Shown piece by piece: positions 1 to 64,000 of a stretch of DNA of 64,000 nt. The DNA lies in NCBI GenBank assembly GCA_902780525.1, contig CACZFL010000001.1, positions 186,001 through 250,000 on the forward strand, read 5' to 3'. Position 1 is the stretch's first letter. Each line of letters begins with the position of its first letter. A program made the translations under genes and the position numbers. Origin of the DNA: an uncultured bacterium. GTDB lineage: Bacteria; Cyanobacteriota; Vampirovibrionia; Gastranaerophilales; Gastranaerophilaceae. The notes beneath the pieces were generated by a model that worked only from the letters and a program-made list of their open reading frames with translations, ran no database searches and was not told where the DNA came from.

Positions 1-614
1 TCGAGAATAATAGCAATATTCTGCATAAGTTTTGCGTTAAGTTGTTTAAGTGTAAATCTCGGTTTCTGCTCAAACTGGGTAAAATAGTATGCAGTCATAA
101 GCAAATAATCTATTTTTTTATCAATTTTGCGCCCGCTTATATAATTCAAAAATGCATTATCCTTTTTAATTGAAGGATTTGGCTTGAATGACAATTCAGA
201 CTGTGGAGTCTGCATAGAACGATCCAAAATTGTATCAAATACGTTCTGTACATTTTCATTTTCTGTTTGTATTGTAGGTTTAGCCTCTTCTTGAACCGGT
301 GCCGGCTGTTCCGGCTGAGGTTGAGAATACAGAGCATCTATTGTTTCACGTGTTTCATCTTTTTGCTCTTGTTTTGTACTTTCATGAGCTGAAGCCTGTT
401 TTAACTGTTCTTCTATCTTCTTATCAACATGCTCTTTTTCTAAGTTTGGACGGAACACAGAATGAGCTGTCGTCTCATGTTCATCAGATTTGTGAACATA
501 AGCCGAAACTTTTTTAACCCACTTTTCAAATTCATCAACAATCATATCCCTATCGGTTGTTGTAAGTGAAAGTTGGTATTTACCTTTAGTGACTTTAAAC
601 GAATAAGTTGTCAT
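1..614 (-). CDS. Hypothetical protein, C-terminally truncated by window edge
   Basis: An open frame starts at ATG 614-612 and stays open to base 1, giving at least 204 residues; the 3' end lies outside the window. Residues 1-40 form a beta-rich then helical segment (YSFKVTKGKYQLSL, then EFEKWVKKV). A low-complexity Gln/Glu/Pro linker follows at about 60-120, then a Lys-rich helical region at about 145-204. No catalytic motif, signal peptide or membrane segment is visible. The N-terminal segment resembles the whole 43-aa protein encoded 10 bp upstream, so the pair probably arose by duplication. No clear ribosome-binding site precedes it, which fits translation coupled to the upstream gene. Function is not recognised. 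Confidence 0.7.
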   Translation of the reverse strand, partial: MTTYSFKVTKGKYQLSLTTTDRDMIVDEFEKWVKKVSAYVHKSDEHETTAHSVFRPNLEKEHVDKKIEEQLKQASAHESTKQEQKDETRETIDALYSQPQPEQPAPVQEEAKPTIQTENENVQNVFDTILDRSMQTPQSELSFKPNPSIKKDNAFLNYISGRKIDKKIDYLLMTAYYFTQFEQKPRFTLKQLNAKLMQNIAIIL

Positions 615-624
615 AATTTAAGAC

Positions 625-756
625 CTATCTGTTTGGCGTATCCTGTAATAGTTCATCTCTCCATTTGTTGAGTTGTTCTTCAACAAATTCCAAGTCATCA
701 GACTTAAGTTCAATTTCGATATCGCCTTTTTTCATTTTGAATACGTATTCGTGCAT
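625..756 (-). CDS. Small 43-aa protein paralogous to the neighbour's N-terminus
   Basis: A short frame runs from ATG 756 to TAG 625 and is preceded by a good Shine-Dalgarno (AAGGAG, about 5 nt before the ATG), which argues for a real gene despite its size. The protein (MHEYVFKMKKGDIEIELK..., ending in an EEQLNKWRDEL helix) shares with the following gene the pattern aromatic-x-F-K-x-x-K-G, alternating hydrophobics, an acidic turn and a K-W helix. It looks like a stand-alone version of that domain. The two are adjacent and co-oriented. Function is unknown. Confidence 0.65.
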   Translation of the reverse strand: MHEYVFKMKKGDIEIELKSDDLEFVEEQLNKWRDELLQDTPNR

Positions 757-852
757 TTTTGCTCCTTAATCGGGTGTTACCTTTCCCCTATAAAACAAGT
801 CTATCTAAAAATAATTTAAGTTGCAAGTTTATGTAAACAATCTAAACAAAAA

Positions 853-1800
853 TCATTTAACCAAAATGCCGTCAATCTTTGCCAAAACATCACTCAAATT
901 ATCTATTAGCACAATCTCACCTCTTAATCTTGAAGCACCCTGAAAACCGTTAAGATAGTACGGATAAAATTTACGGCAGAATTTTACTCCAACTTTTTCC
1001 CCTCTGAGTTCAACCTCTCGTTTCAGATGTTCTTTGAGGGTTATTATTTTTTCATCCAAAGTTGGCGGAGGTAAATATACCCCTTGATTTAAGTATTTTT
1101 CTATTCTGCCAATAAGCGTAATGTCACCCAGAGCGCCCCTTCCTACGGCTACACCGTCTGCTTCAGATTGTTCAAGGCATTCGACTGCCGTTTCTATTGA
1201 GACAACATCACCGTTTGCAAAAACCGGAATATCAACATTATGTTTGAGCTTAGAAATCATTTTCCAGTCAGCTTTACCGCCGTACATCTGAGAACGGGTT
1301 CTGCCATGAATCGTTATAAAATCTGCTCCTGCTTCCTGCATTTTTTGACCAAATTCTACAAAATTAAGCTCATCAAAAGTATAGCCAAGGCGAAATTTTA
1401 CACTTAGGGGAATTGATATATTTGCTTTTACGGTTCTGACAATATCCTGAGCCAAATCAGGATTTCTCATTAATGCACAACCATCAGTACCTTTAACGAC
1501 TTTATTTACGGGACAGCCCATGTTTATATCAATCATATCCGCATATTGTTCAAGGTACTTTGCGCAATCCGCAATCATTCTCGGTTTATGACCGCTAAGC
1601 TGATAAGAAATCGGCGAATGGTTTTCTGCACGCTCGATAATATCCCCGCCTTTGCATTGGGTTAAAAATTCCGAACTAATCATTTCTGTCGTAAGCAGTG
1701 CAGACTGAGAATTTTCTCTGACAAGAGAACGCAGAACATAATCCGTAATTCCCGCCATAGGGGCAAGTGAAACCCTTGAGGATATTAAATGTTGTATCAT
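853..1800 (-). CDS. dusB: tRNA-dihydrouridine synthase, DusB type
   Basis: This 315-aa FMN enzyme reduces uridine to dihydrouridine in the tRNA D-loop using NADPH. The TIM-barrel signature is complete: LAPMAGITD at residues 12-20, DINMGCPV near 91-98 with the conserved Cys expected to be the general acid, TIHGRTRSQ, and a phosphate-binding ANGDV...GRGALGD region around 195-230. The C-terminal helical tRNA-binding domain is present, and the length is normal for the family. The start directly abuts the stop of the upstream TPR gene (GGGGGTAAATG, with TAA then ATG), so the two are probably translated in series. Confidence 0.95.
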   Translation of the reverse strand: MIQHLISSRVSLAPMAGITDYVLRSLVRENSQSALLTTEMISSEFLTQCKGGDIIERAENHSPISYQLSGHKPRMIADCAKYLEQYADMIDINMGCPVNKVVKGTDGCALMRNPDLAQDIVRTVKANISIPLSVKFRLGYTFDELNFVEFGQKMQEAGADFITIHGRTRSQMYGGKADWKMISKLKHNVDIPVFANGDVVSIETAVECLEQSEADGVAVGRGALGDITLIGRIEKYLNQGVYLPPPTLDEKIITLKEHLKREVELRGEKVGVKFCRKFYPYYLNGFQGASRLRGEIVLIDNLSDVLAKIDGILVK

Positions 1801-3927
1801 TTACCCCCCTGCAAAAGGCTCTAATTCTTTTGCCCGATTTTTTGCATATTTCAAATACTCATCATCTGTTGAGTATTCTGCAATAAATTTGTTGTAATAC
1901 TTAAACGCCTCTTTATAATTTTCCAGAGCGTCATAATCAACCGCAGCCATATAATTTGCTATCGGAAAATCTTTTGAGTTTTTGAGTACATTCAGATAAT
2001 CTGCAATAGCCTCTTTTGTCTGTTTTTGTTCATCATAAATAAGCGCACGGTAATAAAATGCATATGCATTTTTTGACTCTTTTTTCAGAACTTCATTAAA
2101 TTTAGCAAGAGCGTTTGTGTAATCTTTTTTGTCGTATAGTTCAATCGCCGAATTCAAAATACTTAATGTACCATTTTGAGAAACATAAGTCAAAAGATTT
2201 TTCACTTCCGATTCAGGATTCATTGTAACAGCTTTCTTTAAATATGCTTCTGCCTCATTCCATTTTTGCTGCTCAGAGTATAAATACCCTATATAGTATG
2301 GTATTTCAGCATTTTTAGGATTAATCGTTTCGGCTTTTTTGTAATACAAAATCGCATTGTCATAATCATTTAGAGCCTGATATGATGCTGCAACACCGAG
2401 CATGGTTGTCTCTGTCGCAGGGGTTATTTCCAGGTATTGCTGTATAGCTTTCTTATAATCCTTTGCTTCATAGCTTGAAGCTGCTGCCGTAATTCTGGTT
2501 GTACTATAGTCACCCTGTATTTCTTTTAATGTTTTTAACACAAGATTATTTGTCGGAAATTTTTCTTTGGCAACATTAAGAGTAGTAACAGCACTGCCAT
2601 AGTCATCTTTTGAAGCGTAACAAATACCGAGATTGATATATGCGTCTGCTTTTGACTGATTCTTTTGAATATACGCTCTGTAACCGTGAATTGCTTCTTC
2701 TATTTTACCATCTTTATGAAGTTTGTATGAATAATCATATAACTCGTCGAGTGAACCGTTTTTTGATAAGTAGCCAATATATTCCGTCGGTGACATCGTC
2801 TCTTTAACAATGTCTGCAATAGCATTTTTTATATCTTTGTTATTCGGGTCAAGGGTCAGGGCAGAATTGTACATACTCAAAGCTGCCTGTTTGTCACCCA
2901 TTTCTTCAAGCGCACTTGCTTTGTAGTACATAGCTTTAGAGTTTGACGGTTCTATTGTCAAAACTGAGTTATATGCTTCTATTGCCCTTCTGTAATCTTT
3001 CTTCTGCTGATAAAGGGTTCCTGCATTTAATCTTGTAAGCGTACTGTTTGGATTAAGTCTTTCAGCTTTTCCGTAATAATCAAGAGCCGAATCAAAATCT
3101 CCCTGAGCCTGTTTAATTGCACCAATATTAGCATTCAAATCAGCGTCATTAGGAGTTTGAGCAAGTTTTTTCAGATATATTCTTTCTAACGCATAAAGGA
3201 CTTCCATATCACCTTTTGCGTTTGCAAGTGCATCATTGTACTGAGCTACCGCAGTATCATACTGACCGATTTTATCAAGCGTTCTGGCATACTTCATACG
3301 AGTAACACCGTCATTTGGTTTTACATCAAGAGCCATCTTATAATAATCAGCTGCACGGGTTTCGTTACCCAAAAGCTTCATCATATCACCAATCTGAGAG
3401 TAGCTTTCAAATGTGTATTTTTCATTTTCTGCAACCTTTGAAAACTCATAAGATGCTGCTGAAAAATTTGCCATAGCCCTTAACTGTTCTGCTTTTTTAA
3501 GCCTTGAATCAGCCGTGGTATCAAATCCGGAAACTTTAAGACACTGATTAAGATTACCGTTTGCTGACTGTATCATACCTATTGAATTTTGAATATCCTG
3601 CTCATTTGAAGGATACATTTTCAGATAAAATAGCGCACTTCTGAAATCATTTGCCGCTTTTTCATAGTCTTTTTCAGTATTTGCATAATGAACCGCCCTT
3701 GCAAGGTACGAGTTAATTATACCTATTCTTGCCGAGTTATCGAGGTAGTTTATTTTCATCGCTTTGCGGAACTCAACAATTGCTGATGAATACTGATTTT
3801 GCGTCAAAAAATTCTGTCCTGCATTATAGTGCTCCGCAAAAGCTCCGCTTGCTGCAAAAACACAGCCCTGCGCAATCATTGCACTTGTGGCAATACAACA
3901 TGTTATCCTTAAAAAGCTCATTTTCAT
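1801..3927 (-). CDS. Exported tetratricopeptide-repeat protein
   Basis: This 708-aa protein begins with a signal peptide (hydrophobic stretch to about residue 25, cleavage plausible after an AFA motif near 31). The rest is helical 34-residue TPR units, with A-x-x-x-Y-x-x-A-L and hallmark N/P turns such as LNPNS, DPNN and INPKN. It is probably a periplasmic scaffold for protein-protein contacts; no enzymatic domain is visible. There is no Shine-Dalgarno. A TAATAT hexamer lies 6 bp before the ATG, so the mRNA may be leaderless. It is followed without a gap by dusB. Confidence 0.85.
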   Translation of the reverse strand: MKMSFLRITCCIATSAMIAQGCVFAASGAFAEHYNAGQNFLTQNQYSSAIVEFRKAMKINYLDNSARIGIINSYLARAVHYANTEKDYEKAANDFRSALFYLKMYPSNEQDIQNSIGMIQSANGNLNQCLKVSGFDTTADSRLKKAEQLRAMANFSAASYEFSKVAENEKYTFESYSQIGDMMKLLGNETRAADYYKMALDVKPNDGVTRMKYARTLDKIGQYDTAVAQYNDALANAKGDMEVLYALERIYLKKLAQTPNDADLNANIGAIKQAQGDFDSALDYYGKAERLNPNSTLTRLNAGTLYQQKKDYRRAIEAYNSVLTIEPSNSKAMYYKASALEEMGDKQAALSMYNSALTLDPNNKDIKNAIADIVKETMSPTEYIGYLSKNGSLDELYDYSYKLHKDGKIEEAIHGYRAYIQKNQSKADAYINLGICYASKDDYGSAVTTLNVAKEKFPTNNLVLKTLKEIQGDYSTTRITAAASSYEAKDYKKAIQQYLEITPATETTMLGVAASYQALNDYDNAILYYKKAETINPKNAEIPYYIGYLYSEQQKWNEAEAYLKKAVTMNPESEVKNLLTYVSQNGTLSILNSAIELYDKKDYTNALAKFNEVLKKESKNAYAFYYRALIYDEQKQTKEAIADYLNVLKNSKDFPIANYMAAVDYDALENYKEAFKYYNKFIAEYSTDDEYLKYAKNRAKELEPFAGG

Positions 3928-3933
3928 AACAAT

Positions 3934-3939
3934 ATATTA
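3934..3939 (-). promoter_or_regulatory. Candidate -10 box for a leaderless TPR mRNA
   Basis: TAATAT on the minus strand ends 6 bp before ATG 3927. This places the expected transcription start on or within a base or two of the start codon. It belongs to a series of similarly placed -10 boxes in this window. Confidence 0.4.
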
Positions 3940-3998
3940 CTACAATATTTTTTTAAAGTATATAACTAAAAGATTAAGTCAAAGGGATATATATTTTT

Positions 3999-4502
3999 TT
4001 AAACGCTTTTTTTCAATGCTTCAAAAACTTCATTAGAAAGAACGCCTTTTTCTACCTCTTTATAAATAATTAAAAGAGCTTCTTCTTTTGTTGATGCTTT
4101 ATGATAAGGTCTTTCCTCCGTTAGAGCGGAATACACATCTGCAGCTTCAAGAATTTGTGAGCTTATACTGTACTCAAAATTTTTGTCCGCAACAGGATAA
4201 CCACTTCCGTCAGGCTTTTGATGGTGATATTTTATAAGGTTTAATACCTCTTCATTTACCCCTTGCTGTTTTAGAAGCTCGTACCCTAACTCGGAATGAA
4301 GCTCCATTATCTTTTTTTCCTCAGGAGTTAATGCCCCTTTTTTATTCAGAATTTCTTTCGGTATAAGAACTTTACCATAATCATGGAGCATTGCAGCCTG
4401 CTGTAAGATTGAAATATCCACTTCTTTTTTCATCTCAACGGGAAGAGCAGAATAAATTTTTGCTGCCAAAATACGTGTTTCAGTTAAATGTCCTTTTTTC
4501 AA
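3999..4502 (-). CDS. HD-GYP domain protein (C-terminal part of a probably split gene)
   Basis: This frame encodes 167 aa from a TTG that overlaps the TGA of the preceding frame. The content is essentially a bare HD-GYP phosphodiesterase core: GHLTETRILAAK at the very N-terminus, LHDYGKVLIP (HD pair intact), KYHHQKPDGSGYP (GYP intact) and ADVYSALTEERPYH. HD-GYP proteins hydrolyse c-di-GMP. The domain starts at residue 4, with no linker and no ribosome-binding site of its own. The upstream frame supplies what looks like its missing N-terminal region. Either a one-base indel or a -1 shift splits the gene, or the two are translationally coupled through the TTGA overlap. Confidence 0.75.
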   Translation of the reverse strand: MKKGHLTETRILAAKIYSALPVEMKKEVDISILQQAAMLHDYGKVLIPKEILNKKGALTPEEKKIMELHSELGYELLKQQGVNEEVLNLIKYHHQKPDGSGYPVADKNFEYSISSQILEAADVYSALTEERPYHKASTKEEALLIIYKEVEKGVLSNEVFEALKKSV

Positions 4503-4783
4503 ATCATGCCCTCTAACACATCCATGTTAACACGAAGAGGCAAATTATGTTCTTTTAAAAGAGCCATAATTCTTGGGTTCGATTTTGCCAATTGTTCAAT
4601 CTCAGCCTTACTTTTAAAATGTCTATTCAACGGATTTGTACTAAATCCGTCTTTGCTTGGCTCTGATATTTCAAACTGAAATGAGGAAATATTCCTGCCG
4701 CCTTTAAAATTAGCAGGAGCCGAATTAATATTATGAAGAGGATTTGCCCCTCCGAATAAGGTTGTAAGGTTGATTAACGTCAT
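4499..4783 (-). CDS. Hypothetical N-terminal segment preceding the HD-GYP frame
   Basis: A 94-aa protein with no recognisable domain. Residues 1-50 are Asn/Phe/Gly-rich and probably disordered. Residues 55-90 (KSKAEIEQLAKSNPRIMALL) look helical and run straight into the next frame: the last codons GGC ATG ATT TGA overlap the TTG that opens the HD-GYP frame. Inserting one T in the TTT run would fuse both into a continuous protein of about 260 aa. I therefore regard it as the 5' half of one gene, or as the first cistron of a tightly coupled pair. Confidence 0.55.
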   Translation of the reverse strand: MTLINLTTLFGGANPLHNINSAPANFKGGRNISSFQFEISEPSKDGFSTNPLNRHFKSKAEIEQLAKSNPRIMALLKEHNLPLRVNMDVLEGMI

Positions 4784-4874
4784 CTAATTAAATTTTCCCG
4801 ATATACCTATTTAAAGTATTCATTTAAGGAAAATTTGCCAACATGACAACTTTTGTTAAAAATTTGTTACAAAA

Positions 4875-5804
4875 TTAATGCCTTATTCCGTTAGCCCAGT
4901 CCTTGGCAAACATTTCACCTTTGCCCTCAGGTTTAATTTTGATTAAACGCAGTAAACCTTTTCCTGTTTTTACATCTATTCCCTGTTTTGAAAAACGTAC
5001 AAAATCACCTGCCTGGCCTTCAAGCTCTTCCATTAACGGCTCCGTTTCCATAACTTTTATAATTTTGTCCTGATATGTAAAATATGCCCCGGGGCATTTG
5101 TAAACACCTCTTACAAGGTTATGAATATCCTGAGCGGATTTTGTCCAGTCAATTTGGCACTCTTCTTTTTTAAGCTTGTCTGCAAAACAAACTCCGTCTT
5201 CACACTGTTTTTGGGGGTATAGAGTTCCTTCCGCTATACCGATAAGTGTTTTTTCCAAAAGTTCGGGAGAATGAGAAGCACATATTTCAAAAAGTTCAAC
5301 ACAATTCATCTTCGGAGTAATGCAAATCGGCTCTTTCATACAAATATCACCGCAGTCAAGCCCGAGTTCAGTAATCATTGTACAAATACCCGTTTCTTTG
5401 TCTCCGTTAATTATTGCCCTTTGAATAGGATTTGCACCTCTGTATTTCGGTAAAAGTGATACGTGAAGATTAATTGTTTCATACTTTGGTATATCCAGAA
5501 CTTCCTGAGATAAAATCTGACCGAAAGCAAAAGTTACAAAAAAGTCAGGTTTTAACTCTTTTAACGCGTCAATAACTTCAGGCTCTTTTCTGATAGATTT
5601 TGGCTGTAAAACAGGTATATTATGTTCTGATGCAAAAACTTTAATCGGACTTGGCATAAGCTTTTGTCCCCTTCCTGACGGTTTGTCAGGCTGAGTAACA
5701 ACAGCAAGAACATCAAATTTATCAGATTTATAAAAGTGTTCTAATGATTGCAATCCTATATCCGGAGTTCCGAAAAATACTATACTAATCCTTTTTGTCT
5801 GCAT
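4875..5804 (-). CDS. fmt: Methionyl-tRNA formyltransferase
   Basis: A 309-aa enzyme that formylates initiator Met-tRNA from 10-formyl-THF. The N-terminal Rossmann domain shows FFGTPDIG and the active-site block NLHVSLLPKYRGANP with the catalytic Asn/His, then ELGLDCGDI with the Asp. A C-terminal OB-like tRNA-binding domain follows (about 210-309). It overlaps the end of def by 20 bp, the classic def-fmt pairing in which deformylase later removes the formyl group. A second formyltransferase homologue sits at 42855-43796, but this one has the standard context. Confidence 0.96.
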   Translation of the reverse strand: MQTKRISIVFFGTPDIGLQSLEHFYKSDKFDVLAVVTQPDKPSGRGQKLMPSPIKVFASEHNIPVLQPKSIRKEPEVIDALKELKPDFFVTFAFGQILSQEVLDIPKYETINLHVSLLPKYRGANPIQRAIINGDKETGICTMITELGLDCGDICMKEPICITPKMNCVELFEICASHSPELLEKTLIGIAEGTLYPQKQCEDGVCFADKLKKEECQIDWTKSAQDIHNLVRGVYKCPGAYFTYQDKIIKVMETEPLMEELEGQAGDFVRFSKQGIDVKTGKGLLRLIKIKPEGKGEMFAKDWANGIRH

Positions 5805-6387
5805 CCTGCTTAACCTTTTCCTCTAAAAGCTTTTCAATCTCAGGTTCCAAATCAGGTTCGTCGAGAATCTTATCAACTTCCAGCGGAGGAAGGTTGTTCT
5901 TTGAAAGTTCAGATTCCGCATCAAACCTGTTGATAACATGGTCAATAAATAACACTCCGTTTAAGTGGTCAAACTCATGCTGAATACAACGTGCAAGCAG
6001 AGTCCCGTCTTTTGCTTCAAGAACGAAAGAACGCCCATTTCGGTCCATAGCTTTAACCATTACGTTTGCATATCTTTTAACATCAGTAAACGCTTCAGGA
6101 AAACTTAAACAACCTTCGTGGCTGATGACTGCCCCGGACTTTTTAATAATTTTAGGGTTAATAAATACCATAGGATTAAGCGGTTCATTATTTGTTGAAA
6201 CATCAATAACAAAGATTCTCAGATTTTCACCAATTTGTGGTGCAGCGAGTCCTACACCGTTTTGAGAATACATAGTATCCAGCAGATCTTCCACAAGAAT
6301 TTTAATTTTCTGTGAAACTTTGTGAACTTCTTTAGAAGGTTCTCTGAGTGACGGCGTACCGTATTTTACAACTTTTCTTATTGACAT
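5785..6387 (-). CDS. def: Peptide deformylase
   Basis: A 200-aa metalloenzyme that removes N-formyl groups from nascent proteins. All three family motifs are present: GVGLAAPQIG (about 44-53), EGCLSFP (about 111-117, Cys metal ligand) and QHEFDHLNG (about 154-162, two His ligands plus the catalytic Glu). The last 35 residues form an acidic/lysine-rich extension beyond the usual core. Translation starts at ATG 6387, preceded by AAGGGG about 9 nt upstream. It overlaps fmt. Confidence 0.96.
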   Translation of the reverse strand: MSIRKVVKYGTPSLREPSKEVHKVSQKIKILVEDLLDTMYSQNGVGLAAPQIGENLRIFVIDVSTNNEPLNPMVFINPKIIKKSGAVISHEGCLSFPEAFTDVKRYANVMVKAMDRNGRSFVLEAKDGTLLARCIQHEFDHLNGVLFIDHVINRFDAESELSKNNLPPLEVDKILDEPDLEPEIEKLLEEKVKQDADKKD

Positions 6388-6490
6388 ATTCTTAATCCCC
6401 TTATCTGATAATATTTTAGCACAAAATACTACAGATTGTTAAAATGAACATTAATGACAAAATAATCGTTATATTACTAAAGGGGTTACT

Positions 6491-6952
6491 ATGCGCAAAA
6501 TTTTTATCTTATCAGCTATTCTTTTATTAACCGTAACAGAAAGTTTTGCATACGCAATAAAAGTTTATGACGAATACGGAAATCGTGTCGGAACATACAG
6601 AAAAGAGGGCGACCGTTACCAGTTATATGATTTTTATGATAACAAAATTGACAACCCTGACAGTTTGATAAAAAATGCCCCAAATCAAAGAACTCTGAAA
6701 GAATATACACAGACTTTTTATGATGAAAATATGATGCCGATAGGAACCTGGAGTTCCGGATATTATGGTAATAACGGAAGATATTATCCGAGGCATACCG
6801 AATTTTATCCTGCACCGTTTTATAAAACACGAACTCCATATATCGTAAGACCTCATGCAAATACACAAAGAGGATTATATAAGTACGCTGCCCCCAAAGA
6901 CAGCAATTACGTTGACACAAGATACCCGCAATTCCACAAATTTCAGAATTAG
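6491..6952 (+). CDS. Small exported hypothetical protein
   Basis: A 153-aa protein with an AAAGGGG ribosome-binding site and a signal peptide (residues 1 to about 20, FAYA cleavage region). The mature part is Tyr/Asn/Pro-rich. It contains two related short blocks, VYDEYGNRVGTYR (about 25-37) and FYDENMMPIGTW (about 76-87), which look like a twice-used beta-hairpin unit of the D-x-x-G-x-x-I/V type. There is no catalytic motif. It stands alone between the divergent def operon and convergent trkH. Function unknown; periplasmic or surface location inferred. Confidence 0.7.
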   Translation: MRKIFILSAILLLTVTESFAYAIKVYDEYGNRVGTYRKEGDRYQLYDFYDNKIDNPDSLIKNAPNQRTLKEYTQTFYDENMMPIGTWSSGYYGNNGRYYPRHTEFYPAPFYKTRTPYIVRPHANTQRGLYKYAAPKDSNYVDTRYPQFHKFQN

Positions 6953-6969
6953 TTTAATCTACTCTTTTC

Positions 6970-8433
6970 CTATGCTTTAAAACTCCACAAATCTTTCTGG
7001 AAAAGAACGAGGAACGGAATAAGTTCAAGTCTGCCGGCAAGCATATCAATAATAAAAATAATTTTTGTTCCGACCGACAAATCAGCAAAACTTCCCATAG
7101 GACCTATGACCTGACCGAGTCCAGGACCTATGTTACCGACAGCAGCAACAGAACCTACAACGGCTATAACCGTATCTTTTTCCAGCATAGCAATCAGGAA
7201 TGCAGACAAAACTATAAACGCAAAATAAAATGATACAAACATCAGAGTCTGGTACAGAATTTCTTTCGGAATAGTATAGTTTCCGATTTTTATGTTATAA
7301 ACAGCCTTCGGATGAAGAATTTTCATCATCTCAGATTTCATTATTTTAAAAATTAAAAGCCACCTTGCAACCTTCAAACCACCGCCTGCTGAACTTGCAC
7401 AGCTTCCGAATAGCATTACGGCAAAAAGTAAAATTTTGCTTGTATAATCCCATTTTGCAAAGTCAACACTGCAAAATCCTGTTGAAGAAATAAGAGATGA
7501 TACGTTAAAAAACGCATGAACCATACTGTCAGAGAACGTATAATGCATATTTGCGAACAGAGAACATGCAAGCAAAAGAGCTATTACAACCACTGCGTAA
7601 AAATATGTCCTAAACTCTTCGTTCCTGAAAAGAACAAGCGGATTTAACTTCATCCAGGCTCTGTGCTGAAGGTTGAAACTTGTACCTGCAAAAAACATGA
7701 AAAACGTTATTACCCAAAGTATATTATGTGACTGCCCAATTAAACTGTCAGGATTGGGCGAAAAGCCTCCGCCGGACATTGCCGAGAAAGAAGTACAAAG
7801 TCCTTCAAAAAACCCCATGCCCATATTTGTTACCAAAATAAAGCATAACAGAGTAAGCCCTGCATATACTTTCCAGAGTGCCGCTGCCGTACTTTTTATA
7901 CGCGGCGTAAACTTTTCCTCTGTAGGTCCGGGTGCCTCAGCAAAAAATAATTGTCTTCCTGCAATCGCAAGCTGAGGGAGAACGGCAATAAACAGGACAA
8001 TAATTCCCATACCGCCAAGCCATTGTGTAAACGACCGCCAGAACAAAAGCGCGTGCGGATAATCAAATGTTGTAAACGCTGTTGCACCAGTAGCTGTAAT
8101 TCCTGAGAATCCCTCAAACAAAGAGTTTATAGGACTAATCCCCATAAACATAAACGGAACGGACGCAAATAAACCTGCAGAAATCCACGAAAATGTAACA
8201 ACCGCCAGACCTTCTGATTTTTTAATATCGTTTACGGACTTAATATTTTTTGCACCACTTACGGAGCGTTTTATTACAAAAGCAAGGATAACTGCCGTAA
8301 AAACAGCAATTAAAAACGGAGGGATTGAGGCATACTCTTTATACCAAAGAGCAACAATCACCGGAAAAAAAAGCACTATACTAAAGTACTTCATAACCAG
8401 ACTGAATGTATATGCCAGATACGATAACCTCAC
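6970..8433 (-). CDS. trkH: Trk-type potassium uptake membrane subunit
   Basis: A 487-aa polytopic membrane protein of the TrkH/KtrB superfamily, the ion-conducting partner of TrkA. It has about ten hydrophobic segments with pore-loop signatures such as TATGATAF, SAMSGGGFSPN, ISSTGFC and GNIGPGLG, the four pseudo-repeat selectivity loops with their conserved glycines. Translation begins at GTG 8433, 2 bp after the trkA stop, so it is coupled to trkA. Length is typical. Expected role: K+ uptake gated by NAD(H)- or ATP-binding TrkA. Confidence 0.93.
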   Translation of the reverse strand: MRLSYLAYTFSLVMKYFSIVLFFPVIVALWYKEYASIPPFLIAVFTAVILAFVIKRSVSGAKNIKSVNDIKKSEGLAVVTFSWISAGLFASVPFMFMGISPINSLFEGFSGITATGATAFTTFDYPHALLFWRSFTQWLGGMGIIVLFIAVLPQLAIAGRQLFFAEAPGPTEEKFTPRIKSTAAALWKVYAGLTLLCFILVTNMGMGFFEGLCTSFSAMSGGGFSPNPDSLIGQSHNILWVITFFMFFAGTSFNLQHRAWMKLNPLVLFRNEEFRTYFYAVVVIALLLACSLFANMHYTFSDSMVHAFFNVSSLISSTGFCSVDFAKWDYTSKILLFAVMLFGSCASSAGGGLKVARWLLIFKIMKSEMMKILHPKAVYNIKIGNYTIPKEILYQTLMFVSFYFAFIVLSAFLIAMLEKDTVIAVVGSVAAVGNIGPGLGQVIGPMGSFADLSVGTKIIFIIDMLAGRLELIPFLVLFQKDLWSFKA

Positions 8434-8435
8434 TC

Positions 8436-9776
8436 TTAAATCCCCTCAAAGAATTTCTTGATAACAGGAGCGTTTGTACTTGTTGTAAAGATAATCAGAT
8501 TATCTCCGCTCATAATCTGAGTTGCACCGTTCGGAATAATTATTCTGTTTCTTCTCTGGACAATACCCAAAATAGCCTTGGCAGGAAGTTTTAAGTCCAT
8601 AAGTTTTATTGTTTCAAAGCCTTCCGGAAGTTCTATATTCAAAACTTCACCCTGCCCCTGCTCAACTGTTGCAAGAATACCTATGTTTGTATCCTTTATG
8701 CTGTTTTTTATTTCGTTAAGCGAAGCGGTTCTTGATGAAATCGCAATATCTATTCCGACCTGCTCAAACAAAGCTACATTTGTATCCTTGGAAACCCTTG
8801 ATATAACTCTTGTTGCCCCGAGATGCTTCAGCAATAAGGAGCAAAGTAGGTTCTTTTCATCATTATCCGTAACACTGACAACAACATCAGAAGAAGAAAT
8901 ATCTTCCTCGTTCAAAAGCTCCAAATCTGTTCCATCACCATTGATTACCAGTGCATTATTGAGTTCTTCCGATAAATAATTGCATCTTTCTTCATCTTTT
9001 TCTATGATTTTTAGCCTCAGATGAAGGTTTTCTAATATCTTTGCCAGCTTCAATCCGACACTTCCGCCGCCAATTATAGTAACGTATTTTACAAATTCTT
9101 TTTCGTGGAAAAATTTTCCTGCAAGGATATTCAGTGAATGAGAAAGTCCCATAAATATAACTTTGTCATTTTCCAGAAGCGTTGTTTCACCGTTTGGAAT
9201 AAAAAGTTCACCTTCTCTTGTAATACCAACTATCAGTGTGTCTTTTGGGAACTCACAGTTTTTCACCTGAGTATTAACAAGTGGTGAATACTTCGGTACT
9301 TTGTATTCCAAAAGTCTTGCTCTGCCGTCTGCAAAATATTCAACATCAAGAGCTTTTGCAACAGTTATTATTCTGAAAATTTCCTGTGTTAAAAGTTCGT
9401 CAGGCCAAATAACATTATCAATATAAAAATCATTATTGTAATCTGCATCTTTTGTAAGAGTTAAAGAAGATTTGTATTCCTCTTTTCTTACAAAACAGAG
9501 AGTTTTCGCCTTGCTCAGTCTTTTTACCGTAAGACAGGCAACAATATTAAGCTCGTCAGAATCATTACACGCAATAAAAACATCTGTATTTTTTATGCCT
9601 GCCTGTTTTAATACATCAATATTAGATGCATTTCCTGATATAAAGCTCAAATCCAGTTTATTAAAGGAATCGGTTTTATTCTTCTCTTCGTCTATTACGG
9701 TTATATCATTATCGGCATAAAACTCATCCGCTATCATAAAGCCAATTTCGTTTGCGCCAAATATTATTATTTTCAT
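8436..9776 (-). CDS. trkA: Trk system potassium uptake regulatory protein
   Basis: A 446-aa cytoplasmic gating protein with two tandem RCK modules, each a Rossmann NAD-binding domain followed by a TrkA-C domain. The first nucleotide loop is FGANEIG (residues 4-10) and the second IIGGGSVG (about 232-239); each TrkA-C part is Ile/Leu/Gly-rich. It is the first gene of a trkA-trkH pair. There is no Shine-Dalgarno. Instead TTGACT, an 18-bp spacer and TAAAAT lie just upstream, with the -10 box 6 bp from the ATG, so the mRNA is probably leaderless. Confidence 0.93.
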   Translation of the reverse strand: MKIIIFGANEIGFMIADEFYADNDITVIDEEKNKTDSFNKLDLSFISGNASNIDVLKQAGIKNTDVFIACNDSDELNIVACLTVKRLSKAKTLCFVRKEEYKSSLTLTKDADYNNDFYIDNVIWPDELLTQEIFRIITVAKALDVEYFADGRARLLEYKVPKYSPLVNTQVKNCEFPKDTLIVGITREGELFIPNGETTLLENDKVIFMGLSHSLNILAGKFFHEKEFVKYVTIIGGGSVGLKLAKILENLHLRLKIIEKDEERCNYLSEELNNALVINGDGTDLELLNEEDISSSDVVVSVTDNDEKNLLCSLLLKHLGATRVISRVSKDTNVALFEQVGIDIAISSRTASLNEIKNSIKDTNIGILATVEQGQGEVLNIELPEGFETIKLMDLKLPAKAILGIVQRRNRIIIPNGATQIMSGDNLIIFTTSTNAPVIKKFFEGI

Positions 9777-9782
9777 ACGATT

Positions 9783-9812
9783 ATTTTAAGCAAAAACAGA
9801 ACCTTAAGTCAA
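9783..9812 (-). promoter_or_regulatory. Sigma70-type promoter of trkA, leaderless geometry
   Basis: On the minus strand the -35 TTGACT (9812-9807) and -10 TAAAAT (9788-9783) are 18 bp apart. The -10 ends 6 bp before the trkA ATG, so the predicted +1 falls on the start codon. Confidence 0.65.
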
Positions 9813-9929
9813 TTTGTAAAGGGGGGGATGAGTAAATATTGGGAGGGAGAAAATATATTTTAATTAGTTAAAAGACATATGCACTATTTTATGTTAGTAG
9901 TTTTATCTAATTTACATTTACCCCTACCC

Positions 9930-10463
9930 CTAACCCTGCATGTATTTGGTTGAAATGTACATATTCATACACACCACACCTGACAAAATAAAATCCAGGC
10001 CTGTAAGTACTCCGATTAACCATAGTGCTGCCGACGGAAGCATTATTATCACCAACATTCCGAAAAAAAGCTCGAGTATTGCCAAAAACAGACACATCCA
10101 CCAAAAGTTCAGGGTTTTTCTTGTCTGAACACTAAAAGCTGACGAAGATAAGCTTTTTAGAACAAAGTACACACCGCAAAGCCCTATAATAATCATAATG
10201 TCAAAAACATGTACGACAAAGAGCATTATACCCATTGCTAATAAAATAAGCCCTTCAAAAATATCAAGAAGATAATGCTTTGAGAAATTCTTTGAAATAA
10301 ACGCGTTTATAACCGTATATCCGCCATAAATTATAAATGACAGACACATCAAGAACCCGAAAGATATCATTGTAACTTTTGGTAAAATCAGCATGCTTAA
10401 CCCTAAAACAAGCAATAATAATCCTTCTGTAAGAACACAACTCAAAAATCTACTCTCTGACAT
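9930..10463 (-). CDS. DUF308/HdeD-family membrane protein
   Basis: A 177-aa protein with six hydrophobic segments in three hairpins and almost no loops, the pattern of the DUF308 (HdeD-like) family. Repeated Gly/Ile-rich stretches such as LLLVLGLSML and GLILLAMGIML mark the internal duplication. The ribosome-binding site AGGA precedes ATG 10463. Members of the family are implicated in acid resistance in enterobacteria, but no role can be assigned here. The stop codon is followed by a G-rich tail (GGGTTAGGGGTAGGGGTAAATG). Confidence 0.8.
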   Translation of the reverse strand: MSESRFLSCVLTEGLLLLVLGLSMLILPKVTMISFGFLMCLSFIIYGGYTVINAFISKNFSKHYLLDIFEGLILLAMGIMLFVVHVFDIMIIIGLCGVYFVLKSLSSSAFSVQTRKTLNFWWMCLFLAILELFFGMLVIIMLPSAALWLIGVLTGLDFILSGVVCMNMYISTKYMQG

Positions 10464-10554
10464 ATCAAATTTTCCTTTCTGTAAAATAATGACATATTAA
10501 GAGGTTTTAATTGAGCGATAACCGATTAAACGGAGAGGTAAATATAAAATTTTA

Positions 10555-11622
10555 TTAAAGTTTCAAGATTTTTATATTATTTCTGAGTTTTTGTACAAGC
10601 TCTGCATTATTGTATAACGATTCAATATATTCGTCGTAGGATTTTCCACCAATTTTAAGATTTGGTATTCTTGCTCCGCCTGCAAAATCATAGTAGAGCA
10701 TAACTTCGTCAGAGAATTTTTTACCTTTTTCCAAACCGTCAAAAACGTATGCAACCTGTTCTGACAACGATTCCGGCTTATAGCAGTTAGTTTCTTCGTT
10801 CATCTTGTTTACAACATTATTTACATAAACAAATCTGGCTTCCATATCCCGGTTCGGGAACACAAATTTTACGGATTCCTGCCCGGGATTAAAATGGAAA
10901 ATGTTTTTAAAATCATTAGTTCCTCTGTATATTTTGATATCCTGTCCCAAAATCTCTAATTGTTTGTCCGCAAAATCATGGTCTTTTATTCCTTTAGCTT
11001 CCCAAAAGCTGTCATGCCCTCTGTGGTGGTTTGCATGCCCCATTTCATGCCTGAACCAGTCAGTATTTGGTTTAGATGCGTTTATAAAAATATGATTTGC
11101 TTCTTTTTCATCTCCCTGGCAAAAGGCATGGTATTCTTCCCTGCGTTCCATTGTAATCCCTCTTTTACGGCAGAGCTCTTCGTACTCTTTCGCTTTATGC
11201 CAATCTGAAATAGTTAATGTATCAGGTTTATCAAACTTTACTCCCAACTCTTTTAACTTTTTCATATCATCTTTTATTCTGTTTAAAAGTGGTAAATGTT
11301 CATCAGTAACATCACGGAAGATTGTATCTATACCTAGATTTTCAAAATATTCTTTTGCATCATCAACTTTTTTGAATACAGTGCCTGACACACTGTTATT
11401 ATTTACCCCTGTTTTGCCCCACCAGCCTGCCCTGTGAGTCAAAAGTGCTCCTGTTCCTGCCAGTATAAGACCGCCAGCTATATACCATGCCTTATTATTT
11501 TTTGTTTCTTTTTTTGCCGCAACAAATTCGTCATGCCCGTTTTTTACCGGTACAACACCTTCACTCCTGAATATAGGAAAGTTATAATTTATTTTTACAT
11601 TTTCAATACTACTTACCTTCAT
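10555..11622 (-). CDS. HExxH zincin-like protein with an N-terminal membrane segment
   Basis: I start this gene at ATG 11622 (MKVSSIENVKINYNF) rather than at the in-frame TTG 21 bp upstream, giving 355 aa. Residues 1-40 resemble a short sorting or disordered leader. About 45-65 is a hydrophobic segment (WYIAGGLILAGTGALL). Around residue 190 there is RHEMGHANHH, an HExxH zinc-peptidase core with extra His residues. The rest is mixed alpha/beta without a recognised family. It could be a metallopeptidase, but a third metal ligand cannot be placed with confidence. It stands alone with no operon partners. Confidence 0.65.
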   Translation of the reverse strand: MKVSSIENVKINYNFPIFRSEGVVPVKNGHDEFVAAKKETKNNKAWYIAGGLILAGTGALLTHRAGWWGKTGVNNNSVSGTVFKKVDDAKEYFENLGIDTIFRDVTDEHLPLLNRIKDDMKKLKELGVKFDKPDTLTISDWHKAKEYEELCRKRGITMERREEYHAFCQGDEKEANHIFINASKPNTDWFRHEMGHANHHRGHDSFWEAKGIKDHDFADKQLEILGQDIKIYRGTNDFKNIFHFNPGQESVKFVFPNRDMEARFVYVNNVVNKMNEETNCYKPESLSEQVAYVFDGLEKGKKFSDEVMLYYDFAGGARIPNLKIGGKSYDEYIESLYNNAELVQKLRNNIKILKL

Positions 11623-11852
11623 ACTGCTTGTAAAACAAAACAAGGCAAAAAATTGCCTGAATGTAACAGTATATTAAGTTATATTAATCTTTCAAAATCC
11701 CTTTATTTATTTACCCCTGAGTATAAAAGTATGACAATTGTCCAACTAAAGTATAATTTTTGTAAAAATCATTAAAGTTTTTAAAATTTGTGCCGTTATA
11801 TGAATTAGAGAGTTAAAAATCTTAAGAACAAAAGTATGTAGGAAGGAATATT

Positions 11853-13217
11853 ATGGCAGATAAAGAAGAACAAGGCGCATCACTCTTCGGACGGACAATA
11901 GAATTTATTGAAGATGACCCGCTGGAAGAAATCTTCGCACTTAATCTTGGTGATTTTGTATCTGAATACTTAATATCCGAGGATTTGGCAAATAAAATCA
12001 GCAGAGATGTTAAAGACAAAAGAGAAAAACTTCGCTCACAATTAAAAGAGCTGATATCAATATATTCTCTTGGCAATACTCTTTGTGTTTTAGGCTTTAA
12101 CTCTCAGGACGAATATGTTATCTATAATTCAATTGCAAAAACCCTTACCCAAATTCTTGATGTTGATGCCTGTCACATTTATTTAACACAGGACTATACA
12201 AAAGGACTTAACCTTAAAAACAAACTTCTCGGTTTAGTAGGTTCTTCCGTTGATTTTGATGAAGATATGTACGAAAAGAAACTCGGATATGCGGAAGATG
12301 ATAACTCAATTGTTGTTGAAGCATATAAAACACTTGAAAAAATTCAGATTAAAGATGTTTCAAAAATCGATAATTTTGTACCTAAATATGAACTTAAAGA
12401 ATATGATGTTAAATCAGTTGCAGTATTCCCTATTCATAACAATGCTTATGTTGTGGGTGTAATTGTTGTTGAAAATTACAAAGAAAAAATGCTCAAAAAA
12501 GCATATTCTCAACTTGTTGAAACAATAGGCTGCCTGTTTGGTACTTCTATGCACCTTCAACAGGTAATAGAAAAAACCGAATTATATATTGAAGATGAAT
12601 TGATTTCTGAAAAAATCCTTCAGCACCAAAGAGCAGAGCTTACTGCACTTATTGGTGACTTGGGGACACAACAGCAGGCTTTTGTTGAAAAACTTGCAAA
12701 AGCAGTAGATGAAAAAGGTCAGTACAAAGTTTCACATTCACAAAATACTGCTGATTTATCCAAAAAATTATGTCAGCAGCTTGGCTTAAATGAAAAGACA
12801 ACAGACTTAGTATATTATGCAGGCTTGTTGCAAAACATAGGTAAAATTACTCTTCCGGAATCCTTGTTCACAAAACAGGGCAAGCTTTCTACTGAAGAAT
12901 GGAAAAAGCTTCAAAACCACCCAAACGTTGGCGTTAACCTGCTTATGAATATCAACTTCCTGTCAGAAGTTATACCGTATATTCATTACCACAAAGAACG
13001 CTGGGACGGAGGCGGAGAGCCGGAAGGACTGAAAGGAACTTCTATTCCGTTCGGTTCCAGAATCATAGCTGTTGCTGATGCATATACCGCAATGACTTCC
13101 GACCGTGCATACAGAAGCGCAATGACATCAGAACAGGCAGTGAAAGTCATTAAAAGCGAATCAGGTATAAAATGGGATCCTGATGTTGTAGATGCACTAC
13201 TGGAAGTATTAAAATAA
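11853..13217 (+). CDS. GAF-like plus degenerate HD-GYP domain protein
   Basis: A 454-aa cytoplasmic protein. Residues 1-60 are acidic and helical, about 65-240 look like a GAF sensor domain (AKTLTQILDVDACHIYL, then VKSVAVFPI), and about 290-454 are an HD-GYP fold. The HD-GYP signatures are altered: the usual LLHDIGK reads LLQNIGK, and DGSGYP reads DGGGEP. The HD metal ligands and the GYP tyrosine are therefore absent, while the scaffold (HPNVG, ERWDGG, VADAYTAMTSDRAYR) is well kept. Catalytic c-di-GMP hydrolysis is unlikely, and a sensory or scaffold role is inferred. The start has a good AAGGA site, and a bidirectional terminator follows. Confidence 0.85.
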   Translation: MADKEEQGASLFGRTIEFIEDDPLEEIFALNLGDFVSEYLISEDLANKISRDVKDKREKLRSQLKELISIYSLGNTLCVLGFNSQDEYVIYNSIAKTLTQILDVDACHIYLTQDYTKGLNLKNKLLGLVGSSVDFDEDMYEKKLGYAEDDNSIVVEAYKTLEKIQIKDVSKIDNFVPKYELKEYDVKSVAVFPIHNNAYVVGVIVVENYKEKMLKKAYSQLVETIGCLFGTSMHLQQVIEKTELYIEDELISEKILQHQRAELTALIGDLGTQQQAFVEKLAKAVDEKGQYKVSHSQNTADLSKKLCQQLGLNEKTTDLVYYAGLLQNIGKITLPESLFTKQGKLSTEEWKKLQNHPNVGVNLLMNINFLSEVIPYIHYHKERWDGGGEPEGLKGTSIPFGSRIIAVADAYTAMTSDRAYRSAMTSEQAVKVIKSESGIKWDPDVVDALLEVLK

Positions 13218-13234
13218 TTTTTCTAAAATTTGTG

Positions 13235-13257
13235 CGCTGAGAAGATATTTCTCAGCG
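13235..13257. terminator. Bidirectional terminator between convergent genes
   Basis: A perfect 9-bp stem CGCTGAGAA / TTCTCAGCG with a 5-nt loop is followed by TTGTTGTTT on the plus strand. It lies between the HD-GYP-like gene (ends 13217) and the PHP gene (ends 13265). Confidence 0.8.
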
Positions 13258-13264
13258 TTGTTGT

Positions 13265-14098
13265 TTATAAATAATCAACAATGCTAATCGTATCAGAAGA
13301 TACTTCAATATCGTCAGTATTCAGCCGGCCAATTGGTACGGTTTTGTTTGTTCCATGCCAGTCACTTCCGCCGGATATCAGAAGATTATTTTCCTTTGCA
13401 CACATAGTTAAAAATTCTGCTTCTTCAGGCGAATATCTTGAATAATAACATTCTAATCCTTTTATACCGCATTCTGTCATTGTTTTCAGATCGGATAAAA
13501 ACTTTTCTTTTGATGAATGTTCTTCACCTTCACCGCCAAGCGGATGCGCCCAGACAGGAATTCCACCTGATGCTTTGATTACATTAATTGCTTCTCTGCC
13601 GTTAAACTTTGTATTACCCGTTTTGCAACCGTCAAGATATTTTTTCATTGCATCCACATTGTTATCCGATAGTCCGCGGTTTACCAGAATGTTTGCAAAA
13701 TGGGTTTTTACTACACTCTGCCTTGAATAAAGCCAGTCAAGTTCTTCTTTTGTGAGTTCAATATCCCAGACATCTTTAAGATATTTTATTCTTGTTTCAA
13801 GTTTTTGTCTGCGGAGTTTTTTACCAAGCTCAATGAGCTCTGTTAACTCTTTTGAATCAGGGTTAATGTTATACCCCAAGATATGACAATTGATGTTATC
13901 AACTCTGCAGGTTAGCTCAACCCCTTTGATAAACTTTACTCCTTCAGGAACTTTTACATCTTTTAACCCGTTAACAGTATCGTGATCAGTAAGCGCAAAT
14001 ATTTTGATGCCTGATTTTACAACGGTATCAACAAGCTCTTTTACGCTTGCGCTTCCGTCAGAATTATTAGAGTGAAGATGTAAATCAAACTTAGCCAT
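13265..14098 (-). CDS. PHP-domain phosphoesterase
   Basis: A 277-aa protein of the polymerase-and-histidinol-phosphatase superfamily. The metal-binding motifs are complete: DLHLHSNNSDGS (residues 4-15), LTDHDTVNG (about 36-44), CHILGYN, VWAHPLGG (about 178-185) and SGGSDWHG (about 247-254). The architecture matches stand-alone PHP enzymes such as the 3',5'-nucleoside bisphosphate phosphatase/RNase AM group, which degrade pAp-like nucleotides or RNA ends; the exact substrate cannot be read from sequence. It is monocistronic, with AAGGAT very close to the ATG. Confidence 0.88.
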   Translation of the reverse strand: MAKFDLHLHSNNSDGSASVKELVDTVVKSGIKIFALTDHDTVNGLKDVKVPEGVKFIKGVELTCRVDNINCHILGYNINPDSKELTELIELGKKLRRQKLETRIKYLKDVWDIELTKEELDWLYSRQSVVKTHFANILVNRGLSDNNVDAMKKYLDGCKTGNTKFNGREAINVIKASGGIPVWAHPLGGEGEEHSSKEKFLSDLKTMTECGIKGLECYYSRYSPEEAEFLTMCAKENNLLISGGSDWHGTNKTVPIGRLNTDDIEVSSDTISIVDYL

Positions 14099-14119
14099 AT
14101 CCTTGTTTTAACACAAACA

Positions 14120-14142
14120 AAAAGACGGTGCATAACACCGCC
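14120..14142 (-). terminator. Terminator of the hsp20 gene
   Basis: On the minus strand CGGTG-TTATG-CACCG forms a compact hairpin followed by TCTTTTTGTTT. It lies just downstream of the Hsp20 stop and upstream of the PHP gene. Confidence 0.65.
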
Positions 14143-14181
14143 TTTACAACAATTAAGTTTTTTGAGTGATTAAATGTTACC

Positions 14182-14643
14182 CTATTTAATAGTCAGTTTT
14201 TTAACCTTGTCACTCTCTTTTTCAAGTTTCGGAGCAACAATTTTTAAGATACCATGTTCAAGATGAGCATCGGTTTTATCAATATCGATATCGGCAGGGA
14301 AGTAAACTGTTCTTGAAAACTCGCCGTAACGGAACTCTGATTTTCTGTAACTTGAAGTATCTTCTTTTGTTTCTTCCTCTTTTTTTGCATTAATTGTAAT
14401 GTGATTTTTATCAATATCTATATCCAAATCTTCTTTCTTAACACCCGGAAGCTCAGCTTTTACACAATATTCATTGTCTTTTTCGTGTAGCTCAACAGGC
14501 ATTGCAAGTTTGTCGCACTCTGCTTCCTCGTTGTAGATGTACTCAGGGAAGAAACTGTCAAAATTTCTGTTTAAAATTGATGAAATTTCATCGTTTACTG
14601 AACGAATAAATCTGTCAGGTGTTTTTTTAATTAAAAATTTCAT
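14182..14643 (-). CDS. Small heat-shock protein, Hsp20/alpha-crystallin family
   Basis: A 153-aa holdase that binds unfolding proteins without ATP. The alpha-crystallin domain spans about residues 45-150, with AELPGVKKEDLDI, the hallmark GILKIVAPK (G-x-L near the end) and a short charged tail. Start: ATG 14643 has AGGAGG five bases upstream. A longer in-frame start at 14661 would place the Shine-Dalgarno inside the coding region, so I reject it. The leader carries a long hairpin ending exactly before the Shine-Dalgarno, suggesting control by operator binding or RNA folding. Confidence 0.93.
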   Translation of the reverse strand: MKFLIKKTPDRFIRSVNDEISSILNRNFDSFFPEYIYNEEAECDKLAMPVELHEKDNEYCVKAELPGVKKEDLDIDIDKNHITINAKKEEETKEDTSSYRKSEFRYGEFSRTVYFPADIDIDKTDAHLEHGILKIVAPKLEKESDKVKKLTIK

Positions 14644-14655
14644 AAATGCCTCCTT

Positions 14656-14697
14656 AGACAAAGGTAATGAAAATATTTAGTTTCATTATCTTTGTCT
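14656..14697 (-). promoter_or_regulatory. 17-bp inverted repeat in the hsp20 leader
   Basis: Left arm 14656-14672 and right arm 14681-14697 pair over 17 positions with one mismatch around an 8-nt loop. In the transcript the stem ends immediately before AAGGAGG and the ATG. It is not a CIRCE element (no TTAGCACTC). Candidate operator, mRNA stabiliser or thermosensor. Confidence 0.6.
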
Positions 14698-14913
14698 TAA
14701 CTAAATACTTTCTTTCAACACTTTTATTATTACTCTGATTCAGTATAACCTAAGTTTTTTTAACTAAAAATTAACAAACCGGGCTAATTGTTATTTCTTT
14801 GTTAAAATTCATTGATTTTAAGATTTGTGTGTTATAGGGGTAAATATATTATTTACGTTGATTTTAAAATATGTGTGTTATATAGTAAAAACATAATAGC
14901 AAATGAAAATTTA

Positions 14914-14935
14914 ATAATAATTATCGGGATGTAGC
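14914..14935 (+). repeat. Upstream copy of the 22-bp tRNA-Pro leader/5' end repeat
   Basis: Twenty-two bases identical to 15065-15086 (AT-rich leader plus the first 11 nt of the tRNA, CGGGATGTAGC). Looser similarity extends about ten bases further upstream of both. This copy is not followed by the rest of a tRNA. Confidence 0.85.
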
Positions 14936-15050
14936 AAGGACTCCCCGAGGAAGCTGACTAAATGTCAGGTTCTGAGTAGGGCAGGCGAATGGAGAACCGT
15001 AAGGTTCGATGGAGCCGAATGATAGATTTAACCAAGCTGCGCTCGTAAAA
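14925..15050 (+). ncRNA. Possible structured RNA upstream of tRNA-Pro
   Basis: This non-coding stretch is noticeably less AT-rich than its flanks and contains several hairpins: CTGAC-TAAAT-GTCAG (near 14956-14970), GAACC-GTAA-GGTTC with a GNRA tetraloop (near 14993-15006), and GGAGCC opposite GGACTCC. It starts with a copy of the tRNA 5' end and finishes with ACCAAGCTGCGCT, the reverse complement of the tRNA D-arm at 15084-15096. I do not recognise an RNA family. It could be a remnant of an intron or insertion, or a regulatory RNA acting on the tRNA. Confidence 0.35.
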
Positions 15051-15064
15051 ATTGAAAATTAAAT

Positions 15065-15086
15065 ATAATAATTATCGGGATGTAGC
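15065..15086 (+). repeat. Second copy of the tRNA-Pro leader repeat
   Basis: Identical to 14914-14935. The last 11 bases are the true 5' end of tRNA-Pro. Confidence 0.85.
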
Positions 15087-15149
15087 GCAGCTTGGTAGCG
15101 CACCGTGTTCGGGTCGCGGGGGTCGCAAGTTCGAATCTTGTCATCCCGA
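15076..15149 (+). tRNA. tRNA-Pro (anticodon CGG)
   Basis: A full cloverleaf can be drawn. The acceptor stem CGGGATG pairs with CATCCCG and has discriminator A; the C1-G72 pair is typical of bacterial tRNA-Pro. The D-arm is GCGC...GCGC with the AGCTTGGTA loop. The anticodon stem CCGTG/CGCGG holds loop TTCGGGT, so the anticodon is CGG, reading CCG. The T-arm is GCAAG-TTCGAAT-CTTGT. CCA is not encoded, and a T-rich run follows. The 3' 17 bases are duplicated at 18962-18978. Confidence 0.95.
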
Positions 15150-15150
15150 T
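15134..15150 (+). repeat. attL-like repeat (tRNA-Pro 3' end)
   Basis: AATCTTGTCATCCCGAT, a perfect 17-bp match to 18962-18978. It covers the 3' side of the T-stem and acceptor stem of tRNA-Pro, the usual target of tyrosine-recombinase elements. T-rich DNA follows both copies. Confidence 0.8.
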
Positions 15151-15534
15151 ATTTTTTGCAAAAATCGGTTTCCAAGTTATACTTCTTCAGGACAGTTGAT
15201 TATTCGGTTGAAATGATTATTTTTGCCTAAATTCGCTGTGTGTAAAGGGTTTAGCGGTTGGAAGTTTCATACAAATAATCGTATCTAAAGTCCTAAAAGT
15301 CCAAATTTTTGTATTTTTTGTCCTAATTTTGTCCACACAAGGGTTTTAGCCATATTGCACCCTTCCGGCATCATCTTTCACATGATATGATTTTTCGTTG
15401 GGTGAGTGAATAAAAAATTTCATTGTTTTTTAAGTTCAAATTTTCTTGGTCGGAAATTTTTTGCAAAAGGTCGGAAGTTAAAATTTATTTTTCGTTATCA
15501 ATAAAAAATGCGTTTAATACGTCTGCATTTTGTT
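15151..15534. other. Non-coding left end of the tRNA-Pro island
   Basis: 384 bases without a credible gene. The stretch is AT-rich, with repeated short words such as ATTTTTTGCAAAA (just after the tRNA and again near 15459) and GGTCGGAA. No integrase, no -35/-10 pair with a downstream gene and no CRISPR-like array are seen. Confidence 0.6.
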
Positions 15535-16620
15535 TTATATCCTATCACTATATGGCAACGAGTTGATGTAATCTTCCATAAACTGCCAGTCTGGAATGTA
15601 ACCTTTGTCAGAATAGGTGCGGTTATCATCAATAACAGGATTTCCGTTACTATCCCTCTTAATAGGCAGCTTCAATAAAGTATCTTTAATCAAGTCCATT
15701 CTGTATGCTCTACCGTAGCAATATCTAATTCCTTCTTGTGCAAATAAGGTTCTAAAGAAAAGACCTCTCTTTAGATTTAACCAATCAGCACGTAAAACTA
15801 CCATGTGGTCGCCAGCTATAAACCGTTCATTCTGATAAAACACAGTGGCTGTTGTATCACCAATGGTTATACAATTGGCTTCTTCCAGTCCTTCATATCT
15901 TGTATCTTTATCAACAGTAATATCAACACCGTTATTACAATCTGTTCTGGATACAAAGTGAATACCTTTATCAACTTCAACAACTTCTTCTTTTGTATGT
16001 GCTTTAGCTTTATATATCTTATTAAACAAATCCGATACTTTGAATTCTTCCCAGTTGTCTACATCTAAATCTTTAACATTCCCAGCCTTAACTTTAGTTG
16101 TGATAGGTTTATGGTGTAATGACTTGATATAATCTTCCATAAATTGCCAGTCTGGAATATAACCTTCATCAGAGTATGTCCTATTTTCATCTATGAATGG
16201 AGCTCCATCAACATTGTACTTAATTGGTAGTTTAATAACTTCTTCTTCCAGCTTACTTTTAATTCTTGCTCTCCCATAGCTATATTTATAATCTTCCTTG
16301 TTCAAGATGGTTGAAATAAACATATAATGATAGAAATTGATATTATTGTTTCTTAATGTGTAAACTTTATTACCTGTTGCAAAGTCTTTAGGTTGATAAA
16401 AGCTATATATCCCTTCTGCACCAACAGTTAAGCAATTTCCTTCAGTAATTGCTGATTTATCAACTGCAACATAGCCATCACAACCATTATTCTCTGCTGT
16501 TCTTGAAATAAAAGGGATATCCCCATCTTCTAATACATCTTTGATTGATAGTATAGTAGTATTGCAATCAAAGATTCTACCAACAATAAATTCTTGCCAA
16601 TCTTGTACTTTTAATTCCAT
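15535..16620 (-). CDS. Restriction-modification specificity (S) subunit, BcgI-B-like
   Basis: A 361-aa DNA-specificity subunit built from two tandem target-recognition units. Each half runs from a W-x-E-F/W-Q-E-F start (residues 9 and 189 regions) through an SRT.NNG.. strand, a YGRA.. segment and a closing block LPIK, then NRTYSD-x-GYIPDWQFMEDYI, repeated almost identically at about 133-167 and 323-355. Two recognition domains bind the two halves of a bipartite site. It starts 2 bp after the methyltransferase/nuclease gene and forms a two-gene operon with it. About 340-360 aa with a paired fused A subunit matches the type IIB BcgI system rather than classical type I. Confidence 0.85.
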   Translation of the reverse strand: MELKVQDWQEFIVGRIFDCNTTILSIKDVLEDGDIPFISRTAENNGCDGYVAVDKSAITEGNCLTVGAEGIYSFYQPKDFATGNKVYTLRNNNINFYHYMFISTILNKEDYKYSYGRARIKSKLEEEVIKLPIKYNVDGAPFIDENRTYSDEGYIPDWQFMEDYIKSLHHKPITTKVKAGNVKDLDVDNWEEFKVSDLFNKIYKAKAHTKEEVVEVDKGIHFVSRTDCNNGVDITVDKDTRYEGLEEANCITIGDTTATVFYQNERFIAGDHMVVLRADWLNLKRGLFFRTLFAQEGIRYCYGRAYRMDLIKDTLLKLPIKRDSNGNPVIDDNRTYSDKGYIPDWQFMEDYINSLPYSDRI

Positions 16621-16622
16621 GT

Positions 16623-18575
16623 TTATGCACCACCATTGTTTTCATAAACATTACCTTTTTTAATAAGATACGATAGGTAATTATTAAGTGTACGCTGAAA
16701 ATCATCTGTTGTTAGTTTAGTATAATCAGTTTTCATATATGCTTCGCATAACCATTCATCATCAGCATTAACTCTTTCTACTGCTGACTTTCCATCAACA
16801 ACAGCTTTTCTTTCAAACAAGTCAAGCCATTCCGTTTCAATCTCTTTCCACTTTGATATAGTAAAGTTTCCTTTATCGTCTTTAACAAACTGTTCTACAC
16901 GTCCTAAATTCTTCTTCTTAACAAATCCATCATCTTTACAGTAACCAAAAAATGTGCTTCTGGTCGTTCCATCTGGTTTAACATGAGGTTGACCAAGAGT
17001 GAATAACATACAACAAGCACAAACAGAAGAACCCGGATAGAACATTTCTCCCGGTAACGAGAATACGGCTTCTAATGTATTATCTTCAAGTAATACTTCT
17101 TTCTCTTTTGTAATAAGGCTACCAGTACCGATTGCACATGCCAGAGGTAACAATACAGCCAGTTTAACAAGCTTAGGTTGTTCCCCTTTTCTTACACGTT
17201 CAGCATTAAGTTCCTTAATAACATCAGAGAAGTAGTGAACAAATACAAGTCCTTTCGTTGGGTCTTCTTTACCATCTTTTGCACTTCCCCATTCTGTCTT
17301 ATAAGAATTAGGAATGTTTTTAGGCTTTGCGTTATATGGTGGGTTCATCAGAATAATATTAGGGTCTGCTTGTTTAATGAACTCTTTATGCTCAAAGCAA
17401 CTGCCCAGTTTAATGTTAGAGTTTCCATCACCATGTATTAACATATTGGTTACAGATAAACCAAAGGCTTTTTCTTCAACTTCAATACCATAGATATTAT
17501 TCTCTTTAACTTTCTGTTGAAGCGTCTTAGTTTGTGCTTTTGTTCTGCCATTTCTACAATCAGCTAATTCTTTAACCATAGCTTGCACCAAGAAGGAAGC
17601 ACTGCCACATGTACCATCTAGCACAATCTTTGTGCAATCCACTTCCGTTAATCTGCACATAAATTCTGTGATGTGGTCTGGTGTAAAGGCTTGGTTCTTA
17701 TCCTTCTTGCCTGTATACTTATTGAAAGCAATAAAGAATAGGTTAAGAATATCTTGACCTTCATCACTATCGGTATCAATATATTTATAGATATCCATTA
17801 AGATACTATCTATAATTTCAACCCAGTCTTTCTTCTTTAATGCTCTAACTTTCTGGTCATCTAATACATTCTTTTGTAACAATTGTATTTTCTTATTCTT
17901 ATTATCAGAACCATCAAGCAATTCTGTTAATGTGTTTTCAATACCAGCTATAATTTCTTTCTCAGATTTTAATTCAAACGAGTTATTAACTTGCTTCTTA
18001 AGTTCTTCATCAATTCTTGTTGCACCAAGTTTCTTTATCAAGTCTTTAATGTGAAGTAACACTGTACCAACAAATTGACTTCTCAAGTCTTCATCAATGT
18101 CTTTCTTATGCAACAGTTCATTCAGAGCATAAGTGTTTTTCAATACTCTTTCTCTATCATTTTGTTTATTTAGAGAGAACAATGATTTGTAGTATTCCAT
18201 TGTCTCCAACACTGTTTCATCTTTTAAAAAATGACTATCATCAATAAAGGATTTCCATACCTTTATCTTATCATTTTTAGTATTAGCCAGAATACATATA
18301 ATCTTCTTATCAGAGTGTAACACTCTTTCTTCTTCAAGATACTCTTTCAACTGTTCAATATCAGCTTCTACAAAGTTCTGTTTAGTTTCAACCAATACAA
18401 CAAAGTCTTCATCTTCAAATCTTATATCTAACTTGAAATGTTTTAATTCACGTCCTAAACATTGTTCAAGTTTAGCTTTAGAACCAGCTTCAACAACATA
18501 ACTGTATTCTCCAGCTTCTATATTGGAAGTAAGGTAACTACTACCAATTCTTTCAACCATATCATGTCTTTGCAT
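16623..18575 (-). CDS. Fused nuclease/N6-adenine methyltransferase, BcgI-A-like
   Basis: A 650-aa protein. The N-terminus carries a PD-(D/E)xK-type nuclease signature, Asp50 followed 13 residues later by E63-T-K65 (FVVLVETKQNF). A helical region leads to an N6-adenine methyltransferase with SAM motif LDGTCGSASFLV (about 319-330) and catalytic NPPY (411-414). Fusion of cleavage and methylation in one chain, together with a two-TRD S subunit and no HsdR, resembles the type IIB BcgI family, which cuts both sides of its site. The start ATG 18575 has GAGGTGAG upstream. The gene lies inside the tRNA-Pro-bounded island, so horizontal acquisition is likely. Confidence 0.85.
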   Translation of the reverse strand: MQRHDMVERIGSSYLTSNIEAGEYSYVVEAGSKAKLEQCLGRELKHFKLDIRFEDEDFVVLVETKQNFVEADIEQLKEYLEEERVLHSDKKIICILANTKNDKIKVWKSFIDDSHFLKDETVLETMEYYKSLFSLNKQNDRERVLKNTYALNELLHKKDIDEDLRSQFVGTVLLHIKDLIKKLGATRIDEELKKQVNNSFELKSEKEIIAGIENTLTELLDGSDNKNKKIQLLQKNVLDDQKVRALKKKDWVEIIDSILMDIYKYIDTDSDEGQDILNLFFIAFNKYTGKKDKNQAFTPDHITEFMCRLTEVDCTKIVLDGTCGSASFLVQAMVKELADCRNGRTKAQTKTLQQKVKENNIYGIEVEEKAFGLSVTNMLIHGDGNSNIKLGSCFEHKEFIKQADPNIILMNPPYNAKPKNIPNSYKTEWGSAKDGKEDPTKGLVFVHYFSDVIKELNAERVRKGEQPKLVKLAVLLPLACAIGTGSLITKEKEVLLEDNTLEAVFSLPGEMFYPGSSVCACCMLFTLGQPHVKPDGTTRSTFFGYCKDDGFVKKKNLGRVEQFVKDDKGNFTISKWKEIETEWLDLFERKAVVDGKSAVERVNADDEWLCEAYMKTDYTKLTTDDFQRTLNNYLSYLIKKGNVYENNGGA

Positions 18576-18961
18576 ATCTCACCTCATTTTAATTGTAAAG
18601 AAATATTAAGAATGACACATCGTATGCTTAAATGAAATCGATTTATCTCTCCCAAAAAGTTGGTAGGGTGGGTAAAGCTACATTTTGCTTGAAGTTTAGA
18701 CGAAAATTACTGAGTGCGTACCCACCAAATATTTAGTGGTGGAAATGTGCGTTCAATCATTTTAAAATACATCATTTTTAGCATTTTCCACCCTACATAA
18801 TTCTCAAAATCCCTGTTCTTTCTTCTCAAACTGACAGTTGTTTTACACAAGTCGAACTTCCGTTCGTGTCTTGTCTCGTCGCATTAAACGTGTCTGCGGA
18901 TTTTGCTTCAAAGAACTTTCGTTCTTTTTGCAAAATTCCTTCGCACTCTGCTCCTCACCGC
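18576..18961. other. Non-coding right end of the island
   Basis: 386 bases with no credible gene. Two perfect small hairpins stand out: an ACAAG/CTTGT plus CGAAC-TTCC-GTTCG stem at 18847-18874, and AAAGAAC-TTTC-GTTCTTT at 18910-18927 followed by T and G. The second looks terminator-like on the plus strand. No integrase gene or fragment is recognisable. Confidence 0.55.
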
Positions 18962-18978
18962 AATCTTGTCATCCCGAT
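18962..18978 (+). repeat. attR-like repeat
   Basis: A perfect 17-bp copy of the tRNA-Pro 3' end, followed by a T-run, 3.8 kb from the intact tRNA. It marks the distal border of the restriction-modification island. Confidence 0.8.
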
Positions 18979-19121
18979 TTTTTTTATAATAAAAAAGGTT
19001 GTAGGTTGTAGTTGTAGGTTGGGTGAAACCCAACAATAATGAGGCAAATTAATACTTTTCATATTAAAATTTATCAAACTCACCGTTCTTGTTTCTCAAA
19101 CAGACTGTTATTTTACAATTT

Positions 19122-19155
19122 AAAAAGAGACCGATTGAATAATCGATCTCTTTTT
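19122..19155 (-). terminator. Terminator of the hydrogenase/alcohol dehydrogenase operon
   Basis: A 15-bp stem (19122-19136 with 19141-19155, one mismatch, GAAT loop) flanked by A5/T5, immediately after the iron alcohol dehydrogenase stop. It would work in both directions. The DNA between attR and this hairpin (18979-19121) holds only a GTTGGGT-GAA-ACCCAAC hairpin (near 19017-19033) and GTTGTAG repeats. Confidence 0.85.
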
Positions 19156-19170
19156 ATGCTCGTTTTTCTT

Positions 19171-20361
19171 TTATAATGACTCAGTATAAATCGCTTTTAC
19201 GGCTTCTTTTGTTGCGTTTGTCGGTGCAATTCCGAGCAGACCATCTAAAGAAGGAGTTGTGAAAGCAAGTTCCGTCAGTTTTTCAACATCACCTTCCGTA
19301 AATCCTTCATCTTTTAACTTATTCGGAACATCCACAGATTTAAGCCATTCATAAACGCTTTCTGCTGTTTTTTCTGCACTTGCAGTATCTTTTGCAATTG
19401 GTTCAAGTATATATTTTAAAGTTTCTGCTTTGGCTGAATAAATATTTTTTATTACAGCAGGAAGAAGAATTGCCAAACCAAGACCATGAGAAAAATCAGG
19501 TTTCATTGCACTAAGCGGATGTTCAAGCGCGTGAGTATAATGTAATAATCCGTTATCAAAACATACACCGCCCATTAAAGCTGCATAGCATAAATAGTAT
19601 CTTGCTTCTTTATCTGCAGGGTTTTCAATAGCTTTTGGCAAATATTTACCAACAAGCTCTACTACCTGTCTTGCAAGAGTTACAGAATATGGTGAAGCAA
19701 CTTTTGAAGTTGCAGCTTCTACAACGTGATTAACTGCATCAATAGAAACATACCTTGTCTGTTTTGGTGAGAGTCCTGTCATTAAATCAGGGTCATCAAT
19801 TGCAAACTCAGGATAAATACAGTCATAAGCAATTGCCGGTTTATAGTTCTTTTCTAAAATAGTAGCAACTGCAAATCTGTTTGTTTCACTTCCTGTTCCG
19901 TGAGTTAAGTTTATTGCAACAACAGGAGCAGCTTCAGTCGGTGCAAACTTAAACTCATACAAACTGCTTCCTGTTTCATTCGGATATTTAAGAAGTATTG
20001 CAACAGATTTTCCTGCATCGGTTGGTGAACCTCCGCCGATTGTAATAACTGCTTTTGCGCCAAATTCTCGAGCCATTTTTGCTGCTTCATCAATCGCATC
20101 AGTAGTCGGATTTGGTGTAACTTTGTCATAATTTATGTATTCAATTTTATTTTCTTTTAACGCTTTTTCAACTACATCCCACGCGCCTGTTGATTTATAC
20201 GCATTTCTGCCGGACATAACAACAACCTTATCTATTCCGCGTTCTGCATAAATTTTTGCTATATCATTTATCTTTTGTATAGCACCACAGCCAAAATAAA
20301 CACAGGTTCTTGTTCTGATTTCTCTGACCTCGTTAATATTCAAATCTTTTTCCCAATTCAT
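19171..20361 (-). CDS. Iron-containing alcohol dehydrogenase
   Basis: A 396-aa group III alcohol dehydrogenase, probably reducing aldehydes with NAD(P)H. It has the GGGSPTDAGK nucleotide motif (about 98-107), HGTGSE, and metal ligands spread over DAVNHVVEA (Asp and His), LLHYTHALEHP and DFSHGLG. The start is ATG 20361, with AAAGGAG about 8 nt upstream; a TTG two codons earlier is less likely. It is the last gene of the rex-hydrogenase operon, 13 bp after the preceding gene, which points to a role as an electron sink during fermentation. The exact alcohol is unknown. Confidence 0.9.
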   Translation of the reverse strand: MNWEKDLNINEVREIRTRTCVYFGCGAIQKINDIAKIYAERGIDKVVVMSGRNAYKSTGAWDVVEKALKENKIEYINYDKVTPNPTTDAIDEAAKMAREFGAKAVITIGGGSPTDAGKSVAILLKYPNETGSSLYEFKFAPTEAAPVVAINLTHGTGSETNRFAVATILEKNYKPAIAYDCIYPEFAIDDPDLMTGLSPKQTRYVSIDAVNHVVEAATSKVASPYSVTLARQVVELVGKYLPKAIENPADKEARYYLCYAALMGGVCFDNGLLHYTHALEHPLSAMKPDFSHGLGLAILLPAVIKNIYSAKAETLKYILEPIAKDTASAEKTAESVYEWLKSVDVPNKLKDEGFTEGDVEKLTELAFTTPSLDGLLGIAPTNATKEAVKAIYTESL

Positions 20362-20374
20362 ATACAAACTCCTT

Positions 20375-20791
20375 TCATTTTATACTAATCACTTTACCAT
20401 TATTTATTATTTTAACCAAGTTACCTAACTTATCGTGTATAAACTCATTTATATAATTTTTGCCCGTTTTTGACTGAAAATCGTCCACAGTATGCTTAAA
20501 CCCGTTTTCAAACTTTGTATAAGATTTTCTGACGTACTCCTGAGATTTACCGAAAAAAGTCTCTATCATACCTTTTTCGTTTATCTTCTCATAATACTCT
20601 TTATGTAAATGTTCCTGAAGTTCACCTGATGAATCAAACCACATTGAATCAACATCACGCCTAAACTCGTCATATTCAATGCGTTTAATTAAAGTATTCT
20701 TGTCATCAAACACTTCTGTAACGGTATTTCTACCAACTCTGTATGTATTAGTTTTTTCTCCAAAACAGAGTATACTGAAAAATATTTTCAT
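20375..20791 (-). CDS. Hypothetical protein in the hydrogenase operon
   Basis: A 138-aa protein lying 2 bp after hydA and 13 bp before the alcohol dehydrogenase. It is a run of short beta-hairpin units of the type F-D-x-x-G-x-L/x-x-K-x (VFDDKNTLIKR, WFDSSGELQEH, IHDKLGNLVKI), like YD-repeat or MORN-type antiparallel sheets. Its N-terminus is hydrophobic but short (MKIFFSILCF). No metal-binding Cys cluster is seen, so it is unlikely to be an electron carrier. Function unknown; a similar fold may occur in the 103-aa protein at 61554. Confidence 0.6.
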   Translation of the reverse strand: MKIFFSILCFGEKTNTYRVGRNTVTEVFDDKNTLIKRIEYDEFRRDVDSMWFDSSGELQEHLHKEYYEKINEKGMIETFFGKSQEYVRKSYTKFENGFKHTVDDFQSKTGKNYINEFIHDKLGNLVKIINNGKVISIK

Positions 20792-20793
20792 AT

Positions 20794-22335
20794 CTATATT
20801 TTATCTATATCATGGCTGTTGTTCAAAAGAGTATCAAGCTGTTTTTTGGCAATTTTCTGGTTGTTAATTGTTGCATTACCGCCAATACAACCGCCTTCAC
20901 AGCACATAACTTCAATCAGATTACAACCGTTATCACAAGAACCGCTTGTAGCATATTTCTTTAATTGTTTAATGCTGTCTTTGTTCAAACCGTTAATTAT
21001 CATTGGCTTAACGGCATCTTCATCCCTGAGTGAAGCTTTTACGGATTCTGCAACCCCGCCTGTTACACCAAAGTTTCTTGCCTGTTTTGAAGATTCGACA
21101 ACATATTTGCTCTCATCCAATTCATTAATCTGAATCTTTTTAGCAATGAAAAGAGCACCGAGTTCTTCATAGTTCATTACATAATCAACATTTGGATTAT
21201 CATAACTTTCCGCCCTCTTTGCAACGCAAGGGCTTAGAAAAACAGTAACCGCATCGGGGAATTCCTTCTTAACAATCTCTGCAGTATAGTAAAGCGGGGT
21301 TTTAGTATCTGAAACATACGGCTTAATTTCGGGAAGATGTTTCTTTATAAGCTGGTTATATCCCGCACAGCATGAAGTAGTCATAAAATTACGAACATTT
21401 TCCTCTTTTTCCGTTTTTTCTTCATGCTCTTCTCCGTAGCCGCCTTCATTTACCCACGCGTTTAACCACTCAGAATTCTTTTCATTAACGCCTTCCATAC
21501 GTTCCATGAACTCTTTTGCTTCATTGTTTGCCGTAATATCGGCACCCTGAGCGACTTCATAAACATCATCAAACCCGGAGTTAATAATAGCTGTTTTAAG
21601 CTGATAAATTGTTCCCGGGAATTGTCCGGCAATCGAAGGTGCTATCATTGCGATAACTTTTTTCTTTGATTTAATTGCTTTAAGTATATCAACAATCTGA
21701 CTTCTTTCATGAACCGCACCAAACGGGCAAGCTGCCGTACATCTTCCGCAGTTTATACATTTGTCATAATCAATACTGGCAAAGCCTGTTTCATCTTTTT
21801 TAATAGCACCAACAGGACAAGAATCTTCGCACGGCACTGTAATTTTAACAATTGCATTATATGGGCAGGCATTTACGCACATTTTGCATTTTTTACATTT
21901 AGAGTCATCAATTATTGAGCGACCGTTTACAATTGATATTGCACCGAATTTACAAGCTGTTTGGCAGGGTCTTGCAACACACCCCTGGCACAGGTCTGTG
22001 ACATATATTCTGTTAGTTGCACAACCTTTGCAGGCCGCTTGTAATACGGTTAAGTTCTTATCACTTATTTCTTTTCTTTCAAGAGCCTTTTTGGCATAAG
22101 TTGCCAAAGAAACAGTTTCATCGTCTTCTTCGATAGGGAAACCCAAACCGGCAATAGTTCTGTCTTTGATAATTGCTCTTTCTTTATACACACAACATCT
22201 GTATGGCACTTCCATACCTTTCGGACGCATTGTATATGGAATAAGTCTTGCCTGTTCCTCAAAATCGTCTGATAAAAATGCTTTTATAATTCTAACTAAT
22301 ATTTCCTTTTTTAAGTGTATTGCTTGTCCTGCCAT
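20794..22335 (-). CDS. [FeFe] hydrogenase, monomeric ferredoxin-type
   Basis: A 513-aa iron-sulfur hydrogenase that evolves or oxidises H2. The N-terminal half has an unusual Cys set (LCQGCVARPC, CKKCKMCVNACP, CEDSCPVGA, CINCGRCTAACP), giving at least two [4Fe-4S] clusters. The H-cluster motifs follow: L1 TSCCAGY (instead of TSCCPAW), L2 SPCVAKRAE, L3 EVMCCEGGCIGG. This pattern and the cluster layout fit the group B hydrogenases. Maturases HydE/F/G are not in the window. It is co-transcribed with Rex, a sensory hydrogenase homologue and small 2Fe-2S proteins. Confidence 0.93.
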   Translation of the reverse strand: MAGQAIHLKKEILVRIIKAFLSDDFEEQARLIPYTMRPKGMEVPYRCCVYKERAIIKDRTIAGLGFPIEEDDETVSLATYAKKALERKEISDKNLTVLQAACKGCATNRIYVTDLCQGCVARPCQTACKFGAISIVNGRSIIDDSKCKKCKMCVNACPYNAIVKITVPCEDSCPVGAIKKDETGFASIDYDKCINCGRCTAACPFGAVHERSQIVDILKAIKSKKKVIAMIAPSIAGQFPGTIYQLKTAIINSGFDDVYEVAQGADITANNEAKEFMERMEGVNEKNSEWLNAWVNEGGYGEEHEEKTEKEENVRNFMTTSCCAGYNQLIKKHLPEIKPYVSDTKTPLYYTAEIVKKEFPDAVTVFLSPCVAKRAESYDNPNVDYVMNYEELGALFIAKKIQINELDESKYVVESSKQARNFGVTGGVAESVKASLRDEDAVKPMIINGLNKDSIKQLKKYATSGSCDNGCNLIEVMCCEGGCIGGNATINNQKIAKKQLDTLLNNSHDIDKI

Positions 22336-22353
22336 TATATTACCCTATTTTAT

Positions 22354-22608
22354 TTACCCCAATTTTCTGTCAATTACTTCTAAAACTTTTTCTACAGTTG
22401 CCTCTGTGACAACTTCTTCATCAACTTTTACATAAGGTGCCTTTGAGTATTCCCAGTTTATGGAACATAACCCCAAACAGTTTGCACCCATAATTTCTAC
22501 CTTGTCACCGTATTTTCTCGGAATGATATCGTTAAGCTCCTGCAAATTGCTTCCGCCCATTACGTAACAAGTTGTTCCTAAACATACTTTAACTTCTACT
22601 TTAGCCAT
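22354..22608 (-). CDS. Thioredoxin-like [2Fe-2S] protein, HndA/NuoE C-terminal type
   Basis: An 84-aa electron carrier. Four cysteines in the pattern C-x4-C (VCLGTTC) and C-x3-C (NCLGLC), about 35 residues apart, are those of the thioredoxin-like 2Fe-2S ferredoxin of NuoE/HndA. The start is ATG 22608 with AAGGAG about 5 nt upstream; nine in-frame codons upstream overlap the previous gene and are rejected. The stop codon lies inside a GGGGTAAATA motif. It probably donates or accepts electrons for the hydrogenase 18 bp downstream. Confidence 0.88.
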   Translation of the reverse strand: MAKVEVKVCLGTTCYVMGGSNLQELNDIIPRKYGDKVEIMGANCLGLCSINWEYSKAPYVKVDEEVVTEATVEKVLEVIDRKLG

Positions 22609-22618
22609 TCTAACTCCT

Positions 22619-23776
22619 TTATACAAATTGTACATTAACTTTTTTCAGATATTTTTCTTCTAAAACACTTGCCATCTGTTTTATTATATTCTTTCTAATC
22701 TCAATTTCAATAGGTAAGTTTGGATCATAATGTGCTTTGTTCATCTGAGCACCTACCAGAAAATAAATTACGTCGCTGTCAAGAAAAAATTCCATAAGCG
22801 TTTTCGCTGCATCATTTTCAGGTTTTCCTGATTCAAGATATTCAAGAGTTTTGGTAAGAGTAAGTATCCCTTCCGTTACCAAATCCACCCCTTCCATTTC
22901 GGATATTCCAGGAAGCTTACCGGCATTCATCGACATCTTGGCAATAACAGGTATGTTTAACTCCCTTGATATAATATTTGCAGTAGTTCCGCCTGATATA
23001 GCTTTTTTACCTTTAAAATCCATAAAGAAGCGTGCAAAATAACTGTCTTTTTCCTGATGATACGGCGGTCCCGTGAAAATCAGAGACTCTCTGGGATCAC
23101 GGCAATACAAAGACACGATTGAAGTATCATCTTTAAGTTCCCGATTGGGTGCAATGAGCTGTATCTGTTTAACAAGAAAACTGCTCAGTTTTTGTGAAGA
23201 AATCTGAGGATCTTCAGCAAGCTTATTCAGAATTATTTTTATCAAACCGCTTCTTTCAAGTCCGAGAGGATACTGTTTTGTACCCATGGCAACCTGTGTT
23301 GCACCATCTGAGCAGAAAATTATTCTGTCATATTTTTCAAGTTTGATATTATAAACCTTCATCTTGCGGTTTTTAAAATCTTTTGACTGAATAGTCTGGT
23401 ATTCCGGTTTTAAAACTTCACCGTTTCTAATCCAAATAAAGTCAGGGTTTCCTTCTTCAACAATTTTTGCTTTACCGTTTTCGTAGCAATCAATTGCAGA
23501 AAAAGTGGAATAGCTTATTCCTCTGACTTTACATACAGGAAGTGAGTTCATAATTATTTCGCAGGACTTTTCGATATCGGAGTTATTTTCCATAAATTTT
23601 AAGAGCATGGTTGATGTCATGCATGCCAGAATATTAGCCTTTATACCGCTTCCAAGTCCGTCAGAAAGCACTGCAACAACTCTGTTCATATTAGGGAAAC
23701 GGTTTGATGAAAAATAGTCGCCGTATGCATTTTGGTTATATTTTTTTTTCTGGGAACAAGCTATATCAATGAACAT
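22619..23776 (-). CDS. SpoIIE-like PP2C phosphatase in the hydrogenase operon
   Basis: A 385-aa protein. Residues 1-230 form a SpoIIE/PP2C serine phosphatase fold: AVLSDGLGSGIKAN with the metal-binding Asp, GNPDFIWIR, RIIFCSDGATQ and LKDDTSIV with the final Asp. The C-terminal 150 residues (from FTGPPYH) are a separate alpha/beta domain. It overlaps the sensory hydrogenase by one base (TAATG), which implies coupled translation and a joint pathway. Such phosphatases are known neighbours of sensory [FeFe] hydrogenases. The target phosphoprotein is not encoded nearby. Confidence 0.87.
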   Translation of the reverse strand: MFIDIACSQKKKYNQNAYGDYFSSNRFPNMNRVVAVLSDGLGSGIKANILACMTSTMLLKFMENNSDIEKSCEIIMNSLPVCKVRGISYSTFSAIDCYENGKAKIVEEGNPDFIWIRNGEVLKPEYQTIQSKDFKNRKMKVYNIKLEKYDRIIFCSDGATQVAMGTKQYPLGLERSGLIKIILNKLAEDPQISSQKLSSFLVKQIQLIAPNRELKDDTSIVSLYCRDPRESLIFTGPPYHQEKDSYFARFFMDFKGKKAISGGTTANIISRELNIPVIAKMSMNAGKLPGISEMEGVDLVTEGILTLTKTLEYLESGKPENDAAKTLMEFFLDSDVIYFLVGAQMNKAHYDPNLPIEIEIRKNIIKQMASVLEEKYLKKVNVQFV

Positions 23777-25506
23777 TAATTTTTCTTCTCCTCGCCTGAG
23801 TTTCTGTCATAACCTTCAGCAATAGAATTCAGTAACAACTCCGTTTCAACCATGTGTTCACCTAGCAGGCTTGCAATTTCCTGAACAGTTGCAATATTTT
23901 TTGTAATAACTTCTCTTGCCTTCTGAGCTATTTTACTTCTGTCCATCTCAGATTTTGTTACATCAGAAATTACAGCACCGACAAGTTCGTTATCTTCTAT
24001 CGTAAATATGCTTATGTCATACAGTTTGTCATCAATTGCATAATGCTCCTGATGAATGTCTTTACCCGTATCAATAGCTGATTTAAACAGTTCACTGAAA
24101 GAAACAATTCGGTCAATTGCGGCTCCTGTTAAACCATCCTGACGAGAAGCAAAAACTTCATACATGTCTTCCGAAAGGAACATGTGTTCAAAAGAATCAT
24201 TTGCCTCTACTATTTCCATATTAGAATCAACAATTACGACCGCTGACGGCATACATCTGAGCATAGCAGCGGCTTTTCTTACGGCAATTTTTCTCATATA
24301 AGAAACACACTGAGAAGATTCCGCATCGCCTGCAATAAGTGCATTCACAAACTCACGGCAGCTTGAATAACCGCAGCCTGCACAATTAAGTTCATCCTCT
24401 TCCGTGTGCTTGCTGATTTTTCTTAAAGCCTTTGTAATCTGCTCTATTGAATACTCTATTGCCTCTACAGGCTCCGGCGCATATTCAACAGGAACAACTT
24501 TTCTCGGTTCTTTCGGAACAACATCTCTGTATCTGGTGTTTGCATAAATATCAGATGTAACCATTATTCCTGATTTTTCTCCGGATTTACATGGTCCGTT
24601 GATACAGCCGCCTGTACATGCAAGAGCTTCCAGAAAGATTTTATTTTCAATCTTATCGGGGTTAAGATTCTGAAGAGATTTGTCAAAACCTTCGAGAGAA
24701 CTTACTGAAACAAAAGTTACATCATCTTTATCGATACCAACTTTTCTGATTGTTTCATTCATTCCGCCCTCTAACGGATAAAGAGCACCCTCGTAAGCAG
24801 CCTCCGGAACAAAATGACAGCTTTCGTCAGGCTCAATAGTTTCTATATCAATAAATTCTTCCTTTATCCAGTAGTTAAGTTCTTCAAAAGTTAATGCTGC
24901 CGACATTAAATCAGGATGCCTGTCTGCCTCGTTTTTCTTCGCAATACAAGGTCCAATGAATACAATTTTGATATCGTCTCCGAGCATTTCTTTCATTAAT
25001 CCGCAATGCGTTAAAGCAGGGGAAGCAATAGGAGTAATACATCCTGCAAACTCAGGTTTATACAGCCTTACATAGTCATCAATTACGGGGCATGCCGAAG
25101 ATATAAATAAACCTTTTTCTGCTCCGTTTAATATTTTTGCAGTCTGAATGGAAACTTCCTGAGCGCCGAGTGCCGTTTCCGAAACTCCCTCAAATCCGAG
25201 TTTTTTAAGAACTGCTATCATTTTTTCTTTAGAGATGTTATATATTCCTGCCCAACTCGGTGCAAGTGATACGTAAACCTTTTTACCCGTAAGAAACAGA
25301 GCTTTTACAACATCTATATCGCTTCTGACTTTTTTTGCCCCGGCAGGACAAATCATTACACAATGTCCGCAAGCAATACACTTTTCGCTAATAACAGAAG
25401 CGCTACCGCCCTGAATACGAATTGATTTTACGTGACATTTCCTGATACATTTATAACAGTCATTACATTCATTTTTTAATGTATAGACAGGATTTTGCTT
25501 TTCCAT
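23776..25506 (-). CDS. Sensory-type [FeFe] hydrogenase homologue with PAS domain (HydS-like)
   Basis: A 576-aa protein with three parts. Residues 1-70 hold two [4Fe-4S] ferredoxin motifs (CNDCYKCIRKCH, CIACGHCVMICP). About 75-370 is an H-cluster domain whose L1 reads SSACPVI (the proton-relay Cys replaced by Ala), L2 GPCIAKKNE and L3 EALACTGGCINGPC. Then come a small CAGCGYSSC iron-sulfur domain and a PAS domain (about 430-530). This is the layout of group C, non-turnover regulatory hydrogenases that sense H2. Start ATG 25506 has GGAG at 8 nt; a GTG three codons earlier is rejected. It is coupled to the SpoIIE-like phosphatase. Confidence 0.9.
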   Translation of the reverse strand: MEKQNPVYTLKNECNDCYKCIRKCHVKSIRIQGGSASVISEKCIACGHCVMICPAGAKKVRSDIDVVKALFLTGKKVYVSLAPSWAGIYNISKEKMIAVLKKLGFEGVSETALGAQEVSIQTAKILNGAEKGLFISSACPVIDDYVRLYKPEFAGCITPIASPALTHCGLMKEMLGDDIKIVFIGPCIAKKNEADRHPDLMSAALTFEELNYWIKEEFIDIETIEPDESCHFVPEAAYEGALYPLEGGMNETIRKVGIDKDDVTFVSVSSLEGFDKSLQNLNPDKIENKIFLEALACTGGCINGPCKSGEKSGIMVTSDIYANTRYRDVVPKEPRKVVPVEYAPEPVEAIEYSIEQITKALRKISKHTEEDELNCAGCGYSSCREFVNALIAGDAESSQCVSYMRKIAVRKAAAMLRCMPSAVVIVDSNMEIVEANDSFEHMFLSEDMYEVFASRQDGLTGAAIDRIVSFSELFKSAIDTGKDIHQEHYAIDDKLYDISIFTIEDNELVGAVISDVTKSEMDRSKIAQKAREVITKNIATVQEIASLLGEHMVETELLLNSIAEGYDRNSGEEKKN

Positions 25507-25534
25507 ATAACACACTCCAGACCTTTTACTGCCC

Positions 25535-25789
25535 CTAGTTAAAGTTCATTATCTTTTTGTATGAATCCAGAACCTCTTTTATTTGTTCTTTTGTAACATT
25601 AGTATATTCTTTTTCGTTTATTATTATTCTCGGGCCTATTTCACATTTATTTTCGCACAAAGCTCCGACAATTGAAATATCTGCCTCCAAATTATTTTCC
25701 GCTATATATTCTTTAATGTATTCAAGATTTTCCTGATTTCCTTTTGCAAAGCAGGCGCTTCCCATACACACTTTTATTTCTGTCGTCAT
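25535..25789 (-). CDS. Thioredoxin-like [2Fe-2S] protein
   Basis: An 84-aa second NuoE/HndA-like carrier, with VCMGSAC (C-x4-C) and LCENKC (C-x3-C) ligands. It overlaps the end of rex by 4 bp (ATGA) and precedes the sensory hydrogenase by 28 bp. It could pass electrons to the HydS-like protein, as its homologue at 22354 may do for HydA. Similar size but clearly diverged from that paralogue. Confidence 0.87.
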   Translation of the reverse strand: MTTEIKVCMGSACFAKGNQENLEYIKEYIAENNLEADISIVGALCENKCEIGPRIIINEKEYTNVTKEQIKEVLDSYKKIMNFN

Positions 25790-26409
25790 TTTATTTCTTC
25801 TTTCTTGTCATTATTTGTAAACTGTAAAAAACTTCCAATTAAATTCTCATTCCATATTTTAACATCTTTTGGCAAATCAAGCACGCATGGAGTAAAATTC
25901 CAAATATATTTTATACCGGCTCCGGCAAGATAATTTGCAACACCCTGAGCATACTCTCGCTGAACAGTTAGTATCGCTATATCAACACCCAGTCTTGAAG
26001 CCAAATTTCCTACTTTTGATATATCAAAAACTTCTTTTCCGTTGATTATTGTTCCGATTTTTTTGGGGTCTTTGTCAAACATAGCAAGAATATTAAGTCC
26101 GTAATCTTTAAAACTGTTATATTTTGCAAGAGCCGAACCCAAATTTCCGGCACCTACAATAAACGCATCTTTTGTCTGCTTAAAACCCAAACATTCTTCA
26201 ATTTTTCTTTTCAGACTTTTTACTTCATATCCTACACGACACTTGCCTGAATTATCGAGATATTTCAAGTCTTTTCTGACCTGTGAATTATCCATATTCA
26301 GCAGATTAGAAATCTTTGTGCTTGAAATATATTTTTCGTCTTCTCGCAAATCATCAAGAATAAAATGATACAAAGTCAGTCTGTTTACAACCTTGTCAGG
26401 AATGTTCAT
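25786..26409 (-). CDS. rex: Redox-sensing transcriptional repressor Rex
   Basis: A 207-aa regulator. The N-terminal winged helix (KISNLLNMDNSQVRKDLKYL, about 31-50) is followed by a Rossmann domain with FIVGAGNLGSAL (about 83-94), which binds NADH, and a C-terminal swapped helix. Rex leaves DNA when NADH is high, derepressing fermentative dehydrogenases and hydrogenases. It is the first gene of the hydrogenase operon and lies directly downstream of adhE, a typical Rex target. Its own operator is not certain. Confidence 0.95.
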   Translation of the reverse strand: MNIPDKVVNRLTLYHFILDDLREDEKYISSTKISNLLNMDNSQVRKDLKYLDNSGKCRVGYEVKSLKRKIEECLGFKQTKDAFIVGAGNLGSALAKYNSFKDYGLNILAMFDKDPKKIGTIINGKEVFDISKVGNLASRLGVDIAILTVQREYAQGVANYLAGAGIKYIWNFTPCVLDLPKDVKIWNENLIGSFLQFTNNDKKEEIK

Positions 26410-26439
26410 TTTTAACCTCTCATTTTTATAACTGATAAT

Positions 26440-26478
26440 GAAAAGCGGAAAATTAATTAAATTAACTTTCCACTTTTC
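26440..26478 (-). terminator. Long inverted repeat between adhE and rex
   Basis: A 19-bp stem (26440-26458 with 26460-26478, two mismatches). The transcript lacks a clear U-run, so this may be a terminator or processing site for adhE, or an operator for rex. Confidence 0.5.
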
Positions 26479-26494
26479 AATTTCAATCTTTTAC

Positions 26495-29140
26495 TTAAAC
26501 AATACCTTCGTATGCGTTTAAGAATAATTGCTTAATCTCGCTCATAAGCGGATATCTCGGGTTAGCCCCCGTGCACTGGTCGTCAAATGCTCTTTCAACC
26601 AGGATATCAAGATTAGCCATGAACTCTTCTTCCTTAACACCGAATTCCCTGATTGATTTCGGCAGATTGATTTCTGTCATAAGTTCATCAACCGCTTTTA
26701 TAAGGAGTTCGACTTTTTCATCATCGTTCTTACCGCCTAAACCAAGTTCATCCGCAACCTGACCGTATTTGGTTTTAGCGTTCGGGAACTTGTATTGCGG
26801 GAAAATAGCCTGTTTGGTCGGCTTATCAACTGCGTTGAATTTGATGATTTGTCTGATTAACAATGCGTTTGCAACACCGTGAGGAATGTTAAACATAGCA
26901 CCAAGCTTGTGAGCCATTGAGTGGCAAAGTCCGAGGAATGCGTTTGCAAATGACATACCTGCAATAGTTGCCGCATAGTGCATTTTTTCTCTTGCGATAG
27001 GATCGTTAGCACCTTCGTTGTATGAACGAGCCAAGTACTTGAATACTAACTTAGTTGCTTCTAAAGCGTTTGAGTTAGTAAAGTTTGTTGCCATGCAAGA
27101 AACATATGCTTCAAGCGAGTGAACAAGTGCGTCAATACCTGATGCTGCAGTTAAGCCTTTCGGCATGCCGTCAACAAAGTTCGGGTCAACGATTGCCATA
27201 TTAGGTGTTAATGCGTAATCAGCGATAGCGTATTTGTAGTGAGTTTTTTCATCCGTAATAATTGAGAATGGAGTAACTTCAGAACCTGTACCTGATGTAG
27301 TAGGAATACAAACCATCGTAGCTTTTTGTCCAAGGTCAGGAATCTGACAAATACGTTTTCTGATATCCATAAATCTCATTGAGATATCTGCAAAGTTCGT
27401 ATCAGGCTGTTCGTATAATAACCATATAATCTTACCAGCGTCCATTGGAGAACCACCACCTAACGCAATGATTACATCAGGTTCATAAGGTTTAACGATT
27501 TCCATAGCCTGTTTAACCGTTGCAATTGTAGGATCAGGCTTAACATCAAAGAATACCTGATGATCAATGCCTATTTCGTCTAATATTCTTGTTATATTTT
27601 CAACCGCACCTGAGTTAAATAAGAAACGGTCTGTTACGATAAATGCACGTTTTTTGCCCTTTAATTCTTTAAGAGCCAAATCTAAACAACCTCTCTTGAA
27701 ATAAACTTTCGGAGGAACCTTGAACCATAACATATTTTCTCTCCTTTCAGCTACGGTTTTGTAGTTTAATAAATGTTCTACACCAATGTTTCCTGATACT
27801 GCGTTACCGCCCCAAGAACCGCAGCCTAATGATAATGACGGTTCAAGTTTGAAGTTAAACAAATCACCGATACCACCCTGTGATGAAGGTGAGTTGATTA
27901 ATATACGGCAAGATGGCATTTTTTCAGCGTAAGCATTGATTCTGTCAGATTTTCTTTCATCTGTATAAAGAACTGATGTGTGACCTGCTCCGCCTTTTAA
28001 TACGAGTTCGTGTGCCATATCAGCAGCCTGTTCAAATGATTTTGCCTTATACATAGTCAAAATCGGAGAAAGTTTTTCTCTTGAGAACGGGTCGTTCCAG
28101 TCTAGTTTTGCTCTTTCACAAAGAAGGATTTTTGAATCCTCAGGAATTGAGAAGCCTGCAAGTTCAGCAATCCTGTGAGCCGGCTGACCTACGATAAGCG
28201 GGTGAGCAGTTCCTCTTGCAGGGTCAATGAACGGAAGTTCAATCATTTTCTTTTCATCTTCTTTTTTAACGAGGTAAGCACCACGGTAAATGAATTCTTT
28301 TTTAACTTCTTCATAAATATCTTCAACAACTATTACTGATTGTTCAGAAGCACAAATCATACCGTTATCAAAAGTTTTTGACATAAGTATTGAAGAAACT
28401 GCCATTCTTACATCAGCTGTTTCATCAATAACTGCTGCCGTGTTGCCGGGACCTACGCCTAATGCCGGTTTCCCTGATGAATATGCTGCCTTAACCATAC
28501 CCGGACCGCCTGTTGCTAAAATACAAGCGATATTCGGATGGTGAAGAAGAGCATCAGAAAGTTCCATAGAAGGAACATCAATCCAACCGATAATGTCTTT
28601 CGGAGCACCTGCTTCAACTGCTGCTTCAAGAACTACTTTTGCAGCTTCAATAGTTGATTTTGTTGCTCTCGGGTGTGGTGAAAATACGATAGCATTTCTT
28701 GTTTTTAATGCAATTAATGATTTGAAAATAGCTGTTGAAGTCGGGTTGGTAGTAGGAATAATACCTGCCAAAATACCGAGAGGTTCAGCAACGATTTTAA
28801 TACCGTTTTCTTTGTCTGTGCTTATTACACCACAAGTTTTTGCGTTTTTATGTTTGTTATAAATATATTCTGATGCGAAGTGGTTTTTGATAATCTTATC
28901 TTCCAGAACGCCCATGCCTGTATCTTCTACAGCCATTCTTGCAAGAGGTATTCTCATTTTGTCAGCCGCTGTTGCTGCTGCTTTAAAAATTGCATCTACC
29001 TGCTCCTGAGAATATTTTGAATATTCTTCCTGAGCTTTTTTAACTCTGTCGAGTAAATCGTTCAAAGCTTCCACATTGTCAACTAAACCTGATGACTTTG
29101 TGATTTTCTTTTCTTCTTTTTTTTCCAATACTTTTGGCAT
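26495..29140 (-). CDS. adhE: Bifunctional aldehyde/alcohol dehydrogenase
   Basis: An 881-aa enzyme converting acetyl-CoA to ethanol with two NADH. The N-terminal acetaldehyde dehydrogenase domain (about 20-440) has the catalytic Cys in NGMICASEQ and an FSPHPRA cofactor region. The C-terminal iron alcohol dehydrogenase (about 455-881) has [19 protein letters not shown], and ligands in [20 protein letters not shown] and IPHGVANAL. The length is normal for AdhE, and it starts with AGGAG 6-7 nt upstream. Tandem operator-like repeats lie upstream and Rex is encoded downstream, so redox control is likely. Confidence 0.97.
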
Positions 29141-29242
29141 ATTTTATCTCCTTTTTAATTGTGATTATTTTCCTTAATTAAAATTGTATTATGTTGGAAT
29201 TTGCATGTCAACACCTTGTTATTAAGAGAATATAAAGATTTT

Positions 29243-29294
29243 TTAATCGTGATAAAACATCACTATTGGCTTATTAATCGTGGCAGAGCGTCAC
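29243..29294 (-). promoter_or_regulatory. Two tandem operator-like repeats upstream of adhE
   Basis: Copies at 29243-29263 and 29274-29294 share TTAATCGTG...TCAC and begin 31 bp apart, about three helical turns. The first contains a perfect GTGAT-N5-ATCAC palindrome; the second has GTGGC-N5-GTCAC inside TCGTG...CACGA. This resembles the GTGA...TCAC core of some Rex or CRP-type sites, but the 7-bp spacing between GTGA and TCAC is off consensus. Confidence 0.45.
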
Positions 29295-29314
29295 GATATG
29301 TAATGGGGGTGTCG

Positions 29315-29959
29315 TTATTTTGATGTGTTTTTTGGAGCGTAATCCTTCATCCCTTCTATTCTTCCACCGGAAACTTCCCAAAGATAAAGACTTGCTACGG
29401 AACAATAAGGACTGAATCTTTTTCTGTATTTTTCAAAAAGAGGTTTTGTTATTTTTCGGTGGTGATACACCATTCTTAGACCTCTTTGTATGGCTAAATC
29501 GTTGTAGCTGAAAACATTGTTTCTTTCCATACAAAAAAGCATTAGCATCTCGGCTGTCCAGGCACCGATACCTTTAAGTGATGTAAGTTCTTTTATAACC
29601 TCTTCGTCGCTTTTTTCCCAAATGCTGTCCAGATCAAGTTCGCCGTTTTTAATCTTGTTAGCAAAATCAGTAATGTATTCAGCTTTTTTATAAGAAATCC
29701 CGAAAGAGTGAAGTTTTTCCGAGCCTGCATTTAAAATATTATCGGCATTAACTTCCCCAAGATTGTATTTAAATCTTTTCCATATTGTTTCAAACGCCTT
29801 TGAAGAAATCTGCTGTCCGACAATATTAGATACAACAACTGAGAACAAATCCTTGTCGATTTCTCTTTTAATCATTCCGATTTCATCAATAACGGCTGCA
29901 AGTTTTTTGCACTTGCTCTTAAGGTATTCGACTTCTCTTTCGCCGTATCTAAAATACAT
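29315..29959 (-). CDS. DNA-3-methyladenine glycosylase II-like (AlkA/HhH-GPD)
   Basis: A 214-aa base-excision repair glycosylase without the N-terminal AlkA beta domain. It has the helix-hairpin-helix LKGIGAWTAEML (about 128-139) and the downstream catalytic Asp in YNDLAIQRGL. There is no C-terminal 4Fe-4S cluster, which separates it from Nth/MutY. It starts by TAATG overlap with the cstA stop, so it is the last gene of the TPR-DGC-cstA operon. It removes alkylated purines. Confidence 0.9.
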   Translation of the reverse strand: MYFRYGEREVEYLKSKCKKLAAVIDEIGMIKREIDKDLFSVVVSNIVGQQISSKAFETIWKRFKYNLGEVNADNILNAGSEKLHSFGISYKKAEYITDFANKIKNGELDLDSIWEKSDEEVIKELTSLKGIGAWTAEMLMLFCMERNNVFSYNDLAIQRGLRMVYHHRKITKPLFEKYRKRFSPYCSVASLYLWEVSGGRIEGMKDYAPKNTSK

Positions 29960-31398
29960 TATTCACCTTCTGATGATTTAATTTTTTTATAGATATATAT
30001 AAATACTAATACAGTTAGAAATAAACCGACAACTTCTGCGTATTTTAGAGGCATGTTAAACCCTATTTTTTCTGAGAAAATAAATGACATTGTAATAAAT
30101 ACGTAGAAAAGAGCAGGTATTAAAGTTATAAAATAATTCTTTCCTTCTTTTGCAAGAAATACAACCGCACAGCAAAGTACGGGAATTGCAATAAGCTGGT
30201 TAAAGAAAGTAAAATAACGCCAGATAAGAGAAAAGCTTCCCGGATTAATTTTTGCCCAATACAATATTGATAACACACAAATAATAATTGGAATAACTAT
30301 TATCAGCCTGTCAATTATTTTCTTTTGCCCGAGATTAAGCGCATCCGCTATTGTTATTCTTAATCCGCGGAGAGCCGTATCACCGGATGTTATCGGAAGA
30401 ATTATTATTGCCAGAGTAACCATAAAAGCAAGGTTAAGAGGAACAAATTTATTTGCAATTATGTTAACTACGTGTACAGTGCCAATTAAATTATGAGGAA
30501 CCAGATTAAGAGAATAAACATCCATTGCAGCAGCAGCCCAAATCATTGCAATAAGAGATTCAAGGCACATCATACCATAGAAGATTCTTCGTCCGTCTTT
30601 TTCATGACTGACAGTTCTTGAGATAATTGTTGCCTGAGTCGAATGAAAACCCGAGAGCAAACCGCAGCTAACCGTCATAAAAAATATCGGAAAGAGGGGT
30701 AAATTTTGAGGATGAAGATTGTAGTTTTCAAAGCTAAAATTCTGCAGATTAACCCCTTTTATAACAAATCCTGCAAAAATCATGCCTGTACCTATAATAA
30801 GCATCAAACCCAAAACTGGATAAATTTTTCCGATAATTTTATCAATCGGAAAAAGTGTTGCGATAATAAAATACAGAAGAATCACAACATAAGACATTAA
30901 AACATAAGGATTTGTAATAACTAACTCTTTTACCCCGAAAAATCTTTCCGCAAACAAATCACCTGCTGTATATACAAATACTGTTGCAAGTAAAAGCAGC
31001 ATCATCGAAACAATAACCATGAAAATTTTAAAAGCATTTTTACCAAGATATTTGTCTATAAGTCCGGTAATTTGCGCTCCGTTATTTCTTATAGACAACA
31101 TTCCTGCAAAATAATCATGAACACCGCCCGCAAAAACACAACCAACAGGAATAAGTATAAACGCTATCGGACCGAACAAGATTCCCTGTATTGCACCTAT
31201 AATCGGCCCCATGCCTGCAATGTTCAATAGATGAATGAGTGCATTTCTGTTTTTTGACATAGGGACAAAATCGACTCCGTCATTTTGAGTATGCGCAGGA
31301 GTTTGCCTGTCATCCGGAGAAAAAATATTCTCTACATACCTTGAATAAAAAATATAACCTGCAAAGAGAATTAATATTCCGCATATAAAAGTAATCAT
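29959..31398 (-). CDS. cstA: CstA-family carbon-starvation/peptide or pyruvate transporter
   Basis: A 479-aa integral membrane protein with about 12 hydrophobic segments. Conserved CstA features include the N-terminal YSRYVE, a glycine/proline-rich NIAGMGPIIGAIQG block, FAGGVHDYFAG and SGDTALRGLR. CstA proteins import peptides or pyruvate. The protein is shorter than the ~700-aa E. coli form and matches the short bacterial subfamily. It is 9 bp downstream of the diguanylate cyclase and coupled to the glycosylase gene. Confidence 0.9.
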   Translation of the reverse strand: MITFICGILILFAGYIFYSRYVENIFSPDDRQTPAHTQNDGVDFVPMSKNRNALIHLLNIAGMGPIIGAIQGILFGPIAFILIPVGCVFAGGVHDYFAGMLSIRNNGAQITGLIDKYLGKNAFKIFMVIVSMMLLLLATVFVYTAGDLFAERFFGVKELVITNPYVLMSYVVILLYFIIATLFPIDKIIGKIYPVLGLMLIIGTGMIFAGFVIKGVNLQNFSFENYNLHPQNLPLFPIFFMTVSCGLLSGFHSTQATIISRTVSHEKDGRRIFYGMMCLESLIAMIWAAAAMDVYSLNLVPHNLIGTVHVVNIIANKFVPLNLAFMVTLAIIILPITSGDTALRGLRITIADALNLGQKKIIDRLIIVIPIIICVLSILYWAKINPGSFSLIWRYFTFFNQLIAIPVLCCAVVFLAKEGKNYFITLIPALFYVFITMSFIFSEKIGFNMPLKYAEVVGLFLTVLVFIYIYKKIKSSEGE

Positions 31399-31407
31399 AT
31401 AAAAACC

Positions 31408-32808
31408 TTAACTAACACAAACTCTGTTTCTTCCGCTTTCTTTTGCTTCATACAAAGCTTTATCGGCCCTTTCAAAAAGTTCTTCTCCGGTTTCTTTTTT
31501 ATTAAATTCAGCAAGACCCATACTGATAGTTATACCTATGGTTTTAACCTCAGAACCCTCATCGTTTATCTTTATCGGAGTTGTTTCCACGGCTTTGCGC
31601 AAACGTTCGCCTACAATTTTTGCCTCGTCAATATGTGTGTAAGGAAGAAGAACCGCAAATTCTTCACCGCCATATCTTGACGGAATATCGGACTCTCGCA
31701 GAGTTGATTTGATAATTGAAGCAACACCCCTCAAAACTGCATCACCGCTTGCGTGTCCATACGTGTCATTAACCTTTTTAAAGAAATCTATATCAATCAT
31801 CATTGCGCAAAGCGGATTGTTTTGACGCTTTGTTGTTGCAATTTCCTGCCACAAACGAAGCTCAAATTGTCTGCGGTTATTTAGGTTTGTAAGCGCATCA
31901 ATTGTTGCATACTGCAAAATTTTGGAATACGAATTTGCTCTGTTAATTGTAATTGCAGACTGACGGGTTAATTGTTCCAGATAACTGATATCCCGTTTTG
32001 ACAAAGCTTCCAGCGTGCTTCTTGCGACAATACAGCCGATTATTTCACCTTCTTCAGACAGAAGAGGAAATGCACCTATTTTATCATTGTTGCTCAATAT
32101 GTATTCTGTTTCAGGTGTCAAACGGTTTAAGGCTTCAAAAATTCTTTCATCATTACAGGCTTTTGGCCAGACAAGTTTAAACTCATTTTCCCATTTCAAA
32201 AATACATATATAAGGTGGTCAGTAATAAATCTGTCAAGCATTTCACCTATTATAGGGACTATATAGTTAAGCTCGTATTGTGTTTCAATAATTTTTGCAA
32301 TATTTTTCATCGAGTCGTGAAACTCTACGTTGACTTTTGACTGCTCATTCAAAACAATATTTTGAAGCTTTAAAGATACCTGGGAGGAAAAAATCTTCAT
32401 TAAGAAAAGAAATTCCATATTTACAGAAGTATTTTCTTCAAACGTAAGTTCCATTATTCCGAAGCTTTTCGCATCCTTTACAATAGGCATGCATAAAGAG
32501 TTAATTTTTAACGTAATGTCACTTATTACACTTGGGAGTTTGTATGCTTTTGAATTGATTACAAAATCATATCCTTTTATTGTTTCAAATGATTTGTAAA
32601 TATCTGAACTGTCTTCTATAATGCTCCACGATTTTATGCAATCACGCATTGTATTTGTTACACTGTCAAAAACGTATAAATTTATATCCTTAAATCCGTC
32701 AAATTTATCCAGTATGATTTTCATTTCATCAGCCAGTTCCGATGTACTGACTTCTTTAGTCAAAACATCGGCAACCTGTGACAAAAAATGTAATTTATTT
32801 TGTAACAT
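31408..32808 (-). CDS. GAF-containing diguanylate cyclase
   Basis: A 466-aa protein starting at ATG 32808, which overlaps the upstream stop as TAATG; a TTG three codons earlier is rejected. About 1-150 and 165-290 look like GAF-type sensor regions, and about 300-466 is a GGDEF domain. The active site is RYGGEEF. The inhibitory I-site RESD lies exactly five residues before GGEEF, so product feedback is expected. It makes c-di-GMP; the two HD-GYP proteins in the window are its natural counterparts, though one lacks its metal ligands. No membrane segment, so the input is cytosolic. Confidence 0.92.
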   Translation of the reverse strand: MLQNKLHFLSQVADVLTKEVSTSELADEMKIILDKFDGFKDINLYVFDSVTNTMRDCIKSWSIIEDSSDIYKSFETIKGYDFVINSKAYKLPSVISDITLKINSLCMPIVKDAKSFGIMELTFEENTSVNMEFLFLMKIFSSQVSLKLQNIVLNEQSKVNVEFHDSMKNIAKIIETQYELNYIVPIIGEMLDRFITDHLIYVFLKWENEFKLVWPKACNDERIFEALNRLTPETEYILSNNDKIGAFPLLSEEGEIIGCIVARSTLEALSKRDISYLEQLTRQSAITINRANSYSKILQYATIDALTNLNNRRQFELRLWQEIATTKRQNNPLCAMMIDIDFFKKVNDTYGHASGDAVLRGVASIIKSTLRESDIPSRYGGEEFAVLLPYTHIDEAKIVGERLRKAVETTPIKINDEGSEVKTIGITISMGLAEFNKKETGEELFERADKALYEAKESGRNRVCVS

Positions 32809-33887
32809 TAAAACCAACCATTCTCAACATAATCATCTTGTTCTTTTTTGTTAAAAATATCAAAACCTGAACATGTTCTGAAGTTTTTCATCATTGCTTT
32901 GTCAAAATCATCGTCAGCAACAATTCTTCCGTTCACATAAGTGTAACTGACACCTCCGGAAGGTTCGTCCGTAAGCTTTGCAACGCCATATTCATCACTG
33001 TTAATAAATCGTCTTGTAACTTCGTTCAAAAGATTAAAAATGTATGCAGTTTGCACTTCAGAACTGTCTGATGACTCTGTTATAAGTATTGCTGCTTTTT
33101 CCAGCTCATTAATTGACTCCCTGTACCTGCTCATTCCCCTGAGCAAAACCGCAAGATTGTAATGCGCCTCAAACTTTGTGGGCTGAAGCTCAATAGCTTT
33201 GCAATAATCAAGTCCCGCAAGTTTATAATCTCCTCTCAGGTGATAAGCAACAGCACGGTTGTAATACACATCATAATTTTTTTTCAGATATTTCAAGGCT
33301 TTTGTATAAGCTTCAACAGCTTCACCTAAAAAACTATGCATTAAATATTTTTTCTCATAAGGCAAAAACATTGCTTTTTGTTTATAAGCAACTCCCATAT
33401 TAAAATATGCAATTCCTTTGTTTGCTCTTATACTTTTTACGTTTGAATACACAAACGGAATCCATAAATTAAATAACCCTATTCGCGGAATCTGGCTGAA
33501 TTGTTCAATAGCTTCATCAAACCAGCCCAGGTCTTCCGAATATACAATACCGAGGTTCATTCTTGCCATTACAAATTTCGGATTGTACTTTATTGCATTT
33601 TTGTATGCTTCAACAGCAGAATAATAGTCTTCATAAACCGCATAAATATTTCCAAGGTTGTACCAAGCCTCATAATGTCCCGGATACAGTGTAAGCCCTC
33701 TGTTATAGAAAGAAAGTGTTTTTGCCATATTATCCTGAGAGTATGCCTGGTCACCTTTATAAATGTAATAAACGCCCTGAACCTTTTTAAGCTGGGTTAT
33801 TATACGATCGTGAAAAAAGAACCATACTCCGTAAAGTACAGCCGCAAAAATTAAAAGCGAAAATAATTTTCTGAAAAAACGTTTCAT
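32808..33887 (-). CDS. Membrane-anchored TPR protein
   Basis: A 359-aa protein with an N-terminal transmembrane anchor (about 8-28, LFSLLIFAAVLYGVWFF) and about seven TPR units (YNLGNIYAVYEDYYSAVEAY and similar), followed by a 60-residue tail with no repeats. It probably faces the periplasm. It is the first gene of an operon with the diguanylate cyclase, CstA and an AlkA-like glycosylase. No Shine-Dalgarno: TATAAT lies 8 bp before the ATG, suggesting a leaderless mRNA. Confidence 0.85.
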   Translation of the reverse strand: MKRFFRKLFSLLIFAAVLYGVWFFFHDRIITQLKKVQGVYYIYKGDQAYSQDNMAKTLSFYNRGLTLYPGHYEAWYNLGNIYAVYEDYYSAVEAYKNAIKYNPKFVMARMNLGIVYSEDLGWFDEAIEQFSQIPRIGLFNLWIPFVYSNVKSIRANKGIAYFNMGVAYKQKAMFLPYEKKYLMHSFLGEAVEAYTKALKYLKKNYDVYYNRAVAYHLRGDYKLAGLDYCKAIELQPTKFEAHYNLAVLLRGMSRYRESINELEKAAILITESSDSSEVQTAYIFNLLNEVTRRFINSDEYGVAKLTDEPSGGVSYTYVNGRIVADDDFDKAMMKNFRTCSGFDIFNKKEQDDYVENGWF

Positions 33888-33895
33888 ACGAAAAA

Positions 33896-33901
33896 ATTAT
33901 A
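33896..33901 (-). promoter_or_regulatory. -10 box, leaderless geometry (TPR operon)
   Basis: A perfect TATAAT on the minus strand ends 8 bp before ATG 33887; the -35 region is weak. Confidence 0.5.
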
Positions 33902-34048
33902 TCATATATTGTCCGTAACGAGAAGGAATGAGGGATGTTAATACTTCATTCAGAGGATTTGTCAAAAACATAAAAAATGATATTATGTTTTCGGGAGAGA
34001 TTTATCTTTTAGCTTGTATCATGGCAGCAAAACCGCGGAGGAATTTTT

Positions 34049-35272
34049 TTGTACGCATATAATCAACAACCGCAGAGAAAACATTCCGGCAACTTATACG
34101 TTGTTCCGGATAATCAATATGTACGTCGTCCTCAGCAGAGAGTTCAAAAACAGGTTAAGCAGGTACAAAAACGAAAAACAAATCCTTTGTTGTATCTGTT
34201 CAGACTTTTTGTAATTCTTGCAATTTTTTCTGTTTATGCATACTTAGTTTTTCCGACCAGTTTTAGAAATTTAATTAAAAATGTAGTATTTCCATATAAC
34301 GTAAAAATGAGTACAAAAATGCCTCATGGCATGGCTTATAAAGATGCAAGAAAAACTATCGGAAGTGCTGATTTGTACGCAATGGCAAATCCGGCAGCAA
34401 ATTATCTGAGCAACGACTTATTCCTAAACCGCATGCTCATCGTACCTACGATGCAGAAAACACACAGCGAAGTTACAACAATGTACCATACATCAGAGAT
34501 GACAGGGTTAAAAAATGAACTCCTTCAGCTCATGAAAAATTATCCGACAATCCACCCTGCAATATACGTATGGGAATACGAAAACGGCAAATACGTAGAA
34601 ATTAATGCAGATGAGCAGTTTTCTGCAGCAAGTATAATAAAACTGCCTGTTCTGGTTCAAATGTTTAAGGCTATTGAAGCAGGTCAGATGACAATTTATG
34701 ACGAAATGATTCTGACTGATTACTACAAGGCACCCGGCTCCGGCAGCCTTCAATACATGAGAAGCGGCAGCAAATATTCACTTGATGCACTCGCAAAAAC
34801 AATGATACAAGATTCAGATAACTCATCAACAAATATGATAATGTCAAAAATGGGCGGCATGGATTATGTCAATATCGGACTTCGCGACTGGGGAATTTCA
34901 AAAACCTACGTAAGAACATGGCTTCCGGATATGTCAGGCACTAATAAAACAACTGCTCAGGATTTGGCAAAAATTTTGTATAACCTTGATAATCCCGGCT
35001 TCCTTAATATTAACTCAAGAGAGTACATAATCGACTACATGAGCCACGTAAAAAATAATAAACTTATCGCAGCAGGACTCGGCGAAGGCGCTCTTTTGGT
35101 TCACAAAACCGGTGACATAGGAAAAATGCTCGGGGATGCCGGTATTGTATTTGCACCAAATGGTAAAAAATACATTGTAGTCATCCTTGCAAACCGTCCT
35201 TACAATGCTCCGCAAGGTAAAGATTTTATCGTAAAAGCTTCCAGTCTCATATATAAAAGTATCGTTAAATAA
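34049..35272 (+). CDS. Membrane-anchored serine beta-lactamase-fold protein (class A-like)
   Basis: A 407-aa protein using TTG 34049 as start: GGAGGA sits 7 nt upstream, and the next Met lies beyond the membrane segment. A basic, Gln-rich cytosolic tail (1-45) and one transmembrane helix (about 47-67) lead to an exported domain. The class A signatures are present: SIIK (catalytic Ser, about 195), SDNSST (SDN) and HKTG (KTG). The omega-loop ExxLN, with the deacylating Glu, is absent; the region reads RTWLPDMSG. It is therefore more likely a penicillin-binding or DD-peptidase-like enzyme than an efficient beta-lactamase. Confidence 0.85.
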   Translation: MYAYNQQPQRKHSGNLYVVPDNQYVRRPQQRVQKQVKQVQKRKTNPLLYLFRLFVILAIFSVYAYLVFPTSFRNLIKNVVFPYNVKMSTKMPHGMAYKDARKTIGSADLYAMANPAANYLSNDLFLNRMLIVPTMQKTHSEVTTMYHTSEMTGLKNELLQLMKNYPTIHPAIYVWEYENGKYVEINADEQFSAASIIKLPVLVQMFKAIEAGQMTIYDEMILTDYYKAPGSGSLQYMRSGSKYSLDALAKTMIQDSDNSSTNMIMSKMGGMDYVNIGLRDWGISKTYVRTWLPDMSGTNKTTAQDLAKILYNLDNPGFLNINSREYIIDYMSHVKNNKLIAAGLGEGALLVHKTGDIGKMLGDAGIVFAPNGKKYIVVILANRPYNAPQGKDFIVKASSLIYKSIVK

Positions 35273-35286
35273 ACACTGTTTTTTCA

Positions 35287-35302
35287 TTAACTTTTGTAAC
35301 AA
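35287..35302 (+). promoter_or_regulatory. Shared 16-bp motif upstream of the haemagglutinin gene
   Basis: TTAACTTTTGTAACAA occurs here and identically at 37716-37731, about 110-120 bp before the start codons of two exported proteins. A related form, TTAACATTTGTTACA, lies near 37637. Candidate operator. Confidence 0.3.
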
Positions 35303-35405
35303 TTTTACCAATATTTTTCCAAAAAAGAGCAAATATTTTCTTTTTGTTTTTTTTTAATAGTAAAATTATTATGTTGACAAAAAGTCGAAACAGAAGGAAT
35401 AGTGT

Positions 35406-37520
35406 ATGAAAAATCTCAAGCAACTAACAGCAATAGCAATGTGTACTTTGTTTGCAGCAATGCCGGTTTCTTATGGTTCTATTGACACAGGTCTTGGAGG
35501 CGGTATTGGCGGAGCAGTTATCAACTCTACTGACAACAACTTTGCAGGTATCACAAAAGGTACAAACAATGCAACATTAGAGTTTAAAGGTAACTCTCAC
35601 GTTAACTGGGACACGCTAAACATTAACAAAAATGAAACATTAAACTTCAACGCACAAAACAATGTAAACGGTATATCGGTACTGAACACTGTTAACAACA
35701 ATATGTCAAAAATTTATGGTCATATTAATGCAAATGACGGCATTAGCAAATTAATAATATCAAACCCGAACGGTGTTTTGTTTGATGGTGCTACCTTCAC
35801 AACAGCAGGCGACACTATGATTACAACAAAAGACATGACCGGTGTTGATGTAAATAACATTACTGACGGCGTTTATACAAAACTTAAAAGCTCAGAATGG
35901 AAAAACTCTAACGGAAATGATGATTTAATCCAGGTTCAGATAAAAGACTCCGATTTCTCAATCGGCAAGAACTTTAATATCTATGCACCGAAAATTGTCG
36001 GTCAGAATTCAAGTATCGCGACAGGCGGCAGCTTAAGGTTAGTTACTGTTAACGGTGCTGACTATCTTGCACAGAATATGGCACTTGCTGAAAACAAAGG
36101 CGTTACTATGTTGAAGGCAATGAACATTGACGGTAATGTTGAGATAGTAAACAATGTTGGTGCATATTCTATTGCAGGTTCATATATTGACGGTGATTTA
36201 AACGCAGAAGCAGGCGGTCTTGGTTTTGTTGACGGTATCTATGATGATACAGGTGTTCTTCAAAAGAAAACAATCATTACCGGCGATGCTGATTTAACAG
36301 CTCACGGTCAGCAGTTAATTGCAAGAGATATAGAAGTTAATGGTGATATTAAAATGTTTAACGACGGCGGTGCTGTTGAACTCAGAAACGGTACTGTTGA
36401 CGGAAATGCAGACTTAACCACAGAAGGTTGGCAGCCAATTGACCACAAAAAATACAACCACTACGTACACGTAAGCGGTAATACTAATATCGGCGGGGAT
36501 TTAAATATCGAATCTTCACAAAACGTTCACATTGGTAACTATGTGGTAAAAAACAATCCTTACAATACCGGCGGTAACTGGTCGGGTGACTTGCTTGGCG
36601 GCAAATTAACGGTTGGCGGTGATATTAATGCTAAAGTAACCGACGGCGGTCACATTATGACAACAATTGATACAACAGCTAAGAATATTGACTATACAGC
36701 AAAATCTCATATTGAAGGCACAAAAGCATACGGCGGTAACATTTTATCAGATGACAAAGCAACAATTACTGCTAAAACATACAAATTCAAATCAGACGGA
36801 TACATTGGCGGTCTGAAGGGTTCAGATGCTTATTCCGTAGATGATAAAATTGTTCACGTTATGGAAGAATATCAGTTTATTCCTGATGATACATTGAGCC
36901 ACGAATATATGAACATCAACGGCGGAACAATCTCCAAGATTGAAACTCCTAAAAAATCTACAGCCGGTAATGATGTTCAGGTTTATATCAGATCTAACAA
37001 CGATTTGTTAGTAAACGGTGCAAATGCAGGTGTAATCAACCTTGTTGCTCCTGATAAGAAAATCACGGTAACAGGTCCTGATGTTCACGCTAAAGAAATT
37101 AATGTCGGCGGAAGAACAGGAACATTACAACTTGATTTTCCGAGCAGAGATTTTACAACTAACTATACAAACATTAAAGACGGTGTAGTTAAGACAATAA
37201 AACCGACAGACGAAATCACATATGAGTTAACAAATAAACCGGACACCGGTTATAACTCACCTGATTTCAAGCAAACAGACGGAACAAATACAACATACCT
37301 GGTCGGACCGGGTGGACCCGTTCCACCGCCACAGAGACAAAATCCGCCATCTGATGATAACGTAAGAGTCATGAATCCGATTCCGGAAGATCCGGTGAAA
37401 CCAATGGCAAGCACACCAATTGCATATGCAGCAGACCTCGATGATGACGAAGATGTTCCTTGCAGAAAGAATGTTGACGGTTCAGTAACAGTTGTTAGAG
37501 CATATCCCGTAATGGACTAA
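35406..37520 (+). CDS. Filamentous haemagglutinin-type exported protein (TPS domain)
   Basis: A 704-aa protein with a signal peptide (about 1-24) and then a two-partner-secretion domain: GGIGGAVINS, KGNSHVNWDTLNI and the diagnostic NPNGVLFDGATF (about 118-129) with its NPNG turn. The rest is a right-handed beta-helix of short Gly/Asn/Asp repeats such as GDLNAE, GNADLTT and GGDINAK. The C-terminus has a Pro-rich linker and a CRKNVDGSVTVV end. It is probably a surface-exposed adhesin. No TpsB outer-membrane transporter is in the window. A strong terminator follows. Confidence 0.88.
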   Translation: MKNLKQLTAIAMCTLFAAMPVSYGSIDTGLGGGIGGAVINSTDNNFAGITKGTNNATLEFKGNSHVNWDTLNINKNETLNFNAQNNVNGISVLNTVNNNMSKIYGHINANDGISKLIISNPNGVLFDGATFTTAGDTMITTKDMTGVDVNNITDGVYTKLKSSEWKNSNGNDDLIQVQIKDSDFSIGKNFNIYAPKIVGQNSSIATGGSLRLVTVNGADYLAQNMALAENKGVTMLKAMNIDGNVEIVNNVGAYSIAGSYIDGDLNAEAGGLGFVDGIYDDTGVLQKKTIITGDADLTAHGQQLIARDIEVNGDIKMFNDGGAVELRNGTVDGNADLTTEGWQPIDHKKYNHYVHVSGNTNIGGDLNIESSQNVHIGNYVVKNNPYNTGGNWSGDLLGGKLTVGGDINAKVTDGGHIMTTIDTTAKNIDYTAKSHIEGTKAYGGNILSDDKATITAKTYKFKSDGYIGGLKGSDAYSVDDKIVHVMEEYQFIPDDTLSHEYMNINGGTISKIETPKKSTAGNDVQVYIRSNNDLLVNGANAGVINLVAPDKKITVTGPDVHAKEINVGGRTGTLQLDFPSRDFTTNYTNIKDGVVKTIKPTDEITYELTNKPDTGYNSPDFKQTDGTNTTYLVGPGGPVPPPQRQNPPSDDNVRVMNPIPEDPVKPMASTPIAYAADLDDDEDVPCRKNVDGSVTVVRAYPVMD

Positions 37521-37544
37521 TAAATAAACTAAATAAAATAAAAT

Positions 37545-37579
37545 AAAAAGAGATAACCTTTTGAGTTATCTCTTTTTTT
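37545..37579 (+). terminator. Rho-independent terminator of the haemagglutinin gene
   Basis: A 13-bp perfect stem (37545-37557 with 37565-37577, 7-nt loop) flanked by A5 and T7. Confidence 0.9.
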
Positions 37580-37715
37580 ATGCAAAAAACAGCAATTGTT
37601 AAGAATTGTAAAATGCAAATTTGGGAAATTTTATTGCTTAACATTTGTTACATATCAAATTAAAACCCATAACCTTTATTAATTAAGGCTTTTAGCGACA
37701 AAGACACTCCTAATG

Positions 37716-37731
37716 TTAACTTTTGTAACAA
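37716..37731 (+). promoter_or_regulatory. Second copy of the TTAACTTTTGTAACAA motif
   Basis: Identical to 35287-35302; lies 95 bp before the exported HExxH protein gene. Confidence 0.3.
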
Positions 37732-37826
37732 ACATTACTTTTAACGGTCAAGAAAATCAAAAATCTGCCGAAGGCAAAAGTAACAGAGTTGATTAGTAAA
37801 AATTAAGTTGATTAGGAGTTTTTAGT

Positions 37827-38387
37827 ATGAAAAAACTTATCGTTTTGTTTTCCGCATTTGTATTTTTAGCGTTCAGTCAGGCAGCATTTGCATACAGAGC
37901 CTCAGATTTCTCCAGTGACGCAAAAATAATATCAGCCATCACATTATTAGAACAATCAGGTGATACAGATGTATTAAGAAACCTAAAAAAATACGGAATC
38001 AGAGTTTCTTTCGACGATTTAACATCTTACACATGTAACGCAAGCAAAGCATATGCAATAAGCACATATAACCAATACGGAACAAGAATTATAATGATTA
38101 ACTCATTATACAAAAACGCTCCTGTTGAACAAATTGCTTGTTTAGTTGCACACGAAAGCATGCACGTAAAAAGAATTGCTGACATAGAAGAAGAAGCTAT
38201 TGCAACTCAAAAAGAAGCTGCTACATGGACAAGATTAAAAGTAGCATCAAAAACATATCCTGATACAAAACTCACAAGAAGACTTGATAAATTAAGCAGC
38301 ATGTACCTTGCTTCAAGCAACGGCAATAACATCATTCAGAACAAAGTTGCATCAAGCGGTTTCTACAGAGCTCAGTACGGCGGTTAA
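37827..38387 (+). CDS. Exported HExxH putative metallopeptidase
   Basis: A 186-aa protein with a signal peptide (about 1-22, AFA cleavage). The mature part contains LVAHESMHVKR (about 110-120), an HExxH zinc motif, followed 6-9 residues later by a run of Glu (IEEEA) that could supply the third ligand, as in gluzincins with a short spacer. The C-terminal 60 residues are helical and basic. It is monocistronic with TAGGAG upstream. No named family is recognised; periplasmic protease activity is a plausible inference. Confidence 0.7.
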   Translation: MKKLIVLFSAFVFLAFSQAAFAYRASDFSSDAKIISAITLLEQSGDTDVLRNLKKYGIRVSFDDLTSYTCNASKAYAISTYNQYGTRIIMINSLYKNAPVEQIACLVAHESMHVKRIADIEEEAIATQKEAATWTRLKVASKTYPDTKLTRRLDKLSSMYLASSNGNNIIQNKVASSGFYRAQYGG

Positions 38388-38513
38388 TTAATTTACACAG
38401 CATTAAATAAACACGACCAAATATAAAAATCCCCAGTATAAATTTGGGTGAGTGAGGGTAAGACCAAGACCCTCAAATTTTCCAATTTACTTTTTACCCC
38501 AATCAACTTAACA

Positions 38514-38543
38514 ACCCTCTGTTGTATGCAGAGGGTCTTCTTT
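38514..38543 (+). terminator. Rho-independent terminator
   Basis: An 8-bp stem ACCCTCTG / CAGAGGGT with a 7-nt loop and T-rich tail, between the HExxH gene and the UPF0210 gene. It also rules out an upstream start for the latter. Confidence 0.75.
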
Positions 38544-38563
38544 ATTATATTAAACAGATATGT

Positions 38564-38569
38564 TATACT
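38564..38569 (+). promoter_or_regulatory. Extended -10 box with leaderless geometry (UPF0210 gene)
   Basis: TGT-TATACT lies 7 bp before ATG 38577 and just after a terminator. No Shine-Dalgarno is present. Confidence 0.55.
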
Positions 38570-38576
38570 AAAACAT

Positions 38577-39944
38577 ATGACAATCTTTGACGAAAACCTG
38601 ATACTTGAAACAATTAATATGATTAAGCTTCACAATTTTGATGTAAGAACGGTGACGCTTTCAATCAGCTTGAGAGACTGCCTCTCGGAAAATATTAATA
38701 CTGTTTGCGATAAAATAAAGGTTAAACTTGATAAATATGCATCTAATCTGGTTAAGTATGCAAACGAAATAGAAAATGACTATTCTATTCCTATTGTAAA
38801 TAAAAGAATAGCGGTTACTCCCATTTCGCTTGTGGGAGAATCCTGCAAAGACAAAGATTTTGTAAAAATAGCCCGCACGCTCGACGACAGCGCAAAAAAC
38901 CTTGGAATTGATTTTGTAGGAGGTTTTTCCGCACTTGTAGAAAAAGGGTTCACACAAGGCGATGAGGCTCTTATAAATGCCATCCCGGAAGCACTGGCAA
39001 CAACAGATAGATTATGTTCTTCCGTTAACGTCGGAACATCAAAGGCCGGAATAAACATGGATGCCGTTCTAAAAATGGCTGAAACAATCAAAAAATCTGC
39101 TGAACTGACAGCAGATAAAGATGGAATTGCAGCAGCAAAGCTTGTAATATTCTGCAACTCCGTGGGGGATAATCCTTTTATGGCCGGTGCATACTCGGGG
39201 TTCGGAGAACCTGAGTGTGCGCTAAACGTCGGAGTTTCAGGACCTGGCGTCGTAAGGGCAGCTATACTTGATATAGATAAAAAAGCTGACTTGGGCGTTC
39301 TTTCAAACAAGATTAAACAAACTGCATATAAAATAACCGGAACTGGTGAACTGATAGGCAGGCGGCTCGCAAAAATGTTAAATGTTCCGTTTGGCGTTGT
39401 TGATTTATCACTTGCACCAACCCCTGCTGTTGGCGACAGCGTAGCTCAGATATTTCAAGCTATGGGACTGGAGCATGCCGGAGCTCACGGAACAACAGCC
39501 GCACTTGCAATGCTTAATGACGCTGTCAAAAAAGGCGGTATTATGGCAAGCTCTTATGTTGGCGGTTTGTCAGGGGCGTTTATTCCAGTATCTGAAGATG
39601 CAGGAATGATAGAGGCCGCTTCAAAAGGATATCTGACCTTTGATAAACTTGAAGCCATGACATGCGTTTGTTCAGTAGGATTAGATATGATTGCAATACC
39701 CGGTGATACGCCGAGTTCTACAATTGCAGGAATGATAGCTGATGAAATGGCTATCGGTATGATAAATAAAAAGACTACCGCTGTCAGAATAATTCCTGCA
39801 CCAAAAAAGAAAATTGGTGATAAAATAATATATGGAGGGCTTCTTGGTGAAGCTCCGGTAATGGGAGTAAATCAGCTTTCATCATATGATTTCGTTACAC
39901 GAGGCGGAAGAATCCCTGCTCCGATACACAGTTTAAACAATTAA
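38577..39944 (+). CDS. UPF0210/DUF711 (PFL family) protein
   Basis: A 455-aa protein, the usual length of UPF0210, which shares the glycyl-radical-enzyme-like ten-stranded barrel but lacks a known activity. Recognisable blocks are FNLI/ETINMI near the N-terminus, [36 protein letters not shown] (about 275-293) and [12 protein letters not shown]. Start: ATG 38577 ([10 protein letters not shown]). The reading frame stays open further upstream through a terminator hairpin, so that extension is rejected. Followed after 7 bp by a 117-aa hypothetical. Confidence 0.85.
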
Positions 39945-39951
39945 GGACAAT

Positions 39952-40305
39952 ATGGCTACTTTTAAAGATTTAGAAGACAATTTAAAAAGTTTTATAATAT
40001 CCGAGCAGTCTGATGCCCACAACATCAGAACAGCTAATATTGCAAAGTATAACAATCTAAAAATGTGGATAGATGTTACAAAGTATTCTCAGCCACATTT
40101 TTACGTGCGTATATCAATATCTGAAGCCGTTTTCACAATCAACGAATGTATGAAGCTTAGCGGCGGCCTCGGTTACGAAGAACGATTCGTATATAAATGG
40201 TTTGGTAGAATAGGTATAAAAGATAAACTTAAAGATTTGTGGACAACAACCGAGCTTGAACGTGGTGATATTGCAAGTATAAAAAAAGAAGAACAGTCAT
40301 CATAA
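39952..40305 (+). CDS. Hypothetical protein following UPF0210
   Basis: A 117-aa protein with an AAGGAC ribosome-binding site, 7 bp after the UPF0210 gene. It is mixed alpha/beta, cytosolic, with KMWIDVTKYSQPHFYVRISISEA in the middle and a basic C-terminus. No cysteine cluster or known domain. Its stop overlaps the convergent YkgJ-like gene by 6 bp. Probably co-transcribed with UPF0210; function unknown. Confidence 0.65.
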   Translation: MATFKDLEDNLKSFIISEQSDAHNIRTANIAKYNNLKMWIDVTKYSQPHFYVRISISEAVFTINECMKLSGGLGYEERFVYKWFGRIGIKDKLKDLWTTTELERGDIASIKKEEQSS

Positions 40306-40731
40306 ATTTTTATTCAATTTTTTCTGCACTTTTGAGAACACATCTTCAAAACTTTCAACAGGCAGGAGTTTGTATCCGCAATGCTCAGCAAGATTTCCGC
40401 CCATTCCGAAAAGTTCTTCCTGTGGGTATCTTCTGCATATTCCGGGACGTTTTTTATGTATTTTGCATTTGTTAGTCTCTTTATCAAGATTTGTACATTC
40501 AAAAACAAGACCTGTTTCATCTTTTCCTATAACTTTAAGATATGTATAAAAAGAATGTTGTTTTTTTAGTCTTTCAAACTCTGCCTCTGTCTGAATAACA
40601 GATGTGTGTTTTACGTAAATTTTTTGGCAGCAGCGCCCACAGGCATTACAGGAACCTACACGGTAATATTTACGGCGTAAAATGTATAAATAATACCATT
40701 TTCTTATAGTTTTATATATTTTATCAAACAT
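40300..40731 (-). CDS. YkgJ-family cysteine-cluster protein
   Basis: A 143-aa protein with the zinc/iron-chelating YkgJ pattern: CNACGRCCQ (about 28-36), CTNLDKETNKCKIH (about 77-90) and RPGICRRYP (about 94-102). An N-terminal basic stretch precedes the motif. Metal binding is expected; biochemical role unknown in the family. It overlaps the upstream TPR gene by 8 bp. Confidence 0.85.
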   Translation of the reverse strand: MFDKIYKTIRKWYYLYILRRKYYRVGSCNACGRCCQKIYVKHTSVIQTEAEFERLKKQHSFYTYLKVIGKDETGLVFECTNLDKETNKCKIHKKRPGICRRYPQEELFGMGGNLAEHCGYKLLPVESFEDVFSKVQKKLNKNL

Positions 40732-41905
40732 TTGCTACTCTTAATTTTGCACTCTTATATTCCTGGGATTCAGGTTCAGAAAAAAGCATTACTTTTGAAA
40801 AATATTTATTTGCATTCTTTATATCGCCTTCTTTATATAAAGAATCCGCTTTGTTCATATACGCTTTTACAATATAGACTTCGGGGTTAATAAACCGTGT
40901 CAGCTGTTCTATTTTATCTGCAAGTTTTTCTTGCATTGCATCATTTAAAAGAATACAATTTTCGTATTCAAACAATGCAAAATGGAAATTATTTTCTCTG
41001 TAGTAATTGTCTCCCCACTCCTTATGCCCAAAATAGCTTTGTTCATCAAAAGACGAGTTTAGTTCCTTTATTACCTGCATTGTATTCAGATATTCTTCCT
41101 GGTTGCTGATTACAAGCGGCAATATTCGTCTTAAGGTACAGTAAGCAGCTGTATAGTCACCAAGGTTTATAAATACTGAAGTCAGCATCTGCAAAACTTC
41201 TATTGATTTTTTATTTATACAATATGCCTGTTTAAGGTAAATCATTGCATGCATATTGTCATTTTCAGCCAAATACGCAGTTCCCAGCAACAAATTTATG
41301 TCATAGTTTGTAGGAAGGTTTTTGTATGCAAAAGTTAAAAACTCTATCGCATTTTTGTAATCCTTTCGCATAATTGATACTTTTGCTTTTTGCATAAAAT
41401 CATTGCCGATTTTGGTATATTCATCCAGGCTCTTTTTAACGGCACTGTACGAATTTCCCTTATCCTGAGCATATTTTAAGTATTTTTCATAATAAAAAAC
41501 TGATTGGAATTTCATTCCGCAGGAAAAATATGATGTTGCAAGATTAAGGCAAACAACATCGTCATCCGGTTTATAAGCGAATGCACATGCCCAGTAATAT
41601 ATTGCGTTTCTTATGTCTTCTTTTCTGTATGCAATATTCCCCAGGTATATGTACGAAGGATTATCACCTTTTTCAAGTTTTATCGAGTTCAGGAAATTTT
41701 CTTCCGCATTTCTAAAATCACCCATTTTATAATAGCATTTTGCTATCCGGTGATAGAGTTTATATGATATGTTGGCATTAACAAGACTCAAATACAAATT
41801 AAGAGCAGACTGATAATCCCCGCTCATATAGTGATTACGAGCAGCTTCAAGCTTCTTGTTCTCCATATCAGAGTTGTCTTCTATATAATAATCCGACGAT
41901 ATCAT
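40724..41905 (-). CDS. TPR-repeat protein
   Basis: A 393-aa cytosolic protein with about seven TPR-like units (YMSGDYQSALNLYLSLV, KMGDFRNAEENFLNSI, YKEGDIKNANKYFSKVM) and no signal peptide. There is no Shine-Dalgarno. TATTAT ends 6 bp before the ATG, so its mRNA may be leaderless. It is translationally coupled to the YkgJ-like gene. A scaffold or assembly role is inferred. Confidence 0.8.
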   Translation of the reverse strand: MISSDYYIEDNSDMENKKLEAARNHYMSGDYQSALNLYLSLVNANISYKLYHRIAKCYYKMGDFRNAEENFLNSIKLEKGDNPSYIYLGNIAYRKEDIRNAIYYWACAFAYKPDDDVVCLNLATSYFSCGMKFQSVFYYEKYLKYAQDKGNSYSAVKKSLDEYTKIGNDFMQKAKVSIMRKDYKNAIEFLTFAYKNLPTNYDINLLLGTAYLAENDNMHAMIYLKQAYCINKKSIEVLQMLTSVFINLGDYTAAYCTLRRILPLVISNQEEYLNTMQVIKELNSSFDEQSYFGHKEWGDNYYRENNFHFALFEYENCILLNDAMQEKLADKIEQLTRFINPEVYIVKAYMNKADSLYKEGDIKNANKYFSKVMLFSEPESQEYKSAKLRVANV

Positions 41906-41923
41906 AAATATATAATATCATAT

Positions 41924-42322
41924 TTACGAATTTAGGTCATCCCACAATTTAGAATTTGTTACAAGCTCCGATAATACGTCTTCTTCAAACGGGTCAACCA
42001 CGCCCTGAGAAAATAATTCCTGTATTTGCTCAAGATAAGATATGTCTTCAGGGTTTTGCGAAGCTATTTTTGTAAATTTTCTTATGTCCAAATCTTTTTG
42101 AAACAACTGCATTGCATTAGCAGATATCTCTGTTTTATCAACATAAGGATTTTTACTGTATCCGCTTTTTTGCAGTGAGGAGCGGACATTGGCAATATTT
42201 ATGACATTGCTTGCGGAATCAAATTGTAATAAATTGTTATCATTGATGTTGTTGAACATAAAGCCCCAATCTCCCCAATTATTTTCTTTCATTATCATAC
42301 AAATTTCAGGATTTCGTATCAT
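41924..42322 (-). CDS. Hypothetical protein, start uncertain
   Basis: Up to 132 aa. The N-terminus is poorly supported: ATG 42322 lacks a ribosome-binding site, while the internal Met at residue 22 (MFNNINDNN) has a G-rich stretch upstream. The body is Asn/Ser/Asp-rich and ends in an acidic helix (PFEEDVLSELVTNS). No domain recognised. It lies 18 bp upstream of the TPR gene and may share its transcript. Confidence 0.5.
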   Translation of the reverse strand: MIRNPEICMIMKENNWGDWGFMFNNINDNNLLQFDSASNVINIANVRSSLQKSGYSKNPYVDKTEISANAMQLFQKDLDIRKFTKIASQNPEDISYLEQIQELFSQGVVDPFEEDVLSELVTNSKLWDDLNS

Positions 42323-42456
42323 CTAAATGGAGGATTTTAGGGTAAATATACTAAAGTGGACCTCTATTTTCTTCCATAAAATCGAATTTAATGATAAAAT
42401 AGGGGGGTAAATATATTTGGATAAATATACTTGAGTAAAGATATTGAGAGGTTAGT

Positions 42457-42855
42457 ATGCAGGCAGTTGAATATTTTACGGAACAAGGTTATTCCTGTGC
42501 AGAAAGCATTATGCAAAATGCTATTGATGAAGGTATAGTTCCCAAAGAACTTCTGCCTGTCGCATCGTCTTTCTCGGGTGGCATGGGTTCCGGCTGTCTT
42601 TGCGGAGCAATAGGAGCTTCTCAGTGTATTATAGGGTACCTGTTCGGCAAAAATAACTCTGAAGGAAACGATTATCTGGCAAGAGCCAAAGCAAGGGAGT
42701 TCATAGAAGAGTTTAAGAAAAACCACAAAGCTACCTGCTGCAGAGTTTTAACGGCAGGTATGGATATGGCATCACAGACAAGAAAAGATCATTGTACAAA
42801 TATGGTTGACGAGTGTTCAAAAATACTTAAAGATATTATTAAGGTCAAAGTTTAA
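42457..42855 (+). CDS. C_GCAxxG_C_C family redox-type protein
   Basis: A 132-aa protein of the C_GCAxxG_C_C family: GCLCGAIGASQ (about 48-58) with a preceding Cys (YSCAE), then CC near residue 92 and two more Cys (DHCTNMVDEC). Some members are annotated as split-soret cytochromes, but no CxxCH haem site is visible here, so thiol or metal chemistry is more likely. GAGAGG precedes the ATG. It opens a four-gene plus-strand run and is coupled by TAATG to the formyltransferase. Confidence 0.85.
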   Translation: MQAVEYFTEQGYSCAESIMQNAIDEGIVPKELLPVASSFSGGMGSGCLCGAIGASQCIIGYLFGKNNSEGNDYLARAKAREFIEEFKKNHKATCCRVLTAGMDMASQTRKDHCTNMVDECSKILKDIIKVKV

Positions 42856-43796
42856 TGTTTAACAAAACCTCATTCAAAAAGAGAATATTATTTGTCGGTA
42901 TTCCTGATATGGCATATATAGGAATTGACGGTCTTTTAATGTCTGGAATTAATATCGTGGGTGTTTTGGGACCTAAAAAAGACCATAATATGTACCACGA
43001 TTTCAAACGGTTTATTCAGTCCAGAGGACTTAATTACATTGACTTTGATGAACTTGACGAACCACAGTTAATTCAGACAATTAAAGGGCTTGATGTTGAT
43101 GCGGCAGTGGTTTGTTCATATAACTACAAAATACCAAAGGTTCTTCTTGAATCAACCAAAGACGGATTTATTAATGTTCACCCGTCTATGCTTCCGAAAT
43201 ACAGAGGTGGGAATCCGTATTCAAGAGTTATTATTAACGGTGAAACAGAAACCGGAGTAACACTCCATTTTATGGATGAAGGTTTTGACACAGGTGATAT
43301 TATTGCGCAAAAGCCTTATCACATTCCGTCAAAAGCAACAATGGGAACTATATTCAATGAACTTAACTTTATAGGGATTGAGCTGTTACTTCAAACGCTT
43401 AAGATGTACGAAAACCAGCCGCTTCCAAGAATTCCTCAGCCAAAAGGCGAGTTTGTGTCCGGAAATGGTTTGAGCAATAAAGAGATTTATCTGAATTTTG
43501 ATAAACGGGCTGAAGAACTTGAAAGATTTATTCGTGCTCTTAATCCGTTTATTCTTGCAAGTACAACGTTCAGAGGCAATATGATGAAGATTATGAAAGC
43601 TGAAGTTGCTTCAGACGCTTTCAGCCTTCCGCATCCTGCAGGAACCATTGCAAAAATAGAAGACGACAAATTCTTTATCTCAACATCTAAAGGTTTGCTT
43701 GTTCCGACCGTTATGCAGTTTGGCAGCTTCTTTATGGGTGACAGCAAAGATTTTATCAGAATCGTTAACCCTAAAATCGGTGAAGAATTCAAATAG
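42855..43796 (+). CDS. Formyltransferase-family protein (Fmt paralogue)
   Basis: A 313-aa protein with the formyltransferase catalytic core: NVHPSMLPKYRGGNP (catalytic Asn/His) and DEGFDTGDI (Asp). A C-terminal OB-like region follows (about 210-313). It is clearly distinct from the def-linked Fmt at 4875-5804: the C-terminal domain differs, and the RGGNPYSR block replaces RGANPIQR. Context with a C_GCAxxG protein, an endonuclease IV-like protein and RibD does not suggest Met-tRNA. It could formylate a sugar nucleotide or another amine. Confidence 0.85.
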   Translation: MFNKTSFKKRILFVGIPDMAYIGIDGLLMSGINIVGVLGPKKDHNMYHDFKRFIQSRGLNYIDFDELDEPQLIQTIKGLDVDAAVVCSYNYKIPKVLLESTKDGFINVHPSMLPKYRGGNPYSRVIINGETETGVTLHFMDEGFDTGDIIAQKPYHIPSKATMGTIFNELNFIGIELLLQTLKMYENQPLPRIPQPKGEFVSGNGLSNKEIYLNFDKRAEELERFIRALNPFILASTTFRGNMMKIMKAEVASDAFSLPHPAGTIAKIEDDKFFISTSKGLLVPTVMQFGSFFMGDSKDFIRIVNPKIGEEFK

Positions 43797-43834
43797 AGGG
43801 AAATTGATAAGGGGTAAATAAAAAAGGGGTAAAT

Positions 43835-44653
43835 GTGGATAAGTTAAATTTTATAACAGCGGGCGTTCCGCTTAAAGCAGGAAATAAAGGTTACGAGGAA
43901 GGATTTAAAGTCCTTGACGCAATGGGACTTGACGGATTAGAGCTGGAGTTTGTCAGAGGTGTAAGAATAAGTGACAAAAGCAGAGAAGCCGTAGGCTCTT
44001 CAAATAAAGTTATTACAGCCCACGCTCCTTTTTATGTAAACCTTAATGCAAGAGAAGAAGATAAAGTTGAAGCAAGTATTCAGCGTATTATTGAAACCGC
44101 ACAGACTGCAAACGAACTCGGCGGGTTCAGTATAACTTTCCATGCCGGATTTTATCTGGGTATGGATAAAGAAAGCGTTTATAAACAAATAAGAGATAAA
44201 ATTGAGGTTATTACAGCAGAACTTAAAAAAGTTAATAACAAAATCTGGATAAGACCTGAAACGACAGGTAAAGCAACTCAGTGGGGTGATTTGGAAGAGA
44301 TTGTAAGGCTCTCAAAAGAGTTTGAAACGGTTCTTCCATGTGTGGATTTTTCTCACCTTCATGCCCGTTACAACGGAATCTCAAATACCTATGATGAGTT
44401 TGCAAAAATCTTTGAAAAAATCGGCAATGACCTCGGTCAGGTTGCCCTTGATAATTTCCACGCACATATTGCGGGGATTGAATATGGCGACAAAGGTGAA
44501 AAGAAACACCTTAATCTTGAAGAATCAGACATGAATTACAAAGACCTTTTAAGAGCTTTTAAAGCTTTTAACATAAAAGGTGCAATCGTCTGCGAGAGCC
44601 CGAATATCGAAGACGATGCAAAACTTATGAAAGAATATTATTTGAGTTTATAG
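43835..44653 (+). CDS. Endonuclease IV/TIM-barrel (AP endonuclease family 2) protein
   Basis: A 272-aa TIM-barrel protein with likely metal ligands in THAPFYVNL, SITFHAGFYLG, RPETTGK (Glu), CVDFSHLHARY, NFHAHIAGI and CESPN, the pattern of the Nfo/xylose-isomerase-like superfamily. It uses GTG 43835, preceded by AGGGGTAAAT. It acts on AP sites in DNA if it is a true endonuclease IV. The sequence is closer to stand-alone 'TIM barrel' members, so the assignment to nfo is not secure. Confidence 0.8.
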   Translation: MDKLNFITAGVPLKAGNKGYEEGFKVLDAMGLDGLELEFVRGVRISDKSREAVGSSNKVITAHAPFYVNLNAREEDKVEASIQRIIETAQTANELGGFSITFHAGFYLGMDKESVYKQIRDKIEVITAELKKVNNKIWIRPETTGKATQWGDLEEIVRLSKEFETVLPCVDFSHLHARYNGISNTYDEFAKIFEKIGNDLGQVALDNFHAHIAGIEYGDKGEKKHLNLEESDMNYKDLLRAFKAFNIKGAIVCESPNIEDDAKLMKEYYLSL

Positions 44654-44656
44654 ATT

Positions 44657-45667
44657 ATGCTAAGCCAAGACGAAAAATACATGAAAGAGTGCTTCAGACT
44701 TGCCTTAAAAGGCAGGGGTAAAGTTGCACCTAACCCTCTTGTCGGTTGTGTTGTTCTGGATAGATTCGGCAAGGTTGTATCAAAAGGCTACCATCACAAA
44801 TACGGAGATAACCACGCAGAGCGTGATGCACTTTTAAAACTCAACAATAATGAAGCAGAAGGCGGAACTTTATACGTAAACCTTGAACCATGCTCTCATC
44901 AAGGGAAAACACCCCCATGTGTTGATTTGATAATAGAGCGAAAGCTTAAAAAAGTAGTAATCGGAATGAAAGATATTAACCCGCTGGTAAGCGGAATAGA
45001 ACCATTAAGAAGAGCGGGAATTGAAGTTGTAACGGGTGTCCTTGAAGAAGAAGCCAAATTTTTTAACAGGGTTTTCATAAAAAATATGAAAGAAAAACTG
45101 CCTTATGTTGTTCTTAAAACCGCAACGACAATGGACGGAAAAATCGCCACAAAAACGGGTGATTCAAAGTGGATAACATCAGGTGAAGCGAGAAAAGAAG
45201 TTTATAAAATGAGAAATGAGTTTGACTGTATTATGACAAGTTCAAATACAGTTATTGCAGATAATCCCAAAATGCAACACAGGAGTAAATGTATATTAGA
45301 CAAAAACAGCCGTATTCCCGAAAACTCACAAATCTTTGAACAGGGAGAGATTTATGTTGCAACAAAAAATAACACACTGATAAAAAACGGACAACTTGAT
45401 ATCAAAGCTGTTTTATCAGAGTTGTATAAAAAAGGAATTTATACAGTTTTTGTCGAATGTGGCGGAACTCTTGCCGGTTCAATGCTTAAAGAAGGACTTA
45501 TTGATGAAATTTATCAGTTTATTGCGCCAAAAATTCTGAACGACAACGAAGGAAAAAGCTGTTTTAACGGGGGAAACTATAAAAAAATATCGGAGGCAAA
45601 AAATTTAGGAATATATGACACTAAACTTATCGGAACTGACTTGCTTGTTAAATGCAAAGTTTTGTAA
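44657..45667 (+). CDS. ribD: Bifunctional riboflavin biosynthesis deaminase/reductase
   Basis: A 336-aa two-domain enzyme of riboflavin synthesis. The N-terminal deaminase has NHAERDALL (HAE zinc motif, about 55-63) and LEPCSHQGKTPPC (PCxxxxxxPxC, about 76-88). The C-terminal reductase (about 145-336) has KTATTMDGKIATKTGDSKWITS and ECGGTLAGSML. It starts 3 bp after the endonuclease IV-like gene and is the end of the run. Other rib genes are not in the window. Confidence 0.95.
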   Translation: MLSQDEKYMKECFRLALKGRGKVAPNPLVGCVVLDRFGKVVSKGYHHKYGDNHAERDALLKLNNNEAEGGTLYVNLEPCSHQGKTPPCVDLIIERKLKKVVIGMKDINPLVSGIEPLRRAGIEVVTGVLEEEAKFFNRVFIKNMKEKLPYVVLKTATTMDGKIATKTGDSKWITSGEARKEVYKMRNEFDCIMTSSNTVIADNPKMQHRSKCILDKNSRIPENSQIFEQGEIYVATKNNTLIKNGQLDIKAVLSELYKKGIYTVFVECGGTLAGSMLKEGLIDEIYQFIAPKILNDNEGKSCFNGGNYKKISEAKNLGIYDTKLIGTDLLVKCKVL

Positions 45668-45743
45668 AATATTTTTTATGTTATGAAATACCAAAATTTT
45701 GGAATACTTTAAATATATGTAATTAACCATAGGAGAATACTGT

Positions 45744-46514
45744 ATGAATCCCATTCAAAGTAATGGTGTAGAAACACAAAATGCGCCTCTTTACGAAAGG
45801 ATCGATAAGGTAGATATTACAAAAACTGACAAACTGTCACAAGAATTGGCCGGTTTAACAGAAGAAGTAAATACAGAGATTAACAATGCCTTTTCTAAAG
45901 ATGGAGATGGCGGAGCTAAAGTAACAAGTCAAGAAAAATGCGGACTTAATATCATCAAAAGCAGTTTGTGTAGTTTAAATTATAAAATAAAGACATCAAT
46001 ACAAAATGCTAGCGATGAAGCTAAACAAGTTTACAAACAGATGCTGCAAAATGTATCAACCACAATAGACAGGCTTACAGAAGCAGAAAACGGAGTAAAT
46101 CCTGATATCGCAACTCTTGAACCTAAGGATACAGATGCACAAGAACGCAAATACACACATTTAGACAAACGGGCAAACCAACTGCTTCAGGCTTCGATAG
46201 ATGAAGATAAGGCAAGAATTAATTCAGAGAAAAAATTTGCATTTAATCCGGGTTATCGTGACAGGAAGCCCCGTCCGTCAAACGCAACAATTGACCAAAT
46301 TAAAGATTTGTACATGACTACATACGCCCAAGACGGAAGAAGAGTAAGAGGCTTCGCTGATCCGGAAAAAATTAATCAGCTTTTAAATTGGGCAAATTCT
46401 CAGCTTAAAGCAGATATTATAGACAAAAGCACATTCCTTGATCTAACAAAAGATGCCGTTGCAGCATTGGACAAAATTTATTCATATAATAATGATAATA
46501 ATTATGAAAGTTAA
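45744..46514 (+). CDS. Hypothetical protein with coiled-coil character
   Basis: A 256-aa cytosolic protein with TAGGAG upstream. It is helical and charged throughout, with heptad-like stretches (EVNTEINNAF..., KSSLCSLNYKIKTSI) and an Asn/Asp-rich tail. There are two Cys but no catalytic motif. Separated from ribD by about 75 bp, with its own terminator. Unrecognised; may be lineage-specific. Confidence 0.65.
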   Translation: MNPIQSNGVETQNAPLYERIDKVDITKTDKLSQELAGLTEEVNTEINNAFSKDGDGGAKVTSQEKCGLNIIKSSLCSLNYKIKTSIQNASDEAKQVYKQMLQNVSTTIDRLTEAENGVNPDIATLEPKDTDAQERKYTHLDKRANQLLQASIDEDKARINSEKKFAFNPGYRDRKPRPSNATIDQIKDLYMTTYAQDGRRVRGFADPEKINQLLNWANSQLKADIIDKSTFLDLTKDAVAALDKIYSYNNDNNYES

Positions 46515-46530
46515 TCAGTATCCAATAAAC

Positions 46531-46562
46531 AAAAAGTGCGGTTTGAATAGCCGCCCTTTTTT
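46531..46562. terminator. Bidirectional terminator
   Basis: Stem AAAAAG-GCGG / CCGC-CTTTTT with a 9-nt loop and one mismatch, between convergent genes ending at 46514 and 46561. Confidence 0.75.
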
Positions 46563-47148
46563 AATTTAACTTATCATATTCACGTTTAATTTCCTGAATA
46601 TCCTGCCACATTAACCATTTTGGACTTCCCTTTTCTCTGGAATCATTTCTCAGAAGGTATGAAGGATGAAAAATTGGCATAAGCATGGCACCGTGCACAA
46701 CATCACTGCCTTCAAACCATTTACCGCGAATTTTAGTTATTCCGCCAACATTTCCCAATATTGACTGTACAGCAACATTTCCGCATAACAATATTATTTT
46801 TGGTTGAATAATATCAATTTGAGCTTTAAGATATTCCCAGCATGCCTCTTTTTCTTCAGGCTCCGGGTTCCTGTTTTCCGGCGGTCTGCATTTTACTGTG
46901 TTGCAAATATATACATCCCGTTTTCTTGTAAGACCGACTGATTCAAAAATTCTGTCAAGCAACTGTCCCGCTTTTCCGACAAACGGTTTACCTTCCTTAT
47001 CTTCATAAAATCCCGGAGCTTCACCTATAAGCATAAGTTTTTTGTTGGGAACTCCATCCGAAAAAACTATATTATGTCTTGTTTTCGCTAGCACACACTT
47101 TTTACACGATAAGCATCTTTGATATATTTTTTCCAATTCTTCTTTCAT
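46561..47148 (-). CDS. Uracil-DNA glycosylase, family 4
   Basis: A 195-aa iron-sulfur uracil-DNA glycosylase. It has an N-terminal CLSCKKC pair, GEAPGFYEDKEG (about 43-54, catalytic region), CNTVKCRPPENRNPEPEE and HPSYLLRN near the C-terminus. The four Cys for a 4Fe-4S cluster (two N-terminal, two later) are present. Start ATG 47148 (MKEELEKI) is 6 bp after TATAAT, giving a leaderless arrangement; the TTG six codons upstream overlaps the -10 box. Confidence 0.93.
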   Translation of the reverse strand: MKEELEKIYQRCLSCKKCVLAKTRHNIVFSDGVPNKKLMLIGEAPGFYEDKEGKPFVGKAGQLLDRIFESVGLTRKRDVYICNTVKCRPPENRNPEPEEKEACWEYLKAQIDIIQPKIILLCGNVAVQSILGNVGGITKIRGKWFEGSDVVHGAMLMPIFHPSYLLRNDSREKGSPKWLMWQDIQEIKREYDKLN

Positions 47149-47154
47149 AGAGGA

Positions 47155-47160
47155 ATTATA
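47155..47160 (-). promoter_or_regulatory. -10 box, leaderless geometry (uracil-DNA glycosylase)
   Basis: TATAAT on the minus strand, 6 bp before ATG 47148. TAAACA 17 bp further upstream is a weak -35. Confidence 0.6.
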
Positions 47161-47209
47161 TAACAAACATTTTTGGTGTTTATACTATAATATTACTTAA
47201 GAGGTAGAA

Positions 47210-48370
47210 ATGTACATTATAGAAAAACCTTTCGTTTCCGAATATTTAATGGATACAATCATCAACAAAGACTGGCCTGTTTTAGATAATGAAACAATAG
47301 AAACATGCGGGCTGGAAGAAGATGTTTTAAATTTATGGTCTTCGGAAAAAGCAACAGAATACTATTTAAAACAAGAATTTCCGCTTATTTTATCAAACTC
47401 GGAAAATGCAGTAGCATGGGTTGTGGAAAATTTACCTAAGTCCAATCTTACAACCTATATCAAGGCTTTTAAAGACAAGGTTGCTTTCCGAGATATGCTC
47501 AAAGAAATGTATCCGGATTTTTACTATACTTCTCTGGAGTATCTTGACATAAACTATGTTGAAAAAGAACAATACCAATTTCCGCTTGTTTTAAAACCAT
47601 CTGTCGGGTTTTTAAAATTTGGGGTTCGTATATTTAAAGAACCTGAAGAATGGGAAAAAAGAATTAAAACTTTGCACAAAGAAATCGCTACAAACAAATC
47701 CAAATACAATGAAAATGTTGTTAACTCAGCTATCATACTGATAGAAGAGGTTATTGGCGGTGAAGATTACTCAATAGACGCTTATTATGACAGAGATGGT
47801 GTTCCTGTCGTTTTGAACATTTTTAAACGTATATATAAAGAAGATGATCCTATAAATGAAAAAATGTACATAACATCAGCACCAATAGTTTCAAAATACC
47901 TGTCACAAATTACATCATTTTTACAGCAAATCGGTGAAAAACTGAAAATCAGAAATTTCCCGTTAAATGTTGAATTGAGAGTAAATGAAAAAGGTATGTT
48001 TACACCTTTGGAAGTTAATCCTATGCGTTTTGCCGACTGGTGCGTTTCAGACATTGCAAAATATGCATGGGGATTTAATATATATGAATATTTTGAAACT
48101 CAGCAGCGCCCTGACTGGGATACTTTGCTCCAAAATGCGGGAGAAGAGATTTTCTATGCATCTTTGGTTGATATACCAAAAGGTTTTCCAAAGAGTTCTG
48201 TACGTGATTTTAACTTTAGCGGATATTTGGAAAACTTCTCAAACGTATATGAGGCAAGACACGTAAACTTTAAAGCAAATCCCTTATTCGGTGTCATCCT
48301 TGGTTCTACAAAAGATGAAGAAGAACTGAATATGATTTTAAATATGGAACAAGGTACATTTATTACCTAG
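47210..48370 (+). CDS. ATP-grasp enzyme of unknown specificity
   Basis: A 386-aa protein with an ATP-grasp fold: LVLKPSVGF (about 123-131, ATP-binding Lys), IEEVIGGEDYSIDAYYD (about 178-194) and ELRVNEKGMFTPLEVNPMRF (about 262-281, the metal-binding Glu/Asn). The first 100 residues give an N-terminal pre-ATP-grasp domain. AAGAGG precedes the ATG. It is diverged from the uracil-DNA glycosylase gene and lies 1 bp before a convergent PlsC-like gene. ATP-dependent carboxylate-amine ligation is inferred. Confidence 0.87.
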   Translation: MYIIEKPFVSEYLMDTIINKDWPVLDNETIETCGLEEDVLNLWSSEKATEYYLKQEFPLILSNSENAVAWVVENLPKSNLTTYIKAFKDKVAFRDMLKEMYPDFYYTSLEYLDINYVEKEQYQFPLVLKPSVGFLKFGVRIFKEPEEWEKRIKTLHKEIATNKSKYNENVVNSAIILIEEVIGGEDYSIDAYYDRDGVPVVLNIFKRIYKEDDPINEKMYITSAPIVSKYLSQITSFLQQIGEKLKIRNFPLNVELRVNEKGMFTPLEVNPMRFADWCVSDIAKYAWGFNIYEYFETQQRPDWDTLLQNAGEEIFYASLVDIPKGFPKSSVRDFNFSGYLENFSNVYEARHVNFKANPLFGVILGSTKDEEELNMILNMEQGTFIT

Positions 48371-48371
48371 T

Positions 48372-49211
48372 TTATACTCCTGAATTTTTAGGTTCTATTT
48401 TTTTTAGCCTTTGCTCAATTCTTCTGTACCATCTGAGTTTGCTTTGAAACAAAATCTGGTATTCTTTTAAATTACCGTGATGAATATCGTCAACCTGTTT
48501 ATCGCATAATTTTTCAAGAACCTTTCCCATAGCATGAGTATATTCTCGTCTGTCAACTTTTTCATCAGCTGATAAATGTATAATATCACCAAATTCAACT
48601 AAAACTTCCGGTCTGTTATCACGAAGGAAATAATAGTTTACTGCAACGGGCATAAGAGCCACTTTGCCGTATTTTTTTGCTGCTTTTTCGGCAATATATG
48701 TCATACCTGTCTGCAAATCAAATGGTCTGTGGTTTGGCGGTTTTATTATACCTTCCGGGAAAATATACAAAATATTATTCAGGTCACCCACAGTTTCTAC
48801 TGCATATTTTAATGCAGGCAAAGATGCTTGAGGGGATTTTTTATTAACACTAAACGCACCACCCCGCCTAAGCAGAGGAAAGCGATTAAGCTCCTCTATC
48901 ATAAGACGGATTTCTTTTTTATAAATTCGGTTGCAAATATTATATCCGACAATACCGTCCCACCAGTTATGGTGCGGAGCAAACATAATTATAGGTGTTT
49001 CAGGGGCTTTTTGAGTATAAAATTTTTCTTTACCCTTGTAATAAAAGCCATGAAAACGTTTTTCCAACATTCCGTAAAAATATCTGTCCGCAACCCACAG
49101 CCAAAATGGTGTAGTTGCAGATGGACTGAATTTTTCATCTATATTCCGCAATTTTGTAGGCGGAACTTCACAATATAACTCCTCAAGGTTAACCATACTT
49201 CTATGATACAT
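48372..49211 (-). CDS. 1-acylglycerol-3-phosphate O-acyltransferase (PlsC-like)
   Basis: A 279-aa phospholipid acyltransferase. The HX4D motif is HHNWWD (about 73-78), followed by GGAFSVNKKS, FPEGI and a helical C-terminal. It would transfer the acyl group to lysophosphatidic acid in the membrane. Start: ATG 49211 (MYHRSMVNLEE) with AAGG 6 nt upstream. An in-frame extension to 49295 overlaps yifB and is rejected. Confidence 0.87.
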   Translation of the reverse strand: MYHRSMVNLEELYCEVPPTKLRNIDEKFSPSATTPFWLWVADRYFYGMLEKRFHGFYYKGKEKFYTQKAPETPIIMFAPHHNWWDGIVGYNICNRIYKKEIRLMIEELNRFPLLRRGGAFSVNKKSPQASLPALKYAVETVGDLNNILYIFPEGIIKPPNHRPFDLQTGMTYIAEKAAKKYGKVALMPVAVNYYFLRDNRPEVLVEFGDIIHLSADEKVDRREYTHAMGKVLEKLCDKQVDDIHHGNLKEYQILFQSKLRWYRRIEQRLKKIEPKNSGV

Positions 49212-49266
49212 GTTTAACCTTATTTTGTGAACACTTTGTATAAGTAAATGTAAATAAAATTTACAA

Positions 49267-50787
49267 TTATATCTCCGCTTTATATTGCAGGGCAAGGGTT
49301 ACATGCTCAAGCTGTATATTTTCGCTTTCATTTAAATCTGCAATAGTTCTTGATAACTTTAATATTCTGTCAAATTTTCTTCCGGAAAGTTGATACTTTT
49401 GCGCTGCAAGTTTAAGAAACTCTGACGTTTTTTCATCTGTTTTGCAGTATTTTTTAATCTGCTTTGCGCTAAGCTCAGAGTTTGTCAGAATACCTTCTCC
49501 TGCATATCTTTTAGCCTGGATTTTTCTTGCTTTTACGACACGCTCTCTTATCTTGGCTGAAGGTTCAGCTTCAGATTTTGTGTTAATAAGTTCATCGGTC
49601 GTAAGCCTTGGAACATTAATAACTAAGTCTATTCTATCCAGCAGAGGACCGGAAAGTTTTGAACGATACCTTTGAATTTGAAAATCAGAGCAGGAACATT
49701 CTTTTTCCCTGTCCCCTAAAAAACCGCAGGGACAAGGATTCATGGCCCCTACAAGCATAAATTTTGCAGGATATTTTATTGAGTTCTTTGCTCTTGATAT
49801 TACAACTTCTCCGTCTTCAAGAGGCTGACGCAGAACCTCCAAAACCTGCCTCGGAAACTCTACCATCTCATCAAGAAATAATACCCCTCTGTGCGCAAGA
49901 GTGATTTCGCCTGGTTTTGGGTTGGAACCTCCACCAATTATTCCGTTTTGAGATGCCGTATGGTGAACAGCTCTGTATGGTCTTTTTGTCATAAGAGGAT
50001 TATCGCTCTGAAGCAGTCCGCTTACGCTGTATATTTTTGTAAGCTCTATTGCTTCCTTAAGTTCAAGCGGAGGAAGAATAGATGCCAGACATTTTGCCAT
50101 AAGTGTTTTACCCGAACCGGGAGAACCTGACATTAAGAGGTTATGACCGCCTGCCGCTGCTATCTCCAGAGCTTTTTTAGCTTTCTGCTGTCCTTTTACA
50201 TCTTTAAAATCAAACGTATAATCAGTTTTTGCATTATCTTCAAGATATTTATTAATATCAACAACTGTTTTTTGCAGTGGTGTTTCAGTAAAATGATTAA
50301 CAATATCTGCCAGATGCTTTGCACCATACACATTTACCCCCTGCACAAGCGCAGCCTCTTTTGAGTTTTCTTCAGGTACAAAAACCGTAGTGATTCCGCT
50401 ATCTTTAAGGCCGCTCACAAGCGGAAGTACACCGTTCACTTTCCTTAAAGTCCCGTCTAAAGATAACTCACCTATAAAACCTATTGTTAAATCATCAGGA
50501 ATTTCTATACCCTGCTCCTTTAGTATGCATACAGCTATTGCAAGGTCAAAGTTAGTTCCTTCTTTGCGGATATCTGCAGGGGCAAGATTAACAATTACTT
50601 TACCCGAAGGAAACGTAAAGCCTGAATTCTTTATTGCGGAATGTACTCTTTCTCTTGCCTCTGATACGGCACTATCCGGAAGTCCGACAATACATACCGA
50701 AGGCAGAGAGTTTGTCACATCTACTTCCACTTCTATTTTACAGGAGTTAATACCAATATTTGCAGCGGTTATTGCTTTTGTTACCAT
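49267..50787 (-). CDS. YifB/ComM-family Mg-chelatase-like AAA ATPase
   Basis: A 506-aa protein related to ComM, which promotes branch migration in natural transformation. It has an N-terminal Lon-like domain (VGLPDSAVSEARERVHSAI), an AAA core with Walker A SGSPGSGKTL (about 216-225) and Walker B VLFLDEMVEF, a zinc-finger-like CPCGFLGDREKECSC insert, and a C-terminal helical bundle. Start ATG 50787 (MVTKAITAANIG) is 6 bp after TATAAT, with TTAACA 17 bp upstream; no Shine-Dalgarno. Helicase role inferred. Confidence 0.92.
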   Translation of the reverse strand: MVTKAITAANIGINSCKIEVEVDVTNSLPSVCIVGLPDSAVSEARERVHSAIKNSGFTFPSGKVIVNLAPADIRKEGTNFDLAIAVCILKEQGIEIPDDLTIGFIGELSLDGTLRKVNGVLPLVSGLKDSGITTVFVPEENSKEAALVQGVNVYGAKHLADIVNHFTETPLQKTVVDINKYLEDNAKTDYTFDFKDVKGQQKAKKALEIAAAGGHNLLMSGSPGSGKTLMAKCLASILPPLELKEAIELTKIYSVSGLLQSDNPLMTKRPYRAVHHTASQNGIIGGGSNPKPGEITLAHRGVLFLDEMVEFPRQVLEVLRQPLEDGEVVISRAKNSIKYPAKFMLVGAMNPCPCGFLGDREKECSCSDFQIQRYRSKLSGPLLDRIDLVINVPRLTTDELINTKSEAEPSAKIRERVVKARKIQAKRYAGEGILTNSELSAKQIKKYCKTDEKTSEFLKLAAQKYQLSGRKFDRILKLSRTIADLNESENIQLEHVTLALQYKAEI

Positions 50788-50793
50788 AGATAG

Positions 50794-50822
50794 ATTATAC
50801 AATATTTGTCTGCTTTTGTTAA
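50794..50822 (-). promoter_or_regulatory. Sigma70-type promoter of yifB, leaderless geometry
   Basis: On the minus strand -35 TTAACA, a 17-bp spacer, -10 TATAAT (50799-50794), then 6 bp to ATG 50787. The clearest leaderless candidate in the window. Confidence 0.7.
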
Positions 50823-50823
50823 C

Positions 50824-51216
50824 TTAAGAATTCAGCATAAGTAACTGAAAGTTTAAGTAGGCCGCAAATATTAACCAGACAAAATACGGAAGCAGTATAA
50901 AACCAGCGAGTTTTGAAACACGGAAAAACTGAATTATCATTAATACAACCGTAATAATCATGATGAAAAGAATAACAAGAGCTATGTCGATTTTGTGAAG
51001 CAGAAAAAATACAGGACTCCAGAGAAGATTAAAGAACATGTGTAAAATAAAGAAAACAAAGCCCTTCATTTTATTTTTGTTTGTAATTGTTAAAGAATAT
51101 AAAATAATAGCAGTAAACAACGTTCCGTATAAAATTATCCAGACCGGAGAAAAAATCCATGCCGGAGGCTGTAATGCAGGTTTTATTAAATTGTCATACC
51201 AAACTGATGAATACAT
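50824..51216 (-). CDS. tspO: TspO/MBR family protein
   Basis: A 130-aa protein with five transmembrane helices. Characteristic blocks are WYDNLIKPALQPPAWIF and SPVWIILYGT at the N-terminus, FFNLLWSPVFF in helix 3, and the conserved trailing Trp/Leu pattern. TspO binds tetrapyrroles and regulates their traffic. CATAAT lies 6 bp before the ATG. Monocistronic or co-transcribed with lspA. Confidence 0.88.
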   Translation of the reverse strand: MYSSVWYDNLIKPALQPPAWIFSPVWIILYGTLFTAIILYSLTITNKNKMKGFVFFILHMFFNLLWSPVFFLLHKIDIALVILFIMIITVVLMIIQFFRVSKLAGFILLPYFVWLIFAAYLNFQLLMLNS

Positions 51217-51296
51217 AACAAAATTATGAAATAAACTGCCAGTTTTTTGATTCCCGAGTAGGGTAATCCTTTTCAGAAAAGCTTTGGGATTATATA

Positions 51297-51335
51297 TTTA
51301 CTCCTTTACCCCTTTACCCCTAATATTTACCCCTA
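51297..51335 (-). repeat. Tandem GGGGTAAA array at the lspA stop
   Basis: On the minus strand GGGGTAAA occurs three times and GGAGTAAA once (plus-strand starts 51297, 51305, 51313, 51326). The first begins within the lspA TAG stop. Three close G4 tracts (plus GG) could form a G-quadruplex in the transcript. Confidence 0.6.
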
Positions 51336-51800
51336 GTCCTCTTTTTTGAAATAGTTGTTTTTAAGAATAATAAAAATCAAACCTAAAACGCCAATATTAA
51401 TAAATATGTCAGATATATTAAAAACAGGAAAATCAACAAAATTCAATTTTATAAAATCTCTTACATACCCAAAAAATATTCTTTCACACATATTGTTAAA
51501 AATACCTGATAAAAGAAGTGATGTAAAAAATAAACCAAAAACAGATATTTTTTCAATATGTTTGACTGCATAAACAATCAGCGCAGAAAAAGCAATAAAA
51601 GCAAAAATTATAAGAAATGATTTATACCCTTCAAATATATTAAACGCAGCGCCGCTGTTTTGCAGATAAACAATATCTAGAACAGGATTTTCATCTAAAA
51701 GATAACCGTTGTTTATGATAACATCTGAAAAATAAAAGTTGCATAATACAAAAAACACCATAGTAAGAGCGAGGTAAATAATTTTACTTTTCTTTGACAT
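51333..51800 (-). CDS. lspA: Lipoprotein signal peptidase
   Basis: A 155-aa membrane protease (signal peptidase II) with four transmembrane helices. It has QNSGAAFNI (about 48-56), the GYVRDFI Asp and FNISD Asp (the catalytic pair). The NLxDR motif reads MCERI, so the usual Asp is Glu. Cleaves lipoprotein signal peptides at the lipobox, supporting a Gram-negative envelope. It overlaps the end of the exported NTF2-like gene by 17 bp. Confidence 0.9.
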   Translation of the reverse strand: MSKKSKIIYLALTMVFFVLCNFYFSDVIINNGYLLDENPVLDIVYLQNSGAAFNIFEGYKSFLIIFAFIAFSALIVYAVKHIEKISVFGLFFTSLLLSGIFNNMCERIFFGYVRDFIKLNFVDFPVFNISDIFINIGVLGLIFIILKNNYFKKED

Positions 51801-52659
51801 TTTTATTATCTTTCAACTCCTCTTTCTCAGGTTTATCCACAACATTAACTCTTATTATCTGATATCCGAACCCTGTCAAACTGAGTTTTATACTCATGTC
51901 CTTAATATCAGCCTTTGTAAGTCCTATAGAAGCAATAACATATTCATTTGCGTTATCTGAGTTTGCAATAAATAATCTTTCTAAAATGTGGTCCTCAGGA
52001 AGTTTTCTGAAAACTTCTTTTGCCTGTTTTTGCGGATATTCGACTTTATCTTTTGCTATAGAAGCAATAGCAAAAGTATCTCTTGGCGGGTCAAATTCCA
52101 AAGATGCAGTATATTCATATCCCGGAGTAACTTCATGCGGAGCTGTCAGTTTTATATCAAGGTCAATAGCATCTCCGTATAACATAGATGTAACTTCGTC
52201 ATTTATTTTATCGGAAACTACTTTCCATTTACCGTTAATTTTTTTCAGATAATAAACACTGTCCGCTTCACTCTTCAAAACTCCGCTCATTTTCTTCGTA
52301 ACGGGAATATCTGCCACAGAAGTTTCTATAAGAGATACTACCGCTGTTCCGTCACTTTCAAATTTTATATCCTTAATTTTGATAGAGTATTTGATATTAT
52401 CATAATTTTCCCACAACTCTTTAACCAGCTTTGAATAAATATCCAAATCATAGCCGTCACCATTTTGATAATTTGTATCATATGTTGCTATAAACTTGTC
52501 AAAATTATTTTTATTGGCGTACTTGATCTGAGAATTCAGCAAAGAGCGAACACCCCTTATATCATTATGAAAAAATCCCGAGTCTGGGAACTTAACCCCT
52601 GCAAATGAGGTTTGCGCAAGTAATAAACTTAATAAAACTGACAATATAAATTTCTTCAT
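51784..52659 (-). CDS. Exported protein with an NTF2-like domain
   Basis: A 291-aa protein with a signal peptide (about 1-20, SFAG). About 30-150 looks like a SnoaL/NTF2-type cone (LNSQIKYANKNNFDKFIATY, KKINGKWKVVSDKI), and 150-270 is a second beta-rich domain. A charged tail follows. No catalytic signature. TATAAT lies 7 bp before ATG 52659, so leaderless transcription is likely. It overlaps lspA and both may form one transcript. Confidence 0.75.
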   Translation of the reverse strand: MKKFILSVLLSLLLAQTSFAGVKFPDSGFFHNDIRGVRSLLNSQIKYANKNNFDKFIATYDTNYQNGDGYDLDIYSKLVKELWENYDNIKYSIKIKDIKFESDGTAVVSLIETSVADIPVTKKMSGVLKSEADSVYYLKKINGKWKVVSDKINDEVTSMLYGDAIDLDIKLTAPHEVTPGYEYTASLEFDPPRDTFAIASIAKDKVEYPQKQAKEVFRKLPEDHILERLFIANSDNANEYVIASIGLTKADIKDMSIKLSLTGFGYQIIRVNVVDKPEKEELKDNKNVKEK

Positions 52660-52666
52660 AAACTTT

Positions 52667-52672
52667 ATTATA
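52667..52672 (-). promoter_or_regulatory. -10 box, leaderless geometry (exported NTF2-like gene)
   Basis: TATAAT on the minus strand, 7 bp before ATG 52659. Confidence 0.55.
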
Positions 52673-52762
52673 CATAAAAATCATCAAAACTTGAATAATA
52701 CAAACAAATGACTTACTTTTTGGGCTAAAATATGGTATAATTAAAGAAGAATAGGAGAGTGT

Positions 52763-53383
52763 ATGCCAAACATTGAATTAGATGAAGAATTCTTAAATTT
52801 GTTTTTCAGCATTACTAATAAAAAGGTACCTGACACGCTAAACTTGCATAATATGAAACAACAGTTGATTGATGTTGTTGACGTTGTAAAAAACCTGAAT
52901 GAAAACTCAAAAAAACCGATTAAAAGCAATGCTCTCGGCAATAACTCTTCAGAAGAAGAAGAAGAAAACAGTGACAATACAAATCCGGCAATTCTTGTTA
53001 TAGACGATTTGGGGGTAATAACATACCAACTAAAAGTTCTGTTATCTCGTTTTGAGATGGATGTTGACTGTTCTCAGGAAATCTATGATGCCGTTAATAA
53101 ATTCAAAAAACGCAAATATAAATATGTTGTAATGGACTTATTTATACCTACCGAGCGAGAAGGCTTTATTCTTTTAACCGAGCTTAAAAAACTTGCTCAA
53201 GCAAGCAATGTAGAAACAATTATCGGTGTAATTACAGCTTCTCCGAGAAAAGAAATCGAACAACAATGTCGTTTACGTGGTGCAGATTTCTTCCTCGAAA
53301 AAAATAATGAATGGCAGGCTACTCTGCTTGAAACCATGAATAGCTATATCAACGCCGGCAAAGACCCCGAAGAAGAAATCTAA
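52763..53383 (+). CDS. Response regulator receiver protein
   Basis: A 206-aa protein. The first 80 residues are helical with an acidic Ser/Glu linker (SSEEEEEN). From about 77 a CheY-like receiver follows: ILVIDDLG (acidic pocket), VVMDLFIP (phospho-acceptor Asp), GVITASP (Thr/Ser switch) and FFLEKN (Lys). No output domain is seen, so it works by protein contact. AGGAG precedes the ATG. TATAAT lies further upstream (leadered transcript), in contrast to its divergent neighbour. Confidence 0.87.
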   Translation: MPNIELDEEFLNLFFSITNKKVPDTLNLHNMKQQLIDVVDVVKNLNENSKKPIKSNALGNNSSEEEEENSDNTNPAILVIDDLGVITYQLKVLLSRFEMDVDCSQEIYDAVNKFKKRKYKYVVMDLFIPTEREGFILLTELKKLAQASNVETIIGVITASPRKEIEQQCRLRGADFFLEKNNEWQATLLETMNSYINAGKDPEEEI

Positions 53384-53500
53384 AATATCAGGGTATATTA
53401 TTTTGACCGATTTTTCTGTTTATCCGTTTATAACAGAGTTCGTTTTGTGCTGAAATCCCTCTTTCTTTATGATATTATTAAAAAAAAAGAGGATAAAATT

Positions 53501-54559
53501 ATGTACTATCAAGGTCTAATAAATAAATACAGAAAATACTTACCTGTCACGGATTCAACTCCGGTTGTTACATTGAACGAAGGCAATACACCACTTATTA
53601 AAGCTGATAATCTGGCAAAAAAAATAGGCTTAGAAGCTAATGTTTATCTAAAATTTGAAGGTTGTAACCCGACAGGTAGTTTTAAAGACCGCGGTATGAC
53701 AATGGCTGTTACAAAAGCAAAAGAAGAAGGCGCCGGGGCAATAATCTGTGCTTCAACAGGCAACACTTCGGCTTCTGCCGCAGCTTACGGTGCTAAGGCA
53801 GGTATTAAAACTTTTGTGCTTATTCCTGATGGATATATTGCATTAGGTAAACTCTCACAAGCCATGATGTACGGCGCTGAGATTATTGCTATTCAGGGCA
53901 ATTTCGACCAGGCTTTAGAGTGTGTAAGAGAGATTAGCGCAACCCATCCGATTACTTTAGTTAACTCTGTTAACCCTTACCGTATCGAAGGTCAAAAAAC
54001 AGGTGCGTTTGAAATTTGTGACGCTCTCGGAAAAGCTCCCGATTACCATTTTATCCCTGTCGGCAACGCAGGCAATATTACAGCTTATTGGAAAGGTTAC
54101 AAAGAATATAACAAAGCAGGCGTAATCAATAATTTACCCCAAATGATGGGATTTGAAGCAGAAGGTGCAGCGGCTATCGTAAGAGGTGAAAGAATAATGA
54201 ATCCTGAAACTCTTGCTACCGCTATTCGTATAGGTAACCCTGCAAGCTGGAAACAAGCTGAAGCAGCAAGAGATGAAAGCAAGGGTAAAATAGGCTCAGT
54301 AACAGACGAGAAAATTGTTGAAGCGTACAAAATGCTTGCTTCAACTGAGGGTATTCTCTGTGAGCCGGCTAGTGCAGCTTCTGTTGCAGGACTTATTCAG
54401 GCTCATTCTCAGGGACTTGTAAAAGAAGGAACAGATATAGTTTGTATTTTAACAGGTAACGGATTAAAAGACCCTGATAATGCAATTAAATACTCAAATG
54501 CTGATGTTAAAAAGACATCATCAGACCTTAATGATGTACTAAAAGCAATGGGAATATAG
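53501..54559 (+). CDS. thrC: Threonine synthase
   Basis: A 352-aa PLP enzyme converting O-phosphohomoserine to threonine. It has [11 protein letters not shown] (about 57-67, Schiff-base Lys), a Ser/Gly-rich [13 protein letters not shown] block and LTGNGLKDP near the C-terminus. Start ATG 53501 ([10 protein letters not shown]) has AAAGAGG upstream; a start 18 codons earlier is rejected. Shorter class typical of many bacteria. Followed about 45 bp later by proB. Confidence 0.93.
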
Positions 54560-54605
54560 GGAAGTAAATAATTTTACGAAATTCAGCTAATATAAAAGGT
54601 ATAAA

Positions 54606-55751
54606 ATGCAAAGAAAAGAATTCATAAACGCAAAAAGAATAGTTATAAAACTTGGTACAAATATTATAAGAAATGAAGAAGGAGAAGTTGCTCTTTCACG
54701 TATCTATTCGTTTATTGAAGATATTTCAAAACTCGTTAAAAAAGGTAAAGAAGTTATTGTTGTAACATCTGGTGCTGTCGGACTGGGCAAGAAAAAACTT
54801 AACCTTGATTCAACTAATGATGAAGGAGTTAAACAAGCCTGTGCAGCAATCGGTCAGAGCCGTTTGATGTCTTTTTATGAAAGCGGATTCGGTGTTTATG
54901 ATATTCCGATAGCTCAGATTCTTTTAACGGAAGACGATTTTTCATTGCGTCACAAATACTTGAGCCTCAGAACAACAATGAATAAACTTCTTGAGTTTGG
55001 TGTTGTTCCTATAATTAACCAAAATGACACCGTTACACCTATTCAAACAGGTTCTGTTAATGCTGGAATGAAAGTTAATTTTTCTGATAATGATAAACTT
55101 TCAGCACTTGTAGCGAGTGAACTTGACGCAGATTTGCTTATTTTGTTAACCGATATTGACGGGCTTTACACCTCTAATCCGAAAGAAAATCCTGACGCAG
55201 AACTTATTAAAGAAGTTGAAACCGTTACGGAAGATATTTTAAACCTTGGAACAGATGCTTCTGAAGGCGGCAGAGGGGGTATGCGCACAAAACTCGAAGC
55301 CGCAAAACTCGTAACCCGTTTTGGCGGAAAAGTGCTTATTGCTAACGGAAAAACTCCTTGTGTAATAAGCAAAATTTTTAATAGTGAAGACATTGGAACA
55401 ATGTTCCTGCCGGCAGAAGGAAGCCTTGCAGATAAAAAACGCTGGATTGGTTATGCAACAAATATTTTTGGCGGACTTGTAGTTAATGAGGGCGCAAAAA
55501 AAGCTATTCTGGAACAGTTCTCCAGCCTGCTGCCAATCGGTATTGTAAGCGTTGTAAACGAGTTTAAGCAAGGGGAAGTAATATCAATTATGGACGAAAA
55601 TAATGTTGAGTTCGCCCGTGGTATGGCAAATTATTCGTCTGCAGAATGCAGAAAAATTGTCGGTTCTCATTCTAACGATATCGAAAATATCCTTGGCTAC
55701 AAGAACTATGATGCCGTAATAACAAGAGATAATATTACCGAACTTGTTTAA
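54606..55751 (+). CDS. proB: Glutamate 5-kinase
   Basis: A 381-aa first enzyme of proline synthesis, phosphorylating glutamate. The amino acid kinase domain has IVIKLGTNIIRN (about 10-21), VTSGAVGLGKKKL, IINQNDTV, DNDKLSALVA and GGRGGMRTKLEAAKLV. A C-terminal PUA domain (about 280-381) follows. ProA is not nearby. It ends convergently with pgeF, overlapping by 17 bp. Confidence 0.95.
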   Translation: MQRKEFINAKRIVIKLGTNIIRNEEGEVALSRIYSFIEDISKLVKKGKEVIVVTSGAVGLGKKKLNLDSTNDEGVKQACAAIGQSRLMSFYESGFGVYDIPIAQILLTEDDFSLRHKYLSLRTTMNKLLEFGVVPIINQNDTVTPIQTGSVNAGMKVNFSDNDKLSALVASELDADLLILLTDIDGLYTSNPKENPDAELIKEVETVTEDILNLGTDASEGGRGGMRTKLEAAKLVTRFGGKVLIANGKTPCVISKIFNSEDIGTMFLPAEGSLADKKRWIGYATNIFGGLVVNEGAKKAILEQFSSLLPIGIVSVVNEFKQGEVISIMDENNVEFARGMANYSSAECRKIVGSHSNDIENILGYKNYDAVITRDNITELV

Positions 55752-56439
55752 CTCCTTTTTCAGTTTTAAGAAGTTTTAAGACTGCAAAATGTCTTTCTTT
55801 TGTTCCGTTTTCTCTTCTGTATGAATAAAACATGTCATTGTTGCATGAAGTACAGAACGGGCAAATATCAATATTCTTCACCCCGATTTCTTCAAGCTGA
55901 CGGGCATTGATTTTTTTAAGATCAACATTTCTTCCTTCATACAAACCTTTTGTATTTTTAACTGTCGAAAGCAGAGTGTCTTTGACTTCCTCGCTCACTT
56001 CATAACAGCATTTTGAAATTGCGGGTCCGACAAGAACAATTAAATCTTCCGGCTTTGTACTAAAATTCATCACCATTTTTGCAACTGTTTTAACCCCGAT
56101 TCTTGCGGCAGTTCCGCGCCACCCAGCGTGAGATATTGCACCGATATTGTGTTTTGGGTCATAAAAAATTAAAGGAGTACAATCGGCAAATCTTAAATAT
56201 ATTGCAGCTTCAGGCTCAGTCAGAATTAATCCGTCAGTATCGGGGTATTCGTTTTTTTCATCGACAGTCGCAATATGATCGCTGTGGGTCTGCTCAGGTG
56301 TAAGAATCCGCGAAGCAAAATCAGGCATTGATGAAATATTTACCCCTCTTGTTGTAAAAAAAGCATTCACCTCTTTATACTTGTTTAACAAATCACTTCT
56401 TAATATTCTCTGCCCGTTTAAATCATCAAAATAAAACAT
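55735..56439 (-). CDS. pgeF: Peptidoglycan editing factor (multicopper oxidase-like) PgeF
   Basis: A 234-aa protein of the YfiH/PgeF family. Copper/zinc-type ligands occur in QTHSDH, RFADCTPLIF, ISHAGWRG and GPAISKCCYEV, the family's distinctive motifs. It hydrolyses non-canonical muropeptide precursors, protecting peptidoglycan from Ser misincorporation, as shown for E. coli PgeF. Ribosome-binding site AGAGG. Confidence 0.92.
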   Translation of the reverse strand: MFYFDDLNGQRILRSDLLNKYKEVNAFFTTRGVNISSMPDFASRILTPEQTHSDHIATVDEKNEYPDTDGLILTEPEAAIYLRFADCTPLIFYDPKHNIGAISHAGWRGTAARIGVKTVAKMVMNFSTKPEDLIVLVGPAISKCCYEVSEEVKDTLLSTVKNTKGLYEGRNVDLKKINARQLEEIGVKNIDICPFCTSCNNDMFYSYRRENGTKERHFAVLKLLKTEKGVKQVR

Positions 56440-56472
56440 ATTTGCCTCTTGTTATCTAGCCCCTATTATACC

Positions 56473-56513
56473 AAAGAAAGAAGCCGGATGGGTTACACCC
56501 GACTTCTTTCTTT
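56473..56513 (-). terminator. Hairpin after the EF-hand gene
   Basis: An 11-bp stem AAAGAAAGAAG / CTTCTTTCTTT with an inner GGGT/ACCC. It lies between the EF-hand stop and pgeF. Confidence 0.65.
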
Positions 56514-56539
56514 CCCTTCTTATTCACACACACATAGTT

Positions 56540-57097
56540 TTAGCTTTTTTCATTATCAAGATATCTGTAATCCATCAAACTTCCTTCGTACTTGTTGTCA
56601 TCGCTTCCGTAAAAGAGTGACATGTTATTGACTGTTCTGTTTCTGTCAGCGATTTTTTGCTTTTCTACCTGTGAATCCACCCCATAAGCGCTGATTTCCT
56701 GACTTGTAACCTTACCGTCATGGTTTTTATCAATATCGTCAAAATGTGCAAGTACGGTTTCCTGCAAACTGTTTGTCATACCGTTTGCAGCGCCCAGTGT
56801 CATTATTTGTTCACGGGTTAAACCCTGGCGGGCCATGTTGCTCATATATTCCTGAATCTCATCTGCGGATATTTTACCGTCACCGTTTTTATCAACGGAG
56901 TTAAAATTCCCTGCCAAATAAGATGCAAACGTCGAACCATAGGGGGTATTGGTAATATTTGTATTAGTTAATGCTTTATTTAAGTTTTCAACGGTAATTC
57001 CGTCTTTATATTGTCCGGAAAGAGCTGAAAAAGCGTTGGTTAACCCGGAGTTGATTCCGGTAAACAGAGATGAACCGTCAAGTCGTTTATTGCTCAT
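56540..57097 (-). CDS. EF-hand calcium-binding protein
   Basis: A 185-aa protein with two canonical EF-hand loops, DKNGDGKISADE (about 74-85) and DKNHDGKVTSQE (about 118-129), each with the D-x-D/N-x-D-G pattern and the final Glu. No signal peptide is visible. AAGGAG precedes the ATG. Calcium binding is expected, partner unknown. The upstream region shares an 18-bp element with the WYL regulator. Confidence 0.87.
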   Translation of the reverse strand: MSNKRLDGSSLFTGINSGLTNAFSALSGQYKDGITVENLNKALTNTNITNTPYGSTFASYLAGNFNSVDKNGDGKISADEIQEYMSNMARQGLTREQIMTLGAANGMTNSLQETVLAHFDDIDKNHDGKVTSQEISAYGVDSQVEKQKIADRNRTVNNMSLFYGSDDNKYEGSLMDYRYLDNEKS

Positions 57098-57209
57098 ACT
57101 GTCTCCTTATTTTAATTTATAATTCTACACCCTTATATTAATAATACTTTTGCAAAAGTCAAACCTCTAAATAGAGGATTTTTTACTTAAAATATATTTA
57201 CCTCTATCC

Positions 57210-57227
57210 TTGTCCGAATTTGACGTA
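57210..57227 (-). promoter_or_regulatory. Candidate WYL-regulator operator (EF-hand side)
   Basis: TTGTCCGAATTTGACGTA, 17 of 18 identical to 58399-58416. The two flank the WYL gene. On the minus strand it contains a GACAA-type half-site and is followed by GAGGTAAATATA. Confidence 0.5.
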
Positions 57228-57354
57228 GGGATGATTTATTATAAAAATGTTGGTAATGCAAAACAACAAAAATAAATCTCTCAACCTATGTTCAAGAGGG
57301 GGCTATAAAATCAAAAACCGCCCCCCGCTTTATTTACCACCTGCATATTTATCC

Positions 57355-58323
57355 TTAATAATTTTCTAAATTATCTTTCAAATACTTTATATATTCATCT
57401 CTCAAGGAATTCGGGGCAAGGATTTTACATCCTGAGCCCAATTTAAATACGTGCCAGATTATCTCTCTGCTTCCGCTCGCTTTAAATGTAACTGTATAAC
57501 TACCGTCTTCATTATATTTACCCTTCTGTGTCGGGTGAAAATTGTATTTTGAAGCTTCATCAGCATTCTCTTGATTAAACAAGAGTTTTACATTCAAAAG
57601 CTCTCCCTGATAAATCCCAAATGAGCGGTTAGAATACTCCTGAAGATTGAAATCGCCCTTGTCAAATGTTTCATCCGTTAACTTCATATCTTCAAACTTG
57701 TGCAAAAGATAATTATAAATCCCGTCACCTTTTGCTTTTTCTCTTGCTACAAGATAAACCTTTTCACCGTAGATTAAGCCCAGAGGCTCAAGTTTTCTCG
57801 GCTTATCGTGATATTTTGCAGTTACTGTTTTTGACTCTTTTAAAGCTTCTCTTACAACTCCCAAATGCTCGAGATTCATTTTATACTGCGGCATCTGACG
57901 AACCGCATAACCTTCTGTCTGCATAAAGAGTTCTATGTTTTGTTCAATTGTATGGTTTCTCTTTTGCGAAAGAAGTTTAATCTTATCTATCGTAGTTTTA
58001 AGCTCAGACTTAACCTCTTTGTTAGTCGTTCTTCTTTCATATTGTTCAATGTTTGCAATCTCTTTGGGAGTAAATGAAACAAGAGGAAGAATGGCATGAT
58101 TAGTAAATCCCCAGTGTTTTGCATTGTATTGGTCTTCAATCTCAAGCTCCTCTATTTGCGGAAAGATATTGATAAGGCTATCCCTCATTCTTTCTGCAGT
58201 TCGCCTTGAAACACCATATTCCGTTTCTATATCTTTAATCGTAACCCCCTGCGGACGGGAAGCCATTGCAAAAGCAAGTTCAATTATATCAGAGTTTCTT
58301 GAATATCTCGGTTTATCTTCCAT
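57355..58323 (-). CDS. WYL-domain transcriptional regulator
   Basis: A 322-aa regulator. An N-terminal winged helix (TIKDIETEYGVSRRTAERMRDSL, about 25-47) is followed by a WYL domain (about 140-220, with KYHDKPRKLEPLGLIYGEKVYLVA) and a WCX C-terminal domain. WYL proteins bind ligands such as ssDNA or nucleotides and repress or activate nearby genes. AAGGA precedes the ATG. A candidate operator lies upstream, and a second copy lies downstream before the EF-hand gene. Confidence 0.9.
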   Translation of the reverse strand: MEDKPRYSRNSDIIELAFAMASRPQGVTIKDIETEYGVSRRTAERMRDSLINIFPQIEELEIEDQYNAKHWGFTNHAILPLVSFTPKEIANIEQYERRTTNKEVKSELKTTIDKIKLLSQKRNHTIEQNIELFMQTEGYAVRQMPQYKMNLEHLGVVREALKESKTVTAKYHDKPRKLEPLGLIYGEKVYLVAREKAKGDGIYNYLLHKFEDMKLTDETFDKGDFNLQEYSNRSFGIYQGELLNVKLLFNQENADEASKYNFHPTQKGKYNEDGSYTVTFKASGSREIIWHVFKLGSGCKILAPNSLRDEYIKYLKDNLENY

Positions 58324-58398
58324 AAGTTATTCCTTTATGCTTTAAGCGTATAGTTATTAATTTTCGGTTAAATTATATTTACCCCCATTATACACTTA

Positions 58399-58416
58399 TT
58401 GTCCGAATTTGTCGTA
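58399..58416 (-). promoter_or_regulatory. Candidate WYL-regulator operator at its own promoter
   Basis: TTGTCCGAATTTGTCGTA. On the minus strand GACAA-N5-GACAA direct half-sites (10-bp spacing) sit 17-18 bp upstream of TATAAT, with GGGGGTAAATATA immediately after, giving an autoregulatory arrangement. Confidence 0.5.
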
Positions 58417-58493
58417 ATGTAAAATTATTGGATTTACCCCTTGATATTTGCCTTAAAAAACAATATCCTATATGTATAAAAAGGAGAACTTAA

Positions 58494-58841
58494 ATGAAGA
58501 ACATTGTAGCTGAATTCAAAGATGATAAAGACAGAATGATAACACTTGCAATGCTTATTTTGGCATTATTCTGCGGATTTATTCCGCCGCTTGTTGTTGT
58601 TTTTATTCCTAAAGAATACATAAGTGAAAGCACATATGAGATTGCAAAAACACTGTTTAACTTTGAGCTCTTATTGTTCTTAATTTCTCTTTTATGCCTG
58701 ATTCCTGTTTTAGGCTGGCTTGCAAGTTTTCTTATTATACCGGTTTTATTAATATGGAACACAATTGTTATTATAATAAGCCTTTGCTCAATGGCAAAAA
58801 ATAACGTTGTAAAAATTCCTGCATTTTACAATTTTATCTAA
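58494..58841 (+). CDS. Small integral membrane protein
   Basis: A 115-aa protein with three hydrophobic segments (about 17-38, 55-70 and 72-98) and the pattern LLLFLISLLCLIPVLGWLASFLIIPVLLIW. Ribosome-binding site AAAAGGAG 7 nt from the ATG. No recognised family. It is diverged from the WYL regulator and could be its target. Confidence 0.75.
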   Translation: MKNIVAEFKDDKDRMITLAMLILALFCGFIPPLVVVFIPKEYISESTYEIAKTLFNFELLLFLISLLCLIPVLGWLASFLIIPVLLIWNTIVIIISLCSMAKNNVVKIPAFYNFI

Positions 58842-58864
58842 AAGCAGGGATAAATATATACGGT

Positions 58865-59536
58865 TTAGTTAAAGAACTCTTCTAACAGGTTTATTTCTGT
58901 TTGGTTTTTCTGAACGGTTGAGATAACTTTTTCCCCCGTTAAGTATTCAACCTGTTTAAGATTATCTCTGTGCATAAAACTTTCGGGATTATAATTGTTA
59001 AGAATAATTCCTTCAATTTTTATGCCGTTTTGTTTTGCGTATTCTACGGTCAAAAGTATTGAATTAATCGTTCCCAAACCCCCATCTGCAACAACAATAA
59101 TACTTGCTCCCAAATCTTTAATCAAATCTTTCAGCAGATATTTTTCACCGTTTTTAAGTCTTAAGGGGCAGGTTATTCCTCCGGCACCTTCGATTAAAAG
59201 ATAATCATATTCGTTTTGTTTTTCTTCATACGCTTTTTTAATTTTAGATATATCGATTTCTTCATTATTTATCTCTGCCGCAAGGTGAGGTGAAACAGCT
59301 TCTTTCCACCAATAAGCGACACAATCGTTTGGTTTAGCAGGGATTTTTGCCGTATTTATTACATAATTACAGTCGCTTTCTGTTAATTTACCTTCTGCTT
59401 CAACCACACCCGAAAGAACAGGTTTAAAGTATCCGCAATTAAACCCAGCTTCCCTCATTTTTTTAACTATCAATGCTGATACATAGGTTTTACCAATATC
59501 AGTTCCTGTTGCCGTTATAAAAACTTTTTTACTCAT
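58865..59536 (-). CDS. bioD: Dethiobiotin synthetase
   Basis: A 223-aa biotin enzyme, ATP-dependent cyclisation of diaminopelargonate. P-loop TATGTDIGKTYVSAL (about 8-22), LIEGAGGITCPL (about 116-127) and a C-terminal EGIILNNY. TAAAAT lies 6 bp before ATG 59536. No Shine-Dalgarno, so probably leaderless. Other bio genes are not in the window. Several GGGGTAAAT-type motifs lie just upstream on the same strand. Confidence 0.93.
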   Translation of the reverse strand: MSKKVFITATGTDIGKTYVSALIVKKMREAGFNCGYFKPVLSGVVEAEGKLTESDCNYVINTAKIPAKPNDCVAYWWKEAVSPHLAAEINNEEIDISKIKKAYEEKQNEYDYLLIEGAGGITCPLRLKNGEKYLLKDLIKDLGASIIVVADGGLGTINSILLTVEYAKQNGIKIEGIILNNYNPESFMHRDNLKQVEYLTGEKVISTVQKNQTEINLLEEFFN

Positions 59537-59542
59537 AAGCCT

Positions 59543-59548
59543 ATTTTA
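59543..59548 (-). promoter_or_regulatory. -10 box, leaderless geometry (bioD)
   Basis: TAAAAT on the minus strand ends 6 bp before the ATG. A GGGGTAAATA motif sits about 18-25 bp further upstream, where a -35 would be expected. Confidence 0.55.
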
Positions 59549-59566
59549 CATCAAAATCTATTTTTA

Positions 59567-59619
59567 TTTACCCCTTTTGTTTACCACTTTTATTTACCTC
59601 CCCCCAATGTTTTTACCCC
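59567..59619 (-). repeat. Cluster of GGGGTAAAT-type repeats upstream of bioD
   Basis: On the minus strand four degenerate copies occur (GGGGTAAA, GAGGTAAAT, GTGGTAAAC, GGGGTAAAT), with plus-strand starts at about 59567, 59580, 59593 and 59612, i.e. 13-bp and then 19-bp spacing. They precede bioD. Confidence 0.55.
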
Positions 59620-59740
59620 AAAAACATGACTTTTAAAAAATTGTCGTTAAATACATATCATCTAAACGGATGAAATTTAGAGCAAGAAGTCAAGAACATT
59701 AATAATATACCGATATTATTAAAGGAAGGACGGTACCAAA

Positions 59741-61429
59741 TTGTTTAACACTATGAACAATATTCGCCCGAGCTATCCGCAGCAGACACAGGGCTATCAG
59801 ACAAAACAAAATGCGACCGATCAGGACGGTCATAATCAGAATGCCCAAGACCAACAGCAGCACAGACAAGAAGTAGTTGCAAGAGGCAGAGCGAGTGACG
59901 TTCAGAACCAGGGACAGCCTGTTCAAAATCGTCAGGCGATATATTCACCTGCAGCAAATGCGTACCCCAAAGCATCTTTCCAAAAACAACCTCAGACTTA
60001 TGCTGTGCACACTCCTCCGATGATTCGTCACAACACACCGAATCCATTGCAATACCAAGAGTATCAGCAAACTTCTTATCAACCGATTAATCAGCAAGCT
60101 CCCCAAAGCACACCGCAGCAGCCGTTGAGAAGTAACAGGATTAACATTGCACAAATTTTAAAAGATTTCAGAAATACAATAAAAGCGATTGCAACTCCAA
60201 GAGAAATTGAAGACCAGGTTAACAAATATCTTGAAACGGTTAATGAACAGGTACGCGCATCTCACCCTCAGGTTAATTTGATTCAGAGTAATTTGAAAAT
60301 CGCTGCATCACTTCTAGACAGATATATTTCCGAAACTTTGAACAAAGACTCAAAAGTTGTTCAAAATTGGCTTGACGCTTTATTCCTGCAAAAAATCGAT
60401 TACAGCTACAATGAAAATGATATAAACCCAAGCTTTTTGGTTAAATTCCCTGATGAAAATAATACAAAACATCAGGAGCAACAACCTGAAGCTGAATCTG
60501 AAATTCAGCCCGAGCAGAATATACAGGAACAGCCCGTCCAGGAAGCTGAGCTAGAGTTTCCGACAATTGATAAAGGAACAGAAATTCAACCTGAAGAACT
60601 GACGCTTGAAGAAGAGTTTGTTCAGGCACAAAAAACCATTTCACAAAAACCAAACATTACTATTGTTCCACAGGATACAAAACTAAAATCACTCTTTGTG
60701 GAAGCAAAAAAATATGCGTTTAATAACAATCCGCAAAAGGCAATGGCAATGTTCAGAGAAGCTTTCTCAAGAGCAACCGAAATTAATGATAATGAAACAC
60801 AGTCACGTATCTGTCTTGAAATAGGCAAAATATACGATGACAATGATCATTTTGTACAGGCTCTTAACAGTTATAACAAGTCCTTGCAATATACAACAGA
60901 TGTTAATGTAAAATCACGTGCACATTTTTCAATGGCACAAATTTATGATGACGTAAACCAGATTGAGCCTGCTATGAAACACTATCTGACATCAATCTCT
61001 TATGCAGGTAAGTCTGATGATTTAATCGGTCAGTCTGATTCTTTGACAAAAATGGCAAATATACTTACAGACAAATACGATGAAGCCGCTTTTGATTATT
61101 ATGATACCGCACGTAAACTTGTTGAACAAACAACAGATATTTCAATGAAAGGATACGTTCTTTCAAATACTGCCGATGCATGCGTTCAGTTCAGAAAAAA
61201 TGATAAAGCTCTTAAATACTATGCAGAGGCTGTTAAAAACTATGAACAAACAGATTCTAAAGAAGATATTGCCCAAAACTACAAATCTGCAGCAGAACTT
61301 ATGATTAGCTTTAACAGTCCTAATAAAGCAAAATCTTTACTTAAAAAAGCTCTTGTTAATGCGGTTAAAACCCAAAACGAAGATTTAATTGCAGAAATCA
61401 ACATGCTGTTGTCTTCAGTAGAAGGCTAA
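59741..61429 (+). CDS. Gln-rich TPR protein
   Basis: A 562-aa protein starting at TTG 59741: AAGGAAGG lies 11 nt upstream, while the next Met is 12 bp further. Residues 1-130 are Gln/Pro-rich and probably disordered. A helical region at about 135-230, an acidic Glu/Gln linker (240-300) and then TPR units (about 310-560, YAFNNNPQKAMAMFREA and similar) follow. Cytosolic; likely a scaffold. A G-rich 12-bp tandem repeat directly follows the stop. Confidence 0.8.
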   Translation: MFNTMNNIRPSYPQQTQGYQTKQNATDQDGHNQNAQDQQQHRQEVVARGRASDVQNQGQPVQNRQAIYSPAANAYPKASFQKQPQTYAVHTPPMIRHNTPNPLQYQEYQQTSYQPINQQAPQSTPQQPLRSNRINIAQILKDFRNTIKAIATPREIEDQVNKYLETVNEQVRASHPQVNLIQSNLKIAASLLDRYISETLNKDSKVVQNWLDALFLQKIDYSYNENDINPSFLVKFPDENNTKHQEQQPEAESEIQPEQNIQEQPVQEAELEFPTIDKGTEIQPEELTLEEEFVQAQKTISQKPNITIVPQDTKLKSLFVEAKKYAFNNNPQKAMAMFREAFSRATEINDNETQSRICLEIGKIYDDNDHFVQALNSYNKSLQYTTDVNVKSRAHFSMAQIYDDVNQIEPAMKHYLTSISYAGKSDDLIGQSDSLTKMANILTDKYDEAAFDYYDTARKLVEQTTDISMKGYVLSNTADACVQFRKNDKALKYYAEAVKNYEQTDSKEDIAQNYKSAAELMISFNSPNKAKSLLKKALVNAVKTQNEDLIAEINMLLSSVEG

Positions 61430-61439
61430 AAAAGGTGAG

Positions 61440-61497
61440 AAGGGTAAATCAGGGGGTAAATTAGGGGGTAAATCAGGGGGTAAATCAGGGGGTAAAA
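61440..61497 (+). repeat. 12-bp tandem repeat with G5 tracts after a stop codon
   Basis: Five copies of (A/C/T)AGGGGGTAAAT with a 12-bp period; the first has only three G. Four G5 tracts are separated by 7-nt loops (TAAATCA/TAAATTA), the textbook spacing for an intramolecular G-quadruplex. It begins 10 bp after the TPR gene stop and lies on the coding strand. Confidence 0.85.
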
Positions 61498-61553
61498 TCT
61501 CTCATGCCTGATTTCGGTAGCAAATTTTTATTTTTTCTGTTTTTATTGTGTAT

Positions 61554-61865
61554 ATGACAACAAGTACAATAATATTCGACAATGCTAAAATATATAAAGG
61601 CAAAATGTTTTTTACACTGTACGGAAAAGACAGTGTATATACAAGGGTTTTCGACAAAAACGGAAATAATATTCTGAACAGAATCTCTTCATACCCGGAA
61701 AAAACCAGGATGGGTAGTTACGTTATGGTTTCAAGAAAAATTGAGTACCAATATGATAAAAATATTATTTTTAAGCATTTAAAAAGACTGTATGACAAGA
61801 CTGGAATGCTTATTAAATCAGAAAAATCCGTAGCAAATAAAATTCATTTAAAAACTATGGTATAA
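61554..61865 (+). CDS. Small hypothetical protein
   Basis: A 103-aa protein (start ATG 61554; a GTG two codons upstream is less likely). Beta-rich with VFDKNGNNILNRI and LYDKTGMLIKS motifs, resembling the D-x-x-G-x-x-I units of the 138-aa protein at 20375. No signal peptide, no clear ribosome-binding site. Unrecognised. Confidence 0.55.
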   Translation: MTTSTIIFDNAKIYKGKMFFTLYGKDSVYTRVFDKNGNNILNRISSYPEKTRMGSYVMVSRKIEYQYDKNIIFKHLKRLYDKTGMLIKSEKSVANKIHLKTMV

Positions 61866-61908
61866 TGCTTTTATCGTTTTTGTATTTTTAGAATAAAAGG
61901 AGAGTATA

Positions 61909-62592
61909 ATGAAAAAAATCTTTTTTGCTTGCTTGTTAATAATGTTTGGTTTTTTGAACACCTCTTTTGCTTCGCAAATTTCTTATGATAAGAGTGATTT
62001 TGCCCCTGTTTATACGGTTATAGATGATGCTGCTTATGATATAAGGTATTATTCTTCAAACAATTTTACGGGTAAAAGAATAAACGGATACAACGCTCCC
62101 ATTGCATACATGACAAAAGAATCTTTGAAAGCTCTTTCTGTTGCTGCCGACGATTTAAGAAAACAGGGATACAGACTCTTAATATGGGATACATACAGAC
62201 CGCAAAAGGCAGTAGATAATTTTGTTGAATGGATTAATAACCCAAATGATGACGGAGATAAGACATTCTATCCGGATTTGGAAAAATCAGATTTGCTTGC
62301 AGGATGCTATATTATGGCAAAATCCGGACATTCAAGAGGAAGTACGGTTGATTTAACTCTTATCAAGAAAGACGGTTCTTTTGTTGACATGGGGGGAACT
62401 TTTGATTTATTCAGCGAAATCTCTCATCCTGGCTACAAAAAACTGACAAGAGAGCAAAAGAAAAACAGAAAAATATTACATGACGCAATGATAAAGGCCG
62501 GATTTAAAGGTCTTGATTCGGAATGGTGGCACTTTACACTAAAAAATGAACCTTATCCTGACACATATTTTGATTTTAATGTTGACAGATAG
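61909..62592 (+). CDS. Exported D-alanyl-D-alanine dipeptidase (VanX/M15D family)
   Basis: A 227-aa protein with a signal peptide (about 1-22) and the M15 zinc peptidase motifs SGHSRGSTVDLT (about 144-155; His and Asp ligands) and SEWWHF (about 206-211; Glu base and His ligand). It cleaves D-Ala-D-Ala dipeptide, here in the periplasm for peptidoglycan recycling or nutrition. No vanH/vanA neighbours, so resistance is not implied. AAAGGAG precedes the ATG. Confidence 0.9.
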   Translation: MKKIFFACLLIMFGFLNTSFASQISYDKSDFAPVYTVIDDAAYDIRYYSSNNFTGKRINGYNAPIAYMTKESLKALSVAADDLRKQGYRLLIWDTYRPQKAVDNFVEWINNPNDDGDKTFYPDLEKSDLLAGCYIMAKSGHSRGSTVDLTLIKKDGSFVDMGGTFDLFSEISHPGYKKLTREQKKNRKILHDAMIKAGFKGLDSEWWHFTLKNEPYPDTYFDFNVDR

Positions 62593-62674
62593 GCCGGATT
62601 TATTAGCTTGTCAACCGTTTTTAAAGATAAAACCGGCATTTATAAGTAATTTTAAGAAATAAAATTTTTAATAA

Positions 62675-62703
62675 TTGCAAATAAAAGGCTTTTAGAGTAT
62701 AAT
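62675..62703 (+). promoter_or_regulatory. Sigma70-type promoter of the HU gene
   Basis: TTGCAA, 17-bp spacer, TATAAT; the start codon follows about 58 bp later, giving a normal leader with AAAGGAG. Confidence 0.7.
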
Positions 62704-62761
62704 TGGGTACGTAAATAAATTATAGTGATTATTATACTATTAAGAGAGAAAGGAGTTCAGT

Positions 62762-63034
62762 ATGAACAGAGAAGAATTAATCACAGAAGTTGCAAAAAAA
62801 GCAAAAGTTTCTAAAAAAGATGCTAACGAAATTTTAGCAGCTACTTTAGAATCAATCGAAAAAGCAGTTAAAAAAGGTGACAAAGTTACTTTAGTTGGTT
62901 TTGGTACATTCTCTCGCAGAGAAAGAGCTGCTAGAAAAGGCAGAAACCCACAAACTGGTAAAGAAATTAAAATCGCTGCTAAGAAAGTTCCTGCTTTCTC
63001 AGCTGGTAAAGCTTTCAAAGATATGGTAAAATAG
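62762..63034 (+). CDS. hup: DNA-binding protein HU
   Basis: A 90-aa nucleoid protein. The sequence shows the helical dimer base (MNREELITEVAKKAKVSKKDA), the TLVGFGTFSRRERAARKGRNPQTG beta-arm and a C-terminal AFSAGKAFKDMVK helix. It bends DNA without sequence specificity. Strong promoter, AAAGGAG, and a tight terminator suggest high expression. Confidence 0.96.
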   Translation: MNREELITEVAKKAKVSKKDANEILAATLESIEKAVKKGDKVTLVGFGTFSRRERAARKGRNPQTGKEIKIAAKKVPAFSAGKAFKDMVK

Positions 63035-63062
63035 TTCTTTTTCATACTTTGTAATAAGTAGA

Positions 63063-63090
63063 AGTGCCGGAATAATCCGGCACTTTTTTA
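63063..63090 (+). terminator. Rho-independent terminator of HU
   Basis: A perfect 8-bp stem AGTGCCGG / CCGGCACT with a 6-nt loop and T7. Confidence 0.9.
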
Positions 63091-63142
63091 ATTGTAATAT
63101 TAATAACTGATAAAAAAGATGACTAATCCTGAATCGTTATCA

Positions 63143-64000
63143 TTAAACAACAACCTTATTTACCAGCGGTAAAACAAAACCAAAAATATTATGGTTATCT
63201 TCAAAGCTCTTGGCATATATATTACCGTCGTGTGCATCAATTATTTGTTTTGAAAGATACAAACCCAGCCCAACACCTATTTTGTTAAATTTTGCTGCAT
63301 GAGAAACATATTTCTTAAACAAATTATTCATGGTTTCCGGATTTATATACGCACTCTCATTTTTAGCTTCAAAACATATACCATTTTCTTCCTGCCTTAT
63401 ATTAATAACTATCTGAGTGTTACTATAAGCGTACGAAATAGCGTTACCTAAAATATTTGTAAGAACTCTCTTTATCTGCATTCTGTCACATTCTGTATTA
63501 AATTGGCTTCCTTCTGTATGCATATAAACTGTTACATTCTTTTCTTTTAACATTGCTTCAAGTTCATTTATTGTTTCCTCTGCAAGCGAAATTATATTAC
63601 AGTCTTCACAGTTTAATGCATAGTCGCCATTTTCATATTTATAAGTACTTAATAGCGTAGAGAGCATCTCATACATAAAATTACAGGAATCTTTTGTCAG
63701 GGTAAGCAATTCTTTCTGCTCATTATTAAGCGGTCCCATGTGATCATTTAGCAATAAATCAAGAGCTTTTATCTGTGCAATTGTCGGAGTTTTAAGGTCA
63801 TGAGTTAACGTCGCTACATAAGTTTCTCTTTGCTCTGCAGCTGTTTTTTCAGCATCAATATCTCTTGCAACACTGCATATTCCGATAACTTTCTTTTTGT
63901 GGTTAATAATAGGACATTTGGTTACTTTAAACCAACGTTTATCGTTATTTTTTAATGTAATCTGCTTTTCTCTGACTATACATTTACATTCACTTATAAT
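63143..64000 (-). CDS. Histidine kinase, N-terminally truncated by window edge
   Basis: An open frame of 285 residues with no start inside the window. Residues 1-50 are the end of a PAS/PAC domain (RWFKVTKCPIINHKKKVIG, then VARDIDA). A HisKA region follows with the phospho-acceptor His in THDLKTPT (residue 67), and a HATPase at about 175-280 with the N-box NILGNA and the G2 box GVGLGLYL. The G1 box (DxGxG) is degenerate (KNESAYI). A response regulator is not adjacent in the window. Confidence 0.85.
   Translation of the reverse strand: MISECKCIVREKQITLKNNDKRWFKVTKCPIINHKKKVIGICSVARDIDAEKTAAEQRETYVATLTHDLKTPTIAQIKALDLLLNDHMGPLNNEQKELLTLTKDSCNFMYEMLSTLLSTYKYENGDYALNCEDCNIISLAEETINELEAMLKEKNVTVYMHTEGSQFNTECDRMQIKRVLTNILGNAISYAYSNTQIVINIRQEENGICFEAKNESAYINPETMNNLFKKYVSHAAKFNKIGVGLGLYLSKQIIDAHDGNIYAKSFEDNHNIFGFVLPLVNKVVV

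Follow-up and report, generated by a model that had tools for sequence, protein, structure and literature searches.

A restriction-modification cassette beside a tRNA-Pro gene in an uncultured Gastranaerophilales bacterium is very probably a non-autonomous, tRNA-homing transposon of the TniA/TnsB superfamily

Tn7-like transposons (PMC8649781), among them the type I-B2 and I-D CASTs (PMC10293859, PMC11406308), pair a TnsB/TniA-type transposase with an AAA ATPase. A 5-bp target duplication is typical of Tn7-type DDE transposases, and Tn7 relatives combine it with controlled orientation (PMC11406308). CyCAST has been shown to insert some 30 nt beyond a tRNA gene (PMC10293859), and restriction-modification (R-M) systems are the commonest defence cargo of Tn7-like transposons (PMC8649781). 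The family described here resembles them in all these respects: its autonomous relatives encode both proteins, and its members duplicate 5 bp, keep a fixed orientation, insert a few tens of bp past tRNA genes and can carry R-M genes. It differs in that several different tRNA genes are used, many small cargo units occur per genome, and no CRISPR system was seen in its autonomous representative L285; the unit studied here, moreover, has no transposition genes. The MuA/MuB module of phage Mu is likewise similar, with Mu-type matches in PHROGs, a 5-bp duplication and unequal numbers of binding sites at the two ends, but the family has no phage genes and its insertion is oriented and strongly tRNA-directed. 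MITEs, mobile insertion cassettes and TIMEs (PMC4133298, PMC5444012) are, like our unit, transposase-free and enclose unrelated cargo between ends that belong to an autonomous transposon, whereas our unit has asymmetric TniA-family ends and homes to a tRNA gene, and TIMEs derive from Tn3. The literature searched, which included few subscription papers, holds no description of such mini-elements in Gastranaerophilales nor of non-autonomous Tn7-like units, so that their novelty is provisional.

The locus lies in a 64,000-nucleotide stretch of genome G000 (the window). An intact tRNA-Pro(CGG) gene, called by ARAGORN and Rfam, occupies 15075-15150 of the plus strand; genes for Hsp20 and a PHP-domain protein lie upstream of it and an iron-type alcohol dehydrogenase gene lies downstream. 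Its last 17 bases, AATCTTGTCATCCCGAT (15134-15150), are repeated exactly at 18962-18978, also on the plus strand, and between the two copies there are two minus-strand genes, an R-M operon, and non-coding ends, with nothing else. The initial annotation had described both the perfect repeat and this gene content correctly. It had also named many unrelated copies of the 17-mer as grounds for doubt; these are absent, as the 2,087,335 bases (35 contigs) of the genome hold the two copies and no third. That such 3'-end repeats are not due to chance follows from a sample of 116 tRNA loci of the lineage, partly biased because some loci were picked by similarity to the tRNA-Pro region, in which 12 nt of the tRNA's own 3' end recur exactly within the next 500 bp at 19 loci, and at none in a reversed control.

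An exact 17-mer on each side of an operon next to a tRNA gene, in a genome with tyrosine recombinases elsewhere, invites the reading proposed initially, namely an island that a tyrosine recombinase integrated at the 3' end of tRNA-Pro, the 17-mers being attL and attR and the integrase either lost or acting in trans. The integrase search that had been suggested for the wider genome did find tyrosine recombinases, but none adjoins the tRNA-Pro gene, and none lies between the 17-mers. The closest relative, G017, decides the matter for the R-M unit. It has the same gene order, with proteins 87-94% identical, and no R-M genes; there, the tRNA gene is followed by a non-coding stretch of about 150 bp that ends in the second 17-mer, 137 bp past the tRNA. 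The empty site, expected to have a single 17-mer, therefore has two, and both predate the insertion. Joining window positions 15075-15177 to 18853-19000 reproduces the G017 stretch with a single CAAGT, a comparison that rests on one clear empty site among relatives that are all metagenome assemblies. We conclude that the R-M DNA entered a unit which already bore the second 17-mer, and that the mobile unit is not bounded by the 17-mers. Perfect copies of a tRNA tail on both sides of a defence operon are easily taken for attachment sites, which they are not here; an origin by tyrosine recombination is refuted for the R-M unit and we regard it as vanishingly improbable.

The exact absence in G017 places the mobile unit at 15178-18847 (3,670 bp). 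It is flanked by two copies of CAAGT (15173-15177 and 18848-18852), which is present once in the empty site, and its termini match those of a repeat family. This 5-bp target duplication, sitting exactly at conserved family termini, is typical of TniA-TniB and other Tn7-like elements and stands against tyrosine recombination. The older non-coding element that was split, which we call a T-unit, is left as two plus-strand remnants, 15151-15177 on the left and 18853-18978 on the right; the latter holds the hairpin core together with the copied 3' end of the tRNA, and the joined flanks align to G017. The second 17-mer thus closes an older T-unit. Taken together, 15178-18847 is very probably a tRNA-homing transposon of the TniA/TnsB (Tn7/Mu) superfamily, non-autonomous and mobilised in trans, with an R-M operon as its cargo.

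The two ends of the unit are asymmetric. The long left end (15178-15508, plus strand) begins with TATACTTCTTCAGGACAGTTG, of which 18 of 21 bases agree with the left termini of TniA elements, and further GGTYGGAA repeats lie within it at about 15254, 15448 and 15469. A stretch in another genome (G007:C47) is 76% identical to it and begins at the same base. In the window's own genome, a 71% copy (C1:9624-9923) lies about 300 bp past tRNA-Asn in the same orientation, adjoining MarR-like and EmrB-like genes (named by eye), and no right end was found near it. The short right end (18797-18847, plus strand) has two iterated TTCTCAAA-type sites, terminates in TTTTACA and matches the family profile (nhmmer, 9.8e-13). 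A second right end (19067-19117, plus strand; nhmmer, 4.5e-11) lies just beyond the second 17-mer without a left end; it is not at that place in G017 and is probably the relic of an earlier insertion at tRNA-Pro. A recurring motif at 15488-15526 was considered as a transposon end and rejected, as it resembles the 3' end of a small coding gene (by eye). A promoter and terminator scan gave nothing above shuffled sequences.

The right-end repeat, the last 50 bp or so of the unit, has a sharp boundary at TTTTACA and is found again in numerous genomes of the genus. Scanned for exact matches, GTDB genomes gave 56 loci, in entries titled Gastranaerophilales, cyanobacterium, misnamed Acinetobacter or rumen and gut bins, and outside a motif of about 48 bp the sequence on both sides varies from locus to locus. 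The ends opposite to these right ends read TACCTTTTAACAGGACATTTGGTCGGAAG; in the cassette itself, the common right end is paired with a left end of TATA type. Patterns for the two ends, run over eleven genomes, matched 48 and 100 times; read backwards, they matched nowhere. Forty left/right pairs lie 0.2-3.4 kb apart, and perfect 5-bp duplications flank 12 of them, compared to 0.57 for swapped flanks, with a small bias because, among several possible right ends, one with a matching flank was preferred. These duplications peak at zero offset. No perfect duplication flanks the other 28 pairs, which is what one would expect with many of them old, nested or mispaired. At four loci (L284, L197, L187 and L286), several family ends follow one another downstream of a single tRNA, as though units had accumulated there in tandem.

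The 12 perfectly duplicated units span 0.9-2.9 kb and no transposase domain was detected in them; their cargo includes HigBA, an XRE regulator, LemA with a TPM-domain protein, a nitrilase-type hydrolase, an AsnC regulator and unknown proteins. These data point to a family of small units in uncultured rumen Gastranaerophilales that carry a single gene or a few as cargo, among them R-M and HigBA toxin-antitoxin systems, with ends in common with tRNA-homing TniA transposons. Such units would distribute single systems among tRNA sites, much as gene cassettes do, but via DDE transposition.

Insertion of the family is directed to tRNA genes in one orientation. The window unit begins 28 nt past tRNA-Pro. 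Among left ends retrieved by pattern alone, 13 of 29 have a tRNA gene within 300 bp upstream, where about 1% per left end would be expected if some 50 tRNA genes are assumed in 1.6 Mb. All 17 left ends with a reachable upstream tRNA lie on the same strand as that tRNA, which makes 15 distinct tRNAs, and none has a reachable downstream tRNA. A second type of left end, TATAGGTTTTCAGGACAGTT, shows the same behavior: a tRNA lies within 300 bp upstream in 12 of 18 cases (at 26-204 bp), always on the same strand, and a tniA gene begins 212-448 bp inside, also in 12 of 18. The initial view of a tRNA-linked island thus holds, with a transposon family that prefers tRNA genes in place of an integrase.

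An autonomous member of the family was found in a related genome (L285, on G023:C34). This element of 14,165 bp has TACC and TTTTACA ends and a GGAAG duplication, and its left end lies 327 bp past tRNA-Lys. Its transposase has Mu-transpos_C and rve domains and matches TnsB in the PDB; it also encodes a TniB ATPase and two proteins without known domains, and the transposase and ATPase group with phage (Mu-type) transposition proteins in PHROGs. The cargo is of R-M type and more, with two C5 methyltransferases, an HNH protein and an XRE/ImmA-type pair. The right end of the window unit is as in L285, and the unit contains neither the DDE transposase (TnsB/TniA) gene nor the AAA ATPase (TnsC/TniB) gene that L285 has. 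Since these transposition genes are absent, we class the unit as a derivative and not as a full Tn7-like member. Another locus, L244, was dropped as an autonomous element, as its left and right ends have no matching duplication.

Which transposase would act on the cassette is a separate matter. The window's own genome has five Mu-transpos_C genes. One of its TniA elements lies 204 bp past tRNA-Lys and has a left terminus that shares 17 of 20 bases with that of the cassette (for the closest terminus type, 18 of 21 are shared); its right end was not found via its 5-bp flank, nor were right ends found for the genome's TniA elements in general. The own-genome transposases compared are just 45-50% identical to that of L285, so that any tie of the cassette to one particular transposase is tentative. 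We count these points against our reading, together with the pairing of end types in the cassette and its lack of a transposase. In the proposed mechanism, TniA encoded elsewhere would bind the iterated sites in the long left and short right ends, and TniB would link the bound ends to the target. The unit would then insert a few tens of bp past a tRNA gene with its left end facing the tRNA, and a 5-bp stagger would produce the target duplication; here, the insertion would have split the older T-unit, the source of the 17-mer repeat. The initial annotation is borne out in that the cassette is small and mobile and has no recombinase gene inside, and mobilization in trans is likely. With autonomous and non-autonomous versions both in hand, trans-mobilization and tRNA targeting are directly testable.

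The same autonomous relatives with R-M cargo could suggest a different history, in which a larger TniA element inserted at tRNA-Pro and then lost its transposase genes in place, so that the present form never moved. Two results speak against it: small units that have perfect duplications and no transposase occur commonly in the genus (the 12 pairs above), and no tniA or tniB remnant was found in the non-coding ends of the unit. We consider such decay in place rather unlikely, and favor the reading of a unit that moves as a non-autonomous transposon. In three other TniA elements (L228, L248 and L249), a small tyrosine-recombinase-like gene of about 175-180 aa, which may encode a resolvase, lies close to tniA, and L249 also has a probable reverse transcriptase gene (by eye).

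The cargo appears to be a complete two-gene R-M operon of type IIG-like organization, and its activity is predicted from sequence. The larger gene (16623-18575, minus strand) encodes a 650-aa subunit with an N6-methyltransferase domain (N6_Mtase, PF02384, 3.4e-24), for which the best PADLOC model is type IIG (3.7e-43). The smaller gene (15535-16620, minus strand) encodes a 361-aa specificity subunit with two target-recognition stretches, both matched by Methylase_S (PF01420, 4.3e-21), and it contains an internal 116-nt DNA repeat. An N6-methyltransferase subunit with a separate S subunit and no separate HsdR is the layout of type IIG/IIB (BcgI-like) systems; the likeness is qualified by the nuclease motif, as an N-terminal PD-(D/E)XK-like motif, LDIRFEDEDFVVLVETKQ, was read by eye in the 650-aa subunit whereas the domain search reported no nuclease domain.

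The methyltransferase has full-length homologues on plasmids of Ligilactobacillus (52% identity) and Macrococcoides (48%), the latter plasmid having the same M and S pair. No close R-M homologue was found among 57 relatives, the best match outside the own genome being partial and 41% identical. The operon was thus likely acquired from outside the genus, as judged from these comparisons. The R-M system might itself be held responsible for the insertion, either by cleavage-linked insertion with target duplication or by IS-linked movement, both R-M-associated target duplications and IS-linked R-M movement being documented (PMC3031569), and the similarity of the ends would then be incidental. However, the bases at both borders are the termini of a multi-copy family with other cargo, and we regard an R-M-specific entry as exceedingly improbable compared to transposition by family ends.

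No TniQ or TnsD protein was detected by PF06527 in 32 genomes, a search in which control genomes also gave none. The third protein of L285, considered as a TniQ candidate, matched no known domain or PDB entry. The single-sequence model of its homologue in L205 has a mean pLDDT of 45. One could imagine that TniA-TniB elements find many tRNA genes without a TniQ-type protein by reading the non-coding units beside tRNA genes, or RNAs made from them, so that tRNA-mimicking units and not a known protein selector or CRISPR RNA would direct targeting; we consider this very improbable.

These units are of two types. T-units, which are rich in hairpins, start like a T-arm, continue with a conserved hairpin core and close with a copy of the 3' end of the tRNA, and they follow other tRNAs too, among them Lys, Ser, Gln, Asn, Ile and Leu (for example at loci L056, L231, L155 and L143). 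D-units precede tRNA genes for Pro, Lys, Val, Glu and Leu, in the window's own genome on contigs C2, C4, C7 and C14 (L080, L081, L082, L084 and L087). They open with a duplicate of the 5' end of the tRNA, share a common core with TGACTAAATGTCA, and have a 3' part complementary to the 5' end of the tRNA. The D-unit of the window (14914-15064, plus strand), recognized by a 22-nt exact repeat and by relatives, comprises the tRNA 5'-end copy and a structured non-coding core and lies outside the transposon. In a swap test, the 3' part of D-units paired best with the 5' end of their own tRNA in 17 of 24 cases; T-units showed no clear preference for their own tRNA 3' end. No Rfam family was matched by the D- and T-units tested, and D-units are a candidate for an unrecognized structured RNA or DNA element. 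Before tRNA-Leu(CAG) on C14, at least three D-units stand in tandem at a spacing of 137 bp. In another genome (L047, G007), a second tRNA-Pro-like copy lies past tRNA-Pro, with its D-loop and T-loop both interrupted by such non-coding units, and a small two-gene cassette between direct repeats of about 50 bp adjoins this interrupted copy.
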